A stretch of DNA of 64,000 nt from Sulfurimonas sp. HSL1-2 (lineage in GTDB: Bacteria; Campylobacterota; Campylobacteria; Campylobacterales; Sulfurimonadaceae), in the NCBI RefSeq assembly GCF_039645565.1, contig NZ_CP147914.1, positions 248,001-312,000 on the forward strand, read 5' to 3'. The notes under the pieces were generated by a model, which saw only the letters and a program-made list of their open reading frames with translations, was not told the DNA's origin and did no database searches. Position numbers and translations under genes: made by a program. This document shows positions 1 to 64,000 of this stretch, in pieces (the stretch's first letter is position 1; each line of letters begins with the position of its first letter).

Positions 1-911
1 AAGAGCGCCTGCGCGGCAAGAAGGCGATCGGGACGACCGGCCGCGGAATCGGGCCTGCCTACAGCGAAAAGATCGCCCGTGCGGGCTTCCGCCTCGGCGA
101 ACTGCGCGATATCGACGCGCTGACGGCACGTATCCTCGAGTACTTTGAGCAAAACGGCGCGATTTACAGTGCCCTCGGGATCTCCGCACCGGATGCGGCG
201 GCGCTGAAGGCAGAGCTTCAGGGCTTTGCCGATGTGCTGCTGCCCTACCTGGCCAACACGACAAAGATGGTCTGGGACCTGCTTTCAAACGACAGGAACG
301 TTCTGCTCGAAGGGGCGCAGGGGACGATGCTCGACATTGACCACGGTACCTATCCGTATGTCACGAGCTCCTCGACCATCGCGGCGGGTGCGTGTATCGG
401 CCTGGGGATCAGTCCGAAAGACATCGGCAAGGTGACCGGGATCGTCAAAGCCTACTGTACCCGTGTCGGCAACGGCCCTTTCCCGACGGAGGATTTCGGC
501 AACGACGGCGACAAACTGCGCGAGCAGGGGTACGAGTTCGGTACGACGACGGGCCGTCCGCGCCGCTGCGGCTGGTTCGATGCCGTGGCGACGAAGTTCG
601 CCAGCCGCATCAACGGCTGCGACGAGCTTGCCATCATGAAACTCGACGTCCTTGACGGTTTCGACGAAGTGAAGGTCTGCGTCGGCTATGAAGTCGACGG
701 CGAGGTCATCGACTACATGCCGCTGGACCTTGAAGCGGCCACCCCGGTCTACAGAAGCTTCCCCGGCTGGGAGCGGACCGAAGGCGTACGTGAGTGGGAT
801 GCCCTGCCGGAAACGGCCAAGGCCTATCTCAGCGAGATCGAAAAGCTGACCGAGACCAAGATCGGTATGGTTTCCACCTCTCCCGACCGCAACGATACGA
901 TTATCTGTTAG
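1..911 (+). CDS. purA: Adenylosuccinate synthetase, 3' part (5' end outside window)
   Basis: PurA joins IMP and aspartate using GTP to make adenylosuccinate, the first committed step to AMP, in the cytoplasm. The frame is open from base 3 and reads KKAIGTTGRGIGPAYSEKIAR, the typical GTGRGIGPAY-like stretch of the family. Further on are the NVLLEGAQGTMLD segment, the GTYPYVTSSST segment and the GRPRRCGWFDAVA segment, all family hallmarks. The reading frame ends in TAG at 909-911. The N-terminal part, with the first phosphate-binding loop, lies before the window. The ATG at 234 is internal and is not the start. No terminator hairpin is obvious before the next gene. Confidence 0.96.
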   Translation, partial: ERLRGKKAIGTTGRGIGPAYSEKIARAGFRLGELRDIDALTARILEYFEQNGAIYSALGISAPDAAALKAELQGFADVLLPYLANTTKMVWDLLSNDRNVLLEGAQGTMLDIDHGTYPYVTSSSTIAAGACIGLGISPKDIGKVTGIVKAYCTRVGNGPFPTEDFGNDGDKLREQGYEFGTTTGRPRRCGWFDAVATKFASRINGCDELAIMKLDVLDGFDEVKVCVGYEVDGEVIDYMPLDLEAATPVYRSFPGWERTEGVREWDALPETAKAYLSEIEKLTETKIGMVSTSPDRNDTIIC

Positions 912-948
912 GCGGTCGGTTCCACTAACAGTGTCGGTCACTTTTCGA

Positions 949-954
949 TATAAT
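949..954 (+). promoter_or_regulatory. -10 box TATAAT, 8 nt before the ATG of the GGDEF/EAL gene
   Basis: A perfect TATAAT ends 8 bases before the ATG at 963 and there is no Shine-Dalgarno sequence. Transcription would start within 1-3 bases of the ATG, predicting an essentially leaderless mRNA. No convincing -35 box is seen. Confidence 0.6.
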
Positions 955-962
955 CTATCGTA

Positions 963-3365
963 ATGAAGTTGACTATCTGGAACTCTCTCGCATCGAAACT
1001 GCTGTTCTCCCTGGCATTTTTCAGCCTGCTGCTGGTAAGCGGGCTGGCCTACGTCAACACGAAAATCGTCATCAGCGGCTACAAAAAACAGCTCCAGGAA
1101 CTGGTGGAACAGAAGATCGATTTCATGCTCCCCCAGCTCTCCGATGCCCTGCACAACGAGGAGTACCTTCTGGCGGAGGAGCAGCTCATCCGCTTGAGCT
1201 CCGCGCAGGTGATCAACGGGGTGCGGCTGCTCCGTAACCACGGCCGTCCCCTTGTCGTCGGCAACTTCGGCTCTCCCCACCGCCTCTTTACACTGGCCCT
1301 TCCCGTCACCAACGTCAACGGCGAAATCATCGCCTCGATGGACGTCGCGGTTTCCGACCGGAACTTCCGCGCGATGATGGAGCAGTATTTTCAGTTCCTC
1401 GCCGCGATCATCGGCGGATACGTCCTGCTGGTCGTGCTGCTGCTGCGGCTGCTCTACCGGGCTTTCATGCCGCTGCGGGAACTGACCCGGAAACTGGAGG
1501 CTTTCGACCCGAGCCACCCGGTGCCGATCGAGCTGAAAAATACCAGCGGCAGCGAAATCGGCATGATCGCCGATGCGGCGAACAAGATGAGCGACAACAT
1601 CATCCACCACGCCGACTTTATGAACGAACTGCACAAAGAGATCGAGGAGGGGCGCCAGCACCTCAAAGAGGCGCAGCAGATCGCCAGGATGGGGAGCTGG
1701 CGGATCGATACGCAGACGCACGACTGCAGTTTCAGTGACCAGATGTATGTGCTGCTGGGGATCCCGATGGACGGGATGCCGCTGACCTGGGATACACTGC
1801 TCAACGTCATTGACCCCTCGCAGCGCCAATCGTTTATCCGCGCCCTTGAAAATACGGCGCAGACCCATACCCCGTTCCGCCTGATGCATAAAATCGTCAA
1901 TGCGCACGGGGAGGCGATGCACGTGCTGACCGAGGGGAAACTGAGTCTGCGGCGCGACGGCAAGGCCTTTATTTCGGGGATCACGATGGACGTCAGCGAG
2001 CAGGCGGAGAGCCAGCAGATGATCGAAAAGCTCGCGTTCTACGATCCGCTCACCAACCTGCCGAACCGTGTCTTGATGCAGGACCGCCTGCAGAAATCGA
2101 TCAAAGACGCCAACCGCCGGGGCGAAAAACTGGGGGTCCTCTTCCTGGACCTCGACGGTTTCAAGAACGTCAACGACACCCTGGGACACACCCTGGGCGA
2201 CCGCCTGCTCAAAGAGGTGGCGGAGCGCCTCAAACGCACCCTGCGCGATTCAGACACGATCTCGCGGATCGGCGGGGACGAGTTTATCGTACTGCTGCCG
2301 CTGATCAACTCGGAAAAAGACATCACCATCGTTGCCAAGAAGATGATCGATGCCCTGCAGGAGCGCTGGGAGTTCGGGGACAAGGCGATCTTTACGACGA
2401 CGAGTATCGGGGTGGCCATCTACCCGGACCACTCCGAGGACGCCGATACGCTGATCAAGTTTGCCGACACCGCCATGTACAAGGCGAAAGAGGACGGGCG
2501 CAACCGCTACCGGTTCTACGACAAAACGATGGGGGAGACGATCCGCAAAAAACTCCAGATCGAGCACGAGATGCGCGAGGCCATCGAGACGATGGAGCAG
2601 TTCGAACTCTACTACCAGCCGAAGATCTCCCTGCGGACCGGCGCCATCATCGGTGCCGAGGCACTCATCCGCTGGAACCATCCGAAGGTCGGTACGGTCT
2701 ACCCGGACGACTTCATCCCCGTCGCAGAGCATACGGGGATGATCATCAAGATCGGGGAGTGGGTCATGCACGAGGCGGCCCGCCGCATCGAACAGTGGCG
2801 CGCCGCGGGCATTGCGCCGCTGAAACTGGCCGTCAACCTCTCCGGCCGCCAGTTCGGCAGTCCGTTACTGCTGCACCAGATCCGCACGGTGTTGCAGCGC
2901 TATGACATTGAGCCGAAATACCTGGAGTTCGAGGTCACTGAGAGCGTCTCCATGATCAGCCTTACGGAAAGCCTGAAGGTCCTTCACCAGCTCCGTGATC
3001 TCGGGGTCGGCGTGAATATCGACGACTTCGGTACGGGCTACTCCTCCCTGGCTTACCTCAAACAGTTCCCGGTCGATACGCTCAAGATCGACAAGGCGTT
3101 TATCATGAACATGCTCGAGGATCAGGATGACCGCACCATCGTCGAATCGATCGTTTCACTGAGCAAGGCGATGGGGCTGAAGATCGTTGCGGAGGGGATT
3201 GAGAGTGCCGAGCATGTCCGTCTGCTCAAGAAGCTCGGCGTCGACTACGGGCAGGGCTACTTCTTCAGCCGTCCGGTACCGTTCGGTCAGCTCGACCGCA
3301 TGTACCGCAACAACCTCGTCAAGATGAAGACGCTGCGCGAACCGGAAAAGAAACAGGCCGTCTAG
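963..3365 (+). CDS. Membrane-anchored PAS-GGDEF-EAL cyclic-di-GMP protein
   Basis: An 800-residue protein predicted to make and/or degrade cyclic di-GMP at the inner membrane. A first membrane helix lies near residues 10-32, followed by a periplasmic region to about 138, a second helix near 140-165 and a HAMP-like linker with RELTRKLEAFDP. A PAS-type segment lies near 235-350 (MGSWRIDTQTHDCSFSDQMY). The GGDEF domain follows, with intact GGDEF at 437-441, then the EAL domain with intact EAL at 566-568 and the later DDFGTGYSSL loop. Both catalytic motifs are canonical, so either or both activities are possible. The start at 963 fits the family because the first helix begins at once. The stop codon shares the palindrome CTAG with the stop of the convergent flavoprotein gene. 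Confidence 0.93.
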   Translation: MKLTIWNSLASKLLFSLAFFSLLLVSGLAYVNTKIVISGYKKQLQELVEQKIDFMLPQLSDALHNEEYLLAEEQLIRLSSAQVINGVRLLRNHGRPLVVGNFGSPHRLFTLALPVTNVNGEIIASMDVAVSDRNFRAMMEQYFQFLAAIIGGYVLLVVLLLRLLYRAFMPLRELTRKLEAFDPSHPVPIELKNTSGSEIGMIADAANKMSDNIIHHADFMNELHKEIEEGRQHLKEAQQIARMGSWRIDTQTHDCSFSDQMYVLLGIPMDGMPLTWDTLLNVIDPSQRQSFIRALENTAQTHTPFRLMHKIVNAHGEAMHVLTEGKLSLRRDGKAFISGITMDVSEQAESQQMIEKLAFYDPLTNLPNRVLMQDRLQKSIKDANRRGEKLGVLFLDLDGFKNVNDTLGHTLGDRLLKEVAERLKRTLRDSDTISRIGGDEFIVLLPLINSEKDITIVAKKMIDALQERWEFGDKAIFTTTSIGVAIYPDHSEDADTLIKFADTAMYKAKEDGRNRYRFYDKTMGETIRKKLQIEHEMREAIETMEQFELYYQPKISLRTGAIIGAEALIRWNHPKVGTVYPDDFIPVAEHTGMIIKIGEWVMHEAARRIEQWRAAGIAPLKLAVNLSGRQFGSPLLLHQIRTVLQRYDIEPKYLEFEVTESVSMISLTESLKVLHQLRDLGVGVNIDDFGTGYSSLAYLKQFPVDTLKIDKAFIMNMLEDQDDRTIVESIVSLSKAMGLKIVAEGIESAEHVRLLKKLGVDYGQGYFFSRPVPFGQLDRMYRNNLVKMKTLREPEKKQAV

Positions 3366-4540
3366 AGGCCCGGCAAGCGGGGGATCCTCCCGAGCTTGCT
3401 GTTGCGGCAGTACCATCCCCACCCTTTTTTCATCCAGTGTCCCAGGACCGGCATCGGCATCATAAAGGCTTTTTTGTCGTCGCGGAAGACGAAGCCCGCG
3501 CCGGTACCCGTATCCATGACGCAGAGGATGTTGAGGTGTTCCTGGTACCCTTTGCGTTCTACTTTCCCGGCGTCCCGCGCGGCGATGTTGAAGGCGATGT
3601 TCTTGGCCATGACCTCGGCCACGTGCCCCTGCTTCGCCCGCCACTCCGGCCCCTCCAGCGCCGCGACGTCCCCGGCGGCGTAGACGTTGCTGACCTCGCC
3701 GTCGATGATGACTTCGCTGTAGTCATTGATGGCGACGAAGCCGGCCTCATTGGTCGGGAGGTCGGACGCTTTGATGACGCCGTGGCCGTCCCCGGCGGGA
3801 ATGAACATCGTGAAGTCGGATTCCAGCTTGCTGTCATCTTCGAAGACGATGCCGTCCTCTTCGAACCGCTTGATCTTCTTGCCGAAGTGTTTGTTCAGGT
3901 CGGCCCGCTCGAACATCATGTCCATCATCCCGAGGGCCTTTTCGCCCATGCGCGCGCCCGGTTTGGGCATGGGGGCGAAGAAGGTGAGTTCGAAACGGTC
4001 GCGGATCCCTTTTTTCTTCAGCAGTTCGTGGAGGTTGAAAAAGAGCTCGAACCCGGGGCCGCCGCGCACGGCGGAGGTGTCTTTCGGGTTGCCGCCGAAG
4101 CCGAAGGCGACCTTGCCGCTCCCCTTGGCGACGAGGGCGTCGATGCGCTCCTTGATCCGCAGGGATTCGCGCGGGTCGCCGCAGATGGAGAGGGTGTTTT
4201 CGATCCCCGGGTGCTTCATCTTGTGCGCCCCGACGGCGACGACGAGGTAGTCATAATCGTCGATCACTTTGCCGGAGGTGAGGGTGACGCGGTTCGCCTT
4301 CGCCTCGATCGCTTCGACACCGTCCACGACCAGGGTAAAGCCGTGGGCATCCCGCAGTTCCTCGAGCGACACCTTGACATCGTCAAAGGAGGCTTCGCCC
4401 GTCGGGACCCAGATGGAGGTCGGATAGATGTAGAAATAATCCCGGTCGCTGACGAGCGTGACGTCATATCCTTTTTTTCGCAGATGCGTTGCCGCATCAA
4501 CCCCGGCAAACCCGCCGCCAAGCACCAAAACCTTTTTCAT
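3362..4540 (-). CDS. Sulfide:quinone oxidoreductase-like FAD flavoprotein
   Basis: A 392-residue pyridine-nucleotide-disulfide-type flavoprotein of the SQR/flavocytochrome c sulfide dehydrogenase group. The N-terminal GGGFAGVDAA Rossmann loop (about residues 8-17) and the C-terminal NVYAAGDVAAL FAD motif (about 285-295) are clear. The C-terminal GHWMKKGWGWY stretch resembles the membrane-associated tail of SQRs. Cysteines occur only at 120, 340 and 378. Two may match the first and third SQR cysteines, but the stretch where the middle redox Cys is usually found (about 150-165) has none, so sulfide oxidation by the standard mechanism is uncertain. An SD-like TAGGAG precedes the ATG. A 39-base operator-like element lies 41 bases upstream. 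It could also be an NDH-2-like enzyme. Confidence 0.8.
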   Translation of the reverse strand: MKKVLVLGGGFAGVDAATHLRKKGYDVTLVSDRDYFYIYPTSIWVPTGEASFDDVKVSLEELRDAHGFTLVVDGVEAIEAKANRVTLTSGKVIDDYDYLVVAVGAHKMKHPGIENTLSICGDPRESLRIKERIDALVAKGSGKVAFGFGGNPKDTSAVRGGPGFELFFNLHELLKKKGIRDRFELTFFAPMPKPGARMGEKALGMMDMMFERADLNKHFGKKIKRFEEDGIVFEDDSKLESDFTMFIPAGDGHGVIKASDLPTNEAGFVAINDYSEVIIDGEVSNVYAAGDVAALEGPEWRAKQGHVAEVMAKNIAFNIAARDAGKVERKGYQEHLNILCVMDTGTGAGFVFRDDKKAFMMPMPVLGHWMKKGWGWYCRNSKLGRIPRLPGL

Positions 4541-4581
4541 CGCTACTCCTATAAGCCAGTTTGATAATAATCATAATACAA

Positions 4582-4620
4582 TGACGATAAAACCAAAATA
4601 AAACGTTAATTTATTCGTCT
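4582..4620. promoter_or_regulatory. Operator-like element A, shared with the rhodanese operon promoter
   Basis: A 39-base AT-rich element starting with the half-site TGACGATAAAAC and ending with a degraded inverted copy. It matches a 39-base element at 61533-61571 at 31 of 39 positions without gaps. On the minus strand it is followed 6 bases later by TATGAT (4575-4570), a likely -10 box for the SQR-like gene, so it covers the -35 and spacer region. It lies in the divergent gap towards msrA, which might also be affected. The binding protein is unknown. Confidence 0.6.
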
Positions 4621-4762
4621 GTTTTATTGAATGCTCCGCAGGTTATCGCCGGAAAAGGGACGGTCCGTAGAGCATTGCCAAAGCACAACCGTTAGGATTA
4701 TGTGCCGGAGGGTGGGGCACCTTGAAGCTACGCTTTGGCATCATTCAGAAAAAAGGATGATG

Positions 4763-5293
4763 ATGGCGAAGGAAGTAGCGCTCCTCGGGGGCGGGTGTTT
4801 TTGGTGCATCGAGGCGGTATACCGCCGTGTCAAAGGGGTCAGCAGTGCCGTCAGCGGTTACGCAGGCGGCCAAATGGACAACCCCGATTACCGTTCGGTC
4901 TGCAGCGGGACGACGGGGCATGCGGAGGTCGTCGAGATCACCTTTGATCCCGATATCATCACCTTCGGGGAGATCCTCGATATCTTCTGGGTGATCCACG
5001 ACCCGACGACGCTGAACCGCCAGGGGGCGGACATGGGGACCCAGTACCGCTCGGTGATCTACTATCACGACGAAGTGCAGAAAGCGGAAGCCGAAGAGGC
5101 CATCGCCGAGGCGCAGGAAAGCTTTTCCGACCCGATCGTGACGGAACTCTCCCCGGCGCCGACCTTCTACCCGGCGGAAGTGTACCACCAGAACTATTTC
5201 AATCTTAACCCCGAGCAGGGCTACTGCCAGGCGGTGATCGCGCCGAAGGTACAGAAGTTTATGCGGACGTTCCGGGAGAAGCTCGATGTTTGA
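4763..5293 (+). CDS. msrA: Peptide methionine-S-sulfoxide reductase
   Basis: MsrA reduces methionine-S-sulfoxide in proteins and free peptides. The catalytic motif GCFWC is at residues 11-15 (catalytic Cys12), followed by the family segments YRRVKGVSSAVSGYAGG, HAEVVEITFDP, DPTTLNRQGADMGTQYRSVIYY and YHQNYF. There are three ATG codons in a row at 4757, 4760 and 4763. The last is preferred because AAAAGG at 4751-4756 then lies at a workable distance. The open frame extends back to 4631, but that stretch has no family similarity. At about 176 residues it is a normal single-domain MsrA. It overlaps the next gene by 8 bases, so the two are probably co-transcribed. Confidence 0.95.
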   Translation: MAKEVALLGGGCFWCIEAVYRRVKGVSSAVSGYAGGQMDNPDYRSVCSGTTGHAEVVEITFDPDIITFGEILDIFWVIHDPTTLNRQGADMGTQYRSVIYYHDEVQKAEAEEAIAEAQESFSDPIVTELSPAPTFYPAEVYHQNYFNLNPEQGYCQAVIAPKVQKFMRTFREKLDV

Positions 5294-5747
5294 GGCCGGT
5301 TTTCTGGGGACGCGTGCCCTCTGGTTTATGGACGTCGTTACCCTCTGGTTCGCGGCACTGCCGTTTTTGATGGGCGGGGCGATCTATCTGGCCATGCGCA
5401 AACGAGAGCATGCCCATAAACGCGCGCAGACGCTCCTCTTTGCGGTCACGCTGGCCATGGTGGTGCTTTTCGAGGTCGGGGTACGCTTCACCGGCGGCTT
5501 CGTCGCCTACGCGGAGGAGAGCGGGGTGGAGTTCTCCTCGCTGGCGGTGTTCCTCGCGGTGCACGTGCTGATCGCTGTCGCCGCCGTGGCCGGGTGGGCA
5601 TGGCTGCTGATCGACGCCCTTCGAAGCTACGGCAGCAGTGCGACCGTGGCCGCTACGCACAAACGCAACGGGCTGATTGTTTTTGGAGGGATGACCGTCA
5701 CGTCGCTGATGGGTGTGACGATCTACGGCATGCTCTTCATGTTCTAG
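5286..5747 (+). CDS. DUF420-type integral membrane protein
   Basis: A 153-residue protein with four strongly hydrophobic helices (about 12-36, 46-68, 85-112 and 130-151). Size and helix layout resemble the DUF420 family, whose members often accompany haem-copper oxidase or redox genes. The specific role here is not known. A charged loop KREHAHKRAQ separates helices 1 and 2. The start overlaps the msrA stop by 8 bases, implying translational coupling. Family assignment comes from overall pattern only. Confidence 0.7.
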   Translation: MFEAGFLGTRALWFMDVVTLWFAALPFLMGGAIYLAMRKREHAHKRAQTLLFAVTLAMVVLFEVGVRFTGGFVAYAEESGVEFSSLAVFLAVHVLIAVAAVAGWAWLLIDALRSYGSSATVAATHKRNGLIVFGGMTVTSLMGVTIYGMLFMF

Positions 5748-5749
5748 CG

Positions 5750-5923
5750 ATGTGCTTCGTCGTCTTCATCGTCATCGGGGCGTTTGCCCTCTCCCTCTGG
5801 ACGCACGGGCAGCTGCTCTACGCGGCGGCCGCCGGGGCCGTCTCGCTCTTTTTTCTCTTTTTTTCGATCCGGAAAATCATCAAAAACGGCCCCTGTCTCT
5901 TCGGCAAACGCAGAGACTGCTAG
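5750..5923 (+). CDS. Small two-helix membrane protein
   Basis: A 57-residue protein starting 2 bases after the stop of the DUF420 gene. It has two hydrophobic segments (about 2-16 and 22-40) and a basic, Cys-containing tail (RKIIKNGPCLFGKRRDC). There is no separate Shine-Dalgarno sequence, as expected for translational coupling to the gene before it. The family is not recognised. It ends 3 bases before the convergent BFD-like gene. Confidence 0.6.
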   Translation: MCFVVFIVIGAFALSLWTHGQLLYAAAAGAVSLFFLFFSIRKIIKNGPCLFGKRRDC

Positions 5924-5926
5924 CGG

Positions 5927-6148
5927 TCAGAGCCGTCCCTGCTTGACGAGGGAGAGGACCATCGCCAGCGAATAGCCGTCGTTCTCATACCCGTCCTCGA
6001 TGCAGGATTCGCATTTGTTCCCCATTTCGCACTCGCTGTTATTGATCATCTCGTCAATGTTCTGCCAGCCATGCTTTTTAATGCACTCGGCGATCGCTTT
6101 CATATCCATCGAATTACAGATGCAGATCATGCGGTCGGTATCGATCAT
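5927..6148 (-). CDS. BFD-like [2Fe-2S] protein
   Basis: A 73-residue protein resembling bacterioferritin-associated ferredoxin (BFD). It begins MIDTDRMICICNSMDMKAI, and has Cys9, Cys11, Cys40, Cys46 and Cys49, a CxC plus CxxC pattern like the four-Cys [2Fe-2S] site of BFD domains, with two extra cysteines. BFD proteins pass electrons to ferritin-bound iron or belong to redox enzymes. A stand-alone copy suggests a small electron carrier. The start at 6148 overlaps the hemD stop in an ATGA arrangement. The open frame extends to 6307, but that part is out-of-frame hemD sequence. Confidence 0.75.
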   Translation of the reverse strand: MIDTDRMICICNSMDMKAIAECIKKHGWQNIDEMINNSECEMGNKCESCIEDGYENDGYSLAMVLSLVKQGRL

Positions 6149-6798
6149 GCTTTCTCCTTTGCCAGTTGTTTTGCGAGGGTGATGCAGGCCGCGACAGTCG
6201 GTTCGGGGGCGATATGGACCGTTCTGCCGGGAAGGCTGTTCTGCGTCGTGCGGCCGATGGCGACGACAGTATGGGTCGGCACCAGCGAAAAACGGCTCTG
6301 AAAGCATGCCAGGGCCGAGGGGGAGGTGAAGATCAGTACGCTGTCGTCAGGAATTGAGACGTCCATTTTATCGGCCCGGCAGACGGTTTCATAGACCACG
6401 GCCTCGTCGACGGTGATCCCCTCCGAACGCAGCCGGGAAGCAAAATCCGAAGCGACGGTTTTCGGGCGGGCATAGAGCCAGCGCGAACCGGCGAAGCGTT
6501 CACGGATAAGATCATAGAGCATCTCCCCGTACCCCTTGACCGTCTCGGCGACGGTACCGCCGCGCGCTTCCGCGCGCTGCTGCGTCCCTTTGCCGACACA
6601 GAGCACCGGCAGCGTTTTCCATTCCGGAGCGATCGTCTCCAGGGCGTCGACGCCGTTTTTCGAGGTAAAGATGATCCCGTCGACCTGCGAGAGATCGATG
6701 TCAGGCTGCAGCCATTCCGTTTCGAGGATCGGCAGATGGATAACGTCGGGATCGTCGGAAGGTGTTACGGAGAGAAGATAGATGGGCCGTATTGTCAT
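6145..6798 (-). CDS. hemD: Uroporphyrinogen-III synthase
   Basis: HemD closes and rearranges hydroxymethylbilane to uroporphyrinogen III in haem and sirohaem synthesis. The family is poorly conserved. The supporting segments are IIFTSKNGVDAL, PVLCVGKGTQQ, RWLYARPKTVASDF, VVYETV and VLIFTSPSALACF, in the right order for the two-domain fold. The protein is 217 residues, within the usual size. The start at 6798 (MTIRPIYLLS) is chosen over the upstream open frame because the first beta strand begins there. It is co-transcribed with the BFD-like gene. The promoter box lies 6 bases before the ATG and no ribosome-binding site is present. Confidence 0.85.
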   Translation of the reverse strand: MTIRPIYLLSVTPSDDPDVIHLPILETEWLQPDIDLSQVDGIIFTSKNGVDALETIAPEWKTLPVLCVGKGTQQRAEARGGTVAETVKGYGEMLYDLIRERFAGSRWLYARPKTVASDFASRLRSEGITVDEAVVYETVCRADKMDVSIPDDSVLIFTSPSALACFQSRFSLVPTHTVVAIGRTTQNSLPGRTVHIAPEPTVAACITLAKQLAKEKA

Positions 6799-6804
6799 AG
6801 AAGG

Positions 6805-6810
6805 ATTATA
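6805..6810 (-). promoter_or_regulatory. -10 box TATAAT exactly 6 nt before the hemD ATG
   Basis: Read on the minus strand, GGTTATAAT is followed by six bases and the hemD ATG at 6798. With the usual -10 to start distance, transcription begins at the A of the ATG. No Shine-Dalgarno sequence can fit. A leaderless mRNA is predicted. Confidence 0.65.
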
Positions 6811-6902
6811 ACCAACTCCCGGTGGATGACGGGAGAAGGAGACGCTTTGAATGAAGGTAGGGAAAGTATAGTAAAGAAAAGTTACTAAACTGTTAACGCT
6901 TT

Positions 6903-7325
6903 TTACTTTTTGGCGTTTGTTTGGCACGCCGGGCAGACACCCCGGAGCACGATGTCACTGCTCTGGATGCTGTAGCCGCTGACGGCTTCGGCGTGCGCCC
7001 TGATCTGCTCCGTATCGAAGGAAAAATCCTCGATCTTCCCGCATTCACTGCAATGCAGGTGAAGGTGCGGCTCTTTGCGGATCTCGAAAACACTCTTGCT
7101 CTCGGGGACTTTGACCTCTTCGAGGAGTCCGTTTTCCGTCATTATGGCAATATTCTTGTACACCGTCGCCAGCGAAACGTTCGGATACGCTTCTTTTACC
7201 TCCTGGTAAAGCATATCGATGTTCAGGTGGCCGAAGGTGTTGAGGCTTTCGACGATCTTGAGCCGCTGCGGGGTCACCTTGAGATGGTGGTTCCGCAGGT
7301 TCGTGGCTATGAGTTCTTTATTCAT
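6903..7325 (-). CDS. perR: Fur/PerR-family metal-dependent repressor
   Basis: A 140-residue Fur-superfamily regulator. A winged-helix DNA-binding domain (KVTPQRLKIVESL ... VSLATVYKNIAIMTENGL) spans about residues 14-68. The C-terminal dimerisation domain has His87, His89 and His91 and two CxxC pairs (Cys92/Cys95 and Cys131/Cys134) for structural zinc. The gene stands opposite a di-heme cytochrome c peroxidase, and its length and context fit a peroxide-sensing PerR better than Fur. By remembered alignment, the residue matching the Asp85 ligand of Bacillus PerR is Glu here (Glu81), so peroxide sensing is not certain. A -10-like box lies 6 bases before the ATG and no ribosome-binding site is seen. 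Confidence 0.82.
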   Translation of the reverse strand: MNKELIATNLRNHHLKVTPQRLKIVESLNTFGHLNIDMLYQEVKEAYPNVSLATVYKNIAIMTENGLLEEVKVPESKSVFEIRKEPHLHLHCSECGKIEDFSFDTEQIRAHAEAVSGYSIQSSDIVLRGVCPACQTNAKK

Positions 7326-7331
7326 GTTAGC

Positions 7332-7337
7332 ATTAAA
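7332..7337 (-). promoter_or_regulatory. -10-like box TTTAAT with TG extension, 6 nt before the perR ATG
   Basis: The minus strand reads TGCTTTAAT, then six bases, then the perR ATG. The TGn extension supports promoter function despite one mismatch from TATAAT. No Shine-Dalgarno sequence is present. The same intergenic region holds an 8-base inverted repeat, AAATAATA (7359-7366) and TATTATTT (7386-7393), that could be a Fur/PerR site serving both divergent genes. Confidence 0.5.
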
Positions 7338-7517
7338 GCACCAAAAAGGTAAAAGTCGAAATAATAGTAGAAGGAAGGCGGGGTTTATTATTTTCCATTA
7401 AGTAAGAGTAGTTTGTTTATTTAAGGAAAAAAATTATCGTTTACAGGTAGAATTTCCCCATTACATGAAATGAAGAGCCTCTGTTTTATCGCGGAGGATT
7501 TTATCAAAGGAGAGAAA

Positions 7518-8543
7518 ATGTTCAAAAAAATTGCGTTGACAGCATGTGTCCTGGTATCCGCCGTATCCGCGGAAACGTTGACCGATCAGGCCAAAGCGAT
7601 GGGCCTCGCCCCGATCCCGAAAAATACGTCCGAACTCTACAAGCTCATCGATAACCCGAAGAACCCGATGAATGCCCAGAAGGTCGAGCTCGGAAAGCAG
7701 CTCTTTTTCGATCCGCGTCTTTCAAAGAGCGAGATCATCAGCTGTAACACCTGTCACAACCTCGCCACCGGCGGTGTGGACGGCGTTCCGGCAGCCATCG
7801 GACACAACTGGGCGCACAACCCCCACCACCTGAACTCTCCGTCGGTCTACAACGCCGTATTCGCTGAAAAGCAGTTCTGGGACGGACGCAGTCCGGACCT
7901 CGAAGACCAGGCGCAGGGACCGATGCAGGCAGCCCCGGAGATGGCGGCCAAACCTGAACATGTCGCCGCCGTCGTCAACTCGATCCCGGCATACGTCGCG
8001 GCATTCCGCCACGCCTACAATGACCAGGCGATGGTCCCGACCTTCAAGGACATCGCGGACGTCATCGCTTCCTTCGAACGCACGCTGGTCACGCCGTCAC
8101 GCTTCGACGAGTACCTGCGCGGCTGCGACAAAGCGCTTTCCAAAGAGGAAAAAGCCGGTCTGCAGACCTTTATCGACAAAGGGTGTGCGAGCTGCCACAC
8201 CGGCGTCGCGGTCGGCGGCGGGATGCAGCCCTTCCCGCTGATGGGCAAGTTCAAGTACATGGGCGTCGGCGACTTCAAGGGTGACGCGAACGGAATGGTC
8301 AAGGTCCCGACGCTCCGTAACGTCGAAGAGACGGCGCCTTACTTCCACAACGGTACGGTCTGGAGCCTGAAAGAGGCGATCAAGATCATGGGCGAGACCC
8401 AGCTCGGCGTGAAACTGACCGACAAAGAGACGGAGAGTATCGAGACTTTCCTCAAAGCCCTCACGGGTGAGAAACCGGTTGTCGAGTACCCGGTCCTGCC
8501 GGCCCGTACGGCCAAAACACCGCTGCCGGATTCCGGCAAGTAA
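7518..8543 (+). CDS. Di-heme cytochrome c peroxidase
   Basis: A periplasmic peroxidase of the CcpA/MauG family that reduces hydrogen peroxide with electrons from cytochrome c. A signal peptide covers about residues 1-20 (MFKKIALTACVLVSAVSA). Two haem c motifs are present, CNTCH at 76-80 and CASCH at 223-227, with family segments ELGKQLFFDPRLS, LNSPSVYNAVF, QFWDGR, PTLRNVEETAPYFHNG and LFxxxG-like linkers. The start at 7518 is chosen because AAAGGAGAGAAA precedes it and the signal peptide starts there. The open frame from 7470 adds no sensible sequence. At 341 residues it is full length. It is divergent from perR and so is probably peroxide-regulated. Confidence 0.95.
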   Translation: MFKKIALTACVLVSAVSAETLTDQAKAMGLAPIPKNTSELYKLIDNPKNPMNAQKVELGKQLFFDPRLSKSEIISCNTCHNLATGGVDGVPAAIGHNWAHNPHHLNSPSVYNAVFAEKQFWDGRSPDLEDQAQGPMQAAPEMAAKPEHVAAVVNSIPAYVAAFRHAYNDQAMVPTFKDIADVIASFERTLVTPSRFDEYLRGCDKALSKEEKAGLQTFIDKGCASCHTGVAVGGGMQPFPLMGKFKYMGVGDFKGDANGMVKVPTLRNVEETAPYFHNGTVWSLKEAIKIMGETQLGVKLTDKETESIETFLKALTGEKPVVEYPVLPARTAKTPLPDSGK

Positions 8544-8547
8544 CCCC

Positions 8548-9147
8548 CTAGCGGCCGGCCAGCGCCAGCCGCACCATCAACTCTCCCTTCTCCTCATAGA
8601 CATCAAGCTGCGCGTTGAGTGCAAGACGCCGTCTGCGGATAATCCCCTCCATCGTATGAAACACATGAAAAGACTCCGGCGTGAACGGGGTCTGGATATA
8701 GCGCAGCCGCTTGGCGGCGGCCAGGGTTACGAGGGCGCCGGCCGCACTGTAGTAGAGGCTTTTGTTGACGGTGCGCTGCAGCCGGTAGTCGCGCATCAGC
8801 ATCAGGTTGGTGCGCAGTGCGGAGCGCGCTTCGGGTGAGCGCTGCAGGGCACCCTCCGCCCGGCGGAGTTCGTCGTCCAGCCTGGCCGCTTTTTTGCGCT
8901 GCTGTTCCTCGGCCTCCGTCAGGGCCGTCGGGCAGTGAGAGGCGATGATGCGGAGGAGTTCCTCGTCGCTGTAGTGGTGTCGGTCGGGCGTATAGACATA
9001 GTTTTGCGACGAGGTGTAGTCATGGTCGAGGGCCCGCAGCAAAGAGACGATCATGGGGATATAGCGGTATTTGTCCTCTTTTTTCCTGTCGAAGACAATG
9101 CCGCTGTGGGAGATGAGCGGTTTGGGACCGGCGTAGGTTAATTTCAT
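8548..9147 (-). CDS. Hypothetical protein, 199 residues
   Basis: A soluble-looking protein of unknown function. It starts MKLTYAGPKPLISHSGIVFDRKKEDKYRYI and has a charged, probably coiled-coil middle (about residues 75-110, rich in E, R, K and A), then a mixed C-terminal half ending VYEEKGELMVRLALAGR. No membrane segment, signal peptide or Cys motif is visible. A strong Shine-Dalgarno sequence (AAGGAGAGAGG) precedes the ATG. It converges with the cytochrome c peroxidase gene with only 4 bases between stops. Confidence 0.75.
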   Translation of the reverse strand: MKLTYAGPKPLISHSGIVFDRKKEDKYRYIPMIVSLLRALDHDYTSSQNYVYTPDRHHYSDEELLRIIASHCPTALTEAEEQQRKKAARLDDELRRAEGALQRSPEARSALRTNLMLMRDYRLQRTVNKSLYYSAAGALVTLAAAKRLRYIQTPFTPESFHVFHTMEGIIRRRRLALNAQLDVYEEKGELMVRLALAGR

Positions 9148-9213
9148 CCTCTCTCCTTGGAGCGCGTTGGCAAGAGTGTACCACTCCCCGGTAACGGTTC
9201 GCGCTGCACGGGG

Positions 9214-9618
9214 CTACTGAAACCCGGGATTGTCATCGATGACGCTGTGCAGGGTCTCCAGAAAGCGGGAGGGAGGTTTGCCCCCGACAACCTGCTCAAC
9301 GATTTCGTCCTTCTCGGCATCGAGGAAGGTAAAAACAGGGCTGGCGGTGACCCGGTACTTCTTCGGGAGGCTCTCATGGTCGTTCCAGATATCGGCGGCG
9401 ATAAAGTGGGCTTCGAGGTAGGCAGCGACGTCGGGGTCCGTGAAGACATCCTCCCGCATAAAACGGCGGACTTTGCACTGGGGTCGGGTCAGAAAGAGCA
9501 TCAGAGGTTTGTGCGCCCTTTGCGCCGCCGCAACGGCCTCGTCGTAACGGGTAAACCATGTGATGTCGGCATGCAGTGTGCCGAAAAAGAGGCATAGGGC
9601 CGAAAGCATCAGGCGCAT
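9214..9618 (-). CDS. Exported thioredoxin-fold protein with one active-site cysteine
   Basis: A 134-residue protein with a signal peptide (about 1-18, MRLMLSALCLFFGTLHA) and a thioredoxin-like domain of the kind found in DUF255/thioredoxin_7 proteins (WFTRYDEAVAAAQRAHKPLMLFL, YRVTASPVFTFLD). The usual CxxC is reduced to CKVR, so it cannot be a normal dithiol oxidoreductase. A cis-Pro equivalent is kept in TASPVF. It has its own promoter, with a minus-strand TATAAT at 9648-9643, and a GGAGC Shine-Dalgarno sequence. It lies just downstream of the Bat operon on the same strand, so a periplasmic role next to Bat proteins is possible but not shown. Confidence 0.78.
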   Translation of the reverse strand: MRLMLSALCLFFGTLHADITWFTRYDEAVAAAQRAHKPLMLFLTRPQCKVRRFMREDVFTDPDVAAYLEAHFIAADIWNDHESLPKKYRVTASPVFTFLDAEKDEIVEQVVGGKPPSRFLETLHSVIDDNPGFQ

Positions 9619-9683
9619 GGAAAAGCTCCTCCGAAAACACCCATTATAGCAAAGGGCGCATCGCCGCGCTGTACAACTTTGCG

Positions 9684-11246
9684 TCAGATGAAGGTGACAT
9701 CCTCCGGCGCGCTGCCGCTGAAATGCGCCATCAGCGCGTGACGGTCGACGGCATGGTCCGTACCGCGGTAGAGATTGGATTCCAGCAGCGTCAGGGCCGC
9801 ATCAACCGCTTCGGCGCTCCCCTTGAGCGGCAGGAGCAGTTCGAAGAGGTCCCGGTCGCTTCTGGCCATTTTGATCCGCTTGGCCATCGGCGGGAGCTCT
9901 CTCTTTCCCGGAAGGCGGTCGCGGCCGCGCAGCATCAGCAGCCAGAGTGAGAGGGTGCCCGCAGCCGCCCCGGCGGCGAAGATGCCCAGGGCTTCATAGA
10001 GGCTGAAGCGGCCGTTCCCGGAAGCGGCAGGTTCTGCTGCCGTTGCAACAGGTATGGCGCTTTCGACATGGGGAGCCGCTTGGACCACTGCCGTCGGCAG
10101 CGCTGTCGCACCCTTGACCTTGATGAAATAGGAGTCGGTCTGCAGGCGTGCCGGCTGGGCCGTTTTCGCGTCGAAATAGCGGAACGCCTGCGGGGTGATG
10201 GTGAAGTCGCGCTCGGGGATGATGGCAATGGTCTGGTCGAAGGTGCCGAAGTACTGGCCGTCTTTGAGCGTGCTTGTTGTTTTCGGGTCGTTGGCGTAGA
10301 CGATGGCGTGTTCAAAGCGGGGTTCGAATTTGGGAATGTCCTCGACGTTGCCGTTGCCTTCGATATGGATATGGAGGTTGACGGGCTTGTTCGCATCCAC
10401 GGTCGTTTTGTCGACGTCGGAGCGCATCGTGAAACGGCCGTAGACTTCGAGCCCTTCCGGCAGGGGCGAGACATGCAGGGTCGCCGGTTCGGAGTAGACT
10501 TTGCGGTACTGCATGCGGGCCGAACCGAAGAAGGGGTCGTTGAAGAAGGGGTCGTTCATCACTCCGCCGCGCGGGGTCGTGACCTGGGTGCCGATCTGGG
10601 CGAAGATGGCGGGGATGTCGAGGTCGCCGCTCTGCTGCGGAAAGAGCAGGTAGCGGTAGGTTTGGGTGATGTACCCCTCGCTGTCGGCGGCACGTTCGGC
10701 CTGGGTATTGATGCGTTTGATCCAGAAGTGCTCGAGCGTCGGTTCGCTGATACGGATGTCGTCGATGCGCTCCCCGGGCAGGTATTTGAAGACGAGGTCG
10801 AGCTCGACGGGTTCGCCGAGATAGGCGTTCTCCTTGGAGAGATGCAGGAGCATCTGTACCGGAGCCCCCTGCGGCGCGGCCTGGGGTGAGATGACCTTGA
10901 CGCGCAGAGGGAGGGTGTGTTCGACTGTGCCGTCGACGGTGATGTCAAGGGCGGGGATGGCAACGTCCTCCGTCGGGGTAAAGACGAGCCGCTGCTCGAT
11001 GGCGCGCGTCGTACGGCCGTTGATGATGGAGATGTTCCGGCTCGTGCCGCGGCTCTGGATGGGGTAGCCGGCAATGTCGCTCAGCGCCGGGAAGCGGATG
11101 TCGTCCCCGGTGGCGCTGAGTGTCAGGGTGACCGGATCGCCGCGGGTGACGGCGGGGTTGTCGACGGTGGCGGTCACCGCCGCGAACAGCGGCAGCCCTA
11201 CAAGCAGTAGTGCCAGGATCTTACCAAGGGGTCGTTTCGTCATCAT
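9684..11246 (-). CDS. batD: BatD family membrane protein
   Basis: A 520-residue BatD-type protein, the exported partner of the BatA/BatB von Willebrand proteins first linked to oxygen tolerance in Bacteroides. It has a signal peptide (about 5-24) and tandem immunoglobulin-like periplasmic domains beginning VTATVDNPAVTRGDPVTLTLSATG. A single membrane helix lies near residues 415-440 (LYEALGIFAAGAAAGTLSLWLLML), with a cytoplasmic tail of about 80 residues. The AAAGGAG sequence six bases before the first ATG of an ATGATG pair supports 11246. Its start overlaps the TPR gene by 26 bases. It is the last gene of the Bat operon. Confidence 0.9.
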   Translation of the reverse strand: MMTKRPLGKILALLLVGLPLFAAVTATVDNPAVTRGDPVTLTLSATGDDIRFPALSDIAGYPIQSRGTSRNISIINGRTTRAIEQRLVFTPTEDVAIPALDITVDGTVEHTLPLRVKVISPQAAPQGAPVQMLLHLSKENAYLGEPVELDLVFKYLPGERIDDIRISEPTLEHFWIKRINTQAERAADSEGYITQTYRYLLFPQQSGDLDIPAIFAQIGTQVTTPRGGVMNDPFFNDPFFGSARMQYRKVYSEPATLHVSPLPEGLEVYGRFTMRSDVDKTTVDANKPVNLHIHIEGNGNVEDIPKFEPRFEHAIVYANDPKTTSTLKDGQYFGTFDQTIAIIPERDFTITPQAFRYFDAKTAQPARLQTDSYFIKVKGATALPTAVVQAAPHVESAIPVATAAEPAASGNGRFSLYEALGIFAAGAAAGTLSLWLLMLRGRDRLPGKRELPPMAKRIKMARSDRDLFELLLPLKGSAEAVDAALTLLESNLYRGTDHAVDRHALMAHFSGSAPEDVTFI

Positions 11247-12087
11247 GGGGCTCTCCTTTACCCGATAGCGGGATCATCAATGTTTTGATGCCGCGCTTGT
11301 CAAGCATCTGGTTGTATTTGCGTTCTTCCATATCGCTGATGGGGTCGGCCATCGCGGCCTGCTGATCCTGCGCATCGGGGGCTTCCGGTACTTCTTCGGG
11401 CTGCCTGTCAGCCTCTTGCTGCTGCGCATCCTGCTGGCCGTTTTGCTGTTTCGCCTCCTGCTGCGGTTTGTCGCGCTCCCCGTCCGCCTGTTTCTCCTGA
11501 TCCTGCTGCTTCTGTTCGCCGTTCTTCTGCTCCTCTTTCTGCTGCGAATCGTCCCCCTTGCTGGCGTTCTCTTTACTTTGCTGATCCTGCGTTTGATCAT
11601 CTTGCTGTTTCTGGTCATTTTGCTGTTGATCATTCTGTTGGGACTGATTCTGGTCGCTCTGATTGTTTTGGTTGTCCTGTTTTTGCTTTTCCTGCTCTTT
11701 CTGTTTTTTCAGCAGGTCGAGGTTGTACTGCGTATCGTCGTCTTTGCCGAGTTTCAGTGCCTCTTCGTAGGCCTTGATCGCTTCGTCGGTCTTGCCGAGG
11801 TTTGCGAGGCTGTTTCCGAGGTTATGCAGTGCTTTTTGTTTGAGCTCCGGGGCACGGATCTGCGTAAAGACGTCTGCGGCCTCTTTGTACTTCTGCTGTT
11901 TATAGAGGGCGTCGCCGTAGTTGAAGCGGGCGGCGTCGTTTTTGCCCTGCAGCGCGCCGTACCCTTCGGCTGCCGCGGCGTAATCGCCGCCGTTGTAGGC
12001 CGATGCGGCGTTGGAGAGGGTATGGAAATCCGTCAACCCCGCATGGAGCAGTCCTGCGGCGAAACAGGGCAGAAGGTATCTAAGCAT
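11221..12087 (-). CDS. TPR protein with long Gln/Lys-rich low-complexity tail (BatC/BatE-like)
   Basis: A 288-residue protein with a signal peptide (about 1-17) and three to four tetratricopeptide repeats (about 28-128, including ALHNLGNSLANLGKTDEAIKAYEEALKLG). Next come about 120 residues made almost only of Q, N, K, D and E, and a conserved-looking end (AMADPISDMEERKYNQMLDKRGIKTLMIPL). Its position between batB and batD matches BatC/BatE-type TPR proteins of other Bat operons. The low-complexity tail may be disordered. It overlaps batB by 8 bases and batD by 26 bases. Confidence 0.85.
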   Translation of the reverse strand: MLRYLLPCFAAGLLHAGLTDFHTLSNAASAYNGGDYAAAAEGYGALQGKNDAARFNYGDALYKQQKYKEAADVFTQIRAPELKQKALHNLGNSLANLGKTDEAIKAYEEALKLGKDDDTQYNLDLLKKQKEQEKQKQDNQNNQSDQNQSQQNDQQQNDQKQQDDQTQDQQSKENASKGDDSQQKEEQKNGEQKQQDQEKQADGERDKPQQEAKQQNGQQDAQQQEADRQPEEVPEAPDAQDQQAAMADPISDMEERKYNQMLDKRGIKTLMIPLSGKGEPHDDETTPW

Positions 12088-13051
12088 GGCGTCTCCTTCG
12101 CTGCGGCAGGGAGTAAAGCGCGGTGATCAGCAGGACGATGCCGCCGCCCAGCGGCCAGATAAAGAGCTCCTGCACGTCGCGGATGACGTCGCTCTTTTCC
12201 CTGCGCGGTGTAAAGCGGGACTTCAGCGCATCGGCAAGGGCCTCGATGTCATTGTGCTTGAGCGAGTAGGGCAGATAGGCCCCGCCGCTTTGCAGGGCGA
12301 GGGCTTTGACGCTGTCATTGCGCCGGACGACGACGATATCGCCCTGCTTGTCCGTCATGGCCCCCTGCGCGGTCGGGATGACCCCGCCCTTCTCCGTCCC
12401 GATATTGTAGAGAAAGACGATGATGTTGTGTGCCTTGGCGTAGGCGATCTCTTTGTCGAAATCACTGCCGTCCCCGCCGTCGGTGAAGAGGAGCAGCGCT
12501 TTTTTGTCGCTCCCCTCCAGCAGGGTGTCGGTCTGCTGCAGGGCCTGGAGCAGGTCGGTGCCGCGCAGGCTGATGGAGTCGGTGTTCATGTTTGAGACGA
12601 GGTAGCGCAGGGTCGCAAAATCCTCGGTCAGCGGCGAGACCATGAAGGCGCGGGCGCTGAAGCCGATCACCCCGATGCGGGTACCGTTGACATCGCCGAG
12701 CAGGTCGTCGAATTTCCGTTTGGCCAGGGCGAGACGGCTGGGGTAGATGTCGTTGGCGAACATCGAGCGGGAGATGTCGAAACCGACGATGAGGTCGATC
12801 GTACTGCTCTGGACCCTGATCTCGCCGTTGTCGATGACCGGCCGGGCGAGGGCGGTGATGAAGAGGGCCGCTGTGGCGAGCAGAAGGGCGCTGCGCAGCC
12901 ACTGCGGTACGGTGGAAGTGCGCTGCATCAGCAGTTTGAGGACCTGCGGGGCGAAAGTGTTGCGGACCGCTTTGCGCGGCGCGAAGAGCAGCAGTGCCAG
13001 CGGGACGAGGACGATCAGCAGAAAAAGCAGGTGGGGCTGTTCAAAGTGCAT
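12080..13051 (-). CDS. batB: BatB von Willebrand factor A membrane protein
   Basis: A 323-residue protein with two N-terminal membrane helices (about 8-24 and 52-70), a VWA domain and a C-terminal helix (about 298-315). The metal-ion (MIDAS) motif is DISRS at 92-96, and a second acidic/Thr segment is seen in LSLRGTDLLQAL. The first part, PHLLFLLIVLVPLALLLFAPRKAVRNTFAP, is typical of Bat proteins. The start at 13051 is preceded by AAGGAGAGGCC. The open frame extends to 13249, but that part is batA sequence out of frame. It overlaps batA by 11 bases and the TPR gene by 8. It presumably forms a membrane complex with BatA and BatD. Confidence 0.9.
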   Translation of the reverse strand: MHFEQPHLLFLLIVLVPLALLLFAPRKAVRNTFAPQVLKLLMQRTSTVPQWLRSALLLATAALFITALARPVIDNGEIRVQSSTIDLIVGFDISRSMFANDIYPSRLALAKRKFDDLLGDVNGTRIGVIGFSARAFMVSPLTEDFATLRYLVSNMNTDSISLRGTDLLQALQQTDTLLEGSDKKALLLFTDGGDGSDFDKEIAYAKAHNIIVFLYNIGTEKGGVIPTAQGAMTDKQGDIVVVRRNDSVKALALQSGGAYLPYSLKHNDIEALADALKSRFTPRREKSDVIRDVQELFIWPLGGGIVLLITALYSLPQRRRRHA

Positions 13052-13937
13052 GGCCTCTCCTTCGCATGACGGCAAAAAGCACGAGCAGCAGCAGCGCCGC
13101 GCCGAGCGGATACTGGAAGTAGTAGCGCTTTTTGACGTATTTGTCCGCCTTGATCTCGCTCTTCTCCAGGGTGTCGATTTCGTCGTAGATCCGCTGAAGC
13201 CGTTCGACGCTGCCCGCCTCGTAGAACTTTCCGCCCGTCTCCCGGGCAATCTTCTGGAGTACCTCAGGGTCGTAATCCCCCCGGCCGCCGACGCCGATGA
13301 CGTAGACCTTGATGCCGTGCTTGACGGCGCTCTGGATAGCGACGTCGACGGGGACCTGGGAGGTGTTGTCCAGCCCGTCGGTGAGCAAAATGGCGATCTT
13401 CTCCTTGGCGTCGGAGCTCTTGAAGAGCTTCGTGCTCATGAAGAGCGCCTCGTAGAGCGCTGTGCGCTGCATGCCGGCGATACCGACGTCGACCTTGGAG
13501 AGCAGCTGTTTAAGGCTCTGCTTGTCGTAGGTCAGGGGCATGGCGACGTAGGCAAAATCAGCGAAGAGGGTCAGGGCAAGCTTGTCGTGTTCGCGCTTGT
13601 CGATGAAATCGAGGACGATCTTCTTGACGATGCCGAACTTGTCCATCTGGCGCATGGAGCCGCTGGCGTCGAGGACGAGGGAGAGCTCGTACCCCTTGTC
13701 GTCGCTGATGACGACCTCGTTCTGGCGGATCGGCGAGGCGAGGGCGAGGGCGAGCAGGGTGAAGATGAGGAGTTTGATCCCCCGTGTCATCCAGCCGCTG
13801 CGGGCGGCGAGGGTGCGCAGCAGCGCCGTGTCGGGGAAGAGCATCTGCTGCGTTTTGGCCCGGCAGAGGGTTTCGCAGAGCAAAAAGAGGGCGATCAGCC
13901 CCAGCGCCCAGGGATACTCCAGCGTCCACTCACCCAC
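13041..13937 (-). CDS. batA: BatA von Willebrand factor A membrane protein
   Basis: A 298-residue VWA protein with an N-terminal helix (about 10-22), a second helix (about 52-70), a VWA domain with DASGS at 90-94, and a C-terminal helix (about 277-294, FQYPLGAALLLLVLFAVM). The start is a GTG at 13937 (VGEWTLEYPWALGL), chosen because AAGGAGG lies 6 bases before it and the first helix follows. It overlaps the upstream DUF4381 stop by 8 bases (GTGGGTGA). The open frame runs to 14024, but that is the other gene. It works with BatB. Confidence 0.9.
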   Translation of the reverse strand: MGEWTLEYPWALGLIALFLLCETLCRAKTQQMLFPDTALLRTLAARSGWMTRGIKLLIFTLLALALASPIRQNEVVISDDKGYELSLVLDASGSMRQMDKFGIVKKIVLDFIDKREHDKLALTLFADFAYVAMPLTYDKQSLKQLLSKVDVGIAGMQRTALYEALFMSTKLFKSSDAKEKIAILLTDGLDNTSQVPVDVAIQSAVKHGIKVYVIGVGGRGDYDPEVLQKIARETGGKFYEAGSVERLQRIYDEIDTLEKSEIKADKYVKKRYYFQYPLGAALLLLVLFAVMRRRGHAL

Positions 13938-14322
13938 GGTGCGCCTCCTTGATGAAGTCGTGCAGCTTCGTTTCGAGCGCTGTGTCCAGGGCGGGCACGC
14001 TCTTTTGGTACTTGTAGGGTTCAAGCTCCGCTAGCAGTGCCCTGAAACTGCTTTCCGTCTCCGGCGTCGTCACGAAGTGCCCCAGCAGGCTGAAATCGTA
14101 GACGGCGCTTTTCGTGTCGCTGAAATCCAGCGCCTGCAGCCGTTTCAGCGCCTCGGCACGTTTGGGGTCTGTCTGTTTCCGTCCGCGTTTGAAGAACCAG
14201 TACCCGAGGAGTGCCAGCAGCAGGATACCGGCCGCGACAAGGGCGACGAGGATCCACAGAGAGTGGTCGGGGACGGCGACTATCGGCTTGATGTCTTTGA
14301 GCGGCAGGGTCTGTTCGGGCAT
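13930..14322 (-). CDS. DUF4381 domain membrane protein
   Basis: A 130-residue protein with a short N-terminus (MPEQTLPLKDIKPIVAVPDHS), one membrane helix (about 22-44) and a cytoplasmic helical domain containing ALKRLQALDFSDTKSAVYDFSLLGHFV. DUF4381 genes sit between DUF58 and batA in Bat operons, as here. The function is unknown, probably a structural partner of the VWA proteins. A good Shine-Dalgarno sequence (GGAGGTAGGCG) precedes the ATG. It is 3 bases from the upstream DUF58 gene. Confidence 0.82.
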   Translation of the reverse strand: MPEQTLPLKDIKPIVAVPDHSLWILVALVAAGILLLALLGYWFFKRGRKQTDPKRAEALKRLQALDFSDTKSAVYDFSLLGHFVTTPETESSFRALLAELEPYKYQKSVPALDTALETKLHDFIKEAHRG

Positions 14323-14325
14323 CGC

Positions 14326-15159
14326 CTACCTCCGAAACAGTGCGGAGAGCTTCACGAAGGGCTCTTCGTCCGTGTAGAGTTTCGTCGAGACGATGCGGTG
14401 GGCGGAAAGGTGCTCGACGAGGGCCTTGTCCCGCGTCTTTAGCGCGTCACAGTAGCGTGCGGCGAGACCGGGGGAGAGTTCCAGGCTCGTACTCTCCATG
14501 CTCTGGGCGTCAAGCAGGCCAATTTCGCCGGCAAGGGCGGGGTTCTCCTCGAAGCGGTCACGGACGATGAGAGCGTAGACTTCGTGGCGGGCAAGCAGGG
14601 AGAGGTCTATGCCTTCACCGTAGAAGTCGCCGATCAGGAAAATGAGCGAACGCTGGCGGACACGGCCGTTGAGGTAGTCGACCAGGGCGGCGAAATCGAC
14701 CCGCTTGCCCAGGGGGTCACGGCCCAGCACCTCGGGAATCGTGACGTGCAGCGAGCCCAGGGCACGGGTCGGCGGCAGGAAGAACTCCTCTTTGTCACTG
14801 AAGACGAGGGTGGAGACCCTGTCGTCGTTTTTCAGCGCCGAGTAGGAGATGAGCGAGAGGGCTTCGGCCATCACCTCCTGCTTGAAACGCTGCGAGCCGA
14901 AAAAGATGCTGCCGCTCTCGAGGAAGACACAGACGATGTTGAGTTCGCGCTCCTCGTTGAAGACATTGACGAAGGGGCGCTGCTCCCTTGCGGTCACCTT
15001 CCAGTTGAGGGTACGTACGTCATCGCCGATGGTGTACTCCTTGAGTTCGGCAAAGTCCAGCCCGTTGCCCGCGAAGATGCTGGGATTCCCCCCGGCATTG
15101 CTGCCGAAGATGTTGCGGCGGGTACGGATCAGGATCTCTTCGCTCTTGTGCGCCAGCAC
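14326..15159 (-). CDS. DUF58 domain protein of the MoxR/Bat operon
   Basis: A 277-residue soluble DUF58 protein. The diagnostic stretch G-x-DFAELKEYTIGDDVRTLNWKVTAR lies near residues 33-58, followed by a degenerate VWA-like fold. DUF58 proteins always accompany MoxR ATPases and are thought to link them to the VWA partners. The start codon is GTG at 15159, nine bases after the moxR stop, with only a weak upstream AAGG. Confidence 0.9.
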   Translation of the reverse strand: MLAHKSEEILIRTRRNIFGSNAGGNPSIFAGNGLDFAELKEYTIGDDVRTLNWKVTAREQRPFVNVFNEERELNIVCVFLESGSIFFGSQRFKQEVMAEALSLISYSALKNDDRVSTLVFSDKEEFFLPPTRALGSLHVTIPEVLGRDPLGKRVDFAALVDYLNGRVRQRSLIFLIGDFYGEGIDLSLLARHEVYALIVRDRFEENPALAGEIGLLDAQSMESTSLELSPGLAARYCDALKTRDKALVEHLSAHRIVSTKLYTDEEPFVKLSALFRR

Positions 15160-15168
15160 TGTGAAGCC

Positions 15169-16116
15169 TTAGGGGAGCTTGATCGTCTGCATGATCGTGC
15201 CGATGAGGTCGTCGGCGGTGACGCCGGCGGCTTCGGCCCGGTAGTTCAGCACCATGCGGTGGCGGAGCACGCCCCGGACCGTGTCGGCGACGTCGAGGGG
15301 GGTGACGAAGTCGTTGCCGCGCAGGTAGGCGCGGGCCTTGGCGGCCTTATAGAGGTTGATGGAGGCGCGGGGACTCGCGCCGTACTCGAGGTACTGCGCG
15401 ATCTCGCCGACCCCGTACTTCTCCGGCTCACGGGTGGCGAAGATGATCTTCATCATGTAGCGGGTGACGGCCTCGTCGACATGAACATTCTGCACCTCGT
15501 CGCGCATGGCGAGGATGTCGTCGGCACCGGCGACCTGCATGATCGTCCCGACGCTCCGGTTGGCGATGCGGTCGACGATCTCCATCTCCTCTTCGAAGCT
15601 GTTGTAGTCGACGAGGACCTTGAGCATGAAGCGGTCGAGCTGCGCTTCGGGAAGGCGGTAGGTCCCCTCCTGTTCGACGGGGTTCTGGGTCGCGAGGACG
15701 AGAAAGGGGTCGCTGAGCTTGAAGGTCTCGTCCCCGATGGTGATCTGGTGCTCCTGCATCACCTCCAGCAGGGCCGACTGCACCTTTGCCGGGGCGCGGT
15801 TGATCTCGTCGGCGAGGAGCAGGTGGGTGAAGGCGGGGCCCATCTTGACCTTGAAGGCGCCGTTGCGCTGGTCGTACATCTCGGTTCCGACGATGTCGCT
15901 GGGGAGCAGGTCGGGGGTGAACTGCACCCGTTTGAAGCCCAGCCCGAGCGCTTTGGCCAGGGAGTTGATGGCCGTCGTCTTCGCCAGTCCCGGCACCCCC
16001 TCGACGAGAATGTGACCGTCGGTGATGAGGCCGATGAGCAGGGCGTCGATCAGCGCCTCCTGCCCGACCATCACCTTGGCGATCTCGGTTTTGATGGCGT
16101 GGATTTTCTCGTTCAT
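15169..16116 (-). CDS. MoxR-type AAA+ ATPase
   Basis: A 315-residue MoxR family chaperone ATPase. Walker A is GVPGLAKT at 40-47, Walker B is in LLLADEINRAPAKVQSALLEVM, and sensor 1 is in FLVLATQNPVEQEGTYRLPEAQLDRFM. A lid domain with SPRASINLYKAAKARAYLRG follows. MoxR proteins use ATP to remodel or activate partner proteins, here probably the BatA/BatB complex. The start at 16116 (MNEKIHAIKTEIAKVMVGQE) is better than the open frame to 16152. A GGGAA lies before it. It is the first gene of the Bat operon. A minus-strand TATCCT near 16135 may be its -10 box. Confidence 0.95.
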   Translation of the reverse strand: MNEKIHAIKTEIAKVMVGQEALIDALLIGLITDGHILVEGVPGLAKTTAINSLAKALGLGFKRVQFTPDLLPSDIVGTEMYDQRNGAFKVKMGPAFTHLLLADEINRAPAKVQSALLEVMQEHQITIGDETFKLSDPFLVLATQNPVEQEGTYRLPEAQLDRFMLKVLVDYNSFEEEMEIVDRIANRSVGTIMQVAGADDILAMRDEVQNVHVDEAVTRYMMKIIFATREPEKYGVGEIAQYLEYGASPRASINLYKAAKARAYLRGNDFVTPLDVADTVRGVLRHRMVLNYRAEAAGVTADDLIGTIMQTIKLP

Positions 16117-16234
16117 TTTTTCCCGTCCTAGGATAGTGTGATACGCAATCATATTCGGACGGGGTAAATCGGGTGTAAATCCATATATAACAGTTGGTAA
16201 ATCGCGGAAGCGGTTAGCGCGCCTCCGCTGCTCG

Positions 16235-18529
16235 TCAGGCGATGAGGCTCCGCTTGCCGCTGTCGGCGAGGCTGAGCCACGCGGGGAGCATCAGCAGATC
16301 GATGAGGACGGCGATCACCAGTGCCGAGGCCGTGACGATCCCGAAGTTGACGTTGGGGACGAAATCGCTCAGCGCGAAGATCATAAAGGCGGCGCTGAGG
16401 ATGAGGGTGGTAAAGACGATCGCCTTGCCCGCATAGTGGTAGACGTAGGCGAGCGCGGCTTCGAGGCTTTCGCCCTCCCGGCGTGCTTCGCGGTACTTGA
16501 CGAGGAAGTGGATGGTGTCGTCCACCGCCACCCCGATGATGATGGCCCCCGAGACCGCGACACCGAGGTCGATGGTGATCCCCAGCCACCCCATGACCCC
16601 GACGACGAGGGCGATGGGCAGGACGTTGGGGATGATAAAGAGGGGAATCATGCGCAGGTTGCGGAAGATCAGCAGCATCATCAGAGAGACCGCCGCGATG
16701 GCCAGCAGGATCGATTCGACCAGCGTGTCGGTGACGTCGTGCTGCATATGCGCGAACATCGCCGCCTGCCCGTTGACCCGGGCGGGATAGGGCGTCTGTG
16801 CCCACCACGCTTCGACCCACCGCATCATCTCCAGGTCCAGGGAGGTGTCGACGATGTCCACCGACGCGGTGACCCGCAGCTGCCGTTCGTCGACGTCCAT
16901 ACGGTCGTTGATCTCCATCCCCTGGGGCAGGGAGAGGGAATAGAGCAGCAGGTACTGGGCGATCAGGTTCCGCTCTGCGGGGATGGTCGGGCTGCCGTTC
17001 ATGACGTCGTTGAACTTTTCGACGACGTCGACGAGGGAAGTGGTGTGGCGCACTGCGGGGTACTCCGCTTTGAACGCGTCGGTGAAGCGGGCCACCGTCT
17101 GCATGAATTCGGGGGATTTGATGCCGTCCTTCTCCCCCGAATCGACGACGACCTCGTAGGCCATTGGCCCGGTGAGGTGACGCTGCACGAAGGTCACCGT
17201 CTCCCGGAAGGGGACGTGCTCTTTGAAGTAGCGCACCGTGTTCGAATCGACCTTCACCCAGGCGATCCCGATGCCGATCAGCGTAAAGAGCAGCAGGCTG
17301 CCGAGCAGAATACCGCGGTCGTGGCGCATGACGAAACGGGCGCTGCCCAGCGAGAACGCATCATGGCTTTCGGACTCTTCCTCTTCGCTCTGTGCTACTT
17401 TCGGGTTGAGGATCGCCAGCATGGCCGGGACGAAAAGGATCGTCAGCACAAAGGCGAGCAGCGCGGCGGTTGCCGTCGCGATGCCCAGGGTCTTGACGGG
17501 GATGACGTCGCTGACCGCCAGGGAGGCGAACCCGACGGCGGTCGTCAAGGAGGTCAGCAGGGTCGGCAGGAGATTCTTGCGCACGCTGAAGCGGATGGCG
17601 TCCCGGTTGGCCATACCCCTCCGTCGGCCGACGAGGTAGATCCAGAAGAGGTGCATGGCGTCGGCGATCCCGATGGCGACGACGAAGACGGGGAGGTTGG
17701 CGGTGAAGTTGTTGACCCTGTAGCCCAGCAGCACCTGGACCGCGAGGACGATGAGGAAGGTGAAGATGACGACGGAGAGGCTCAGCAGCATCCCCGAGGG
17801 GCGGCGGAAAATGAACCAGAGCAGCACCATCGCGATCAGCAGAACGAAGGGGGTGAAGACCTTGACGTCATGTTCCCCCAGGTGAATGAAGGCCATGTTG
17901 AGAATCGGGCCGCCGCCCAGGTGGAAGGTGTAGCCGCTGGCCGACTCCCTGGCCACAATCGCCTCGCCCGCCGCCTTGAGCCGGGCCGAGACCTCCGGGT
18001 CGTCCCCGGCTTTGGGGGTGAGGCGTGCCGCGATCATCGTCGTTTTCATGTCGGCACTGACGATCCGCCCGACGATCATCTCTTCGCCCGCCGCGATGCG
18101 CGCCTTTTCGGCCAGCTGTTCAGGGGAGAGCGCGGAGGGATCGCCGATGAAATCCTCCACGATGACGTCGTCGGGATACTCCGGGTCGCTGTGCACATAC
18201 TGGTAGTTGGTCAGGGAGTCGACCCGGGCGATATCCGTCGTCTGCCAGAGTGCTTCTGTGATCCTCTCGACGACGCCCAGCGCTTTGGGGTTGAAAACGC
18301 CGTGATCGTCACGGAACATGATGAGCAGGGCATCATCGTTGCCGAAGACGGAACGGAAGTCGTCATACTGTCTGAGGATGGGGGACTCCTCACCGAACCA
18401 GATGCGGTAGCTCCCCTCGAACTGCAGGTAGCGCAGCTGCGAGGCGAGGGCCAGGGTGATAAGCGGGATCAGCAGTGCGGCCCACCAGCGCAACCGGATG
18501 ATGCCGTCAACGAATCGGTCGATGTTCAT
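16235..18529 (-). CDS. MMPL/RND-superfamily exporter
   Basis: A 764-residue inner-membrane transporter with two repeats, each having one helix, a large periplasmic loop and a five-helix bundle. The first bundle lies about residues 235-370, including VFVVAIGIADAMHLFWIYLVGRRRG. The second lies about 620-750, including GAIIIGVAVDDTIHFLVKYREARREGE. This layout is that of MMPL/HpnN-like exporters, which move lipids or hydrophobic molecules, often in association with LolA-like and beta-barrel proteins such as those encoded just upstream. A Shine-Dalgarno AAGGACG precedes the ATG. A 101-base gap separates it from the beta-barrel gene, with a small hairpin (AAAGCA/TGCTTT), so expression may be partly independent. 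Confidence 0.9.
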   Translation of the reverse strand: MNIDRFVDGIIRLRWWAALLIPLITLALASQLRYLQFEGSYRIWFGEESPILRQYDDFRSVFGNDDALLIMFRDDHGVFNPKALGVVERITEALWQTTDIARVDSLTNYQYVHSDPEYPDDVIVEDFIGDPSALSPEQLAEKARIAAGEEMIVGRIVSADMKTTMIAARLTPKAGDDPEVSARLKAAGEAIVARESASGYTFHLGGGPILNMAFIHLGEHDVKVFTPFVLLIAMVLLWFIFRRPSGMLLSLSVVIFTFLIVLAVQVLLGYRVNNFTANLPVFVVAIGIADAMHLFWIYLVGRRRGMANRDAIRFSVRKNLLPTLLTSLTTAVGFASLAVSDVIPVKTLGIATATAALLAFVLTILFVPAMLAILNPKVAQSEEEESESHDAFSLGSARFVMRHDRGILLGSLLLFTLIGIGIAWVKVDSNTVRYFKEHVPFRETVTFVQRHLTGPMAYEVVVDSGEKDGIKSPEFMQTVARFTDAFKAEYPAVRHTTSLVDVVEKFNDVMNGSPTIPAERNLIAQYLLLYSLSLPQGMEINDRMDVDERQLRVTASVDIVDTSLDLEMMRWVEAWWAQTPYPARVNGQAAMFAHMQHDVTDTLVESILLAIAAVSLMMLLIFRNLRMIPLFIIPNVLPIALVVGVMGWLGITIDLGVAVSGAIIIGVAVDDTIHFLVKYREARREGESLEAALAYVYHYAGKAIVFTTLILSAAFMIFALSDFVPNVNFGIVTASALVIAVLIDLLMLPAWLSLADSGKRSLIA

Positions 18530-18630
18530 AGAGCGTCCTTATGTCAGTTTACGAAAATGCCGAAAGCATTTTTGTGCTTTAGTGCCATAGCGGCAAGCGT
18601 AGATGGATGGGACTTTGTTCCAGACATCGT

Positions 18631-19884
18631 TCAAAAGTAATACCCGAACTTGGCGCTGATGCTCTGAAAGCGGCCGAGCATGTGGAAAGCCGTCATCGTG
18701 TTTTTCGACGGTTCGATATAGCGGTAGTCGATATTGAGCTTGAAACTGTCGAAGAGCCGGGTCTCGTACTCGGCGTAATAGCTCTGCTCGTCATACTCCA
18801 GGTCGGCGATAACGCCCCCGACGAGTGTTGCGCTGTTGACGTCGTTCAGGCTGAGGCGCAGGCCGAGGAAGAGGTCGTTCTGGAAGACTTCGAAGAGGTC
18901 GAGGTCCGTGTACTTGCCCTTTTCCGTCGTCTCGTAGCGGTAGTACTCCGCGAGCAGGCCGAGGTCCGCTTCCCCGTAGACCTGCACGATGGTATGTTCC
19001 ACTCCGGAGGCAACGTGGTAGTAGTCGGAGATGCGGTCATCGTCGATGACGTCTGCGTAGAGCGCTTCGAGCTTGAAGAGGGTGTCGCCGACGACGAGGG
19101 TGTCGTAGGTCATCGCCTTGTTGACGCGGTAGGCGTGTTCGGCCAGGGGAATCGTGTAGGTATAGGTGATGAGGTCTATAGGCGTAATGATGGGATCACC
19201 TGCCAGGAAATAGCGCTGCGAATCGTAGCCGTGTTGCACGATCACGGCATAATCGAGGGGGTACTCCGTCTCCGTTGAACCGCCCAGTCGGAGGTAGTAG
19301 GTCGGGAGGGTATTGGACTCGCTTGTCTGCAGTGTCGCATCGTAGCGGACTTCGGGAGGAAAGAAGTTGAAGGCGTACGGGGGCTTGGCCATTCTCTGAT
19401 CCTCTTCGAAAAACTTGACGATCAGGGCGAGCGATCCGGTGTCGGTGTAGTGGGTCAGCGCCGCATTCAAGACGCCGATCTTGTCCTCCTCGAAGAGACC
19501 GTTTCGCAGGTCCACGGGGTTGAAGCCGTCGACAATGTTACGGACCTCCAGCGCCCCCCAGAAGCGCAGACTCCGCCCCGCCATCAGCTGGTTGTCACCC
19601 AGGTCGAGCGTGCCGTAGAGCTCATCGACCCGGAGGAAGCTCCTGCCCGTCTGCTCCTCTTTTGCCTGCAGGTCATAATAATCCTGCTGGGCGTTGATCC
19701 GCGTCACCATACGGAGATCTTCATAGGTGTATTCGGCTTCAAAGGAACCCAGCAGGGTGGCAGCATTTTCGTGTTTGCCCGGTTGATGGTTGAGAAAGGA
19801 GTCGCCCTGCAGGCTGACATTGCCGCGGATGCCGATGTCCGCCAGGAGCGGGAGGGTCATGAGCAGGGGCAGCAGCTGTTTCAC
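18631..19884 (-). CDS. Outer-membrane beta-barrel protein, DUF1302-like
   Basis: A 417-residue exported protein with a short signal peptide (VKQLLPLLMTLPLLADIG). Many alternating amphipathic strands follow (for example YTYEDLRMVTRINAQQDYYDLQ, LRVDELYGTLDLGDNQLMAGRSLRFWGA) and the C-terminus ends in aromatic YYF, as in outer-membrane barrels. The RGNVSLQGDSFLNHQPGK and DLRNGLFEEDKIG stretches recall DUF1302/porin-like proteins that accompany LolA-like and MMPL exporters. The start is a GTG at 19884 that overlaps the LolA-like stop (GTGA). The open frame to 20010 belongs to the upstream gene in another frame. Confidence 0.82.
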   Translation of the reverse strand: MKQLLPLLMTLPLLADIGIRGNVSLQGDSFLNHQPGKHENAATLLGSFEAEYTYEDLRMVTRINAQQDYYDLQAKEEQTGRSFLRVDELYGTLDLGDNQLMAGRSLRFWGALEVRNIVDGFNPVDLRNGLFEEDKIGVLNAALTHYTDTGSLALIVKFFEEDQRMAKPPYAFNFFPPEVRYDATLQTSESNTLPTYYLRLGGSTETEYPLDYAVIVQHGYDSQRYFLAGDPIITPIDLITYTYTIPLAEHAYRVNKAMTYDTLVVGDTLFKLEALYADVIDDDRISDYYHVASGVEHTIVQVYGEADLGLLAEYYRYETTEKGKYTDLDLFEVFQNDLFLGLRLSLNDVNSATLVGGVIADLEYDEQSYYAEYETRLFDSFKLNIDYRYIEPSKNTMTAFHMLGRFQSISAKFGYYF

Positions 19885-20633
19885 TGTTTGAGGACCCTTT
19901 GGTGGAAATCTTTGTCCGTCAGGCCGGTTCCGATCTTTTCGTTTTCCCAGACAAGGATCGTTTTCTTGTCGTTTTGGTGGTTGGTCATGACGATCCTGCC
20001 GATGCGCCATACGCCGTTCACGTTGCGGTAGTCACTGAAACGGGCCGTCTTCAGCAGCGCTTTCTTGCGGTCGTAATAATCCACCTGTATGATGACATAG
20101 GTTCCCGGATCGATCCAGCTCACCTGTTTCGTATAGCCGGAGTCCTTCTCCTTGGGGATGCGGACGGTTTTGTAATAGGATTTCCCTTCGAGTTCCACCG
20201 TCTCCGCATCGCCGCTGTAAGTGTACTTTTCGATATTGAACGCGCCGAGGTCCTCGTAGCTGAATTCGCTTCCCATGAAAGAGCCCGACTTGTTCCGCGA
20301 CGCGATCCGCTTGACCCGCTTGAGGGCGGGGAGGTAGAGCCACTGGTCATCGTCGCGGTCGAAATGTTCGTAGTTGAGGAATTTGGTCCCCTTGACGTCC
20401 GCGGGGGTGAGGAACTCCATCAGCGACTTGTCTCCTTCCTTGCCTTCGAGGACCTTCATCAGCATTGTGCGGTCGCGGGTCTGGCCGTTGGCGTTGATCA
20501 GCGTCATTTTCATTTCGCTGACGGCATCGTGGAAGCCGCTCAGCGCGGCATCGGTTTTCTGTGCGAGCTCGTAGGCGCTGATCGCCCAGGCATTCAGCGA
20601 AAAGAGCAGCAGGAACGGTAACCATTTTTGCAT
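19881..20633 (-). CDS. Outer-membrane lipoprotein-sorting-like (LolA fold) protein
   Basis: A 250-residue exported protein with a signal peptide (about 1-16, MQKWLPFLLLFSLNAWA) and a LolA/LolB-like half barrel. Recognisable segments are MTLINANGQTRDRTMLMKVLEG, SLMEFLTPADVKGTKFLNYEHFDRDDDQWLYLPALKRVKRI and the final RIVMTNHQNDKKTILVWENEKIGTGLTDKDFHQRVL. Members of this group, typically next to RND exporters, are thought to carry lipid-like cargo across the periplasm. GGAGGAAAC before 20633 decides the start. It is the first gene of an operon with the barrel protein and probably the MMPL exporter, opposite a TetR gene. Confidence 0.85.
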   Translation of the reverse strand: MQKWLPFLLLFSLNAWAISAYELAQKTDAALSGFHDAVSEMKMTLINANGQTRDRTMLMKVLEGKEGDKSLMEFLTPADVKGTKFLNYEHFDRDDDQWLYLPALKRVKRIASRNKSGSFMGSEFSYEDLGAFNIEKYTYSGDAETVELEGKSYYKTVRIPKEKDSGYTKQVSWIDPGTYVIIQVDYYDRKKALLKTARFSDYRNVNGVWRIGRIVMTNHQNDKKTILVWENEKIGTGLTDKDFHQRVLKQ

Positions 20634-20659
20634 GGGGGTTTCCTCCATCCTCGGGTGAT

Positions 20660-20697
20660 GTTGACAATGTTAACATAGTGATGTGACACTTGTCAAC
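20660..20697. promoter_or_regulatory. Inverted-repeat operator between the lolA-like operon and tetR
   Basis: GTTGACAA (20660-20667) and its perfect inverse TTGTCAAC (20690-20697) flank 22 bases. Inside lies a 10-base palindrome ATGTTAACAT (20667-20676). Location in the divergent promoter region next to a tetR gene makes this the probable binding site of that regulator. Confidence 0.65.
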
Positions 20698-20714
20698 ACC
20701 AAAGGGGATTCTGT

Positions 20715-20720
20715 TATACT
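20715..20720 (+). promoter_or_regulatory. -10 box TATACT exactly 6 nt before the tetR ATG
   Basis: TATACT is followed by six bases and the ATG at 20727, with no Shine-Dalgarno sequence. A leaderless tetR mRNA is predicted. The inverted repeat at 20660-20697 lies 17 bases upstream and covers the -35 region. Confidence 0.65.
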
Positions 20721-20726
20721 TTTGAA

Positions 20727-21338
20727 ATGAATCAGGATGAAAAGCGGCCGTATCATCACGGCAATGTCAAAGAATCGGCCATTGAAACCGCGCTGGAGAT
20801 GCTCGAGAGCGAGGGGCTGGAGGCGATTACCCTGCGGGAGCTCTCCTCGCGCATCGGGGCGTCGCGGACGGCGATCTACCGCCACTTCGAGAATAAAGAG
20901 GCACTGATCCGTGAGGTGATTCTGGCCGGTTTCGAGCGTTTCGACGCCTTTTTTATCGATATCTTTGCACGGACGGATGCGGATGTGCTGGCCCGTTTCA
21001 CGATGATGGGGCGCGCCTACCTCGCCTTTGCCGTCAACAACCCGCAGCTCTACCGGGTGCTTTTCGGCCCGACGGTCCGCCAGGAACGCGAAGAGGTGTG
21101 CGACCTCGAGGATGCGGAGAAGGCGACGGGGTTCCACGCGCTGGTGCATCTGATCGAAGCGGGGCAGAATGAAGGGGTGTTTAAAAAGGGCGATCCTTTC
21201 CTGCTGGCGGCGACGGTCTGGTCGACGGTGCACGGCCTCGCCTCGCTGATTATCGACGGGCACCTGGTGATCAGTGACAACATCGACGCGATTTTCGAAA
21301 CCGGGAACCGTACGCTGCTCGAGGGGCTGAAATCGTAA
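20727..21338 (+). CDS. TetR-family repressor of the LolA-like/MMPL export operon
   Basis: A 203-residue TetR regulator. The N-terminal helix-turn-helix (GLEAITLRELSSRIGASRTAIYRHFENKEALIREVI, about 29-64) is canonical. The C-terminal domain is a helical ligand and dimer domain with FTMMGRAYLAFAVNNPQLYRVLFGPTV, of the WHG type. It is divergent from the LolA-like gene and probably represses that operon and itself through the inverted repeat between them. The ligand is unknown; a lipid-like molecule is a guess from the neighbours. A hairpin (AACAGGA/TCCTGTT, 21339-21360) follows the stop but has no T tract. Confidence 0.9.
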   Translation: MNQDEKRPYHHGNVKESAIETALEMLESEGLEAITLRELSSRIGASRTAIYRHFENKEALIREVILAGFERFDAFFIDIFARTDADVLARFTMMGRAYLAFAVNNPQLYRVLFGPTVRQEREEVCDLEDAEKATGFHALVHLIEAGQNEGVFKKGDPFLLAATVWSTVHGLASLIIDGHLVISDNIDAIFETGNRTLLEGLKS

Positions 21339-21428
21339 AACAGGATGCATTGCTCCTGTTCCGTGCTACACTGTTGCTACGTTCAGGGTTTACAATGTAC
21401 TCAAACCGAAAGCGGCAAAGGAGAAGCC

Positions 21429-21773
21429 ATGACGCTGATCGATATTTTTACGGACCATGTCGTTAACTGCAAAAGCCTCAAGGATTATGTCGAGATTCGC
21501 AAAACCATCCATGAACGGGGCGAATTCAATGACCAGACGCTGATTCAGGCCGAAGAGGACCTGCAGCGGCTGCGCAAGGAAAACCCGGAGGTCTACGCGG
21601 GGATGTATGAGGTCCTCTATGAGATCATGCGCCGCGACGAGGGGCACTATTACGAATACCCCATCAACTTCATCCGCCAGATCCTGCGCATCTACCAGGA
21701 AGGGATCCCGGCCGAGAAGGTTCTCGAAGCGTACCGCAAGGAACTCGACCACCACTACCGCGACGCCTGCTAA
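21429..21773 (+). CDS. Hypothetical acidic helical protein, 114 residues
   Basis: A small soluble protein of unknown family (MTLIDIFTDHVVNCKSLKDYVEIRKTIHERGEF...). It appears all-helical and charged, with FNDQTLIQAEEDLQRLRKENPEVYAGMYEVLYEIMRRDEGHYYEYPINFIRQILRIYQEG. Cysteines are at 14 and at the last residue. The start is decided by AAAGGAGAAGCC before 21429. Upstream, TACAAT near 21391 could be the -10 box. Codon use matches its neighbours. Confidence 0.75.
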   Translation: MTLIDIFTDHVVNCKSLKDYVEIRKTIHERGEFNDQTLIQAEEDLQRLRKENPEVYAGMYEVLYEIMRRDEGHYYEYPINFIRQILRIYQEGIPAEKVLEAYRKELDHHYRDAC

Positions 21774-21821
21774 GCGCGTCGGCCCTCAAAAAAAACAGCT
21801 CAAAAGATCATAATAAAGTCG

Positions 21822-21846
21822 GAAAAAGCGGCGGGAGACCCCGCCG
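21822..21846 (-). terminator. Rho-independent terminator of the 39-codon peptide gene
   Basis: On the minus strand, a perfect 7-base-pair GC stem (CGGCGGG/CCCGCCG) with a 4-base loop is followed by C and five T. It starts only 6 bases after the stop codon of the small gene at 21853-21972. Confidence 0.85.
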
Positions 21847-21852
21847 TGCAGG

Positions 21853-21972
21853 TTAGAAGCGCACTGAAGTGTAGCGTGACGTGCGGGCAGGAACGTTCTG
21901 TACTGCGGTACCGACAGCGGTCATTCCCCAACCAAGACCCAGGCTCGGCAGACGGTAGTAGAACAGATTCAT
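21853..21972 (-). CDS. 39-residue peptide gene with own ribosome site and terminator
   Basis: A short gene encoding a peptide that begins MNLFYYRLPSLGLGWGMTAV and ends PARTSRYTSVRF. A near-perfect Shine-Dalgarno sequence (AAAGGAGTGATC) precedes the ATG at a good distance. A TACAAT -10 candidate lies at 22005-22000, and a strong terminator starts 6 bases after the stop. These three signals make it convincing as a real transcription unit despite its length. The peptide has an amphipathic or weakly hydrophobic first half (about 2-27) and a basic, aromatic tail. The family is not recognised. It could be a membrane peptide, a leader-type peptide or the coding part of a dual-function small RNA. Confidence 0.65.
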   Translation of the reverse strand: MNLFYYRLPSLGLGWGMTAVGTAVQNVPARTSRYTSVRF

Positions 21973-22125
21973 GATCACTCCTTTAAGTTGAACAAAACCA
22001 TTGTAAAAAGCAAACGTAGCACCGGCGTAGCAAAATGGAAAAAATGCAGATATTTTTTTTTGGGGCAGGGCCCGGCGGCATCTGAGACCGTGCAAACGGT
22101 GCACAGAGAGGTCATTACACCCTGG

Positions 22126-22166
22126 AATGTATCACAAATGTATCACTTTCTTCATGCAATCTTCAT
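22126..22166. promoter_or_regulatory. Tandem 11-base-period direct repeats upstream of the Asp-rich lipoprotein
   Basis: AATGTATCAC occurs at 22126-22135 and again at 22137-22146. Immediately after, TCTTCAT occurs at 22149-22155 and 22160-22166. Both pairs have an 11-base period, the spacing used by OmpR/PhoB-type response regulators. They lie just upstream of a possible -10 box (CATAGT, 22177-22182). Confidence 0.5.
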
Positions 22167-22212
22167 CTTCGGCCGTCATAGTGGTTGGATCATTTCACCA
22201 CAAGGAACCAAG

Positions 22213-23118
22213 ATGAAAACAACTTCTCTTGCACTATCAACGCTTGCCGCCGGCCTGATCTTCGCCGCCTGCGGCAGCGCAGGCAGCAGCAGCGACAGGG
22301 CGACGACAAGTATTACCGGTACCGTACCGGGTACCCTGATCGAAGCCTTCTGCGAAGACGGCAGCTACTACGCGGTCAACTCCAATGACAACGGTACCAG
22401 CGAACACCCCTTCGAGATCGAAGTCCCCCAAAATACCAGCTGCCGCCTGGTGATGACGACCAATGAGAACACGCCGGACGCTTCCGTCGTCACGCTGCTG
22501 ACCCTTAACGGCAGCACCCTTTTTGAAGTGAACGCAAGCGCGATCGACCTTGGCTATATCGACCTGCCGATGGAGCGTACCGGTTACGATGACGATAATA
22601 ACGGCGTCTCCGACGATCTCTTCAATGTCGTGACGCCCGAAGGCGCCGTGATCTCCGTCGAACTCAGCGACGACCCGATGGACAGTGACCACGACGGCGT
22701 TATCGACCTCTACGATGACGATGACGACAACGACGGGATCAAGGATGACGTGGATACGGACGACGACGGCGATGATATTCCCGACACGGTGGACGAGGAC
22801 AGCATCAACGACTTCGACCACGACGGTATCAACAACGATGCCGATATTGACGATGACAATGACGGGCTCGATGACGACGTAGACAGCGATGACGACAATG
22901 ACGGTATCGATGATGATGCGGACAGCGACGACGACAATGACGGTATCGACGACAGCGAGGATGCGGACCAGCTCAACGACAGCGACCACGACGGCCTGAC
23001 CGATGCGTATGACGACGATGACGATAACGACGGTATCCCCGATGATGAGGATACGGATGATGACGGAGACGGCGTCGACGACAATGAAACCGACGGCCAG
23101 GAAGTCACCCTCGCCTAA
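22213..23118 (+). CDS. Exported lipoprotein with Asp-rich thrombospondin type 3-like calcium repeats
   Basis: A 301-residue protein. It starts with a lipoprotein signal (MKTTSLALSTLAAGLIFAAC, lipid Cys20, FAAC being an acceptable lipobox), followed by about 120 residues of a carboxypeptidase-regulatory or beta-sandwich-like domain (SITGTVPGTLIEAFCEDGSYYAV). About 150 residues of DxDxDGxxD repeats follow, such as DSDHDGVIDLYDDDDDNDGIKDD and DADSDDDNDGIDD. These match thrombospondin type 3-like calcium-binding repeats. The protein is extremely acidic and would bind much Ca2+ at the cell surface. AAGGAACC before 22213 supports the start. The open frame from 21988 is not used. The near-identical repeats suggest copy-number variation between strains. 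Confidence 0.88.
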   Translation: MKTTSLALSTLAAGLIFAACGSAGSSSDRATTSITGTVPGTLIEAFCEDGSYYAVNSNDNGTSEHPFEIEVPQNTSCRLVMTTNENTPDASVVTLLTLNGSTLFEVNASAIDLGYIDLPMERTGYDDDNNGVSDDLFNVVTPEGAVISVELSDDPMDSDHDGVIDLYDDDDDNDGIKDDVDTDDDGDDIPDTVDEDSINDFDHDGINNDADIDDDNDGLDDDVDSDDDNDGIDDDADSDDDNDGIDDSEDADQLNDSDHDGLTDAYDDDDDNDGIPDDEDTDDDGDGVDDNETDGQEVTLA

Positions 23119-23124
23119 CCCTCG

Positions 23125-23145
23125 CCGGCAGCCCGCCGCTGCCGG
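23125..23145. terminator. Hairpin after the Asp-rich lipoprotein gene
   Basis: CCGGCAG (23125-23131) pairs perfectly with CTGCCGG (23139-23145). It follows the stop codon by 6 bases. The T-rich tract comes only about 12 bases later (CCCTTTTCTTCT), so termination is plausible but not textbook. Confidence 0.45.
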
Positions 23146-23249
23146 GTGCTACACACCCTTTTCTTCTGAATCCGCCTTTTCTTTCTTCCGCAAAACATCT
23201 ATATGAACACAATGATCATGCCCGACGGCACGAAACAAACGGACTGATT

Positions 23250-24368
23250 TTACAGCAGGGCGCGTCTGAATTTGAGGATGCTCAGCCCGATAAAGAGGAC
23301 GGCGAATCCGCCCAGCGCCGCAAAAGAGGGCCAGAGGTCGGCGATGAGGGTGTGTTTGATCAACAACCCGCGGATGATCTCGACGAAGTAGGTAAACGGG
23401 ATGGCGTAGCAGAGCGGCCGGATGTAGTCGGGGACGGCTTCGAGCGGGAAGATGAGGCCGCTGAGCATCACCGAAGGGATAATGATGAAGATTGCAAGGA
23501 ACATCGCCTGCTGCTGGGTCTGCGACACGAGCGAGATCAGTACCCCCAGCGCGATCATCACGGCGACATAGATGACGGCGAGCAGGGCAAGGTAGAGGTG
23601 CGAGGTCGCTTTGGGGAGGTCGAAGAGCAGCCACCCCAGCCCCAGGATAAGGTAGAAGTCGATCAGGGCGATGATGACGTAGGGAATGATCTTGCCGAAG
23701 ACGAAGGCGCTTTTACTGATGGGGGTGGCGAGGAGCTGCTCCAGGGTCTGTTTCTCCCGCTCGCGCACGACGGTGATCCCCGTGAGAATAAGCGCGATCT
23801 GCATAATGAGCACCCCGATGATGCCCGGCAGGAAGAACCAGGTCTCTTTTTCATCGGGATTGAAGAGGACGACGGTATCCATAATGAAGGGTTCCGGCGC
23901 GATAACGGTCGGAGGGGCGTTTTCGTCGAGGAAATACATGTCGTTCGTCACCCCTTCGTCGGTGGCGGCGGAGGAGTTGTACTTCATCGCCGTCGTCAAA
24001 GAGGGCATCGTGCCGTCGACGTAGAAGGTGATGTGGGGCTGGCGGTTCTCGCTGAGGTCGGCGGAGAATTTGCCGTCGATAAAGAGACCCGCCTCGGCCC
24101 GGCCCGAACGGATCTCCTCGATGATCGCCGCCTTGTCAGTTACCGGATAGAGCTTGAAATAGCCGTCGCTCCAGAGCCCCGTTTTGATGAGGTTGCTGAA
24201 AAAGGAGCGGTCGTTGTCGACGTACGCCATCGCCACGTTTTTGGGTTCGAGTTTGAGGGCGAGGCCGAAAAGCACTAAGAAGATGACGGGCATGACGACA
24301 ATGAGGGCGATCAGCCTCGGGTCGCGTCGCAGCTGGGTCAGCTCTTTTTTGATCATCGCCCCGAGCAT
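23250..24368 (-). CDS. ABC-2 type transporter permease
   Basis: A 372-residue ABC exporter permease of the YhhJ/YbhR type. It has an N-terminal helix (about 20-40, LIALIVVMPVIFLVLFGLAL), a large extracytoplasmic domain (about 45-170) and five more helices to the C-terminus. The EREKQTLEQLLATPISKSAFVFGKIIPY stretch is the classic ABC-2 signature. It probably exports a drug or lipid with the ATPase encoded just upstream. It overlaps that gene by one base (TGATG). It is the end of a two-gene operon. Confidence 0.93.
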   Translation of the reverse strand: MLGAMIKKELTQLRRDPRLIALIVVMPVIFLVLFGLALKLEPKNVAMAYVDNDRSFFSNLIKTGLWSDGYFKLYPVTDKAAIIEEIRSGRAEAGLFIDGKFSADLSENRQPHITFYVDGTMPSLTTAMKYNSSAATDEGVTNDMYFLDENAPPTVIAPEPFIMDTVVLFNPDEKETWFFLPGIIGVLIMQIALILTGITVVREREKQTLEQLLATPISKSAFVFGKIIPYVIIALIDFYLILGLGWLLFDLPKATSHLYLALLAVIYVAVMIALGVLISLVSQTQQQAMFLAIFIIIPSVMLSGLIFPLEAVPDYIRPLCYAIPFTYFVEIIRGLLIKHTLIADLWPSFAALGGFAVLFIGLSILKFRRALL

Positions 24369-25258
24369 CAGCGTCGCTCCTGGGTCAGAGCCATAAAGAC
24401 ATCTTCGAGATTGGGTTCGGTTTCATAGACGGCGGCATCCGGCGCGAACGGCGCGAGCAGCGCATCGATGGCCTCGCGGCCCGTTTCCGGCATTGCCATG
24501 AGGCGCAGTTCGCTGCCGAACTGGTTGACGAGACGGATCCCCGGATGCTTTTCGGCGGCGGCGGCAAGGGCGGGATCGTAGTCGACGCGCACGGCGAAGA
24601 CGCGGACCTCCCCCAGTTCGGACTTGATGGCAGAGGGTGCCCCTTCGGCGATCATCCGACCGTGCTCAAGGATGGCGATGCGGCGGCAGCGCTGCGCCTC
24701 TTCCATATAGTGGGTCGTGACAAAGAGGGTCTTTCCCGCGGCCGCCAGCGTGTAGAAGTCGTCCCAGAGCTGTTTGCGGGTGACGGGGTCGATACCGGCC
24801 GTGGGCTCGTCGAGGAAGAGGACATCGGGATCGTGGGCGAGGGCGCAGGCGAGGGCAAGGCGCCGTTTCATCCCGCCCGAGAGGGTCCCGGCGCGTTTGT
24901 TCCGGTACGTGCTCAAAGCGTAGCGTTTGAGCAGCGCATCGAGCCGTTCCGCGTCATGCACACCGTACATGCTGGCGTAAAAACGGAGGTTCTCGATGAC
25001 GCTGAGCTCTTCGTACTGCCCGAACGACTGCGCGACGTAGCCGAAGCAGCGCTTGGCCTTTTGCACGGGCTTCCCGTCGATGCGCACAGTGCCCTCGTCG
25101 GGGGCGATCAGGCCGCAGAGCATCCGCATCGTCGTCGTTTTGCCCGCGGCGTTGGGGCCGAGCAGCCCGAAAATCTCCCCCTTGGGGATTCGGAACCCGA
25201 CATCCTCAACGGCCGTCGTGCTGTTGAAACGTTTGTACAGATGTTCGGCCTCGATCAC
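24368..25258 (-). CDS. ABC transporter ATP-binding protein
   Basis: A 296-residue ATPase. Walker A is GPNAAGKT at 34-41, the signature is LSGGMKRRLALACALAHDP, and Walker B is VLFLDEPTAGIDPVTR. The C-terminal part has the DUF4162-like segment of drug/NatA-type ATPases. It energises the ABC-2 permease. The start is a GTG (GTGATCGAGGCC), preceded by AAGGAGCAGGACA, which is a strong ribosome site. It is divergent from a TetR gene with a palindrome in between, so it may be controlled by that regulator. Confidence 0.94.
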   Translation of the reverse strand: MIEAEHLYKRFNSTTAVEDVGFRIPKGEIFGLLGPNAAGKTTTMRMLCGLIAPDEGTVRIDGKPVQKAKRCFGYVAQSFGQYEELSVIENLRFYASMYGVHDAERLDALLKRYALSTYRNKRAGTLSGGMKRRLALACALAHDPDVLFLDEPTAGIDPVTRKQLWDDFYTLAAAGKTLFVTTHYMEEAQRCRRIAILEHGRMIAEGAPSAIKSELGEVRVFAVRVDYDPALAAAAEKHPGIRLVNQFGSELRLMAMPETGREAIDALLAPFAPDAAVYETEPNLEDVFMALTQERR

Positions 25259-25318
25259 TGTCCTGCTCCTTCGGGGGTCCTATCCGGTAGTATACATCAC
25301 AATCGGCATATGGCAATT

Positions 25319-25331
25319 TGAACTAAGTTCA
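25319..25331. promoter_or_regulatory. Palindrome TGAACTAAGTTCA in the ABC/tetR divergent region
   Basis: TGAAC and GTTCA flank TAA and are embedded in AT-rich flanks. It lies between the divergent ABC ATPase and tetR genes. It is a candidate operator of the TetR protein encoded at 25395. Confidence 0.5.
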
Positions 25332-25394
25332 TTTTTAGAAATAACATTCTAGTATTCAATACGATTTCGATCAAAAGGAACGGAAAGGTCAACC

Positions 25395-25973
25395 ATGATC
25401 AAAGCGAAACTGCAGGATGTCAAGCGCTCCCTGATCCTCGAGGCGGCGGCGGAATCCTTCGAGTCGGCGGGGTACGAAGCGCTCAAGATCTCCGATCTGG
25501 CCAAGAGCGTCGGGGTCTCCGTGGGGACGATCTACGGGCTGTTCGACTCCAAAGAGGGGCTCTATATGGCTTATGTGAAAGCGCAGATCGGCGGCTATAT
25601 CGAGGAACTCCGGGCACGCTGCGTAGAGGTGACGGAGCCTGAAGCGCAGCTCGAAGCGGCATTTTGGCTCAAGTTCAGCCATTTCGCCTCCAAACGCAAG
25701 GCCGTCGAGGAGTGCGCGAAAAACAACCCGCTCTTTTTCAGCAATATCCGTCACAGCGAACCGGAGATCCTGGAGCAGGTGTACAAGGTGATCGCCGGGA
25801 TCGTCCGGCGGATCAATCCTAACCTGGATGAGGAAGAGGCCCTGGCGATGTCCTATCACATTGCCGGTCTCAGCGACGGGTACATAAACTACTGGCTGGT
25901 CCACGACGGCGACCTGCTCTCGAAGGTGCCGGCACTGCAGGCCCAGATGTTGACCATGATCAAAGGATGCTAA
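25395..25973 (+). CDS. TetR-family regulator of the RND efflux operon
   Basis: A 192-residue TetR regulator with the helix-turn-helix YEALKISDLAKSVGVSVGTIYGLFDSKEGLYMAYV (about 24-58) and a helical C-terminal domain. A Shine-Dalgarno GGAAAGG precedes the ATG. The stop overlaps the TolC start (TAATG), so it is the first gene of a tetR-tolC-mfp-rnd operon that it probably represses, sensing a substrate of the pump. The palindrome at 25319-25331 is a likely site. Confidence 0.92.
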   Translation: MIKAKLQDVKRSLILEAAAESFESAGYEALKISDLAKSVGVSVGTIYGLFDSKEGLYMAYVKAQIGGYIEELRARCVEVTEPEAQLEAAFWLKFSHFASKRKAVEECAKNNPLFFSNIRHSEPEILEQVYKVIAGIVRRINPNLDEEEALAMSYHIAGLSDGYINYWLVHDGDLLSKVPALQAQMLTMIKGC

Positions 25974-27205
25974 TGCGACAGATTTTCTCTTTACTTTTCG
26001 CGGGGACGGCCCTGTTCGGCTTCGATCTGCCGACGCTGATCACCCAGGCGCAGCAGAATGAGCAGGTGCAGGCCTACGCCAAGCGCGCAGAGGCGGCGGC
26101 GCACGCACACGACGCGGTGGTCGCGTCGTACCTGCCGCGCATCGACGTGGGGGCGAGCGCCTCGTATATCGACGAACGGGGCAGCATCGATGTCCCCGAA
26201 ACCTACAAGGCCTATGCCGAGGCGAACTTCGTCATCCTCGACGGCTTCAAGCGCAAGAACCTCCTTGATGAGAAGAACATGCTCACCGAGGCGGGGCGGT
26301 TCGACCTCGAAGGGTTCAAAAAGGCGGTTTCGCTGCAGGTGATCCAGCGCTATGCCGAACTGCAGAACGTCGCATCCGACATTGACGCCCTGCAGAAGAA
26401 CCGCGAGCAGCTCGCCGAGCAGCTGGAACGGTTCAAACTCTTCAAAAGCGCGGGCATTGCGACGGAGGAGGACGTTGAGCGTCTGAACGCCGCCGTGGCC
26501 GATGCGGATTACCAGATCACGGCGCGGCTATTCGAGAGCGACCGCCTGCGCAGCCAGCTGGAACTGCTCAGCGGCGCGACGCTGGAGGGGGAACTGGTGC
26601 CGGGGGCGGTTGTCCTGCCCGAAGCACCCGAAGCGAAACGGCTCGACAGCCTCGAAGCGATGGCCTACCGGGTCCGTGCCCTGGGCTATGAGGCCGAACA
26701 GGCCGACAGCGTCTACTACCCGACCATCGCCCTTAATGACACCTATACCTGGTACGACTACGAGAATTTCAACCCGAGCTTCCCGGTCAATTTCGTCGAC
26801 AAGCAGAACCGCCTGACCCTGCAGCTCACCATGAACCTGATCGACTTCGGCGCCGCGCGGCAGCAGAAGCAGGTGATCCGGCTCCAGCAGGAGGCGCGCG
26901 CACTCGAGCTGCGCTACGCCGAGAAGTCGGCGGAAGCGGACCGGGCCCTGGCGCTCAAGGCGATCCAGCGTGCCGAAAGCCTGCTCGACGCGGCGAAAAA
27001 GTCGGAAACGGCCTCGGACCGTACCTTTGCCGTCGTCAAGAAGAAGTACGAGGCGCGGGTCGTCGACTATATCCGCTACCTCGACGCGCTGAGCAAGGCC
27101 ACGGAATCGAGAGCGCAGTACAACCGCGCACTGAGCGGGCTGAACAGCGCCAATGCAACCTATATCTATAACCTGGGGATGGACCCGAAGGAGTATGTCA
27201 AATGA
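25973..27205 (+). CDS. TolC-family outer-membrane efflux protein
   Basis: A 410-residue outer-membrane channel of an RND tripartite pump. It has a signal peptide (about 1-17, MRQIFSLLFAGTALFGF) and two outer-membrane efflux repeats, each with long helices (for example LQNVASDIDALQKNREQLAEQLERFKLFKSAGIATEEDV) and short strands (ALNDTYTWYDYENFNP). Of the two ATGs, 25973 is preferred because AAAGGA (25962-25967) lies 5 bases upstream, while the ATG at 25967 would have no space. It overlaps the adaptor gene by four bases. Confidence 0.92.
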   Translation: MRQIFSLLFAGTALFGFDLPTLITQAQQNEQVQAYAKRAEAAAHAHDAVVASYLPRIDVGASASYIDERGSIDVPETYKAYAEANFVILDGFKRKNLLDEKNMLTEAGRFDLEGFKKAVSLQVIQRYAELQNVASDIDALQKNREQLAEQLERFKLFKSAGIATEEDVERLNAAVADADYQITARLFESDRLRSQLELLSGATLEGELVPGAVVLPEAPEAKRLDSLEAMAYRVRALGYEAEQADSVYYPTIALNDTYTWYDYENFNPSFPVNFVDKQNRLTLQLTMNLIDFGAARQQKQVIRLQQEARALELRYAEKSAEADRALALKAIQRAESLLDAAKKSETASDRTFAVVKKKYEARVVDYIRYLDALSKATESRAQYNRALSGLNSANATYIYNLGMDPKEYVK

Positions 27206-27945
27206 AAAAGATCTTAGTGACGGCCGTCCTCTTTTTGACGGCACTGCATGCCGAAAGCATCTATGCGACGTTCGATGTCGAAGCGGAAAAGGCCGCCGAG
27301 CTCTCCCTGACCTCCAGCGGTACCATCGAAGGGATCAATATCGACGTCGGTTCCCGGGTCAAAAAGGGCGACATCCTGCTCTGGCTCGATAACGACGATA
27401 TGAAAGAGGCCGTGGAGCTGGCCAAAGCACAGCTGGAGCTGGCCCGTGTCGACGCCAAGTTCGCCCAGCGCAATTTCGAACGCTACGAGAAGGTCAAGAA
27501 CGTCATCGATGCCGGCGAATACGACCGCTACGCGTCGGCGTACGAGACGGCAAAAAGCCGACTGCACGAAGCGGAAGTCAACGTGCGCTACAAGCAGGCC
27601 CTGCTGGAGAAGACGATCCTGCGGGCCCCTTTTGACGGTGTCGTCTCGGACAAGCCCGTCGAGGTGGGGGACGTCGTCAGCGGCGCCATGATCAAGGTGC
27701 TGCTGCGGCTGCAGAGCGCGAAGGCGAACACCCTCAAGCTCAAAGTCGACCAGAAGTACTGGACGAAACTGAAAGCGGGCCAGACCTTCCGCTATCGTGT
27801 CGACGGCGAAACGGCGCCGCGCGAAGGGAAGGTGAGCATCGTCTACCCGACGGCCAACAACGCCAACCGCAAGATCATCGTCGAGGTCCCCGCCAAGGGG
27901 ATCGTCCCGGGGCTCTTCGGCGAGGGTGAGATCGAGGCCGACTGA
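27202..27945 (+). CDS. RND pump periplasmic adaptor (HlyD/MFP family)
   Basis: A 247-residue membrane fusion protein, rather short for the family. It has a signal peptide (about 1-17). The barrel-sandwich motif SGTIEGINIDVGSRVKKGDILLWLDNDDMKEAVE spans about 33-70, a short helical hairpin follows, and the second lipoyl half is ILRAPFDGVVSDKPVEVGDVV. A beta-barrel domain completes it. It links the TolC-type channel to the RND pump. It starts with ATGA overlap to the TolC gene and ends overlapping the pump ATG. Confidence 0.92.
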   Translation: MKKILVTAVLFLTALHAESIYATFDVEAEKAAELSLTSSGTIEGINIDVGSRVKKGDILLWLDNDDMKEAVELAKAQLELARVDAKFAQRNFERYEKVKNVIDAGEYDRYASAYETAKSRLHEAEVNVRYKQALLEKTILRAPFDGVVSDKPVEVGDVVSGAMIKVLLRLQSAKANTLKLKVDQKYWTKLKAGQTFRYRVDGETAPREGKVSIVYPTANNANRKIIVEVPAKGIVPGLFGEGEIEAD

Positions 27946-30900
27946 TGTACAAATTCGCCATTAACCGACCCATCACGACGCTGATGTACGTGCTGACGCT
28001 CGTCGTCTTCGGACTGATGAGCTTCAAAGCCATGCCCGCGGCGCTCTTCCCCAACGTCGACTTCCCGATCGTGACCGTCAAAACGGTGTACCCGGGGGCG
28101 GAGCCGACCAGCGTCGAATCCCAGATCACCGACAAGATCGAAGAAGCAGTCTCGGGGATCAACGGCATCGACACGATCACCTCCACCAGCAGCGACGGCG
28201 TCAGCGTCGTCATGGTCAAGTTCCTGCTCGAGCGCAGCATTGACGAGGCGGCGAACGACGTGCGCGACAAAGTCTCCGCCGTCAAGCTGCCGGTCCAGGC
28301 GGAGAAACCGCTGGTGAGCAAGCTCGATATCGGCGCGGCACCGGTCATCAACGTCTTCCTGGCGGCGAAGGAGGCGACGCCGACGGAGCTGATGCTCTTT
28401 GCCGACGAGAAGGCCAAACCGGCGATCCAGCGTCTCAGCGGGGTCGGGGCCATCAACATCATCGGCTACCGTGACCGCGAGATCCGCATCTATCCCGACC
28501 CCTATGCCCTGAACAAGTACGGCATCACCGTCAAAGAGCTCAACGACATCATCTCCAAGGAGAACGTCAAGATCGGCGGCGGGAAACTGGAGAAGGGGCC
28601 CAGCGAGCTGATCATCAAGACCGAGGCCGACGCGGTGAACATCGAGGATCTCCTTGCGATCAAGATCAAAGACGAACTCCGCCTGGCCGATCTCGCCCGG
28701 GTCGAGGACGGCCTGGCGGATGCGAAGAGCTTCTCCTCCTATGACGGCAAGGCCGGCGTCATGCTGGAGGTACAGAAGATCTCGGGCACCAATACCCTCG
28801 ACGTGATCAAACTGGTCAAGGATGCCGTGCCGGGGCTGCAGAAGCTTGCGGGCGACAAGATCGAGGTGAAAACGCTCAACGACACCTCGCCCTTTATCAT
28901 CCACTCCCTCGAAGACGTCGAGTTCGACCTGGTGTACGGGGCGCTGCTGGCGGCGCTGATCATCTTTGTCTTCCTGCGCAACGTCACGATCACCCTCGTC
29001 GCCTTCCTGGCGATCCCGACCTCCATTATCGGCACCTTTGCCCTGATGGACTATATGGGCTTCGACCTGAACAAGCTGACGCTGATCGGGCTGACGCTGG
29101 CGATCGGTATCCTCATCGACGACGCCATCGTCGTTATCGAGAACATCTATAAAAAGATGGAAGCGGGGATGGGCAAGTTCGATGCGGCCGTCGAGGGGAC
29201 CAAGGAGATGGCTTTCGCCATCCTTGCGATCTCCTCGATGCTGCTGGCGGTCTTTATCCCCGTCTCCATGATGAGCGGGATCGTCGGGAAGTTCTTCAAC
29301 TCCTTCGCGATGACCGTCGCCTTTGCCATCGTCATCTCCTACACGATCGCGATGACCTTTATCCCCTCGCTCAGCGCCCGGGTGCTGCACAAGGGGGAGA
29401 GCCGCTTCTATGACAAGACGGAGTTTATTTTCGTCTGGCTCGACCGCGCCTACGCGGCGACCCTGCGCTTCGCCCTGCGGTTCAAGGTGCTGAACATGGT
29501 TGCCGTCCTCGTCATCTTTATCGGCTCCCTCTCGCTCTTCCCGAAGATCGGGATGGACTTTGTCCCCAAGGAGGACAAGGCGGAGTTCGAGGTGAAGATC
29601 GAGGCGAAGCCGGGGATCTCCCTGGAGGAGATGCTTGTCAAATCCCGCAAGGTCGAAGCGCTGGTCAACAGCGTCGACCAGGTGGAGTACACGACGCTGG
29701 GCATCGGCTATAACAGTGCCCAGGAGATCAACAAGGCGCTGCTCTACGTCAAGCTGACGGACAAAACGACACGGAGCGAGAACCAGGAGGAGATCATCCA
29801 GGCGCTGCGCGGCAAGCTCAAAGGGTTCGATCCGGATCTCTTCATCACCGCGGCGGCCATCCCGAACATCAAGGGCGCCGGGGTCTCCGTACCGTACCAG
29901 ATCGTCCTCAAGGGCGACAGTTTCGAATCCCTTACCAAGGCCTCGGACGCGCTCACGACCTACCTGGCGCAGAAGCAGGGCTTCGTCGACATCGATACGA
30001 ACCTCGAGGCGGGCAAGCCGGAGCTTCAGATCTCCATTCTGCGCGAAAACGCCAACCGCCTCGGCGTCCGCGCCGAGGATATCGCCAAGGCCCTCTCTAC
30101 GGCCTTCTCCAGCGACCTGCCGATCTCCCAGTATGAGGAGAACGGCAAGCTCTATGACATTACCCTGCGGTTTGATGACGCCCACCGCGAGGACGTGGAG
30201 CAGATCAAGAAGATGGAGCTGCGGACCCCGGCGGGCGACCTCGTCTCCCTCGACGGGCTCGTGACCTTTGAGAACGGCAGCGCGATGGCGGCGGTCAACC
30301 GCTTCGACCGCGAACGCCAGGTGACGGTCTTCGCCGACCTCTTCGGCCTCGACCTCGGCGGGGCCGTCGGCTACACGATGGCCAAGATCGACGAGCTGAT
30401 GCCCGAGGGCGTCAACTACCGCTTCACCGGCTTCGCCGAAGAGATGGCCAAGACGGGAAAAGCGTTTGTCACGGCGATCGGCCTGACCATCATCATGATC
30501 TATATCATCCTGGCGATCCTTTATGAGTCGCTGATCCAGCCCATTATCATCATGATGGCGCTGCCGCTCTCCATTACGGGGGTGCTGATCGCCCTCTTCC
30601 TGAGCGGGCAGCAGTTCAGCCTCTTCGTTATGATCGGCTTCTTCCTGCTGATGGGGATGGTCGGCAAGAACGCCGTCCTGCTCGTCGACTTCGCGAACGC
30701 CGCCGTTGCGAAGGGGCGGGAGGTCAACGAGGCGCTGCTCGAGGCGGGCGAAAAGCGTCTGCGCCCGATCCTCATGACGACCTTCGCGATGGTTTTCGCG
30801 ATGCTGCCGCTGGCGTTCGGCAGCGGTTTCGGGAGTGAGACGAAGTCGCCGATGGCGATCGCCGTCATCGGCGGGCTGATCAGTTCGATGATCCTCACCC

Positions 30901-30989
30901 TGGTCGTCGTGCCGATCATCTACCGCCTGCTCTACCCGCTGGACCGCTGGCTGCGTTCGCACTACGAACGCCGCATCGGGGAGGCGTAA
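27945..30989 (+). CDS. RND efflux pump inner-membrane subunit (AcrB/MdtB type)
   Basis: A 1014-residue proton-driven efflux pump. It has the N-terminal helix (INRPITTLMYVLTLVVFGLMSF), the porter domains, the fourth-helix double Asp in GILIDDAIVVIENIYKKM, a second copy of the porter domains, and the GMVGKNAVLLVDFAN stretch with the relay Lys. All key residues for proton coupling are visible. Substrates cannot be read from the sequence. Drug (HAE1) rather than metal type is suggested by the operon with a TetR gene. A hairpin after the stop may terminate the operon. Confidence 0.96.
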   Translation: MYKFAINRPITTLMYVLTLVVFGLMSFKAMPAALFPNVDFPIVTVKTVYPGAEPTSVESQITDKIEEAVSGINGIDTITSTSSDGVSVVMVKFLLERSIDEAANDVRDKVSAVKLPVQAEKPLVSKLDIGAAPVINVFLAAKEATPTELMLFADEKAKPAIQRLSGVGAINIIGYRDREIRIYPDPYALNKYGITVKELNDIISKENVKIGGGKLEKGPSELIIKTEADAVNIEDLLAIKIKDELRLADLARVEDGLADAKSFSSYDGKAGVMLEVQKISGTNTLDVIKLVKDAVPGLQKLAGDKIEVKTLNDTSPFIIHSLEDVEFDLVYGALLAALIIFVFLRNVTITLVAFLAIPTSIIGTFALMDYMGFDLNKLTLIGLTLAIGILIDDAIVVIENIYKKMEAGMGKFDAAVEGTKEMAFAILAISSMLLAVFIPVSMMSGIVGKFFNSFAMTVAFAIVISYTIAMTFIPSLSARVLHKGESRFYDKTEFIFVWLDRAYAATLRFALRFKVLNMVAVLVIFIGSLSLFPKIGMDFVPKEDKAEFEVKIEAKPGISLEEMLVKSRKVEALVNSVDQVEYTTLGIGYNSAQEINKALLYVKLTDKTTRSENQEEIIQALRGKLKGFDPDLFITAAAIPNIKGAGVSVPYQIVLKGDSFESLTKASDALTTYLAQKQGFVDIDTNLEAGKPELQISILRENANRLGVRAEDIAKALSTAFSSDLPISQYEENGKLYDITLRFDDAHREDVEQIKKMELRTPAGDLVSLDGLVTFENGSAMAAVNRFDRERQVTVFADLFGLDLGGAVGYTMAKIDELMPEGVNYRFTGFAEEMAKTGKAFVTAIGLTIIMIYIILAILYESLIQPIIIMMALPLSITGVLIALFLSGQQFSLFVMIGFFLLMGMVGKNAVLLVDFANAAVAKGREVNEALLEAGEKRLRPILMTTFAMVFAMLPLAFGSGFGSETKSPMAIAVIGGLISSMILTLVVVPIIYRLLYPLDRWLRSHYERRIGEA

Positions 30990-31004
30990 CGCTTCCCTTT
31001 TCAG

Positions 31005-31026
31005 ACGGCCTCTCATGGGCCGTTTA
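31005..31026 (+). terminator. Hairpin after the RND operon
   Basis: ACGGCC (31005-31010) pairs with GGCCGT (31018-31023) around a 7-base loop, followed by TTTACATT. The T tract is short, so this is only a candidate terminator. Confidence 0.4.
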
Positions 31027-31156
31027 CATTGGTTTACGCCGCGTTGGCTGCCGATATACAGCTTTTTCCTACAATCGTTTCCAAAGAGATATGAACGGTG
31101 TATAAAGTTTCTTGCCGTTCCCGAGCCACCGAACAACGATCTGAAAGGAGTTTGGG

Positions 31157-31645
31157 ATGAAACCATTGATCAAAGAGAGTGCGACTTCGCTAACGGCGCT
31201 GGTATTCCTTGTCGTCGGCGTCAGCGGCGTGATGCTCTACTTTCACGTCTTCGATGTCCAGGTCAAGGCGCTGCACGAGACGCTGGGGTTGCTCTTCGCC
31301 GCCGCGGCGCTTCTGCACGTCTACTTTAACTGGAAGGGGATGAAGCGGTACTTTCCCAAAAAGCTTTTCATGGGGTATGCCGCCGTGATTACCGCCGTCT
31401 CGATCGGGTTTATCGCCTCTGCCGACAGCGGCCCCAACCCGAAGGTGACCCTGATCGAGCGCGCCCTGAATGCACCGTTGGCCTTATCGTTCCGGCTGCT
31501 GGAGACGGACCGGGAGCAGGCCGCAACGCTGCTGGGCGGCCGGGGGATCATGATCGGCAGTGCGGATTCGCTCGCCGAGATCGCCCGGACCAACAGCGTC
31601 TCCCCCTACGAGCTGGTGATGATCATCAGCGCACAAAAGCAGTAA
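31157..31645 (+). CDS. DUF4405 membrane protein, cytochrome b-like
   Basis: A 162-residue protein with three helices (about 9-30, 38-58, 70-90) followed by a soluble domain of about 70 residues. His30, His40 and His54 sit in or at the helices, as in DUF4405 proteins that may bind haem like flavinylated or cytochrome b-type membrane proteins. The C-terminal half (GRGIMIGSADSLAEIARTNSVSPYELVMII) resembles the short helical domains fused to DUF4405 in Campylobacterota. The substrate is unknown. GGAGTTTGGG precedes the ATG. It appears to be a single-gene unit. Confidence 0.78.
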   Translation: MKPLIKESATSLTALVFLVVGVSGVMLYFHVFDVQVKALHETLGLLFAAAALLHVYFNWKGMKRYFPKKLFMGYAAVITAVSIGFIASADSGPNPKVTLIERALNAPLALSFRLLETDREQAATLLGGRGIMIGSADSLAEIARTNSVSPYELVMIISAQKQ

Positions 31646-31734
31646 AACAGCTACCCTGTTTGACGAAGGTTGTCCCTGCCGGGGCAGGCTTGGTCTATAA
31701 TAGTAAGTGACACACTTGGAAGGATATCGGTAAA

Positions 31735-32946
31735 GTGAAAGATCGCACGCTCCCTCTCCACCGGCTCTGGCCCCTGCCGTTTCTGCTCGGGGCACTCCTG
31801 GGCGCCGAGACGCTGCCGCTCTCGGAACAGAAACAGGAGCTGCTGAAGCTCAAACGCGAACAGGTCAAAGAGCAAACCGGGACCGGCAAGACAAGCTGGG
31901 TTGCTCCGCTGATGCTGTCGCTCTCCTATACGCGCTCCAGGGATGCCGCGGGCAGCGAGGGCGGACTGGCGAGCGCCGGGGTGTCGTGGGACCAGGATGT
32001 TTTCCGCAGCGGCGGGATCTACTATACCGTCGAACAGGCGGACGCCTCCGGCAAAGCGAACCTGCTGGCCGTCGACCTGGAGGAGGCCGCCTACCTCAAG
32101 CAGGCCTATACTCTCAAAGCGCAGGTCGAGCGGGACCGCCTGAAGCTGCAACAGAGCGAGTTGACGCTGGCCAACCGCGACATCGACCTGATGATCACCC
32201 GGGCGAAGTACAAGGTCGGCAGCGCGGACATCAGCGAACTCAACCGCGTGACCATCGACCGCGATAGTGCGCGCAGTGATGTGATCGTTGTCCGCAACTC
32301 CCTGCGCAGCGAAGCGTTCGAACTCCAGAAGCTGCTCGGGTCGCGCGGCGTCGACACGGTGGCGCTGCCGGAGTTCCCCCTTGTCCCCCGCGACGTCTAC
32401 CTGCAAAGCAGCATTGAACTGCTGCAATACACGGCCCAGCGCCGTGCGGACACGGCGGCGTGGAAGGTGACGCGTTCGGCCTACCTGCCGACGCTTTCGG
32501 TCAATGCGGGGTACGGCTACAACGACTACCGCGGCGACAGTCTCGATTATCACGGCGACCGCTACAGCTACGGCGCCGTACTGAGCATGCCGCTCGATAT
32601 CAACAGCAGAGGGACGGTCGAGGCGAGCCGCCTGCAATCGCTTCAGACGCAGACGGCGCAGATCGACCGCAAGATGGAGCTGGAGCAGGAGTACGATATG
32701 CGTGCGGCGACCATCGGGGATTATGAAGAGAAGATCGGCGTGGCCGAAGAGATGATCGCCATGTACGACGACCTCTACACCTTCACGAAGAGCCAGGTCA
32801 AGGCGGGGTATACCTCCTCCTACGACCTCGAGTCTCTGGGCAATTCGGTGCAGATCCAGAAGCTCGAAAAGCAGATCCAGCACTACAACATCCAGATCGA
32901 GCGGATCGCGCTCTACTTTGACACCCGGATATACAAGGAGCAGTAA
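31735..32946 (+). CDS. TolC-family protein of the MacAB-type operon
   Basis: A 403-residue exported TolC-like protein, the outer-membrane part of the following MacAB-like pump. It starts with GTG at 31735 and has a signal peptide (about 1-25, LHRLWPLPFLLGALLGAETLPL). Long helices (EEAAYLKQAYTLKAQVERDRLKLQQSELTLANRDIDLMITRAKYKVGSADISELNR) and a barrel strand set (YLPTLSVNAGYGYNDYRGDS) follow. A -10 box TATAAT lies at about 31696, with AAGGAT before the start. It ends overlapping the MacA-like start (TAATG). Confidence 0.88.
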   Translation: MKDRTLPLHRLWPLPFLLGALLGAETLPLSEQKQELLKLKREQVKEQTGTGKTSWVAPLMLSLSYTRSRDAAGSEGGLASAGVSWDQDVFRSGGIYYTVEQADASGKANLLAVDLEEAAYLKQAYTLKAQVERDRLKLQQSELTLANRDIDLMITRAKYKVGSADISELNRVTIDRDSARSDVIVVRNSLRSEAFELQKLLGSRGVDTVALPEFPLVPRDVYLQSSIELLQYTAQRRADTAAWKVTRSAYLPTLSVNAGYGYNDYRGDSLDYHGDRYSYGAVLSMPLDINSRGTVEASRLQSLQTQTAQIDRKMELEQEYDMRAATIGDYEEKIGVAEEMIAMYDDLYTFTKSQVKAGYTSSYDLESLGNSVQIQKLEKQIQHYNIQIERIALYFDTRIYKEQ

Positions 32947-34153
32947 TGGAAGCGATGGAAAAGGTCACGGCGTACAGAAGCCCCCGCTGGAAATGGATTA
33001 TTCTGGGCTTAGTCGTGCTGACCGCGGCGGCCGTCGGCGGCTACTTCTTCCTGCAACCGGCCGAGAACGGCCAGGCCTACCGTTTCGTGACCCAGAGCGC
33101 GGAGCGGGGGGAACTCAACATCACCGTTTCGGCGTCGGGGTACCTGCAGCCGCTGGAGAGCGTTGACGTCGGTACGGAGGTCTCGGGCACGATCGAGAAG
33201 GTGCTTGTCGATTACAACGACCTTGTGAAGAAGGGGCAATTGATGGCGCAGATCGACAAGACGAAGTACCAGAGCACCGTGGACAAGGCCAACGCGGCGC
33301 TGATGTCGGCCAAGGCGACGCTGGAGAACGCGAATGCGGAGCTCTACCGCAGCAAGGCGACGCTCAAGCGCGACGAAACGCTGCGCGAAGAGACGAAAGG
33401 GGCGTTGCCGTCGCAAAGCGACTGGGATACGGACTACGCAAACTACCTGGCAGCCAAGGCGCAGGTCGATAACGCCAAGGCGCAGGTGGAACAGGCGAAG
33501 CACAGCCTCGTCTCTTCGCAGTACGACCTGGAGCGCACGGCGATCTATTCGCCCGTAGACGGTACCGTGCTCACCCGGGAGATCGACCCCGGCCAGACGG
33601 TCGCGGCCTCCTACCAGACGCCGACGCTCTTCACGATCGCCAAAGACCTGCGCAAAATGGAGCTGCAGGTAAGCGTTGACGAGGCGGATATCGCCAAGGT
33701 AAAGGCGGGGGACACGGCATCGTTTACCGTCGACGCCTATCCCGACACCGTCTTTTCGGGCACGATTCGCATGGTGCGGGTCAATTCGGAAATCGAGGAC
33801 GGGGTCGTCACCTACATCGCCGTACTGGACGTCAACAACAGCGACCTGAAGCTGCGCCCGGGGATGAGCGCCGACGCGGACATTACCGTCCGGACCTTCC
33901 GCGATGCGCTGATCGTCCCCCGCGCCGCGCTGCTTTACCTTCCCGTTGCAACGTCCAAGGAGACGAAACTCTTCGCGTTTCATGATGATGACGAGAGCGC
34001 CTACGATGACAAACCGCACGTCTGGCGGCTCAACGGCCAGACCCCGGAGAAACTCTACGTCGAGGTGCTCGGTACGAACGGCACCCAGAGTGTCATCGCC
34101 GGGGAGGTGCTCACACCGGGGGACAGTCTCATCGTCGCCCAGGAGAAACAGCC

Positions 34154-34157
<4 letters not shown>
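32946..34157 (+). CDS. MacA-like periplasmic adaptor
   Basis: A 403-residue membrane fusion protein. It has an N-terminal membrane anchor (about 17-38, WIILGLVVLTAAAVGGYFFL), a lipoyl half (VSASGYLQPLESVDVGTEVSGTIEKVLVDYNDLVKKGQLMAQID), a long coiled-coil hairpin (about 110-190) and the second lipoyl half (AIYSPVDGTVLTREIDPGQTV). Beta-barrel and membrane-proximal domains complete it. It couples the MacB-type ABC transporter to the TolC-like channel. It overlaps the next gene by four bases. Confidence 0.92.
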
Positions 34158-34823
<666 letters not shown>

Positions 34824-34834
<11 letters not shown>

Positions 34835-36035
34835 CGCTTTCCTGCAGGCCATCCGCGAAATCAGGCGCAACCTGATGCGCTCCCTGCTGACCGCGATAGG
34901 GATCGTCATCGGGATCGCCTCGGTCATCGCGATGGTCAACATCGGGCAGGGGGCAAGCGAGTCGATTACCGCGAGCGTGGGCAGCCTCGGCAGCAACACC
35001 CTGCACATCATGCCCGGCCAGGAGAAGGGGCCTCCGGGGATGTCCGGAACGAGCATCCCCTTCGAGATGAAGGATGTCCGCATCCTGCAAAAATCGATCT
35101 TTACGCTCGAGGCGGTCTCCCCGATGGCCAGCAGTACCGTGAACGTGCTCTACCGCGACCGCAGTTACCAGACGAGTGTGCGCGGCGTTGAAAACGGCTA
35201 TTTCGATGTCCAGAACTGGAACCTGGCGGAGGGGGAACGCTTCAGCGAGAGCGAGTTGCGGGCGGGGCAGAGCGTCTGTATCCTCGGGCAGACGGTGATC
35301 GACGAACTTTTTCCCGGGGGAGAAGATCCCATGGGGAAAAAGATCCGCCTCAAGAGCTTTTCGTGCCGGGTGATCGGAACGCTCGAGGAGAAGGGGGCGA
35401 ACACCTTCGGCATGGACCAGGATGACTTGATCCTCGTCCCCATCAAGATGTTCCAGCGCCGTATCGGGGGGAATCAGAACATCCCCTCCATTTTGGTGTC
35501 GGTCAAGGAAAACTACCCCCTCGACACCGTCAAGCAGCAGATCCGCCAGGTGCTGCGCGAGAGCCGCAACATCAAACCGGGCAAAGAGGACAACTTCGCC
35601 GTCCGGAGCATGACGGCCCTGCTCGACACCCTGTCGCAGATCACCTCGATGCTGACGGTGATGCTGGGGGCGGTGGCCGCCATCTCCCTCGTCGTCGGCG
35701 GGATTGGGATTATGAACATCATGCTGGTCTCGGTGACCGAACGCACCCGTGAGATCGGCATCCGCATGGCCATCGGGGCCATGAGTCAGGATATCCTGAT
35801 CCAGTTCCTGATCGAGGCGGTCGTGCTCTCGGGACTCGGCGGCATCTTCGGCGTGCTCACGGGCATCGGGATCACCGTGGGGGTCGCGGAAGCGATGGAC
35901 CTGACCCTCGTCATCAATCCGGCCGTGACGACGGTCGCGCTGCTCTTCTCCATGCTCATCGGGATCGTTTTCGGGATCATCCCGGCCCGCAAGGCGGCGA
36001 ACATGAACCCGATCGACGCGCTGCGGTATGAGTGA
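34824..36035 (+). CDS. MacB/FtsX-type ABC permease
   Basis: A 403-residue mechanotransmission-type permease. It has one N-terminal helix (RNLMRSLLTAIGIVIGIASVIAMVNIG, about 14-40), a large periplasmic domain (about 45-275) and three C-terminal helices with the FtsX hallmark MLGAVAAISLVVGGIGIMNIMLVSVTERTREIGIRMAIGA. The start at 34824 is selected because the family begins directly with this helix. With the ATPase, adaptor and TolC-like protein it forms a tripartite exporter of peptides, macrolides or other molecules pumped from the periplasm. Confidence 0.94.
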
Positions 36036-36044
36036 AAAATCCGC

Positions 36045-36073
36045 GCCGGCGCTGCCGGCCGCCCGGCGTCTGG
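36045..36073 (+). terminator. GC-rich hairpin after the MacAB operon
   Basis: GCCGGC (36045-36050) and GCCGGC (36054-36059) form a stem with a 3-base loop. An alternative pairing uses CCGGCG further on. TTTTT follows after some 20 bases. It is a plausible but imperfect terminator. Confidence 0.45.
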
Positions 36074-36207
36074 TCACTTTTTAACCCTTTTTCTCCCTTT
36101 GTTTCCCTTTTTCCCCGCCGGTATGTGCGTTCATAGGCCGCTGCAGCAGTATAGGTTTAAGCATGATGCGGCATAATTTAAAACATATACTGTTACCGGA
36201 GACTACA

Positions 36208-37191
36208 ATGAAGTATAGGGATTTACTTGTTCCGGTCGCCGCTGCCCTCTGTATCACGGGGTGTGCGACCATGGAGAAACAGGAAGTGCATGAAACGCCG
36301 ACGGCGGCGCCCGCCGTCAGCAAGACGGTGCAGGCCGCCAAGGCGCTCAAAGAGGAGCCTGCAGGCCTGAAGCGCAAAGTGGCGATAGGCCGCTTTACCA
36401 ACGAGACCCGCTACGGCCAGAGTTTCTTTATCGATGAGAACAGTGACCGGATCGGGAAGCAGGCGATGGATATCCTCTCCTCCAAGCTTTTCGAGACGGG
36501 CAAGTTCATCATGCTCGAGCGTGCGGACCTCGAGAAGATTCAGAAAGAGCTGGCGATGGGCGATGCGCCCGCGCTGAAAAACAGCGCTGACTATCTCATT
36601 CTCGGTTCCATCACGGAGTTCGGCCGCAACGAGGTGAGCGACGTGGGCTGGTTCAGCCGTGTCAAGAAACAGGAGGCCTTCGCCAAGGTCCATATCCGCA
36701 TCGTCGACGTCAGTACGGGGCAGATCATCTACTCCGAAGAGGGCAAAGGCACCGCGTACAGCGAAGCCGGTACGGTCATGGGCGTCGGGGACAAGAGCGC
36801 GTATGACTCTCAGCTCAACGACAAGGCGATCGACGCGGCGATCTCGGACCTCGCATCGAACGTCATCGAGAACATGATGGACAAACCGTGGCGCGGCTAC
36901 CTGCTGGGCTACGAGCAGGGGATGCTGATCACCTCCGGCGGCAAGAGCCAGAACATCAAGGTGGGGGACAGGTTCGACGTCATGGCGTCGGGCAAGAAGG
37001 TCAAGAACCCGCAGACCAACAGCATCATCACGCTCCCGGGCAAAAAGCTGGCGACGATCGAGATCGTCTCAACGGCAGGCGATACCCCAGAGAACGAAGT
37101 CTCCTTCGCGTCGATTACGAGCGGTGACCTGGGCGCGCGCCTGCAAACGAAAAATTTCTCGGACCTGTATATCCAGGTCCACAAGGATTAA
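36208..37191 (+). CDS. CsgG-like lipoprotein of the CsgG-DUF4810-DUF799 cluster
   Basis: A 327-residue lipoprotein. The signal peptide ends in the lipobox ITGC (MKYRDLLVPVAAALCITGC). A CsgG-like domain follows, with KVAIGRFTNETRYGQSFF, DILSSKLFETGKFIMLERADLEKIQKE and VHIRIVDVSTGQIIYSEEGKG. The C-terminal part, GYLLGYEQGMLITSGGKSQNIKVGDRFDVM, is a short extra beta domain. CsgG proteins form outer-membrane secretion pores. Alongside DUF4810 and DUF799 (GNA1162-like) lipoproteins, this type forms a known but poorly understood cell-envelope complex. GGAG precedes the start 36208, which lies inside an open frame from 36163. Confidence 0.88.
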   Translation: MKYRDLLVPVAAALCITGCATMEKQEVHETPTAAPAVSKTVQAAKALKEEPAGLKRKVAIGRFTNETRYGQSFFIDENSDRIGKQAMDILSSKLFETGKFIMLERADLEKIQKELAMGDAPALKNSADYLILGSITEFGRNEVSDVGWFSRVKKQEAFAKVHIRIVDVSTGQIIYSEEGKGTAYSEAGTVMGVGDKSAYDSQLNDKAIDAAISDLASNVIENMMDKPWRGYLLGYEQGMLITSGGKSQNIKVGDRFDVMASGKKVKNPQTNSIITLPGKKLATIEIVSTAGDTPENEVSFASITSGDLGARLQTKNFSDLYIQVHKD

Positions 37192-37194
37192 AAC

Positions 37195-37494
37195 ATGAAA
37201 GCATTGACAGCACTGTTGATGGCTGCCGCCCTCTTTATGACGGGGTGCGGCTACAAGTCGGGCGTCGCTACGGGTGAGCGGGCGTCCTACCTCTACTTTA
37301 CGGGTGACGTCGAGGGGGCAGCCGTCTCCGTCGATGACGGGCAGCCCTTCGCCGTCGAAGCGGGACGCGACCACCAGTACCGTGTCGCCCCGGGCAAGCA
37401 CAGCGTGAAGGTCTACAAGGGCGATACGATCGTCGTTGAACGTGAAATCTATGTCGGCGACGGTATCGCCAAAGAGATCGGGGTACGCCCGTGA
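37195..37494 (+). CDS. Small lipoprotein, 99 residues, within the CsgG cluster
   Basis: The signal MKALTALLMAAALFMTGC ends in the lipobox MTGC. About 80 residues follow, forming what looks like a PEGA-like beta domain (YLYFTGDVEGAAVSVDDGQPFAVEAGRDHQYRVAPGKHSVKVYKGDTIVVEREIYVGDG). It starts 3 bases after the CsgG stop and its stop overlaps the DUF4810 gene start (GTGA), so it is part of the same operon. Such PEGA-like lipoproteins often bind surface polymers. The family match is by eye only. Confidence 0.78.
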   Translation: MKALTALLMAAALFMTGCGYKSGVATGERASYLYFTGDVEGAAVSVDDGQPFAVEAGRDHQYRVAPGKHSVKVYKGDTIVVEREIYVGDGIAKEIGVRP

Positions 37495-37880
37495 AGCTTG
37501 ACATGTTGATGAAAGCGGCCCTCCCGCTGGCGGCGGTGGCCCTGATGACGGGGTGCGCCACGAAACCGCAAGCGCTTTATAACTACGGCACCTACAGCGA
37601 AAGCTACTACGCGTATAAGCAGGATGCCAGTGCGGAGAACCTCCTGGCGATGCAGCAGGCGATCCTGACGGCCATCGAAAATGCCAATGACAGCGTTTCC
37701 AAGCGTGTGGCACCGGGAATGTATGCGAACCTGGGCTACATCTACTTCAAGCAGGGGGACACCAAGCAGGCCGTCCACTATTTCGAGATGGAAAAGAGCC
37801 TCTACCCGGAGTCGGCGCACTTTATGGACCGCGTCATTGAGAAGGTGCGCAACGCCGAAGCGAAGGGGGCAGAATCATGA
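37491..37880 (+). CDS. DUF4810 lipoprotein
   Basis: A 129-residue lipoprotein. It starts with GTG at 37491 (GTGAAGCTTGAC), overlapping the preceding stop. The lipobox is MTGC after MKLDMLMKAALPLAAVAL. The domain has ALYNYGTYSESYYAYKQDASAENLLAMQQAIL and a TPR-like stretch (ANLGYIYFKQGDTKQAVHYFEMEKSLYPES), as in the DUF4810 family. The position between CsgG-like and DUF799 genes is the known arrangement. It is probably on the periplasmic side of the outer membrane. Confidence 0.88.
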   Translation: MKLDMLMKAALPLAAVALMTGCATKPQALYNYGTYSESYYAYKQDASAENLLAMQQAILTAIENANDSVSKRVAPGMYANLGYIYFKQGDTKQAVHYFEMEKSLYPESAHFMDRVIEKVRNAEAKGAES

Positions 37881-38563
37881 AATACGGAAAAATTGCTGCA
37901 CTGGCGGCCTCGGTTTTCGCCGCAATGATCATGACCGGCTGTGCCGCGCACAACACGGGGATCACCAAAGGCGAAGCCTTCCCCCAGATGTATGAAGAGG
38001 ACCCGCGCTCCATCGTGGTCCTGCCGGCAATGAACGAAAGCAGCGACGCCGAGGCGAAGGACTACTACGCCACGACGATCGAGATGCCGATCGCGCAGAC
38101 AGGTTACTATGTCTTCCCGATGGAGATGGTCAGCGACATTCTCAAGCAGGAGGGCGTCTACGATACCGAACTGCTCTACAGTCTGTCCGCGGACAAGTTT
38201 TACGACTATTTCGGGGCCGATGTCGTCATGTTCACGCGTATCAAGGCGTGGGACGTCATGTACGCCGTGGTGGCCTCGTCTCTGACGGTCACGATCGCAT
38301 CCGAAGCGGTCTCCACGAAGACCAACGAGAAGCTCTGGGAGTACGAAGGCAGCGTGACCGTCGACCTGACCGGCAGCAGCGGTGGCGGCGGCGGACTGGC
38401 CGGGCTGCTGGTGCAGGCGATCGCCACGGCGATCAATACCGCCGCGGCCGATTATGTCGAATACGCCCATGTTGCGAACGCCCGCCTCTTCTACGCTCTG
38501 CCGGCGGGCCCCTACCACCCGGCCCACCAGACGGACCAGGGTGTCGTTATCCGCAAACGCTAA
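37877..38563 (+). CDS. DUF799 (GNA1162-like) lipoprotein
   Basis: A 228-residue lipoprotein with lipobox MTGC (Cys22). The DUF799 stretches are DPRSIVVLPAMNESSDAEAKDYYATTIEMPIAQTGYYVFPMEMVSDILKQEG and FYDYFGADVVMFTRIKAWD. It is related to Neisseria GNA1162, a surface lipoprotein with a TolB-like fold. A Gly-rich loop (GSSGGGGGLAGLL) lies near 170-182. It overlaps the DUF4810 stop (ATGA) and ends the operon. A 7-base-pair hairpin follows at 38584-38602 without a T tract. Confidence 0.9.
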   Translation: MKYGKIAALAASVFAAMIMTGCAAHNTGITKGEAFPQMYEEDPRSIVVLPAMNESSDAEAKDYYATTIEMPIAQTGYYVFPMEMVSDILKQEGVYDTELLYSLSADKFYDYFGADVVMFTRIKAWDVMYAVVASSLTVTIASEAVSTKTNEKLWEYEGSVTVDLTGSSGGGGGLAGLLVQAIATAINTAAADYVEYAHVANARLFYALPAGPYHPAHQTDQGVVIRKR

Positions 38564-38696
38564 CCCTTTTCCTGCGGGAACAAAGAGAGCCTGGCGCTCT
38601 CTGCCCTCTCCATAACCCCTCCGCGACACACGATTGAACTTTCCGTCCCCCCGAATGCCCTATAATTAGGTAAAGATCCGAACATAAAGGGAAGCG

Positions 38697-39548
38697 ATGA
38701 AAAAGGTATCGTTGGTGTTGGGCAGCGGCGGGGCGCGGGGCTACGTGCATATCGGTGTCATCGAGGCGCTGGAGGCGCGCGGCTATGAGATCGTCTCCGT
38801 CAGCGGCTGTTCCATGGGGGCGCTGGTCGGCGGTGTGTACGCCTGCGGCAAACTTGCCGAGTACAAGGCGTGGGTGCAGGGGCTCGAGCCCCTCGACGTT
38901 GCCTCGCTCCTGGATCTTGCCTGGGACAAACGGGGCATTATGAGCGGGAGCAAAGTCTTCGAGCGGCTGGATGAACTGATCGGTACGCAGACGATCGAAG
39001 GGCTTCCTATCCGCTTCACGGCCGTTGCCTCGGACCTGAACCGGGGCAAGGAGGTGTGGTTTCAAAGCGGCGATCTCCTAACCGCGATCCGCGCCTCCGT
39101 CGCCATCCCTTCCGTCTTCACGCCGGTGGAGCTCGACGGGATGCTCCTTGTCGACGGCGGGGTCCTCAACCCGCTGCCTGTGGCGCCGACGATGCGCGAC
39201 CGCAGCGATCTCACCATCGCCGTCAACCTCTACGGCCCCGACTCGGAGCAGGAGGAGCCCGCCGTGGCCGAGCGCTACGACTCTTTTGCCGAACGCCTGG
39301 CCTCCAAAGCCAAAAATGCCATCAAGGAGCGCCTCCGCCGGCAGGAGCAGGCGCATATCTTCTCCATCCTCGACCAGAGTTTCGATACGATGCAGCGCAG
39401 CCTGACCCAGTACCGCATCGGCGGCTACCCGCCCGATATCATGATTACCCTTCCCAAGAATATCTGCAGTACGTTTGACTTCCATAAAGCCGCCATGCTG
39501 ATCGAAGCGGGCCACAGGGCGGTGGAGGAGCATCCGGCGTTCGGGTGA
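38697..39548 (+). CDS. Patatin-like phospholipase (RssA type)
   Basis: A 283-residue serine lipase. The oxyanion loop GSGGARG is near residues 9-15, the nucleophile Ser39 is in GCSMG, and the catalytic Asp is in VDGG near residue 153. No signal peptide is present, so it acts in the cytoplasm or at the inner membrane. Patatin-type enzymes hydrolyse phospholipid acyl chains. RssA-type members have been tied to lipid homeostasis. AAGGGAAGCG precedes the ATG and TATAAT lies at about 38660, giving a leader of ordinary length. Confidence 0.92.
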   Translation: MKKVSLVLGSGGARGYVHIGVIEALEARGYEIVSVSGCSMGALVGGVYACGKLAEYKAWVQGLEPLDVASLLDLAWDKRGIMSGSKVFERLDELIGTQTIEGLPIRFTAVASDLNRGKEVWFQSGDLLTAIRASVAIPSVFTPVELDGMLLVDGGVLNPLPVAPTMRDRSDLTIAVNLYGPDSEQEEPAVAERYDSFAERLASKAKNAIKERLRRQEQAHIFSILDQSFDTMQRSLTQYRIGGYPPDIMITLPKNICSTFDFHKAAMLIEAGHRAVEEHPAFG

Positions 39549-39578
39549 CATTTTTTTTAAAAAACGTTATTTTTTGTA

Positions 39579-39590
39579 CATATCGATATG
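39579..39590. promoter_or_regulatory. 12-base palindrome CATATCGATATG before the OmpA-type gene promoter
   Basis: The perfect palindrome ends one base before the -10 box TATACT (39592-39597), so a bound protein would cover the spacer between -10 and -35. No sequence resemblance to a known operator is claimed. Confidence 0.45.
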
Positions 39591-39626
39591 GTATACTTCC
39601 GGGACTTTCGCTTAGGAGTATAAGGA

Positions 39627-40748
39627 ATGATGAAGCGTGCATGGATGACGAGTGCGCTGCTGGCGGCACAGATCGCGGCAGCGTCGCAATACAATTTCGA
39701 GGTTTCACCGGTAGTGGGGATCGGTATTCCGGAAGGCAACATACTGCTCGAAAACGAGACGATCATCGGGGGTGAAATCCAGATCAACAATCTCTTTTCC
39801 TTCCCGATCAAACCGGAGCTCTCCGCCTACTACGCGACGGATACGGACTACTCCTATGAGCCGCCGGCGCCGACGCCGCCCCTCTTCCTCAGCCCTGCCG
39901 ACATGTCCGCTTCGACGAATATCTGGCGTCTTGGCATGGGCGCCGTCTATGACTATACGGAAGAGGGCCGCTTCCGTCCTTTTGCCAAGATCGGTGCGGG
40001 GTACGAGAACATGAGCGACCCGCTCTACGGCAACAAGAACGGTGCCTACGGCGACGTCGGTGCGGGGGTCAAGATCCCGTTTAGCGAGCAGGTGGCGCTG
40101 AAACTCGAAGCGATCTATATGCTCAAACCCAACGGGGGGCGCTACGACAGCAACCTGCTGGCGCTCGCCGGTCTCTCGTTCGCCTTCGGCGCGCATGAAG
40201 CGGCGGCAGCCACAGCCGCGGCAGGCTACCGGACCTACGACAGCGACGGCGACGGTGTCATCGACGATAACGACCAGTGTCCGAACACGCCCAGAGGCGT
40301 AGAAGTCGATGCCTTCGGTTGTGTCCCCGACAGCGACCGTGACGGCGTGGTTGATTCCCATGACGACTGCCCGGAAACACCGACAGGATTCAAGGTTGAT
40401 AAGGTAGGGTGTGCCGCAAGCTTCCACTTCAGCGTCGAATTCGCCACGGACTCCGCCGTGGTGACGAGTGCCCATATGGACGAGATCGACGCCTTCGCGG
40501 ACTACATGAAGGTTAACCCGTACAGAGCCGAGATCGTCGGCCGCGCCGATGACCGCGGGACGAACGCGTACAACGACGTGCTCTCGAAGAAACGCGCCGA
40601 AGTCGTTGTCGGCCTGCTGGTTGACAAGGGGATCGCGTCTGATCGTTTGAGTGCCGTCGGAAAAGGGGAGACCGATCCGATCGCCACCAACGCCACGGCC
40701 GAAGGGCGTGCACAGAACCGTTCTGTCCGCGCAGAACTGATCCGCTGA
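39627..40748 (+). CDS. OmpA-family outer-membrane protein with barrel, calcium repeats and peptidoglycan domain
   Basis: A 373-residue protein. It has a signal peptide (about 1-20, MMKRAWMTSALLAAQIAAAS), an N-terminal eight-strand-type barrel (about 22-190), then thrombospondin type 3-like linkers (DSDGDGVIDDNDQCPNTPRGVEVDAFGC, DSDRDGVVDSHDDCPETPTG). The C-terminal OmpA domain binds peptidoglycan (VEFATDSAVVTSAHMDEIDAFADYM ... IVGRADDRGTNAYNDVLSKKRAEVV). It anchors the outer membrane to the wall. The upstream GGAGTATAAGGA gives a strong ribosome site. A terminator follows the stop. Confidence 0.95.
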   Translation: MMKRAWMTSALLAAQIAAASQYNFEVSPVVGIGIPEGNILLENETIIGGEIQINNLFSFPIKPELSAYYATDTDYSYEPPAPTPPLFLSPADMSASTNIWRLGMGAVYDYTEEGRFRPFAKIGAGYENMSDPLYGNKNGAYGDVGAGVKIPFSEQVALKLEAIYMLKPNGGRYDSNLLALAGLSFAFGAHEAAAATAAAGYRTYDSDGDGVIDDNDQCPNTPRGVEVDAFGCVPDSDRDGVVDSHDDCPETPTGFKVDKVGCAASFHFSVEFATDSAVVTSAHMDEIDAFADYMKVNPYRAEIVGRADDRGTNAYNDVLSKKRAEVVVGLLVDKGIASDRLSAVGKGETDPIATNATAEGRAQNRSVRAELIR

Positions 40749-40755
40749 CCCTCCC

Positions 40756-40794
40756 GAAGAGACGGCTGTGCCGGCTCTTCTCCCTCTCTTTTTT
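40756..40794 (+). terminator. Rho-independent terminator after the OmpA-type gene
   Basis: GAAGAGACGGC (40756-40766) and GCCGGCTCTTC (40770-40780) pair over 11 positions with one mismatch around a 3-base loop. They are followed by TCCCTCTCTTTTTT. This is a strong terminator, 8 bases after the stop. Confidence 0.85.
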
Positions 40795-40807
40795 ACCGTC
40801 TCTTCAT

Positions 40808-41491
40808 TTAACTGTTTTGCATCGAGCGCGCCGCATGGACAAAGGCTGCGAAAATTTTCCGGCTGTGCCAGCTGTAGGGCATGAACTCGGGGTGCCACTG
40901 AATGCCCAGCATGAAGGGCAGCGCCGTATGTTCGATGGCCTGGACGATGTTGTTGCCGTCGCGCGCGGCGACGCGGATGCTCTGGCCGGGCCGGTCGACC
41001 GCCTGGTGGTGCAGGGCGTTCACGCGCAGGGTCGACTGGCCGATGATGTCGTGCAGGTTCGTGCCGTGTTCCAGCGTCACCGTTTTGAGCGGCAGGGGCG
41101 TATGGGGGTGGGCGACGTCGAGGTCGAAGTCGTGGATATGCGGATGCAGCGTCCCGCCGAAATGCAGATTGAGCAGCTGCATACCGCGGCAGATCCCCAT
41201 GACGGGCACCCCACGGCGGATGGCCGTCTCAAGGAGGTAGAGCTCCATGGCATCGCGGGCGGGGTCGGTGTGTTCGATGGCCGGATGCGCCTGGGCGCCG
41301 TACGTCTCCGGGTCGATATCGCTGCCGCCGGTGATCAGCAGGGCATCGAAAGATAGATCGCGGTAATCGGTTTCGGGGTGCAGGAAACGGCTTCCCGCCC
41401 CGTGGCCCCCCAGCAGGAACCGGGAGAAGTACCAGGCGAGCCGGCTGCCGCGACGGCCCCCCGTGACGGCTATTGTGACGCTTCGGCCCAT
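40808..41491 (-). CDS. Class I glutamine amidotransferase-like hydrolase (peptidase C26)
   Basis: A 227-residue enzyme of the PuuD/gamma-glutamyl hydrolase group. Nucleophile Cys101 is in GICRGMQ, and the His200 and Glu202 pair is in WHPE. The ITGGSDIDPETYG oxyanion region and the NALHHQAVD stretch are typical of C26 members that cleave gamma-glutamyl amides. It overlaps the end of the amidoligase gene by 22 bases. AAAAGGATACGCC decides the start at 41491. Pairing with an amidoligase suggests a cycle in which one enzyme makes and the other removes a gamma-glutamyl-type amide, or in which this enzyme supplies ammonia. Confidence 0.88.
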   Translation of the reverse strand: MGRSVTIAVTGGRRGSRLAWYFSRFLLGGHGAGSRFLHPETDYRDLSFDALLITGGSDIDPETYGAQAHPAIEHTDPARDAMELYLLETAIRRGVPVMGICRGMQLLNLHFGGTLHPHIHDFDLDVAHPHTPLPLKTVTLEHGTNLHDIIGQSTLRVNALHHQAVDRPGQSIRVAARDGNNIVQAIEHTALPFMLGIQWHPEFMPYSWHSRKIFAAFVHAARSMQNS

Positions 41492-42477
41492 TGGCGTATC
41501 CTTTTGATCCACTGTTTTTTACGGAATCGGTAGAAGAATGAGTTCATCATGCGGTAGCGCGCATAGGCGAGGGAGAGCAGCGTCTCCGTATCTTCGGCCA
41601 GGCGTTCGACATGGAGCCAGCTGTTCCAGGCGTCGGCAGTGTGCCAGCCCGCTTCGTCGACGCGGGAGTTGGGGAGGCGGAAGTGAAAGGCGGGCCGCGG
41701 CGAGATCTTCTCGGCCGGCAGGGCCCGGCGGACACGCCCCAGGTCGTTCCAGGCCAGCAGCGGCAGCAGGTCGAGGGCCCGGTTGCGCGTCGGGTTGGCT
41801 TCCAGGTAGTCATCGATAAACCCCTCCATCGTCGGGCGGTAGGCGGGGTGCAGGACTTTGCGGATGTAGTCGGAGGGGAAGGGGTCGATATAGAAGGAGA
41901 GGCGCCGCGTCAGGACCGGGCGGATCTCTTCTGCCAGCAGGTCATAGAGGACGAGGTAGGCGCGCAGGTAGGCGAGCAGGGTACGTACGCTCATCTCGGG
42001 GATCTCGGGATTGATATGGAAGCCGAAAACATAAAGGGGGTTGGCTGCCGTCCCGAGTGCCCCGGCATCCCGCAGCGCCTCTTTCAGCGTTTCCACCACT
42101 TCCAGTTCGTTCAGCGGCAGGGGCGGCGTCGTCAGCTCAAAAGGCACGAGTGACGCGGAAAAGGAGCCGATGAAATATTCGATCGCGTCGATCTCGTCCT
42201 GCTCCATCGCTTCGTCGAAACCGGCATTGTGCAGCCACTCCTGGAGCCCCGAGCGGATGAGGAACTGAAAATCGAGGGTGAGGGTAAAGTCCCCCCACGG
42301 CGTCGGGCCGACGACATAGTGCCAGGGGTTGACTTCGGTGATCTCGCCCCCGGTGATCTCCGCGACGATCCGGGCACACGTTTCGAGCTCCGGGCCGGAG
42401 TATTCCAGTTCAAAACCGACGCGACGCATTTCGCCGTCGCTGCAGCGCACTTTCGGCGGTAGAAGAAAGGGTGTCAT
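41470..42477 (-). CDS. Amidoligase family protein
   Basis: A 335-residue protein of the putative amidoligase family (glutamine synthetase/ATP-grasp-like fold). The start MTPFLLPPKVRCSDGEMRRVGFELEYSG contains the typical G(F/V)ELE metal-binding motif (about residues 20-25). ITEVNPWHYVVGPTPWGDFTLTLDFQFL and NPLYVFGFHINPEIPEMSVRTLLAYLRAYLVLYDLL are other family stretches. Such enzymes are predicted to form amide bonds on peptides or small molecules, with ATP. Its partner hydrolase gene overlaps it downstream. A perfect -10 box TATAAT lies 6 bases before the ATG. Confidence 0.88.
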   Translation of the reverse strand: MTPFLLPPKVRCSDGEMRRVGFELEYSGPELETCARIVAEITGGEITEVNPWHYVVGPTPWGDFTLTLDFQFLIRSGLQEWLHNAGFDEAMEQDEIDAIEYFIGSFSASLVPFELTTPPLPLNELEVVETLKEALRDAGALGTAANPLYVFGFHINPEIPEMSVRTLLAYLRAYLVLYDLLAEEIRPVLTRRLSFYIDPFPSDYIRKVLHPAYRPTMEGFIDDYLEANPTRNRALDLLPLLAWNDLGRVRRALPAEKISPRPAFHFRLPNSRVDEAGWHTADAWNSWLHVERLAEDTETLLSLAYARYRMMNSFFYRFRKKQWIKRIRQWAEASQ

Positions 42478-42483
42478 ACAATA

Positions 42484-42489
42484 ATTATA
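42484..42489 (-). promoter_or_regulatory. -10 box TATAAT exactly 6 nt before the amidoligase ATG
   Basis: The minus strand reads GGTTATAAT, six bases, then ATG at 42477, the same arrangement and the same nine bases as before hemD. No Shine-Dalgarno sequence is present. A leaderless mRNA is predicted. Confidence 0.65.
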
Positions 42490-42516
42490 ACCACACTTTC
42501 GGTGTTTGCATGGGGC

Positions 42517-42545
42517 TTGACATCGCGGGGGCATCGGGCTATCAT
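42517..42545 (+). promoter_or_regulatory. Sigma-70 promoter of the CDGSH gene
   Basis: TTGACA (42517-42522), a 17-base spacer and TATCAT (42540-42545) form a nearly consensus promoter. It is unusual in this window, where -35 boxes are mostly absent. It leaves a leader of about 38 bases with a GGGGG Shine-Dalgarno sequence. Confidence 0.7.
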
Positions 42546-42590
42546 GAAAAAAACGGTGCGCGGTTCCGCCATCGAAAACGGGGGTACGGC

Positions 42591-42869
42591 ATGTGCAAGG
42601 ATGCGGTTGTTTTCTTCAATAAACCCAAAGGGGTCGACCTGGAGGCGGGAAAGAGTTATATGTACTGTATGTGCGGGCGGGCAAAAGAGGGGCTTTTCTG
42701 CGACGGCAGCCACAAGGGAACGGGCTGCATGCCGCTCAAGTTTACGGTAGAGAAGAGCAAGGCGTACCTGCTGTGCCGCTGCAAATCCTCCAAGAACCTT
42801 CCTTTTTGCGACGGGACGCACAGTTTCTACGGCGAGGACGACGTCGGCGGTCCGGTGATGGGGGAGTAA
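42591..42869 (+). CDS. Double CDGSH iron-sulfur domain protein
   Basis: A 92-residue cytoplasmic protein with two CDGSH-type [2Fe-2S] sites, each bound by three Cys and one His. The first is Cys26, Cys28, Cys37 and His41 (CMCGRAKEGLFCDGSH). The second is Cys62, Cys64, Cys73 and His77 (CRCKSSKNLPFCDGTH). Double-CDGSH proteins of this MitoNEET-related class in bacteria are redox or iron-sulfur transfer proteins of mostly unknown role. The start at 42591 follows a GGGGG and a consensus promoter. The open frame upstream to 42471 is spurious. The gene is next to the 388-residue gene. Confidence 0.9.
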   Translation: MCKDAVVFFNKPKGVDLEAGKSYMYCMCGRAKEGLFCDGSHKGTGCMPLKFTVEKSKAYLLCRCKSSKNLPFCDGTHSFYGEDDVGGPVMGE

Positions 42870-42900
42870 AGCAGGTGGAACCCCGAACGGAAACAGCCGC

Positions 42901-44067
42901 ATGATTCTGAACCACGAGGCGCGCATCGAAAAGGCCGCGGCGCTGATGGAGGCTTTCGAAGCGCGTACCCCTTTCGATCGGACGGGCGGGCGCTACCTCT
43001 GGACGGACGCGTTTGCCGTCTGCAACTATCTCTCCTTGTTCAAGCGTCTCGGAGCGAAGGCATATCTTGACCAAGCCCGCGCATTGATCGATGCGGTACA
43101 CCGCGAGCTGGGGACGTTCCGGGACGATGACAGGCGTCACGGTGCCCTGAGCGGTCTGGGGGAGGCCGATGCGGCGAACTACCCGACGGTAGCGGGACTG
43201 CGCATCGGCAAGGCACTGCCGGAACGCGGGGAAGCGGAGGCGTACGATGAAACGTCGGAGTGGGACCGTGACGGGCAGTATTTCCACTACCTGACCAAGT
43301 GGATGCATGCCCTTGACCGCATGGCGGCCGTGAGCGGGGAGGTACGCTACAGCCGCTGGGCCGTCGAGCTGGCCAAAAGCGCGCACCGCGCCTTTACCTA
43401 TGCGATGCCAGACGGCTCGAAACGCATGTACTGGAAAATGAGTACCGATCTGCGGCGGCCGCTGGTGATGTCGATGAGGCAGCATGATGCCCTCGAAGCG
43501 TACGTGACCTATCTGCAGCTCTCGGTGACGGCCCGTGCCCTGGGAGACGATGCGGGGCTCGGCGGGGAGCTTGAAGCGACCGGGGCGATGGCCGAAACGA
43601 TGCCGCTCGCTACGGATGACCCGCTGGGGCTCGGGGGGCTGCTCTTTGATGCGACGCGGGTGACCCAGCTGATGGCGGGGCACGACCTGCCGCTGCGCGG
43701 CCTGCTGCGCGCGATGCTGGAAGCGGCGCGGGAAGGTACGGAACGTTTTTTGCATAGCAGTGCGCTGCGTTACCCAGCGGAGGCCAGGCTGGCCTTCCGG
43801 GAGCTGGGACTGGGCATCGGCCTGCACGGTATTTCATTGATGCAGGTGCTGAACGATGGGCATTGGAAGAACGGGGTGCTGGCCGAGCAGCTTGGCGCGC
43901 TGCAGGCCTCCGTGCCGATGGCCGAGGTTTTGGAGCTTTTCTGGCTGCGGGAGGCGCACCAGGCGGCTGCGACCTGGCGGGAACATGCGGACATCAACAC
44001 GGTCATGCTTGCCACCTCGCTGCTGCCCGATGCCTTTTTGACGATAGGGGGGCCGGAGCATGCGTGA
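42901..44067 (+). CDS. Unknown helical protein, 388 residues, possible (alpha/alpha)6 toroid
   Basis: I do not recognise the family with confidence. The protein has no signal peptide or membrane helix and is rich in Trp, His and acidic residues. The pattern of repeated helix pairs with aromatic tips (GGRYLWTDAFAVCNYLSLFKRLG, AYLDQARALIDAVHRELG, WDRDGQYFHYLTKWMHALDRMAAVSGEVRYSRWAVELAKSAHRAF) resembles alpha/alpha-toroid glycosidases and related enzymes. The stretch WxDxxxVC early and HYLTKWMHAL in the middle could be near an active site. It is 31 bases after the CDGSH gene and overlaps pcm by 8 bases, so it is probably in an operon with pcm. Confidence 0.75.
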   Translation: MILNHEARIEKAAALMEAFEARTPFDRTGGRYLWTDAFAVCNYLSLFKRLGAKAYLDQARALIDAVHRELGTFRDDDRRHGALSGLGEADAANYPTVAGLRIGKALPERGEAEAYDETSEWDRDGQYFHYLTKWMHALDRMAAVSGEVRYSRWAVELAKSAHRAFTYAMPDGSKRMYWKMSTDLRRPLVMSMRQHDALEAYVTYLQLSVTARALGDDAGLGGELEATGAMAETMPLATDDPLGLGGLLFDATRVTQLMAGHDLPLRGLLRAMLEAAREGTERFLHSSALRYPAEARLAFRELGLGIGLHGISLMQVLNDGHWKNGVLAEQLGALQASVPMAEVLELFWLREAHQAAATWREHADINTVMLATSLLPDAFLTIGGPEHA

Positions 44068-44686
44068 CCGGCAGGCACAGGCGGCGCTGATCGCCGAGAT
44101 GATCGGATACGGGGCGTTGCGTACGCCGCGCATCATCGAGGCGTTCCGTGCCGTCGACCGCAGCACCTTCGTGCCTGAGATCTACGGCGACGACAGCTAC
44201 GGCGACTACCCGCTTCCTATCGGCGAGGGGCAGACGATCTCCCAGCCGACGACGGTCGCCTTTATGCTGGAACTGCTCAATGCCCAGCCGGGCCAGCGGG
44301 TACTTGACATCGGTTCGGGCTCCGGCTGGACGACGGCGCTGCTGGGACATATTGTCGGCCCGGAGGGGGAAGTCATCGGGCTGGAGTGCCGAAAAAGCCT
44401 GGTGGAACAGGGGCGCCGGAACATCGCGTCGTTCGGTTCCGGGCAGATCCGGATTGAGGCGGCGGGCGAAGAACTGGGCGTGCCCGGGGAACAGTTTGAC
44501 CGGATTCTCGTCTCCGCCGCGGCGCCGGAGCTTCCCGAGCAGCTCCTGGCGCAGCTGCGATCCGGCGGTATTCTTGTCATCCCGATCGGCGAAAGCCTCT
44601 GCCGGTTTACCAAAAACAGGGAGGGTGCCGTGCACGAAGAGGTGTATCCGGGTTTTTTATTCGTCACATTAATGTATAAAAACTAA
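44060..44686 (+). CDS. pcm: Protein-L-isoaspartate O-methyltransferase
   Basis: A 208-residue repair enzyme that methylates abnormal L-isoaspartyl residues with S-adenosylmethionine. Motifs are VDRSTFVPEIYGDDSYGDYPLPIGEGQTISQPTTVAFMLELL and the SAM loop VLDIGSGSGWTTALLGHIVG (about residues 78-95), then RILVSAAAPELPEQLLAQLRSGGILVIPIG. All family hallmarks are present. The start overlaps the 388-residue gene. Confidence 0.95.
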   Translation: MRDRQAQAALIAEMIGYGALRTPRIIEAFRAVDRSTFVPEIYGDDSYGDYPLPIGEGQTISQPTTVAFMLELLNAQPGQRVLDIGSGSGWTTALLGHIVGPEGEVIGLECRKSLVEQGRRNIASFGSGQIRIEAAGEELGVPGEQFDRILVSAAAPELPEQLLAQLRSGGILVIPIGESLCRFTKNREGAVHEEVYPGFLFVTLMYKN

Positions 44687-44788
44687 CAGCGTTATTATCC
44701 GTATATAATATTAACTATTAGATTTTGTATAGTATTAATTTTGCTTCTGTTACTATCCGAAAAAGAAATAGCTATATAAGGATTTCCA

Positions 44789-45361
44789 ATGTCGGACAAG
44801 TTTAAGTTGAAGCCCCTCGATATCGAGGTCCCCGTCGATTCCAAAAAAGAGATTTTATCCGAGACGGATGCCATGGGTAAAATCGTCTACGCCAATGAAT
44901 ATTTTGTTGAACTCTCGGGTTACCCGGAAGAGGAGCTGATGGGCAAACCGCATAACATTGTCCGCCACCCTGATATGCCGAAAACCGTCTTCAAACTGCT
45001 CTGGGACGCGCTCAAAGCGGGCAAAGAGTACAAAGCCATCGTTAAAAACCGCCGCAAAGACGGTAAATACTACTGGGTCTACTCGGAGTACAAGCCGCTG
45101 TTCAACGAGCACAAGCAGATCCGCGGCTACCGCTCGCACCGCTGGCCGGTTCCGAAAAAGGTGCTTGAAGAGGTCGAGACCCTTTATGCGAAACTGCTCG
45201 ACCTGGAAGCGACGAAGACGCAGCGCGACGCGGAGATGTTCCTCGAGCTGAAGCTGCACAATGACGGCTTCCACGACTACTCCTCCTATATTGACGATAT
45301 CTTCCACAAAAAACTGAGCGGCATGTTCGGCTTCTTCGGCAAACTCTTCGGCAAGAAATAA
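44789..45361 (+). CDS. PAS-domain redox/energy sensor, Aer-like N-terminal type
   Basis: A 190-residue protein with a PAS domain of the Aer type (ILSETDAMGKIVYANEYFVELSGYPEEELMGKPHNIVRHPDMPKTVFKLLWDALKAG, about 22-80) and KNRRKDGKYYWVYSEYKPLF. The NIVRHPDMP motif is typical of FAD-binding Aer-like PAS domains. It ends with a coiled helix and a Phe/Lys/Gly-rich tail (FGFFGKLFGKK). It has no receiver, kinase or methyl-accepting domain, so it probably acts with a partner chemoreceptor, as CetB-like proteins do. The leader is AT-rich, with TATAGT (44728-44733) as a possible -10 box after a TG pair, and AAGGATTTCC before the ATG. Confidence 0.85.
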   Translation: MSDKFKLKPLDIEVPVDSKKEILSETDAMGKIVYANEYFVELSGYPEEELMGKPHNIVRHPDMPKTVFKLLWDALKAGKEYKAIVKNRRKDGKYYWVYSEYKPLFNEHKQIRGYRSHRWPVPKKVLEEVETLYAKLLDLEATKTQRDAEMFLELKLHNDGFHDYSSYIDDIFHKKLSGMFGFFGKLFGKK

Positions 45362-45387
45362 GCCTCTCTTCGCGCACCGGGCTGCGC

Positions 45388-45393
45388 TATAAT
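45388..45393 (+). promoter_or_regulatory. -10 box TATAAT exactly 6 nt before the MFS ATG
   Basis: TATAAT is followed by GCCCGA and the ATG at 45400. No Shine-Dalgarno sequence is present. The next Met lies inside the first membrane helix, so the start cannot easily be moved. A leaderless mRNA is predicted. Confidence 0.7.
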
Positions 45394-45399
45394 GCCCGA

Positions 45400-46551
45400 A
45401 TGCACACAATCAATCAAAACGTCGTGCGCCTGGGGTGGGTGAGCTACTTCACCGACCTGGCCTCCGCAATGGTCAACCCCATACTGCCGATTTTCATTGT
45501 CACGGTACTGCACGAGGGGATGGACAAGCTGGGCATCATCGTCGCTGTGGCTACCTTTGTCTCCTATGCGCTCCGGATGGTCTCGGGGTACATTGCGGAC
45601 TACTACGGCGTGGTCAAGCCGCTGGTGGTGGGCGGCTACCTGCTTTCGGCACTCTCGAAACCGCTGCTGGGGCTGAGCCAGGGGTGGGGAAGCATTGCGG
45701 CGCTGCGGGCGCTGGAGCGGATGGGCAAGGGGGTACGCTCGGCCCCGAAGGACCTGATGATCGCCGCGTACAGCAAACAGAACGCCCACGGCAAAACCTT
45801 CGGGTTCCACAAAACGATGGATATCGCGGGGGAGTTCAGCGGGACGCTGCTGCTGTTCGGGCTGCTGTGGTATTTCGGCGAAAGCGAGGAGGTGATCCGT
45901 ACGCTCTTCGTGGCCACGCTCCTGCCCGGCATCATCGGGGTCGTGATCGTCATCTTTCTCGTACGCGACGTCCCCAAACGCGAGCAGTGTACGGAGCGCT
46001 TCCGGCTGAGCGCAGCGGACAAAAAGACCGTCATGCAGCTGCTCTTCTACTTCCTCTTTCTCTTTTTCATCTTCAGCGAGGCCTTTTTCACGGTGCAGGC
46101 CAAAACCGTCGGCATCGCCACGGCGCTTATCCCGCTGCTCTTTGCCGTATCGACGGGGGTGCAGACCCTGACAAGCTATCTCTTCGGGCTGGCGTCCGAC
46201 CGCTTCGGCGGCAAGGCGGTGAGTGCCCTCGGCTACGGCTGCGGTATCGCCGCCCAGGCCCTGTTGTGGCTGCAGACGCCTGCGGCGACCTGGGCCGCTT
46301 TTGCTTTTCTGGGGCTCTTTACGGTCGCGACGCTCAATGCAAACCGGGCGATGATCGCGGAACAGGCGGACAACCGCGGTTCGGTCTACGGCATCTTCTA
46401 CGCCGCCGTCGCGCTCTTCGCCGCGGCGGGGGCGGCATTCGGCGGTTGGCTCTGGGAGCAGTTCGGCATGCAGACCGCGCTCGATGTCGCCCTGGGGGGA
46501 ACCCTGGCCGTTAGTGTATTATATGGATTGAGAAGGGGGCTCCGAGGATGA
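45400..46551 (+). CDS. Major facilitator superfamily transporter
   Basis: A 383-residue transporter with twelve predicted helices. The start MHTINQNVVRLGWVSYFTDLASAMVNPILPIF and the loop motif KGVRSAPKDLMIAAYSKQNAHGKTFGFHKTMDIAGEFSG place it in an MFS group with DASRG-like loops found in many environmental bacteria. The substrate is unknown. It is followed, with a four-base overlap, by dgkA. Confidence 0.9.
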   Translation: MHTINQNVVRLGWVSYFTDLASAMVNPILPIFIVTVLHEGMDKLGIIVAVATFVSYALRMVSGYIADYYGVVKPLVVGGYLLSALSKPLLGLSQGWGSIAALRALERMGKGVRSAPKDLMIAAYSKQNAHGKTFGFHKTMDIAGEFSGTLLLFGLLWYFGESEEVIRTLFVATLLPGIIGVVIVIFLVRDVPKREQCTERFRLSAADKKTVMQLLFYFLFLFFIFSEAFFTVQAKTVGIATALIPLLFAVSTGVQTLTSYLFGLASDRFGGKAVSALGYGCGIAAQALLWLQTPAATWAAFAFLGLFTVATLNANRAMIAEQADNRGSVYGIFYAAVALFAAAGAAFGGWLWEQFGMQTALDVALGGTLAVSVLYGLRRGLRG

Positions 46552-46895
46552 ACAAACCGAAATATTCGCTGCGCAAGAACTTCGGCTATGCCATTGAAGG
46601 GTTCATGCACGTTTTCCGGCACGAGACGATCTTCAAGATCGAGACGGCGCTCTTTGTCGTACTCAGCATCGTCGCGTGGAGCATCGACGTGCCCAAGTGC
46701 GAACGGCTCTGGCTGCAGTTCTCGCTCTTCCTCCCCATTGTCGCGGAGCTCTTCAACAGCGCCGTCGAGCGGGGGGTGGATCTGAGCACGCGCGACTACC
46801 ACCGGCTGGCCAAGGCGGCCAAGGACAGCGCCGCGGCGGCCTGCCTTATCAGTGTCGTTATGACGGTGATGATCTGGGCTGTCGTGCTACTTTAG
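46548..46895 (+). CDS. dgkA: Diacylglycerol kinase, DgkA type
   Basis: A 115-residue inner-membrane enzyme that phosphorylates diacylglycerol to phosphatidic acid. Three helices lie at about 28-45, 52-72 and 96-114. The catalytic loop is VAELFNSAVERGVDLSTRDYHRLAKAAKDSAAAA, a clear variant of the ELxNSAIE ... AKDxxSAA signature. Its stop overlaps the convergent ferritin-like gene by 9 bases. It is co-transcribed with the MFS gene. Confidence 0.93.
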   Translation: MNKPKYSLRKNFGYAIEGFMHVFRHETIFKIETALFVVLSIVAWSIDVPKCERLWLQFSLFLPIVAELFNSAVERGVDLSTRDYHRLAKAAKDSAAAACLISVVMTVMIWAVVLL

Positions 46896-47402
46896 GGCTG
46901 CTTTGATCTGCTCGACGAACTCCTCGATGTCGTTGTAGAGGGCCTGGAGATCCTCTTCGTGCTCGACCTCGTCGGCAAGGATCTGCGAGACGATGTCGTA
47001 GGTGACAATGTCCTTTTCGCGGGTGAGGTCGACGAGGTCCGAGTAGACGCTGATGGCGCACTGCTCCCCTTTGATCGCCTGCTCGAGGACCGCCATGACG
47101 TCGGGGTTTTCAGGCGCTTCGTAACCGCAGTTGCTGTGCACCATCCACTCCGAAGGGCTCAGTGCCGGCGTGCCGCCGAGCTGGATGATGCGGTCGGCGA
47201 CCATCGTCGCGTGGCGCAGTTCGTCCGCCGCATGCTGGTCAAGCTCGGTGATCGCGGCGTCTTTCATGATTCCCTTGACGACCTTGGACTCGATGAAGTA
47301 CTGGTAGTAGGCCAGCCACTCATCGCAGTACGCCTTGTTGAGCAGTTTGACGACCGCTTCCGCTTCAATGCCTTTGAGTATGGAAATACCGCGAATTGCC
47401 AT
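46887..47402 (-). CDS. Ferritin-like di-iron protein (Dps-like/bacterioferritin group)
   Basis: A 171-residue ferritin-like four-helix protein. Likely di-iron ligands are Glu28, Glu61 and His64 (ELRH), Glu113, and Glu145 and His148 (EVEH), so both ExxH motifs are intact. Cysteines at 26, 92 and 115 recall the cysteine-bearing Dps-like proteins. It probably oxidises and stores iron or removes peroxide. A strong Shine-Dalgarno sequence (AAAGGAGTCC) precedes the ATG. A Fur-box-like palindrome at 47469-47486 lies in the divergent region with the beta-CASP gene. Confidence 0.88.
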   Translation of the reverse strand: MAIRGISILKGIEAEAVVKLLNKAYCDEWLAYYQYFIESKVVKGIMKDAAITELDQHAADELRHATMVADRIIQLGGTPALSPSEWMVHSNCGYEAPENPDVMAVLEQAIKGEQCAISVYSDLVDLTREKDIVTYDIVSQILADEVEHEEDLQALYNDIEEFVEQIKAALK

Positions 47403-47468
47403 GACGGACTCCTTTAAGAAATTGTAATAATTCCATCATAAGACGATTCATCTTAAGTCAAGATCAAC

Positions 47469-47486
47469 AAATAATAATTATTGTTT
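47469..47486. promoter_or_regulatory. Fur-box-like palindrome between the ferritin-like and beta-CASP genes
   Basis: AAATAATAATTATTGTTT is an 18-base palindrome with one mismatched pair and resembles the TAATAAT-n-ATTATTA type of Fur box known from Helicobacter. It is well placed for iron control of the ferritin-like gene. Confidence 0.5.
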
Positions 47487-47557
47487 TGTTCAGTTGGGTT
47501 TGATCCCCCCGGCGGTTTAGTGCTATGATAGTGGCAGCGAAGCAGTAGGAGGGAGAA

Positions 47558-48955
47558 ATGGCAACGGTTATCTCGTACGGCGCGGCGGAAGTGGTGACGG
47601 GGTCATGCCACCTGCTCGAACTGGAAAACGGCAAGCAGATCCTTATCGACTGCGGTATGTTCCAGGGCGGGGAGGAGGAGCGCAACGCAGACGCATTCGG
47701 ATTTGACCCGGCGCAGGTCGATTTCCTGCTGCTGACCCATGCGCACCTTGATCATTGCGGACGGATGCCCAAACTCGTCAAAGAGGGGTTCGACAAAACG
47801 ATCGTGGCGACGCAGGCGACCTTCGACCTGGCCGAAGTCATTCTGCTCGACAGTGCCAAGATCATGCTCGAAGATTACGAAACCCACTTCAAAAAGGCGC
47901 TGCGCCGCGGCAGCGAAAAAGAGGTGAACCCTCCGCTCTACGGCGAAGACGACGTCAGGGATGCCCTGAGCCTCACCCGCATCCTGCCCGAATACGGCGA
48001 ACCGTTCACCCTCTGCAAAGGGGTCGAAGTGACCTACCGGGATGCGGGGCACATTCTCGGCTCCGCCTTTATCGAGATCGCCTACGAGGAGGCGGGGGAG
48101 ACGCGGACCATCGTCTTCTCCGGCGATATCGGCAACGATAACGACATGGTGCTGCCCAACCTCGCCCCCTGCCGCCATGCGGATTACCTCTATACCGAAT
48201 CGACCTACGGGGACCGCGACCACCAGAACGCCCTGCAGAGTACGGCGGAGTTCAAAAAGGTCATCACCGATACCCTGTTTGACTGGGGGAACGTCCTGAT
48301 TCCCTCCTTTGCGGTCGAGCGGACCCAGGAGATCCTTTTCCTGCTCAAGGAGATGCACGAAAGCGGTGAACTGCCGCACTGTAGGATCTTCGTCGACTCC
48401 CCGATGGCGATAAGGGCGACGGAGGTGTATGACCGCTACAGCGACCTGCTCAGCGCCAAGTGCCGCGAGGTGAAGGCGCGCGACGGCCGCGTCTTCGATT
48501 TTGAGCTGCTCTCCTATACCCTCGACGTCGGGGAGTCCAAGGCGATCAACCAGATCGACAGCCGGGCCATCATCATCGCCGGCAGCGGGATGTGTACGGG
48601 TGGCCGGATCCTGCACCACTTCAAGCACCGCCTCTGGAATCGCAAGAACGCGCTGATCTTCGTCGGCTACCAGGCGGCCGGGACGCTGGGGCGGCGGATC
48701 ATCGACGGGGAGAAATGGATCAAGATCTACCGCGAAGATATCCGGATCGAGGCCAGCGTCTACACCATCAACGGCTTCTCGGCCCATGCCGACCAGTCGG
48801 GGATCCTCTCCTGGATCGAAGGGATGAACGGTGTGAAGAAGATCTTTCTCATCCACGGGGAAGCGGACAAGGAGCTGCTGTTCAAGCAGGCGATTGCGGA
48901 GAAGCTGCACAAAGAGGCGCATATCGTAGAGCAGAACGAGGTGATCTACCTGTAG
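47558..48955 (+). CDS. Beta-CASP metallo-beta-lactamase RNA-processing hydrolase
   Basis: A 465-residue protein of the archaeal/bacterial CPSF-like (Ysh1-type) MBL group. Metal ligands are in THAHLDHCG (His61, His63, Asp65, His66), DAGHILGSAF and FSGDIG, and the beta-CASP part has IPSFAVERTQEILFLL, TLDVGESKAIN, IIIAGSGMCTGGRILHHFKHRL and NGFSAHADQSGI. Such enzymes act as ribonucleases. GGAGGGAGAA precedes the ATG and TATGAT lies at about 47523. The 48 bases to ppsA suggest possible read-through. Confidence 0.93.
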   Translation: MATVISYGAAEVVTGSCHLLELENGKQILIDCGMFQGGEEERNADAFGFDPAQVDFLLLTHAHLDHCGRMPKLVKEGFDKTIVATQATFDLAEVILLDSAKIMLEDYETHFKKALRRGSEKEVNPPLYGEDDVRDALSLTRILPEYGEPFTLCKGVEVTYRDAGHILGSAFIEIAYEEAGETRTIVFSGDIGNDNDMVLPNLAPCRHADYLYTESTYGDRDHQNALQSTAEFKKVITDTLFDWGNVLIPSFAVERTQEILFLLKEMHESGELPHCRIFVDSPMAIRATEVYDRYSDLLSAKCREVKARDGRVFDFELLSYTLDVGESKAINQIDSRAIIIAGSGMCTGGRILHHFKHRLWNRKNALIFVGYQAAGTLGRRIIDGEKWIKIYREDIRIEASVYTINGFSAHADQSGILSWIEGMNGVKKIFLIHGEADKELLFKQAIAEKLHKEAHIVEQNEVIYL

Positions 48956-49003
48956 CGCAACGGGAAAGGCAAGAGCAAGGAACACTGCTCTAAGGAGGAA
49001 GCG

Positions 49004-51433
<2,430 letters not shown>

Positions 51434-51494
51434 TGCGGTGTTTTTGAAAGGGGTGAAGCGTTGAAGCGCCGCCACGGCAGGGCGGCAATGCGGG

Positions 51495-51908
51495 TTACTG
51501 TGCGAGGATGATGGAGCTGGCTTTGACCAGTGCATAGACGGTGTCGCCTTTGGCGACGCCGAGATCTTTGGCCGCCTCTTCGGTGATGATGGCCGTGAGC
51601 GTGGTACCGCCCATCGCCAGTTTGAGCTCGCAGCTGACCGGGCCCTCGATGATGTCGCTGACTGTCGTCTCGATCACGTTGCGTGTGCTGATTTTGCCCG
51701 GTTTCTCCTTGGCGATCATGACGAAGGATGCCTTGATGATCGCATAGACTTCCGATCCTGCCGCGAGCCCCATGTCCGTGACGGCTTCTTTGGTGATGAT
51801 CGCCTTGAGCGGTGTCCCTGCCACATCCATCACGACTTCGCTGTTGACAGCGCCGCCGATGACCTCGGTCACGGTTCCTTTAATCTGATTGCGTGCACTG
51901 GTTTTCAT
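51495..51908 (-). CDS. Tandem TOBE (molbindin) molybdate-binding protein
   Basis: A 137-residue cytoplasmic protein made of two TOBE/Mop repeats (NQIKGTVTEVIGGAVNSEVVMDVAGTPLKAIITKEAVTDMGLAAGSEVYAIIKASFVMIA and a second similar copy). Mop proteins oligomerise and bind molybdate or tungstate, storing the anion for molybdoenzymes. AAAGGAAAAAA precedes the ATG. No mod transporter is in the window. A palindrome TGTGATATCACA lies 87 bases upstream. Confidence 0.92.
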   Translation of the reverse strand: MKTSARNQIKGTVTEVIGGAVNSEVVMDVAGTPLKAIITKEAVTDMGLAAGSEVYAIIKASFVMIAKEKPGKISTRNVIETTVSDIIEGPVSCELKLAMGGTTLTAIITEEAAKDLGVAKGDTVYALVKASSIILAQ

Positions 51909-51994
51909 TTTTTTTCCTTTGATCTGTTTTTCAAAGGGAAGTCTATCACAAAATAATGCCTAAAAAATAGCACTTTCTGTTAAAAAATAAATAT

Positions 51995-52006
51995 TGTGAT
52001 ATCACA
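51995..52006. promoter_or_regulatory. Perfect 12-base palindrome TGTGATATCACA upstream of the TOBE gene
   Basis: The palindrome overlaps the stop codon of the DUF4010 gene (52002-52004) and stands upstream of the TOBE gene promoter region. It resembles a CRP/FNR-type half-site pair with unusually short spacing. Function is unknown. Confidence 0.35.
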
Positions 52007-53270
52007 TCATGAGCGTTTCCGAAACGAATAGCCCAAAAGCCATCACCCCCAGTGTCAGCACAAAAAACTGCGCGACACGCCACCCCAGTTTCAGGCCGCC
52101 GATCCAGAAGACGATGCCGAGTTTGACGAGCGAATTGGTGACGGAGGCGATGACGATGCCGTTCATCGCCGTCGTCATGACGAGTTTCTCGTCGCGGGTG
52201 AGCTCGGAGAGCGAAAGCGTGATGGCGTCGACGTCCGTGATGCCGGAAATGAACGAGACGATGTAGACCCCGATATCGCCGAAGCGGTTTTCGGTGAAGG
52301 CGATAGCGCCGTAGATGATGCCGAAGAGCAGCCCGAACTTCAGCGCTTCACTCAGCTGCAGCGGGTTTTTTGTCATGGCTTGGTTCTCGAGGTGGATGTC
52401 GGCGCTCTGGGAACGGCTGTAGAGGTAGTAGGTAAAGAGCAGCCCGGCTGCTGTTGCCGCGAGATAGGCCGGTGCGAGGGCTTTGGCCAGGGCGGGGGAG
52501 ATGACGGCCGCTTCGAAGAGGACGCGCAGGTACATGAAGGTGCAGGCGATGGCGACCCCGGCGGCGTAGTTGTTGAGCAGTGTGGTCTGGTTGGCGAACA
52601 TCTTTGACAACGATACGGCCACCCCGGTGGAGGAGACAAGCCCGCCCGCCGCGCCGGTGATGAAGAGGCCGCGCTTGTGCCCCCACAGTTTCACCGCGGC
52701 ATACCCGACAAAGGAGATGGCGGCGATAATGACGGCCATCAGCCAGGTCTTGTAGGGGTTGAACAGTTCATAGGGGCCGATCATCGTGTTGGGCAGGACC
52801 GGCAGGACGACGAAGCTCATGGCCAGCAGCAACACAGCGGCACTGATGTCGGTGGAGGAGAGGTGGGATTCGAACTCTCGCAGGTGGGGCTTGATCTCGA
52901 GCAGCACGACCATCACGACGGCGATGAAGATGGCGTAGTGCTCCAGCGCGGCGTAGACCATGAGCCCCAGCAAAAAGGTGACGATTGCGGCCACCTGGGT
53001 GGTCATCCCCGTCTGGTGGAAGCGGGTGACCTTGAGGTAGTACGAGAGCCCGACGAGCACCCCGACGACCGCCGTCGCGGCGAAGACGAAGCCCGGTACC
53101 GCCTCGCCGAGCCAGCCGGCCAGGTAGCCGATGAGGGCCAGCAGCGCGAAGGTACGGCTCCCGGCGAAGCTCTCTTTGCCCCTGGGCAGGTAACTCATGG
53201 TGCGCTGCATGCCGATCATGAACCCCAGCAACAGCGCGATAAGCATCGATTTGAGTACGGCATATTCCAT
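52002..53270 (-). CDS. MgtC/SapB family protein with DUF4010
   Basis: A 422-residue membrane protein with about twelve helices. The N-terminal MgtC-type part (SMLIALLLGFMIGMQRTMSYLPRGKESFAGSRTFALLALIGYLAG) is followed by a DUF4010 domain (ITGAAGGLVSSTGVAVSLSKMFANQ and SFISGITDVDAITLSLSELTRDEKLV). The DUF4010 domain's conserved Asp-Val-Asp-Ala is intact. Such proteins are thought to transport or regulate cations. TACAAT lies 6 bases before the ATG and no ribosome site is seen. A terminator was not found. Confidence 0.9.
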   Translation of the reverse strand: MEYAVLKSMLIALLLGFMIGMQRTMSYLPRGKESFAGSRTFALLALIGYLAGWLGEAVPGFVFAATAVVGVLVGLSYYLKVTRFHQTGMTTQVAAIVTFLLGLMVYAALEHYAIFIAVVMVVLLEIKPHLREFESHLSSTDISAAVLLLAMSFVVLPVLPNTMIGPYELFNPYKTWLMAVIIAAISFVGYAAVKLWGHKRGLFITGAAGGLVSSTGVAVSLSKMFANQTTLLNNYAAGVAIACTFMYLRVLFEAAVISPALAKALAPAYLAATAAGLLFTYYLYSRSQSADIHLENQAMTKNPLQLSEALKFGLLFGIIYGAIAFTENRFGDIGVYIVSFISGITDVDAITLSLSELTRDEKLVMTTAMNGIVIASVTNSLVKLGIVFWIGGLKLGWRVAQFFVLTLGVMAFGLFVSETLMM

Positions 53271-53276
53271 AGGATG

Positions 53277-53282
53277 ATTGTA
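53277..53282 (-). promoter_or_regulatory. -10 box TACAAT exactly 6 nt before the DUF4010 gene ATG
   Basis: The minus strand reads TACAAT, then CATCCT, then ATG at 53270, again with no Shine-Dalgarno sequence. A leaderless mRNA is predicted. Confidence 0.6.
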
Positions 53283-53337
53283 CCATGTCGGCCGCGATGC
53301 GTGCTACAATGGGGCAACGGAGTTGCAAGGGGTGCCC

Positions 53338-54294
53338 ATGAAGAAAAACCATGATAAAAAAGCGTTTCGTAAGCTGTTGAAGCGGCACCAGAAGCCGCTG
53401 CCGTGGGAACACCCCAAGCCCGACGAGGATGACCCCAAAGCGCACAAGCGCGTCAAGGCGATCATGGACCATGACAATTTTATCCAGGCCGACCGGGACC
53501 CGGCGTTTCTCCGCCGCGACGAGGTGCGGGGCGTGCGGCTGGAGGTGGACTACTTCAAGCCCGAACTGCTGCTGCGCGAACACGGCATTGAGCACACCAT
53601 CGTCGTCTTCGGCTCCACGCGGATCATGGAGGAGGCGGAGGCCAAGCGGCTGATCGAGGCCTTGGAGTCGGAACGGGATGCCAAGGACGGCGAGGCCCTG
53701 GAAAAAGAGCTGGGGATCGCACGGCGGCTGCTGGCCAAGAGCCACTATTACGAAACGGCCCGTGCCTTCGGCCGCATCGTCGGCCGCAGTGGCAAAGGGC
53801 CCGAAGATACGAAGATCACCCTGATGACAGGCGGAGGGCCGGGCATCATGGAAGCGGCCAACCGCGGGGCTTTCGATGTCGGTGCCAAATCAATCGGCCT
53901 CAACATCACCCTGCCCCATGAACAGTACCCCAACCCCTACATCACCCCCGAACTCTGTTTCCAGGTGCACTACTTCGCCATCCGCAAGCTCCATTTCCTG
54001 CGGCGGGCCAAAGCCCTGGTCATCTTCCCCGGCGGCTACGGTACCCTTGACGAATGTTTCGAAGTGCTGACCCTGGTGCAGACGCGCAAGATCGACCCGA
54101 TGCCCGTCATCTTCGTCGGTGAAAGCTACTGGCGGGGGATCATCAATTTCGAGATGCTTGTCGAGGAGGGGACGATCGACGAAGAGGACCGGGAACTTTT
54201 CGCTTTTGCCGAAACGGCCGATGAGGCGTGGGAGCTGATCGTCAAGTGGCACAAGAAGTGCGGCTCCCCCCTTGTGCACGATCTCAAGGGGTAG
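53338..54294 (+). CDS. LOG family Rossmann protein (nucleotide 5'-monophosphate nucleosidase type)
   Basis: A 318-residue protein of the LOG/TIGR00730 family. The key motifs are TGGGPGIMEAANRGA and PGGYGTLDE, which form the nucleotide-binding and active sites. The N-terminus has about 80 extra basic and acidic residues (MKKNHDKKAFRKLLKRHQKPLPWEHPKPDEDDP). Family members hydrolyse nucleoside monophosphates (PpnN) or cytokinin monophosphates. AAGGGG precedes the ATG. The open frame upstream to 53278 is not used. Confidence 0.9.
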   Translation: MKKNHDKKAFRKLLKRHQKPLPWEHPKPDEDDPKAHKRVKAIMDHDNFIQADRDPAFLRRDEVRGVRLEVDYFKPELLLREHGIEHTIVVFGSTRIMEEAEAKRLIEALESERDAKDGEALEKELGIARRLLAKSHYYETARAFGRIVGRSGKGPEDTKITLMTGGGPGIMEAANRGAFDVGAKSIGLNITLPHEQYPNPYITPELCFQVHYFAIRKLHFLRRAKALVIFPGGYGTLDECFEVLTLVQTRKIDPMPVIFVGESYWRGIINFEMLVEEGTIDEEDRELFAFAETADEAWELIVKWHKKCGSPLVHDLKG

Positions 54295-54343
54295 CCGTCC
54301 GCACCTGGGGCTGCGGATCCGGCGTATGCATAGCCATGCGGAC

Positions 54344-55264
54344 CTAGGCTTTGCTTTTGAGTCCGACGAGGTAGCGGAACATCATGATCTCCCCGATAAA
54401 GGGACCGGCGAAGTTGAGCAGGGGGAAGAAGTTGAACAGCGCGGTGACGGCGGCTATGGTCCAGATGCGCTTGTCGCCCTTCTTGATCAGGCGCAGCTCG
54501 TTGGCGTTGAAGAAGAGGGCTCCGACATCGTAGGTGAAGGTGTCTTTGACGAGCCAGATCCAGAGCAGAAGCTGGACGAAGATATTGAGCACCGGCACGA
54601 AGAGCAGCGGCATCAGTACCAGGGAGGCGGCAACGAAAAGCAGGGTGTTCCTGGCGGTGTAGACCAGCGAGCGCAGTTCGGCCTCACTGTGTACATCCTC
54701 ATAGGGGTAGAGCTCTTCGCGGATACGCCGCAGAAGCACCGGCGAATAGAGGCTTGTGAAAAAGAGCATGGTGATGATGGCGGCGTTGTAGAGGAAATAG
54801 AAGATCAGTAGGGTACTGACCCCGTTCTCGACGGTGTCGAAGGGGAGCATGGTCAGCAGTTTCAGCACGCCGTCGTAGATAGCACCTCCCTTGAAAAGCC
54901 ATACGACGGTCCAGAAGACGGTGGACCCCAGCAGCAGCCAGACGGCGGCCCCGGTAAAATCCCGCTTGGGAAGGTTGCGGTAGAGCGTGACCGTCAGCAG
55001 CAGCGAGAGCAGGGCGACGGTGAGCATAATGGCCTGGACCCAGAGGAAGGTCGAGAGCATCCACGCCCCGTTGGAGCGGAGCATCGCAAAGGGGAGCCAT
55101 TCGACGAGACGGTCGCTGAAAGCGAGAAAGTGCTCCCAGTAGATGATCCCTATGACCGCCCAGAAACCCATGGCGACCGTGGCGAAGATGACGAGGACGA
55201 GCATTGTCCTCCATCGCAGCACTTCCTCTATGCCGTCCAAAAACCCTTCGAAAAGCTCACGCAT
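54344..55264 (-). CDS. EI24-domain membrane protein (CysZ-like)
   Basis: A 306-residue membrane protein with six to seven helices and the EI24 pattern FNANELRLIKKGDKRIWTIAAVTALFNFFPLLNFAGPFIGEIMMFRYLVG. Relatives include CysZ sulfate permeases, but substrate cannot be deduced. AAAAGGATTTGCG precedes the ATG and TATAAT lies about 33 bases upstream on the minus strand, an ordinary leader length. It converges with the LOG gene. Confidence 0.82.
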   Translation of the reverse strand: MRELFEGFLDGIEEVLRWRTMLVLVIFATVAMGFWAVIGIIYWEHFLAFSDRLVEWLPFAMLRSNGAWMLSTFLWVQAIMLTVALLSLLLTVTLYRNLPKRDFTGAAVWLLLGSTVFWTVVWLFKGGAIYDGVLKLLTMLPFDTVENGVSTLLIFYFLYNAAIITMLFFTSLYSPVLLRRIREELYPYEDVHSEAELRSLVYTARNTLLFVAASLVLMPLLFVPVLNIFVQLLLWIWLVKDTFTYDVGALFFNANELRLIKKGDKRIWTIAAVTALFNFFPLLNFAGPFIGEIMMFRYLVGLKSKA

Positions 55265-55321
55265 CGCAAATCCTTTTTCATAGGTGGGAGAACTATTATA
55301 GCACCCTATACTTTGGGAGTG

Positions 55322-55816
55322 TCAGGAGAAGCGCTCCGCGATATAACGAAGGCAGCTGCGCGCATCTTCTGCCACGACCGTATGGGCGAACATCAGGTTG
55401 TGCGACAGGGCGAAGGACTCGATGCTTTTGCCCTCCCGGCACTGCAGGTCGTCGGGTGCGAGCTGCTGATGGGCCCGCAGCCGTTCGGGCATGTGGCGGC
55501 GGTCGGCCGCGTAGGCGAAAACCGGCTTGCCGAGGGCCTCGGCGAACCCGACTTCGTAGACGGTACCGGAGTCGGGTTCGAATCCCCGGAAGGGGTTGAG
55601 ATTCGCCATGACGATGTCGGCGCGGCGGATGAGGTCGATGTTCGCCTGCCGGATCGCTTCGGCGGTCTTGTGGGGGTGGTCGAAATCTTCGATGGCGTTG
55701 TCCAGGGGGAAGAGCCCCTCGAAGCCGTACGCAGTGCAGAGCTGCTTGAGGGTCTCGCCCGCGGCAAAAGGGTCGGGTTCGAAGACGTCGGGGCCGGCTA
55801 AATAGATCGTTTTCAT
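55322..55816 (-). CDS. Nucleoside 2-deoxyribosyltransferase
   Basis: A 164-residue enzyme that moves deoxyribose between nucleobases or hydrolyses nucleotides. The start MKTIYLAGPDVFEPDP matches the YLAGP family signature. IRRADIVMANLNPFRGFEPDSGTVYEVGFAEALGKPVFAY holds the active-site Asp and Glu of the E(V/L)GFAxALGKP motif. AAGGGAAACA precedes the ATG. A hairpin region lies just upstream. Confidence 0.92.
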   Translation of the reverse strand: MKTIYLAGPDVFEPDPFAAGETLKQLCTAYGFEGLFPLDNAIEDFDHPHKTAEAIRQANIDLIRRADIVMANLNPFRGFEPDSGTVYEVGFAEALGKPVFAYAADRRHMPERLRAHQQLAPDDLQCREGKSIESFALSHNLMFAHTVVAEDARSCLRYIAERFS

Positions 55817-55848
55817 TGTTTCCCTTCTTGATGAGGTGCTTTGTTCCC

Positions 55849-55876
55849 CTTTTTCTTTGCGTGCACAAAGAAAAAG
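55849..55876. terminator. Perfect 11-base-pair inverted repeat between the permease pair and the deoxyribosyltransferase
   Basis: CTTTTTCTTTG (55849-55859) and CAAAGAAAAAG (55866-55876) pair perfectly around 6 bases. The stem is followed by CCC on the minus strand rather than a T tract, but its T/A-rich ends could work in either direction. It probably insulates the downstream gene from the permease genes. The remaining bases to 55996 hold no convincing gene. Confidence 0.5.
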
Positions 55877-55996
55877 CCGAACCGGGAAAAAGAAAGTGCA
55901 AAAGGCTGCCGCTTTCGGGGCATTCCAATCCTCGGTGATCCGGCTGACACGCTAATGACCGTTTCGGCCTGGACGAAAAACGGAAGCAGGCATTTC

Positions 55997-56515
55997 TTAC
56001 GCTTCATTCTTTGCCAGGAGTTTATCTGCGATCAGCCCCTGCAGCCAGGCACCCAGTAGGATGTAGAAGCTGAGCACGAGGGTGAACCCGATGCCGAAGT
56101 AGCTGATCATGACGGGGAGCCAGGGGAGTTTGATGGCCCGGGCGTAGAAGAAGGCGACGATGAGGCTGTCGCGGGCCCCCTGGCTCCGCAGGTCGGCAAG
56201 CATGGGGTACCAGACGTAGCCGGGGCCGTGGCTGAGGATCCCGCCGAAGAGGGCGATGAACCAGCCGCGGAGCCGTGAACCTTTGCCGAGATGTTTCGCG
56301 ATGCTCTTGGGTTTGAGGAAGGTGTTGAGCAGGGCGGTGAGGAAAAAGACGACCAGCAGGACGGGAAGAATCTTCATGAGGATCCCCAGGCTCTCCTCCG
56401 CCGCCGTCAGGGTTTTGTCCGGAGCGAACAGGGCGGCCGCGCCGTAGACCAGGAGGGTGACGGCGAGCAGGATGCAGCCGTTGCATTTCAGTGCGGGGGC
56501 CGGCGCTTTTTTCAT
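55997..56515 (-). CDS. DUF318/YraQ-type permease, second half-gene
   Basis: A 172-residue membrane protein with four to five helices. Family stretches are FLTALLNTFLKPKSIAKHLGKGSRLRGWFIALFGGILSHGPGYVWYPMLADLRSQGARDSLIVAFFYARAIKLPWLPVMISYFG, matching half of the COG0701-type permease. N-terminal Cys14 and Cys17 flank a hydrophobic helix. It overlaps the preceding gene by 4 bases (ATGA), so both halves are made together and likely form one transporter. The start at 56515 fits the overlap, while the open frame from 56656 belongs to the other gene. Confidence 0.78.
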   Translation of the reverse strand: MKKAPAPALKCNGCILLAVTLLVYGAAALFAPDKTLTAAEESLGILMKILPVLLVVFFLTALLNTFLKPKSIAKHLGKGSRLRGWFIALFGGILSHGPGYVWYPMLADLRSQGARDSLIVAFFYARAIKLPWLPVMISYFGIGFTLVLSFYILLGAWLQGLIADKLLAKNEA

Positions 56516-56943
56516 GAGAGCCCCTGCAGCGTCAAGGCCGTGGCGAAGCCGATCAGCATCGCGAAAAGGAAACTGAGTAGGTTGCGGACAAGGGTGAAAC
56601 GCGCTCCGAAGAGGGAGGCTTCGAGCGGCAGCTGTATGATCCCGAGCGTCACCCACGCGAGGATAAAGGCGGTGACGGCATAGAGGGAGATCCCCTGGCC
56701 GAGCAGCTCACCGCCGATGATATAGCTGATGACGGGCTGGCCGATGGAGATCCCGCCGATGACGGTCCCGATAAGGGTGTCAAGGAGGGGGGAGCCGCTG
56801 AAGAGGGTGCGAAGCATCTCCGGGGAGACAAAGGCCTGGAAGAGGCCGACCAGCCCGATCACGGCGAGGAGCATCGGCGTCATGGCGGCGAGGGAGCGCA
56901 GGGCTTTGACAAAGGCCTCTTTGGTGCGGGAGTTCTCTTTCAT
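56512..56943 (-). CDS. DUF318/YraQ-type permease, first half-gene
   Basis: A 143-residue membrane protein with four helices (about 15-33, 43-62, 70-100, 118-140). FVSPEMLRTLFSGSPLLDTLIGTVIGGISIGQPVISYIIGGELLGQGISLYAVTAFILAWVTLG resembles half of a DUF318 (YraQ) permease. TACAAT lies 7 bases before the ATG (56956-56951) without a ribosome site. The substrate is unknown; relatives are implicated in arsenic-organic export or heavy-metal linked functions. Confidence 0.78.
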   Translation of the reverse strand: MKENSRTKEAFVKALRSLAAMTPMLLAVIGLVGLFQAFVSPEMLRTLFSGSPLLDTLIGTVIGGISIGQPVISYIIGGELLGQGISLYAVTAFILAWVTLGIIQLPLEASLFGARFTLVRNLLSFLFAMLIGFATALTLQGLS

Positions 56944-56950
56944 AAAGACG

Positions 56951-56956
56951 ATTGTA
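56951..56956 (-). promoter_or_regulatory. -10 box TACAAT 7 nt before the first permease half-gene
   Basis: The minus strand reads TACAAT, seven bases, then ATG at 56943. No Shine-Dalgarno sequence is seen. It gives the permease pair its own start site after the cyd genes. Confidence 0.5.
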
Positions 56957-56980
56957 GCGAAACCCCTTGCCGAAAGGGGG

Positions 56981-57100
56981 TCACGACTGCTCTTTTTCTC
57001 GGCGGGCGATCTCGTCGATGTTGAGGCGGACGAAGCGGTAGCTGACATAGATGATCAGCGGCCAGGAGGCGAACCAGATCAGTGAGGATGTGTAGTCCAT
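56981..57100 (-). CDS. Small single-helix protein after cydB, CydX-like in position
   Basis: A 39-residue protein with one membrane helix (about 5-24, SSLIWFASWPLIIYVSYRFV) and a charged tail (RLNIDEIARREKEQS). It starts 10 bases after cydB, with the sequence AAGGAGCCCGCA before the ATG. Size and position match the small CydX/CydS/CbdX subunits of cytochrome bd oxidases, but there is no clear sequence similarity to CydX that I can assert. It probably stabilises the oxidase. Confidence 0.65.
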   Translation of the reverse strand: MDYTSSLIWFASWPLIIYVSYRFVRLNIDEIARREKEQS

Positions 57101-57110
57101 TGCGGGCTCC

Positions 57111-58244
57111 TTAATAGTTGTGCGCATCGGGCGCGGTGATCTCTTCTTCGGTGATCTTGACCCGGTCCATCTGCCGCCATGCGTAGGCGATGTAGGCGAG
57201 GACAAAGGGCACCATCAGCGAGACGTAGCTCATCACGGTCAGCGTATAGAGGCTGCCCGAGGCATTCTCGATCGTGAGCGAGTGCTGGAGGTCGTGCGTC
57301 GAGGGGTAGAAGGCCGTGCCGTTGAAGCCGACGGCGAGCAGCACCGCCATAACGGTGAGCACGATTCCGACCCCGTTGGTCCAGGCGCAGCAGCTCTTGC
57401 CGCGGAAGACCGTGTTGAAGACCGAGAGCAGGACCATGACGACCCCGGCGAGGAACATGATGCCCACAACCGGCATCTCGATGAAGTTCCAGAAGTATTT
57501 GTTCGGCACCATCGAGACCGCTTTGGTGGCGGCATCGTAGGCAAAACCGTCCTTGAGGAAGATCCACGCGACGAAGCCGAGGAAAAAAGGCAGGAACCAG
57601 ACGATGTTGCGTTTGATCATCGTTCGGGCCTTGGCCTCGATCGGGGCATGGTCGATGCTCGAGATGAAATACATCCCGGCCGCGATGCGCACAAGGAAGA
57701 GCAGTGCGAATCCGAGCAGGTAGTTCATCGGGTTCAGCAACGCTTCGAGGCCCCTGGAAGCCCCCTGCCAGTGGACGAAGTTATTGTCATCGAGGGCGAA
57801 ATCCGCACCGCTGAAGAAGGTGCTGATGGCGATGCCGAGCAGCACGACGCCGAGGCTGCCGTTGATGTACAAGAAGGCCTCGTAGGTCTTCTGCCCCAGG
57901 ACGTTGTCGGGCTTCTTGCGGTACTCGTAGCTGACTGCCTGGATGATAAAACAGAAGAGGATGACCATCCAGACCCAGTACGCCCCGCCGAAACTCGTGG
58001 CATAAAAGAGGGGGAATGCGGCAAAGAGCGCCCCGCCGAAAAGGACCAGGGTCGTAAAGCCGAGCTCCCATTTGCGCCCCAGGGAGTTGACGAGCATCGT
58101 CTTCTCCGTTTCGTTGTCGCTGAGCTGATTCAGCAGGGTCTGTCCCCCCTGGATAAACATGATATAGACAAAGAGTCCGCCCAGCAGGCTGATGATGATC
58201 CACCAGTACTGCTGCAATTGTAAAAAGGTGAGTGCTTCAAACAT
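57111..58244 (-). CDS. cydB: Cytochrome bd ubiquinol oxidase subunit II
   Basis: A 377-residue inner-membrane subunit with eight to nine helices. The start MFEALTFLQLQQYWWIIISLLGGLFVYIMFIQGG is characteristic of this CydB group, and WAFxxxxxG-like and NGTAFYPSTHDLQHSLTIENASGS stretches are visible. The start at 58244 overlaps cydA by one base (TGATG). The open frame to 58496 is cydA out of frame. With CydA it forms a high-affinity, sulfide-tolerant oxygen reductase. Confidence 0.95.
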   Translation of the reverse strand: MFEALTFLQLQQYWWIIISLLGGLFVYIMFIQGGQTLLNQLSDNETEKTMLVNSLGRKWELGFTTLVLFGGALFAAFPLFYATSFGGAYWVWMVILFCFIIQAVSYEYRKKPDNVLGQKTYEAFLYINGSLGVVLLGIAISTFFSGADFALDDNNFVHWQGASRGLEALLNPMNYLLGFALLFLVRIAAGMYFISSIDHAPIEAKARTMIKRNIVWFLPFFLGFVAWIFLKDGFAYDAATKAVSMVPNKYFWNFIEMPVVGIMFLAGVVMVLLSVFNTVFRGKSCCAWTNGVGIVLTVMAVLLAVGFNGTAFYPSTHDLQHSLTIENASGSLYTLTVMSYVSLMVPFVLAYIAYAWRQMDRVKITEEEITAPDAHNY

Positions 58245-59782
58245 CAGTGATCTCCTCCGTCGGGTCCGATTTTGATCTGGCGGAGCATGATCTTTATCTC
58301 CGCGACGAGCAGCGCCGTAAAGAGCGCTGCGAACATCCAGAAGGTCGTCTGGACGCTGCTGCTCGAGATGTCCGTCATCGCGATGCCGACGGGCAGCAGA
58401 TCCTGCACGGCCCAGGGCTGGCGGCCGACCTCGGCGACGATCCAGCCCGCCTCGGCGGCGATGTAGCCCAGCGGGATCGACCAGATGGCGAGCCAAAGGA
58501 GTTTGCGGAAGCGGGTGATCTCGTTGGCCATCGTCAGGTAGAGCAGGGCGAGGAACAGGAGAATGAACCAGCTCCCCAGCCCGACCATGACGTGGAAGCT
58601 GTAGAAGGTCAGGGCGATCGGCGGGACGATATCCTCGGGTTTTTCGAGGTAGCCGTAGCCGAAATCGGCGATGTTGGCTTCGATGACGCCGCGCGCCTCT
58701 GCGGCAGCGGTGTCATCGCCCGCTTTCACGGCCGCTTTGTACTCCTTGAAGGCCGCCACAGCCGTTTTGCCGCGGTCGATCCGCGCCTGTGCCGGTTCGA
58801 TGCCGTGCTTCTCGTTGCCGTAGACGAGGTCGTCCAGCCCCGGCACGAAGGCGTCGATATCGTGGTAGCCCAGGAAGGAGAGGGCGTAGGGGATCTCGAT
58901 ATCGCCGTAGAACTCATGGCGGTCGTCGCCGAGCTGCTTGTCGGGGTTGAGGATACCGAAGGCGATGATGCCCGCGCGGGTCTCGCCTTTGTAGAGCCCC
59001 TCCATCGCGGCCAGTTTTACCGGCTGTTTCTGCGCGACGTTGTAGGCGCTCTCATCGCCGCTGAGCGCGAGGAAGAGCGATACGAGCAGGCCGAAGGAGG
59101 CGCCGACGACCATGCTGCGCTTGGCGATCAGAACGTCACGGTTTTTCAGCAGGTACCAGCCGGAGATCCCGACGACGAAGAGGCCGGCGATGACGTAGCC
59201 GCTGCTGATGGTGTGCAGGAACTTCGACATGGCCACCGGGGAGAGAACGACGTCCCAGAAGGAGACCATCTCGTTACGGGCGGTGTCGGGGTTGAAGGCC
59301 ATGCCGACGGGGTACTGCATCCAGCCGTTGGCGACGAGGATCCAGAGCGCGGAGAGGTTCGAGCCGATCGCGACGAGCCAGGTGGAGAGGAGGTGAAAGC
59401 CTTTGCTCACCTTGTCCCAGCCGAAGAACATGACGGCGAAGAAGGTCGACTCCATGAAGAAGGCGAGGATCCCCTCTACCGCCAGCGGTGCGCCGAAGAT
59501 GTCGCCGACGAACCAGGAGTAGTTGGCCCAGTTGGTCCCGAACTCGAACTCCATGATCAGCCCCGTGGCGACGCCGACGGCGAAGTTGATGGCGAAGAGC
59601 GTCATCCAGAACTTCGTCGCCCGCTTCCACTGCGGGTCGTTGGTGCGGACATAGAGGGTCTCCATGATCGCGACGATAAAGGAGAGCCCCAGCGTCAGCG
59701 GGACGAACAGGAAGTGGTAGATCGCCGTCAGGGCAAACTGGGCCCGTGCCCAGTCAACGCTTGCGGCCGTTTCATACAGCAT
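58244..59782 (-). CDS. cydA: Cytochrome bd ubiquinol oxidase subunit I
   Basis: A 512-residue subunit that binds the b and d haems. The start MLYETAASVDWARAQFALTAIYHFLFVPLTLGLSF contains His23, the likely axial ligand of the d/b595 site. The later AGWIVAEVGRQPWAVQDLLP stretch is diagnostic. The quinol-binding loop region is present between about residues 240 and 360. AAAGGAAAAATA precedes the ATG. A 254-base gap rich in inverted repeats separates it from the upstream DUF4492 gene. Confidence 0.97.
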   Translation of the reverse strand: MLYETAASVDWARAQFALTAIYHFLFVPLTLGLSFIVAIMETLYVRTNDPQWKRATKFWMTLFAINFAVGVATGLIMEFEFGTNWANYSWFVGDIFGAPLAVEGILAFFMESTFFAVMFFGWDKVSKGFHLLSTWLVAIGSNLSALWILVANGWMQYPVGMAFNPDTARNEMVSFWDVVLSPVAMSKFLHTISSGYVIAGLFVVGISGWYLLKNRDVLIAKRSMVVGASFGLLVSLFLALSGDESAYNVAQKQPVKLAAMEGLYKGETRAGIIAFGILNPDKQLGDDRHEFYGDIEIPYALSFLGYHDIDAFVPGLDDLVYGNEKHGIEPAQARIDRGKTAVAAFKEYKAAVKAGDDTAAAEARGVIEANIADFGYGYLEKPEDIVPPIALTFYSFHVMVGLGSWFILLFLALLYLTMANEITRFRKLLWLAIWSIPLGYIAAEAGWIVAEVGRQPWAVQDLLPVGIAMTDISSSSVQTTFWMFAALFTALLVAEIKIMLRQIKIGPDGGDH

Positions 59783-59812
59783 TATTTTTCCTTTGATTTT
59801 ATTTCATAAACT

Positions 59813-60023
59813 AAAAGGGACCCTATCCCTTTTGCCGCGGGATGAACCAAGTCCATCCCGCTTTCGCTCGCCGCTAAGGCGCTGAAGCACAAAGAAGCTG
59901 TCGGCTTCTTCGTGGAGCACCATGGGCGCGTGGATCTATCGAAAATGGATTTTACGATGCATCAATGCCCGATTTTCGGCATGCCTTGCCTCTTGATGGG
60001 GCGCAGGGGTGTCAAAATCGGGC
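59813..60023. repeat. Four inverted repeats in the DUF4492-cydA interval
   Basis: The gap of 254 bases (59783-60036) has no credible gene. It holds four possible stems: AAAAGGGA/TCCCTTTT at 59813-59833, GCGGGATG/CATCCCGC at 59837-59861, an 11-pair stem with one mismatch at 59888-59914 (CACAAAGAAGC/GCTTCTTCGTG), and a wide 10-base inverted repeat GCCCGATTTT/AAAATCGGGC at 59967-60023. On the minus strand the first is followed by a T-rich stretch (TCCCTTTT, then AGTTT). It may be an attenuator, a structured leader, an RNA-processing site or remains of a mobile sequence. Confidence 0.5.
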
Positions 60024-60036
60024 GTGAATCGTGTGC

Positions 60037-60246
60037 TTACGGTGTGTTCATCAATTGCCGGCTCACGAACTCCTGCCGTGCTTCGTCACTGTCGAAGCGG
60101 TTTTGCAGGGTGTCGCTGAAAAAGAGGACTTTGATCACACCGAAAAGAATGAGCAGTTTGACAGCCACGACGGTCCAGAGCGTGCGGCCCAGCCGCATGG
60201 CGCTGAACCCGTCACGGTAAAAACGGTAAAGGGCTGCCAGTTTCAT
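60037..60246 (-). CDS. DUF4492 small membrane protein
   Basis: A 69-residue protein (MKLAALYRFYRDGFSAMRLGRTLWTVVAVKLLILFGVIKVLFFSDTLQNRF...) with one helix (about 24-44) and the DUF4492 pattern FYRDGFxxMxLGRxLW. Genes of this family stand directly upstream of cydA in Campylobacterota and Bacteroidetes and are presumed to assist bd oxidase assembly. Here a 254-base structured gap separates them. GGAAAAAAAA is a modest ribosome site. It is 13 bases from the NifX-type gene. Confidence 0.85.
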   Translation of the reverse strand: MKLAALYRFYRDGFSAMRLGRTLWTVVAVKLLILFGVIKVLFFSDTLQNRFDSDEARQEFVSRQLMNTP

Positions 60247-60259
60247 TTTTTTTCCTTGT

Positions 60260-60625
60260 TCAGTGGGTGGAACAGGTCCCTTTGCCGCCGAGGGCGCCGA
60301 GGGCGTTCTGCATCAGGCGCTCGACGGAGTCGCGTACCGTCGCCGATTCGCGGTCCACATAGACGGAGAGTCCCGCCTGTTCAAATCCTTTGGCCGGGGA
60401 GCCGCCGATCCCCGAGACAACCAGGGCGTCGGGGTGCAGGGCCATGATATTGGCGACGGCGTTGCCGCAGCCCCCGGCATCGTGGCCCGGGTTGACGATT
60501 CCTTCGACATCCATTATACGATTATTTTCGACGGTGACGAGGGTATAGAACTTCGCCTTGCCGAAGTGCGCCCCGCGGCGGGAGAGGAACCCCATGTCCT
60601 CATCGGTAGGGAATACGATTTTCAT
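60260..60625 (-). CDS. NifX/NafY-type dinitrogenase cofactor-like domain protein
   Basis: A 121-residue protein of the dinitrogenase iron-molybdenum cofactor (PF02579-type) family: MKIVFPTDEDMGFLSRRGAHFGKAKFYTLVTVENNRI ... ALVVSGIGGSPAKGFEQAGLSVYV. Stand-alone members bind or carry metal clusters and are common near redox operons, not just nitrogen fixation genes. Cys and His at its end (KGTCSTH) could bind metal. It overlaps the previous gene by four bases. Confidence 0.85.
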   Translation of the reverse strand: MKIVFPTDEDMGFLSRRGAHFGKAKFYTLVTVENNRIMDVEGIVNPGHDAGGCGNAVANIMALHPDALVVSGIGGSPAKGFEQAGLSVYVDRESATVRDSVERLMQNALGALGGKGTCSTH

Positions 60626-61020
60626 GCTGCTTTCTCCTCCAGGTAGTTTTTGACGGCTTCGTCGGCAGTTTCGCCGTGTTTTTCGCGGATCTTCTTGACG
60701 GTGATGCCGGCGCGGTCGACCGCCTCTTTCATATGCGTTCCGATCATGCGTACGAGCATCATCTCGACGCCGGCGAGGTTGGAGAGGCTCTTGCCGTGCC
60801 CCTTGATATGTTCCTCGTCTTCGGGGTGGTGATGCCCGTGGTGGCCGCCGTGCTCTTCATGGTCATGGTGGTCGAGATGATCGTCATGGGCATGCCCGCT
60901 CTGCGGCGCTTCGACGATCCGCTCAAATACGGTGTCGTCGAAAAGAGCGTAGTAGGGGGCCTGCCCCGTCCGTTTGACGATTTTGAGGTTTTCACCCTCT
61001 ACGGGGACTGCGATTTTCAT
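60622..61020 (-). CDS. NifX-type protein with His-rich loop
   Basis: A 132-residue protein that starts like a cofactor-binding NifX-type domain (MKIAVPVEGENLKIVKRTGQAPYYALFDDTVFERIVEAP) and then has a His/Asp-rich loop (about residues 43-73, HAHDDHLDHHDHEEHGGHHGHHHPEDEEHIKGHG). It then resumes SNLAGVEMMLVRMIGTHMKEAVDRAGITV. The loop would bind several metal ions, such as nickel, zinc or cobalt. It overlaps both neighbours by four bases, so it belongs to the rhodanese operon. Confidence 0.82.
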   Translation of the reverse strand: MKIAVPVEGENLKIVKRTGQAPYYALFDDTVFERIVEAPQSGHAHDDHLDHHDHEEHGGHHGHHHPEDEEHIKGHGKSLSNLAGVEMMLVRMIGTHMKEAVDRAGITVKKIREKHGETADEAVKNYLEEKAA

Positions 61021-61490
61021 TTTTCATCCTTTAACGGTGCGTTTTTGGTCGTATCGGAAGCGGCGAGCGCGACGATGCCCCCTTTGAGCACCTGCACGTT
61101 CTTGATTCCGATCATCTTCAGCCCCATGGCCGCCATCGTCGCTCTACTTCCGGAGTAGCAGACGATGACGATCGGGCGGTCAGTGGGGAGGGCGTCGAGG
61201 TTCGGTTTTTCGAACAGATGCTCGACGGGGACGTGTCTGGAGCCTGCACCGCCCAGACCGACGACGGAGGCTTCCCCGTCGGTCCGGATGTCGAGCAGGA
61301 GCATCGGTTTGGCTTCGCGCAGCATCTTCATGACGTCGTCGGCTTTGACGAAGAGCGTCGATTCTGCACACGCCTTTTGGGTCATATGGGAGAAGAAGCC
61401 GTTGAACTCTGCGGCCTTGGCAGTGTCATAGGCAAAGGCCGAAGTGGTCAGTGCCGCAGCTGCGATCAGGGTCAATATGGATTTATTCAT
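61017..61490 (-). CDS. Periplasmic rhodanese-like sulfurtransferase
   Basis: A 157-residue exported rhodanese. It has a signal peptide (about 1-20, MNKSILTLIAAAALTTSAFA) and a rhodanese domain with LLLDIRTDGEASVVGLGGAGSRHVPVEHLF and active-site Cys111 in VIVCYSGSRATMAA. It would carry or transfer persulfide sulfur in the periplasm. AAGGTGGTGTAA precedes the ATG. It is the first gene of the rhodanese-NifX-NifX-DUF4492 unit that leads to cydAB. Confidence 0.92.
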   Translation of the reverse strand: MNKSILTLIAAAALTTSAFAYDTAKAAEFNGFFSHMTQKACAESTLFVKADDVMKMLREAKPMLLLDIRTDGEASVVGLGGAGSRHVPVEHLFEKPNLDALPTDRPIVIVCYSGSRATMAAMGLKMIGIKNVQVLKGGIVALAASDTTKNAPLKDEK

Positions 61491-61532
61491 TTACACCACC
61501 TTATAAAAAAGATCTGACAGCATTATAATACC

Positions 61533-61571
61533 TGACGATTAAACCAAAATAAAAATATAGTTTTATCGTCA
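61533..61571. promoter_or_regulatory. Operator-like element B, 12-base inverted repeat at the rhodanese promoter
   Basis: TGACGATTAAAC (61533-61544) and the inverse of TGACGATAAAAC (61560-61571) match at 11 of 12 positions around a 15-base spacer. On the minus strand a TATAAT -10 box (61527-61522) begins 5 bases after it. The element agrees with the one at 4582-4620 at 31 of 39 positions, and both end 41-42 bases before a gene start. Confidence 0.65.
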
Positions 61572-61619
61572 TTTGAGAGTGGTTTTCAATTGGATGAGAC
61601 GATTTCGTATGGTGCGGTA

Positions 61620-62432
61620 TCAGCGGTAGTAGGCGGAAAAGAGCGTGTAGAGTTCGGGGTAGTGCTGCTCGAAAGCGTCGGGCTGCATAAAGTAGCGTTC
61701 GGAAGCGACGGCAAAAAACTCGGCCATGTCCGTGGCCGCGTAGGTGCCGAGGAGCTGCTGCTTTTCGTTCAGATGGCCGTGGTCGGCGGCGTTCCTGAGG
61801 TGACTGAACTCCCGGGTCAGATGATGCTCCCATTGGGGGGCGAGCTCCTTTGGGAGCAGCGGAAGCCCGTCGGTCAGCCCGTCCTCGAAGTCCAGGAGAT
61901 GGGCGAATTCGTGAATGACGACGTTGTATTCGGAGGGGTGGTAGGCCTCGGCTTCCACGTCGGGCCAGGCGAAGACGACGGTGTCGTGGGAGGATTGCCC
62001 GTCCAGCACCGAGCGCTGTTCGGAGACGATTCCGCCGTGTTCGTGAAACTCGTCGACGAGGAAACCGTCCGCGTAGATGATGATGCCGCCCAGTGTCGGG
62101 TAGTCGTAGGATTCGGGGCGGTGGCGCACCATCATGCAGGCGTAGAAGGCGATGAGGACTTTCATCTCCTCCGTGACCTCGATCCCGACCCCGCTGAAGG
62201 GCTTCGTGTGGACAAAGCGCAGGACGGCGCGTTCGATCTTCCGGCGGGCTTCATTTTCCAGCTGCGGGTAGTGGAGCGTCCGCTCCAGGTAACGTCGCCA
62301 CTGTTCGGGAAAAGGCATGGTACGCAGGGTTTCCAGTAGCCTGCTTTGCCGGCGGCTTCGATAAAAGGAGATGAAGGCCCAGATCAGAAAAAGTAAAAAA
62401 AAGATGGATAAAAGCGCGAGAGGATACGTCAT
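61620..62432 (-). CDS. mtfA: MtfA-like zinc metallopeptidase (M90 family)
   Basis: A 270-residue protein with an N-terminal membrane helix (MTYPLALLSIFFLLFLIWAFISFY) and the zinc motif HEFAH at 174-178, then a Glu/Asp-rich region with FFAVASERYFMQPDAF. In E. coli MtfA regulates the glucose PTS via Mlc, but here the role is unknown. The ATG at 62432 is preferred since the helix begins there. An in-frame GTG at 62468 is an alternative, and no clear ribosome site fits either. Confidence 0.85.
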   Translation of the reverse strand: MTYPLALLSIFFLLFLIWAFISFYRSRRQSRLLETLRTMPFPEQWRRYLERTLHYPQLENEARRKIERAVLRFVHTKPFSGVGIEVTEEMKVLIAFYACMMVRHRPESYDYPTLGGIIIYADGFLVDEFHEHGGIVSEQRSVLDGQSSHDTVVFAWPDVEAEAYHPSEYNVVIHEFAHLLDFEDGLTDGLPLLPKELAPQWEHHLTREFSHLRNAADHGHLNEKQQLLGTYAATDMAEFFAVASERYFMQPDAFEQHYPELYTLFSAYYR

Positions 62433-62549
62433 GGTATGCGCCCATTCGTTGGAGCAAACGGCCAACACTCCAGGGAGGCCGTCTGATAGTGCAATCTTAA
62501 CACAGCTTGCTTAGGCAGGTCTGAGGGGTACAGGCCCTCTGCGGACGGC

Positions 62550-63260
62550 TTAAGCATCGGCGGGAGAACGCAGGTCGATGAGGCGCGCATCCGGGATCTG
62601 CTTTTGGATGATCCAGCCGGCGAGGTCGAACCATGCCACCCCGCTGGCGAGGATCTCCGAATCGGCGGTGACGGCGACGCCGCCGCACCGTTTCACCTTG
62701 GCATCGACCTCGTCGGCCGTGAGCGCCTCCATCGGGACCGAGAGCCTGCGCGCGGTACCGTTGACGAGGGCGGCCACTCTTCCGCTGTTGGAAACGGGTC
62801 GGTCGAAGAGCCATTGCGCTTCGGCGATCCCGGCCTTTTTGAGCGAAGTTGCGGCGAGAACGATGGCATCCTCGGTCTCGGCCCGCAGGGCATAAGAGCC
62901 GTGGATATTGGCGATATCGCGGTAACAGCCGTCCGTCCCGATGAGGATGATGCCGCCGCCCAGCGCCGTTTCGAGGGTGATGAGCAGGTTGAAGCCGTCG
63001 ATGCAGAGTGTTTTGCCCCGCAGCGCCCCGAACGCCAAGGGGGTGTTACGCACCGCGCCGTCACCGGCGGTGTGCACGATGGCGAGCCGTTCGCGCTCGA
63101 CGAGCTGGAAATGGTTGCCGACCAGCGTCAGGGCGGCCTTGGTGCTGTAGCCGCGCCGCAGCAGCCACGAGAGGTCGCCGACCGCCTGCCGCAGCACGGC
63201 AAGCCGCTCCGGATCGAAAAAGAGGGTGTCTTCGGGGGCCAATCCACGATGTTTGCGCAT
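62550..63260 (-). CDS. DUF434 domain protein
   Basis: A 236-residue protein whose first part (MRKHRGLAPEDTLFFDPERLAVLRQAVGDLSWLLRRGYSTKAALTLVGNHFQLVERERLAI) is the DUF434 domain. A second domain carries TLCIDGFNLLITLETALGGGIILIGTDGCYRDIANIHGSY, possibly the DUF5616 domain. The stretches CIDGFN and GTDG with acidic residues recall nuclease-like active sites, but no activity is known. AGAGGT before the ATG is a modest ribosome site. It is divergent from rnz. Confidence 0.85.
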   Translation of the reverse strand: MRKHRGLAPEDTLFFDPERLAVLRQAVGDLSWLLRRGYSTKAALTLVGNHFQLVERERLAIVHTAGDGAVRNTPLAFGALRGKTLCIDGFNLLITLETALGGGIILIGTDGCYRDIANIHGSYALRAETEDAIVLAATSLKKAGIAEAQWLFDRPVSNSGRVAALVNGTARRLSVPMEALTADEVDAKVKRCGGVAVTADSEILASGVAWFDLAGWIIQKQIPDARLIDLRSPADA

Positions 63261-63292
63261 ATAAGGGTACCTCTGGAAACCCTATATTGTAC

Positions 63293-63298
63293 TATACT
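63293..63298 (+). promoter_or_regulatory. -10 box TATACT exactly 6 nt before the rnz ATG
   Basis: TATACT is followed by six bases and the ATG at 63305. No Shine-Dalgarno sequence is present and the protein begins with the first fold strand, so the start is firm. A leaderless mRNA is predicted. Confidence 0.65.
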
Positions 63299-63304
63299 AT
63301 CCGT

Positions 63305-64000
63305 ATGAAACTGACCTTCCTTGGAACGAGCGCGGGGAAACCGACGAAGGAGCGCAACGTCACGGCGCTGGCGCTTCAGATGGAGCAGGACCCGCAGTGG
63401 TACCTCTTCGACTGCGGGGAGGGGACGCAGCACCAGCTGCTGCGTACGCACCCCTCCGTCGGAAAACTGGCCGCGATTTTCATCACCCACATGCACGGCG
63501 ACCATATCTTCGGGCTGCCGGGGCTGCTGGCCTCAAAACGGATGGACCGGGCCTTCCGGCCGCTGCGGATCTACGGCCCCAGGGGAATTGCCGCGTTCAT
63601 CAACTGCTTCATGCAGACCGATGCCGACTACCTGGGGTACGATCTGCAGATCATCGAGTACGCTGCGGGGGAACAGTTTGTCTTTGACCGCTTCCGCGTC
63701 ACCGTTTTGCCGCTGGTGCACTCCATCGAGAGCCATGCCTTCCTGATCAAGGAGAACGACACCGCCAACCGGCTCGACGAGGCGAAGCTGCGCCGTGACG
63801 GGCTGGAACCTTCATCGCTTTACGGCGAGCTGAAAAGGGGTCTGACCGTCACCCATGCGGGGCGGGTCTACGAACCGCAGGCGTACATGCTGCAGCCGGT
63901 GCGTGGACGTTCACTCCTTATCGCCGGCGATAATGCGGAGCCTGCCGTGCTGGGCGCGGCACTGGAGGGGCTCGACCTTCTGGTGCACGAATGCACCTAT
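63305..64000 (+). CDS. rnz: Ribonuclease Z, 5' part (3' end outside window)
   Basis: RNase Z processes the 3' ends of tRNA precursors. The start MKLTFLGTSAGKPTKERNVTAL and the metal motif THMHGDH (His62, His64, Asp66, His67) are typical, followed by GLPGLLASKRMDRAFRPLRIYGP. The last readable part ends LLVHECTY, where the family continues with further metal ligands, so about a quarter of the protein is missing. It is divergent from the DUF434 gene. Confidence 0.95.
   Translation, partial: MKLTFLGTSAGKPTKERNVTALALQMEQDPQWYLFDCGEGTQHQLLRTHPSVGKLAAIFITHMHGDHIFGLPGLLASKRMDRAFRPLRIYGPRGIAAFINCFMQTDADYLGYDLQIIEYAAGEQFVFDRFRVTVLPLVHSIESHAFLIKENDTANRLDEAKLRRDGLEPSSLYGELKRGLTVTHAGRVYEPQAYMLQPVRGRSLLIAGDNAEPAVLGAALEGLDLLVHECTY

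Follow-up and report, generated by a model that had tools for sequence, protein, structure and literature searches.

Transposon resolvases that double as repressors are already known. The Tn3 resolvase binds and represses its own promoter region, and TnpR of the Tn3/gamma-delta type represses both tnpR and tnpA from dimer sites that contain the promoters (PMC7157771). A review of domesticated mobile-element genes deals with Xre and RHH factors, and those of its passages that matched a term search name no serine-recombinase-derived factor (PMC8987985). Orthologs of ArcA, FNR and NarP are absent from the Campylobacterota according to a 2019 review of respiration in this group, which adds that even C. 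jejuni has no known oxygen-responsive regulator and makes no mention of a recombinase-type regulator of the kind considered here (PMC6682613).

Here, a 64,000-nucleotide stretch of the Sulfurimonas sp. HSL1-2 genome (hereafter the window) was analysed together with the rest of the genome and with related genomes. We propose, with a probability of roughly 85% and from sequence comparison, that a catalytically dead protein with a recombinase fold governs the regulon to which two elements of the window belong, acting through a 39-bp operator as a repressor whose signal would be read by cysteines. The features of the two loci are as follows.

57111..58220, minus strand: cydB, cytochrome bd oxidase subunit II (Pfam, E 2.6e-67)
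58244..59782, minus strand: cydA, cytochrome bd oxidase subunit I (NCBIfam, E 1e-141), 254 bp past the DUF4492 gene
60037..60246, minus strand: DUF4492 small membrane protein, 69 aa (Pfam, E 5e-25)
60260..60625, minus strand: NifX/NafY-like protein 2 (Pfam, E 9e-13)
60622..61020, minus strand: NifX/NafY-like (Nitro_FeMo-Co) protein 1 with a His-rich loop (Pfam, E 2.5e-7), overlapping the rhodanese stop
61017..61490, minus strand: rhodanese, secreted-type, single-domain, 157 aa (Pfam Rhodanese, E 1.9e-9)
61522..61527, minus strand: -10 box TATAAT of the rhodanese promoter, at the same position in orthologs
61533..61571, minus strand: predicted operator 2, a 39-bp near-perfect palindrome before the rhodanese operon, 0 mismatches to the consensus
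3362..4540, minus strand: SQR/FCSD-like FAD oxidoreductase, 392 aa (Pfam Pyr_redox_2, E 1.2e-20)
4570..4575, minus strand: probable -10 box TATGAT of the flavoprotein promoter (alternative TATTAT, 4573-4578); across the family the -10 lies 5-8 bases past the operator
4582..4620, minus strand: predicted operator 1, a 39-bp imperfect palindrome before the SQR-like flavoprotein gene, 0-1 mismatches to the consensus

An earlier, sequence-only reading of the window had paired these elements on the strength of an ungapped agreement at 31 of 39 bases, a distance of 41-42 bases to minus-strand start codons and a -10 box 5-6 bases further on. Recomputation returned the same 31/39 for 4582-4620 and 61533-61571, the gaps to the minus-strand ATG measured 41 and 42 bases, and -10-like hexamers begin on the transcribed strand 5 bases past element 2 (TATAAT, 61527-61522) and 6 bases past element 1 (TATGAT, 4575-4570, with the alternative TATTAT at 3). 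The identical 12-base half-site that it had placed in opposite arms is likewise there: TGACGATAAAAC is part of element 1's left arm, and the right arm of element 2 contains its reverse complement. Each element is a palindrome, with arms matching at 11/12 positions in element 2, which reads TGACGATWAAAC-N15-GTTTTATCGTCA, and at 8/12 in element 1; a minus-strand value of 27/39 against element 1 is element 2 read in reverse. Apart from element 2, the window 39-mers closest to element 1 share 20-22 bases with it. Two copies of the 22-base core are present in the window (0.00 expected from shuffles), and the full 39-base pattern, searched through the whole genome with at most 3 mismatches, was found in these two places only (reversed control, 0).

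All seven same-genus genomes that have the candidate regulator described below keep operator 1 before their copy of the gene (7/7). The closest solved relative of its flavoprotein is the sulfide:quinone reductase 3hyv (E 6.6e-32); against the NCBIfam SQR models the protein scored far under every cut-off (82 bits vs 525). A methionine sulfoxide reductase gene (MsrA, window 4631-5293) diverges from the flavoprotein gene across operator 1, and in several other genera the flavoprotein gene is flanked by MsrA or ketopantoate-reductase-like genes. Operator 2 is kept across the genus and also stands before rhodanese or nifX genes in other genera; orthologs of NifX/NafY-like protein 2 alone bear an operator in some of these (L125, L198). 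The operator 2 run comprises the rhodanese, two NifX-like proteins and DUF4492, and continues in the same direction, 254 bp on, to cydA and cydB, so the terminal oxidase may be controlled by operator 2. The gene order is preserved in same-genus loci. The 254 bp between DUF4492 and cydA (window 59783-60036) hold no assigned gene and may carry a cyd promoter of its own or an attenuator. In NifX-like protein 1 (60622-61020) a long insertion rich in His, Asp and Glu probably forms a metal-binding loop.

The earlier reading had proposed a genome-wide search for the pattern, and this was carried out. The palindrome TGACGAWWAAA-N17-TTTWWTCGTCA (39 bp) has five copies in the 2.52-Mb single-contig genome (C1):

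C1:233959: site 1, abutting the ATG of the gene for a 218-aa protein, which is followed by ccoG
C1:252582 and C1:309533: sites 2 and 3, the two elements of the window
C1:885619: site 4, 78 bp before the gene for a 65-aa membrane protein beginning MSEPTL
C1:1923099: site 5, weaker (3 mismatches) and less certain, between a true SQR gene and genes for a small secreted protein and a DUF3373 porin

Most of the genus has four of the five sites at corresponding genes, and the weaker fifth also recurs in most of it. With at most 3 mismatches, the palindrome is present in 169/228 genomes of the family and in 16/18 genera. Beyond the window's own genus it stands before orthologs of the flavoprotein, rhodanese, NifX and 65-aa protein genes and of genes for di-haem cytochromes c, and, in single cases, before genes for a SLAC1 channel and a weakly TusA-like protein. 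The predicted conserved targets are the regulator-ccoG operon, the SQR-like flavoprotein, rhodanese-nifX-nifX-DUF4492-cydAB, the 65-aa membrane protein and the cytochromes c, with the SQR-like flavoprotein and the rhodanese among the most frequent. Outside the genus the 22-base core alone gave scattered random matches, so that the palindrome was required, and a pattern of 41-bp length, used as a spacing control, gave noise only. At 3 mismatches the loose pattern is noisy in A/T-rich genomes (controls up to 12), and the main counts come from a tighter pattern. Chance occurrence at random coding sites, which the earlier reading had named as the observation to fear, is a low background, as judged from reversed-pattern controls and from genomes that lack the regulator.

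An M48 peptidase and a neighbouring membrane protein of about 100 aa were at one stage taken as the targets of site 4 and were dropped in favour of the 65-aa protein (L117:4236-4433), which is the better candidate. Proteins of this type (L117:4236-4433, L200:3609-3800, L266:5322-5537) have 63-71 aa, a single membrane span and (S)EPTLxxIxDY at the N-terminus; none matched a Pfam family over its cut-off. They are among the commonest targets, lie within the ccoG operon in some families, and could represent a cbb3 oxidase factor that has no name as yet.

The search for a co-occurring regulator gene led to the protein of about 218 aa encoded directly upstream of ccoG (G000:C1:233998-234651), about 14 kb outside the window. 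Its gene was found in 140/228 genomes of the family, and more distant forms occur in much of the order; named relatives come from Sulfuricurvum and from other Campylobacterales/Helicobacteraceae MAGs. All 20 of the distant homologs fetched from other families lie immediately 5' of ccoG, in operons that continue with the flavoprotein (plus DUF6858) in several families and with nifX and the 65-aa protein in others. These operons tie the regulator, independently of the motif, to genes that have separate operators in the window's family.

Several lines of evidence suggest that this protein has a serine-recombinase fold, with a resolvase-like N-terminal domain, a GRPKGSxSxSKFD arm and a resolvase-type helix-turn-helix. 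A profile search of the PDB returned gamma-delta resolvase (E 4e-7), and the AlphaFold model (pLDDT 78) has gamma-delta/Tn3 resolvase as its best Foldseek matches (4.4e-7; 2gm4/5cy1/1gdt, E <=4.4e-6). With Pfam Resolvase the protein scores 22.3 bits, just under the cut-off of 23.3, and its distant homologs lie above it (27-41 bits); HTH_7 was over cut-off in four of the loci (L261, L263, L270, L278). The best NCBIfam match is the Mpi family invertase PRK13413 (E 3e-12; 46.7 bits vs a cut-off of 272). Neither ArsR, CsoR nor CRP folds were matched; the profile and fold matches were serine recombinases and otherwise weak response-regulator HTH hits.

In an alignment of 54 homologs, in which the gamma-delta sequence served as a guide only, the fold resting on the PDB profile and Foldseek matches, the catalytic Ser of YxRVS is present in 0/54; it is Asp in 34/34 family members and other residues elsewhere. 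The second active-site motif, D/S-R-L-G-R, is also absent, with W-V-L-S and variants in its place. Having lost both, the regulator is expected not to cut DNA. Conservation is highest in the DNA-binding arm and HTH (54/54 for GRP and for the core HTH residues), and Cys88 and the C-terminal Cys211 are invariant (54/54). Loss of catalysis with retention of DNA binding and of two cysteines is the pattern that would be expected of a domesticated regulator sensing thiols or metals.

Compared with Tn3/gamma-delta TnpR, the regulator shares the predicted fold and, as proposed here, dimer sites that contain promoters and repression of its own gene (PMC7157771). It differs in lacking the catalytic serine and RLGR, in its extra C-terminal Cys tail, in being encoded chromosomally beside ccoG with no transposon seen, and in having its sites before scattered housekeeping respiration genes. 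The DNA invertases (Mpi/Hin/Gin) are similar in that they provide the best NCBIfam match and that one of them, the L182 invertase, aligns end to end at 29%; unlike them, the regulator lacks the YIRVS and SRLGR motifs and about 11 residues before the GRPKG arm. That invertase (L182:2365-2979, genome G161; also G081:C31) has Ser at the catalytic position, is probably active and belongs to the same bacterial family. Among the catalytic relatives seen it is the closest, with Cys88 and no C-terminal Cys tail. SqrR/BigR, CstR and FisR resemble the regulator in a possible use of two cysteines and in SQR-like and rhodanese targets, whereas both its operator and its fold are unrelated to theirs. SqrR/BigR has an ArsR fold, CstR a CsoR fold, and FisR is a sigma54 activator. 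Control of terminal oxidases by FNR/Anr/ArcA involves similar targets (cbb3 accessory genes, bd oxidase), but the regulator is not homologous to these proteins.

The earlier reading had inferred a common operator for one sulfur-responsive regulator. The common operator has strong support, and a specific protein can be assigned to it; sulfur is only one of the possible signals, since oxygen/redox or copper fit equally a regulon that has the regulator-ccoG (cbb3 oxidase/copper) operon at its centre. CcoG acts as a cupric reductase in cbb3 maturation (PMC8267372), and every distant regulator examined is paired with ccoG. Together with the presence of cydAB downstream of operator 2, and with two invariant cysteines that could bind Cu(I) or a dimer-bridging Fe-S cluster or form a disulfide, this pairing gives even odds to a signal that is oxygen/redox state or copper, not reactive sulfur, in a regulon that would balance the cbb3 (copper) against the bd (copper-free) oxidase. 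Against it, the SQR-like flavoprotein and the rhodanese are among the commonest targets, which would fit sulfide or polysulfide. Reactive sulfur, oxygen/redox and copper thus all fit the target set.

The operator spans about -17 to -57 (operator 1, roughly -17 to -56) and straddles the -35, with the -10 lying 5-8 bp downstream. In most genera the flavoprotein promoters carry TTGAC inside the operator, 17 bp from the -10, and TTGAC also lies inside the operator at the regulator's own promoters. In most genera of the family (L132, L133, L143, L168, L170) a second operator is found 52 bp downstream of the first at the regulator gene, where it covers the ribosome-binding site and start codon. With the -35 within the operator and a second own-gene operator over the start, steric repression is the best reading. 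A dimer would bind two half-sites of 11-12 bp, TGACGATWAAA, 27 bp apart centre to centre, and, straddling the -35 box, would shut the promoter; the half-site presumably resembles that of Tn3-type res. Classical resolvase dimer sites measure 25-34 bp, and the greater length of the 39-bp operator counts against a recombinase-derived regulator. The regulator would repress its own gene through the first site and, in most genera of the family, also through the second. The 52 bp between them equal five helical turns, and this spacing might, speculatively, allow two dimers to meet in the style of a resolvase synapse. A chemical signal acting via Cys88 and Cys211 would release the protein, and release would jointly adjust ccoG (cbb3 oxidase assembly), cytochrome bd, the SQR-like flavoprotein, rhodanese/NifX and the cytochromes c.

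The same regulator might instead be an activator of the class II or MerR-like kind, which would bind over the spacer or the -35 and there recruit RNA polymerase or reshape it. The rhodanese, nifX and cytochrome promoters have no consensus -35, and most keep the operator at a fixed 5-6 bp from the -10, which would suit such a mechanism; however, the good -35 inside the operator of the flavoprotein and regulator promoters and the second own-gene site over the start codon suit repression, and we consider activation unlikely. Repression from a position straddling the -35 is probably how the domesticated, catalytically dead recombinase controls the terminal-oxidase and sulfide-linked genes.

The pairing of gene and operator was assessed on regulator upstreams retrieved by protein match alone, the motif not being consulted (operator spacing 38-40). 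With at most 3 mismatches, an operator precedes the regulator gene in 63/63 distinct upstreams of the family and in 19/20 distant homologs of other families, compared with 0.24% (family) and 0.4% (distant) of shuffled upstreams. At least two sites were present in 119/140 family genomes with the gene vs 8/88 without it (p 7e-32) and, within the largest genus, in 53/64 vs 4/71 (p 1e-21), p-values that are inflated by shared ancestry; the gene-less genomes fall in several separate genera. Beyond the family the figures were 43/126 with the gene and 3/227 without it, or 16/227 counting a recurrent match of one genus. That match is a conserved stretch, TTACGAATAAACACC...TTTATCGTCA (e.g. G522:C1:1734801-1734839), in 13 genomes of one f11 genus without strong regulator homologs, and is probably a coding coincidence. 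Family genomes without the gene have a mean of 0.51 sites, close to the reversed control pattern. As exceptions, 4 genomes with the gene have 0 sites for the tested pattern and 8 without it have at least two; among the gene-less exceptions with three sites, 4 have assemblies <=90% complete.

In 20 near-complete gene-less genomes ccoG is kept in 20/20 and an operator before ccoG was found in 0/20; the flavoprotein is kept in 12 of the same 20 genomes, with an operator before it in 0/12. A count of 20/20 flavoprotein promoters with an operator is biased, as the motif itself had served to retrieve these loci, and we rely on the protein-fetched test and the 7/7 genus genomes. A conserved operator at the regulator's own promoter, and sites elsewhere that depend on the presence of its gene, are what would be expected of an autoregulated transcription factor with a palindromic operator.

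The resolvase-like gene and ccoG share one operator-bearing promoter and so belong to the regulon regardless of what binds there, and some other transcription factor could bind the operator, with the resolvase-like gene as just a target. This we regard as improbable: loss of the gene goes with loss of the operators at other promoters, while the target genes remain, and a different binder would leave this unexplained. Moreover, the pairing of gene and operator persists across several families of the order, and the half-site layout (outer TGAC, inner A/T) fits the arm and HTH of the resolvase fold. That the two window elements are alike by chance, or through a common A/T-rich promoter feature, as their A/T-rich core and their position within promoters might suggest, has a negligible probability and is refuted by the shuffle expectation of 0.00, the low reversed-pattern controls, a conservation across genera that is specific to spacing and the co-occurrence of the sites with the regulator.

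Literature searches, which covered sources other than subscription journals, found no resolvase-derived regulator, and a chromosomal, catalytically dead resolvase-type family that runs a metabolic regulon seems undescribed in the searchable literature. It is an evenly balanced possibility that a new family of dedicated transcription factors, arisen from a serine recombinase that was domesticated and lost catalysis, supplies the missing redox/sulfur control of terminal oxidases in a large part of the Campylobacterota, sensing via two invariant cysteines and possibly pairing two DNA-bound dimers, synapse-like, to lock its own promoter. If true, this would be a recombinase turned dedicated regulator. 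A named candidate gene, a predicted operator and a list of predicted targets now exist for respiratory control in free-living sulfide oxidisers.
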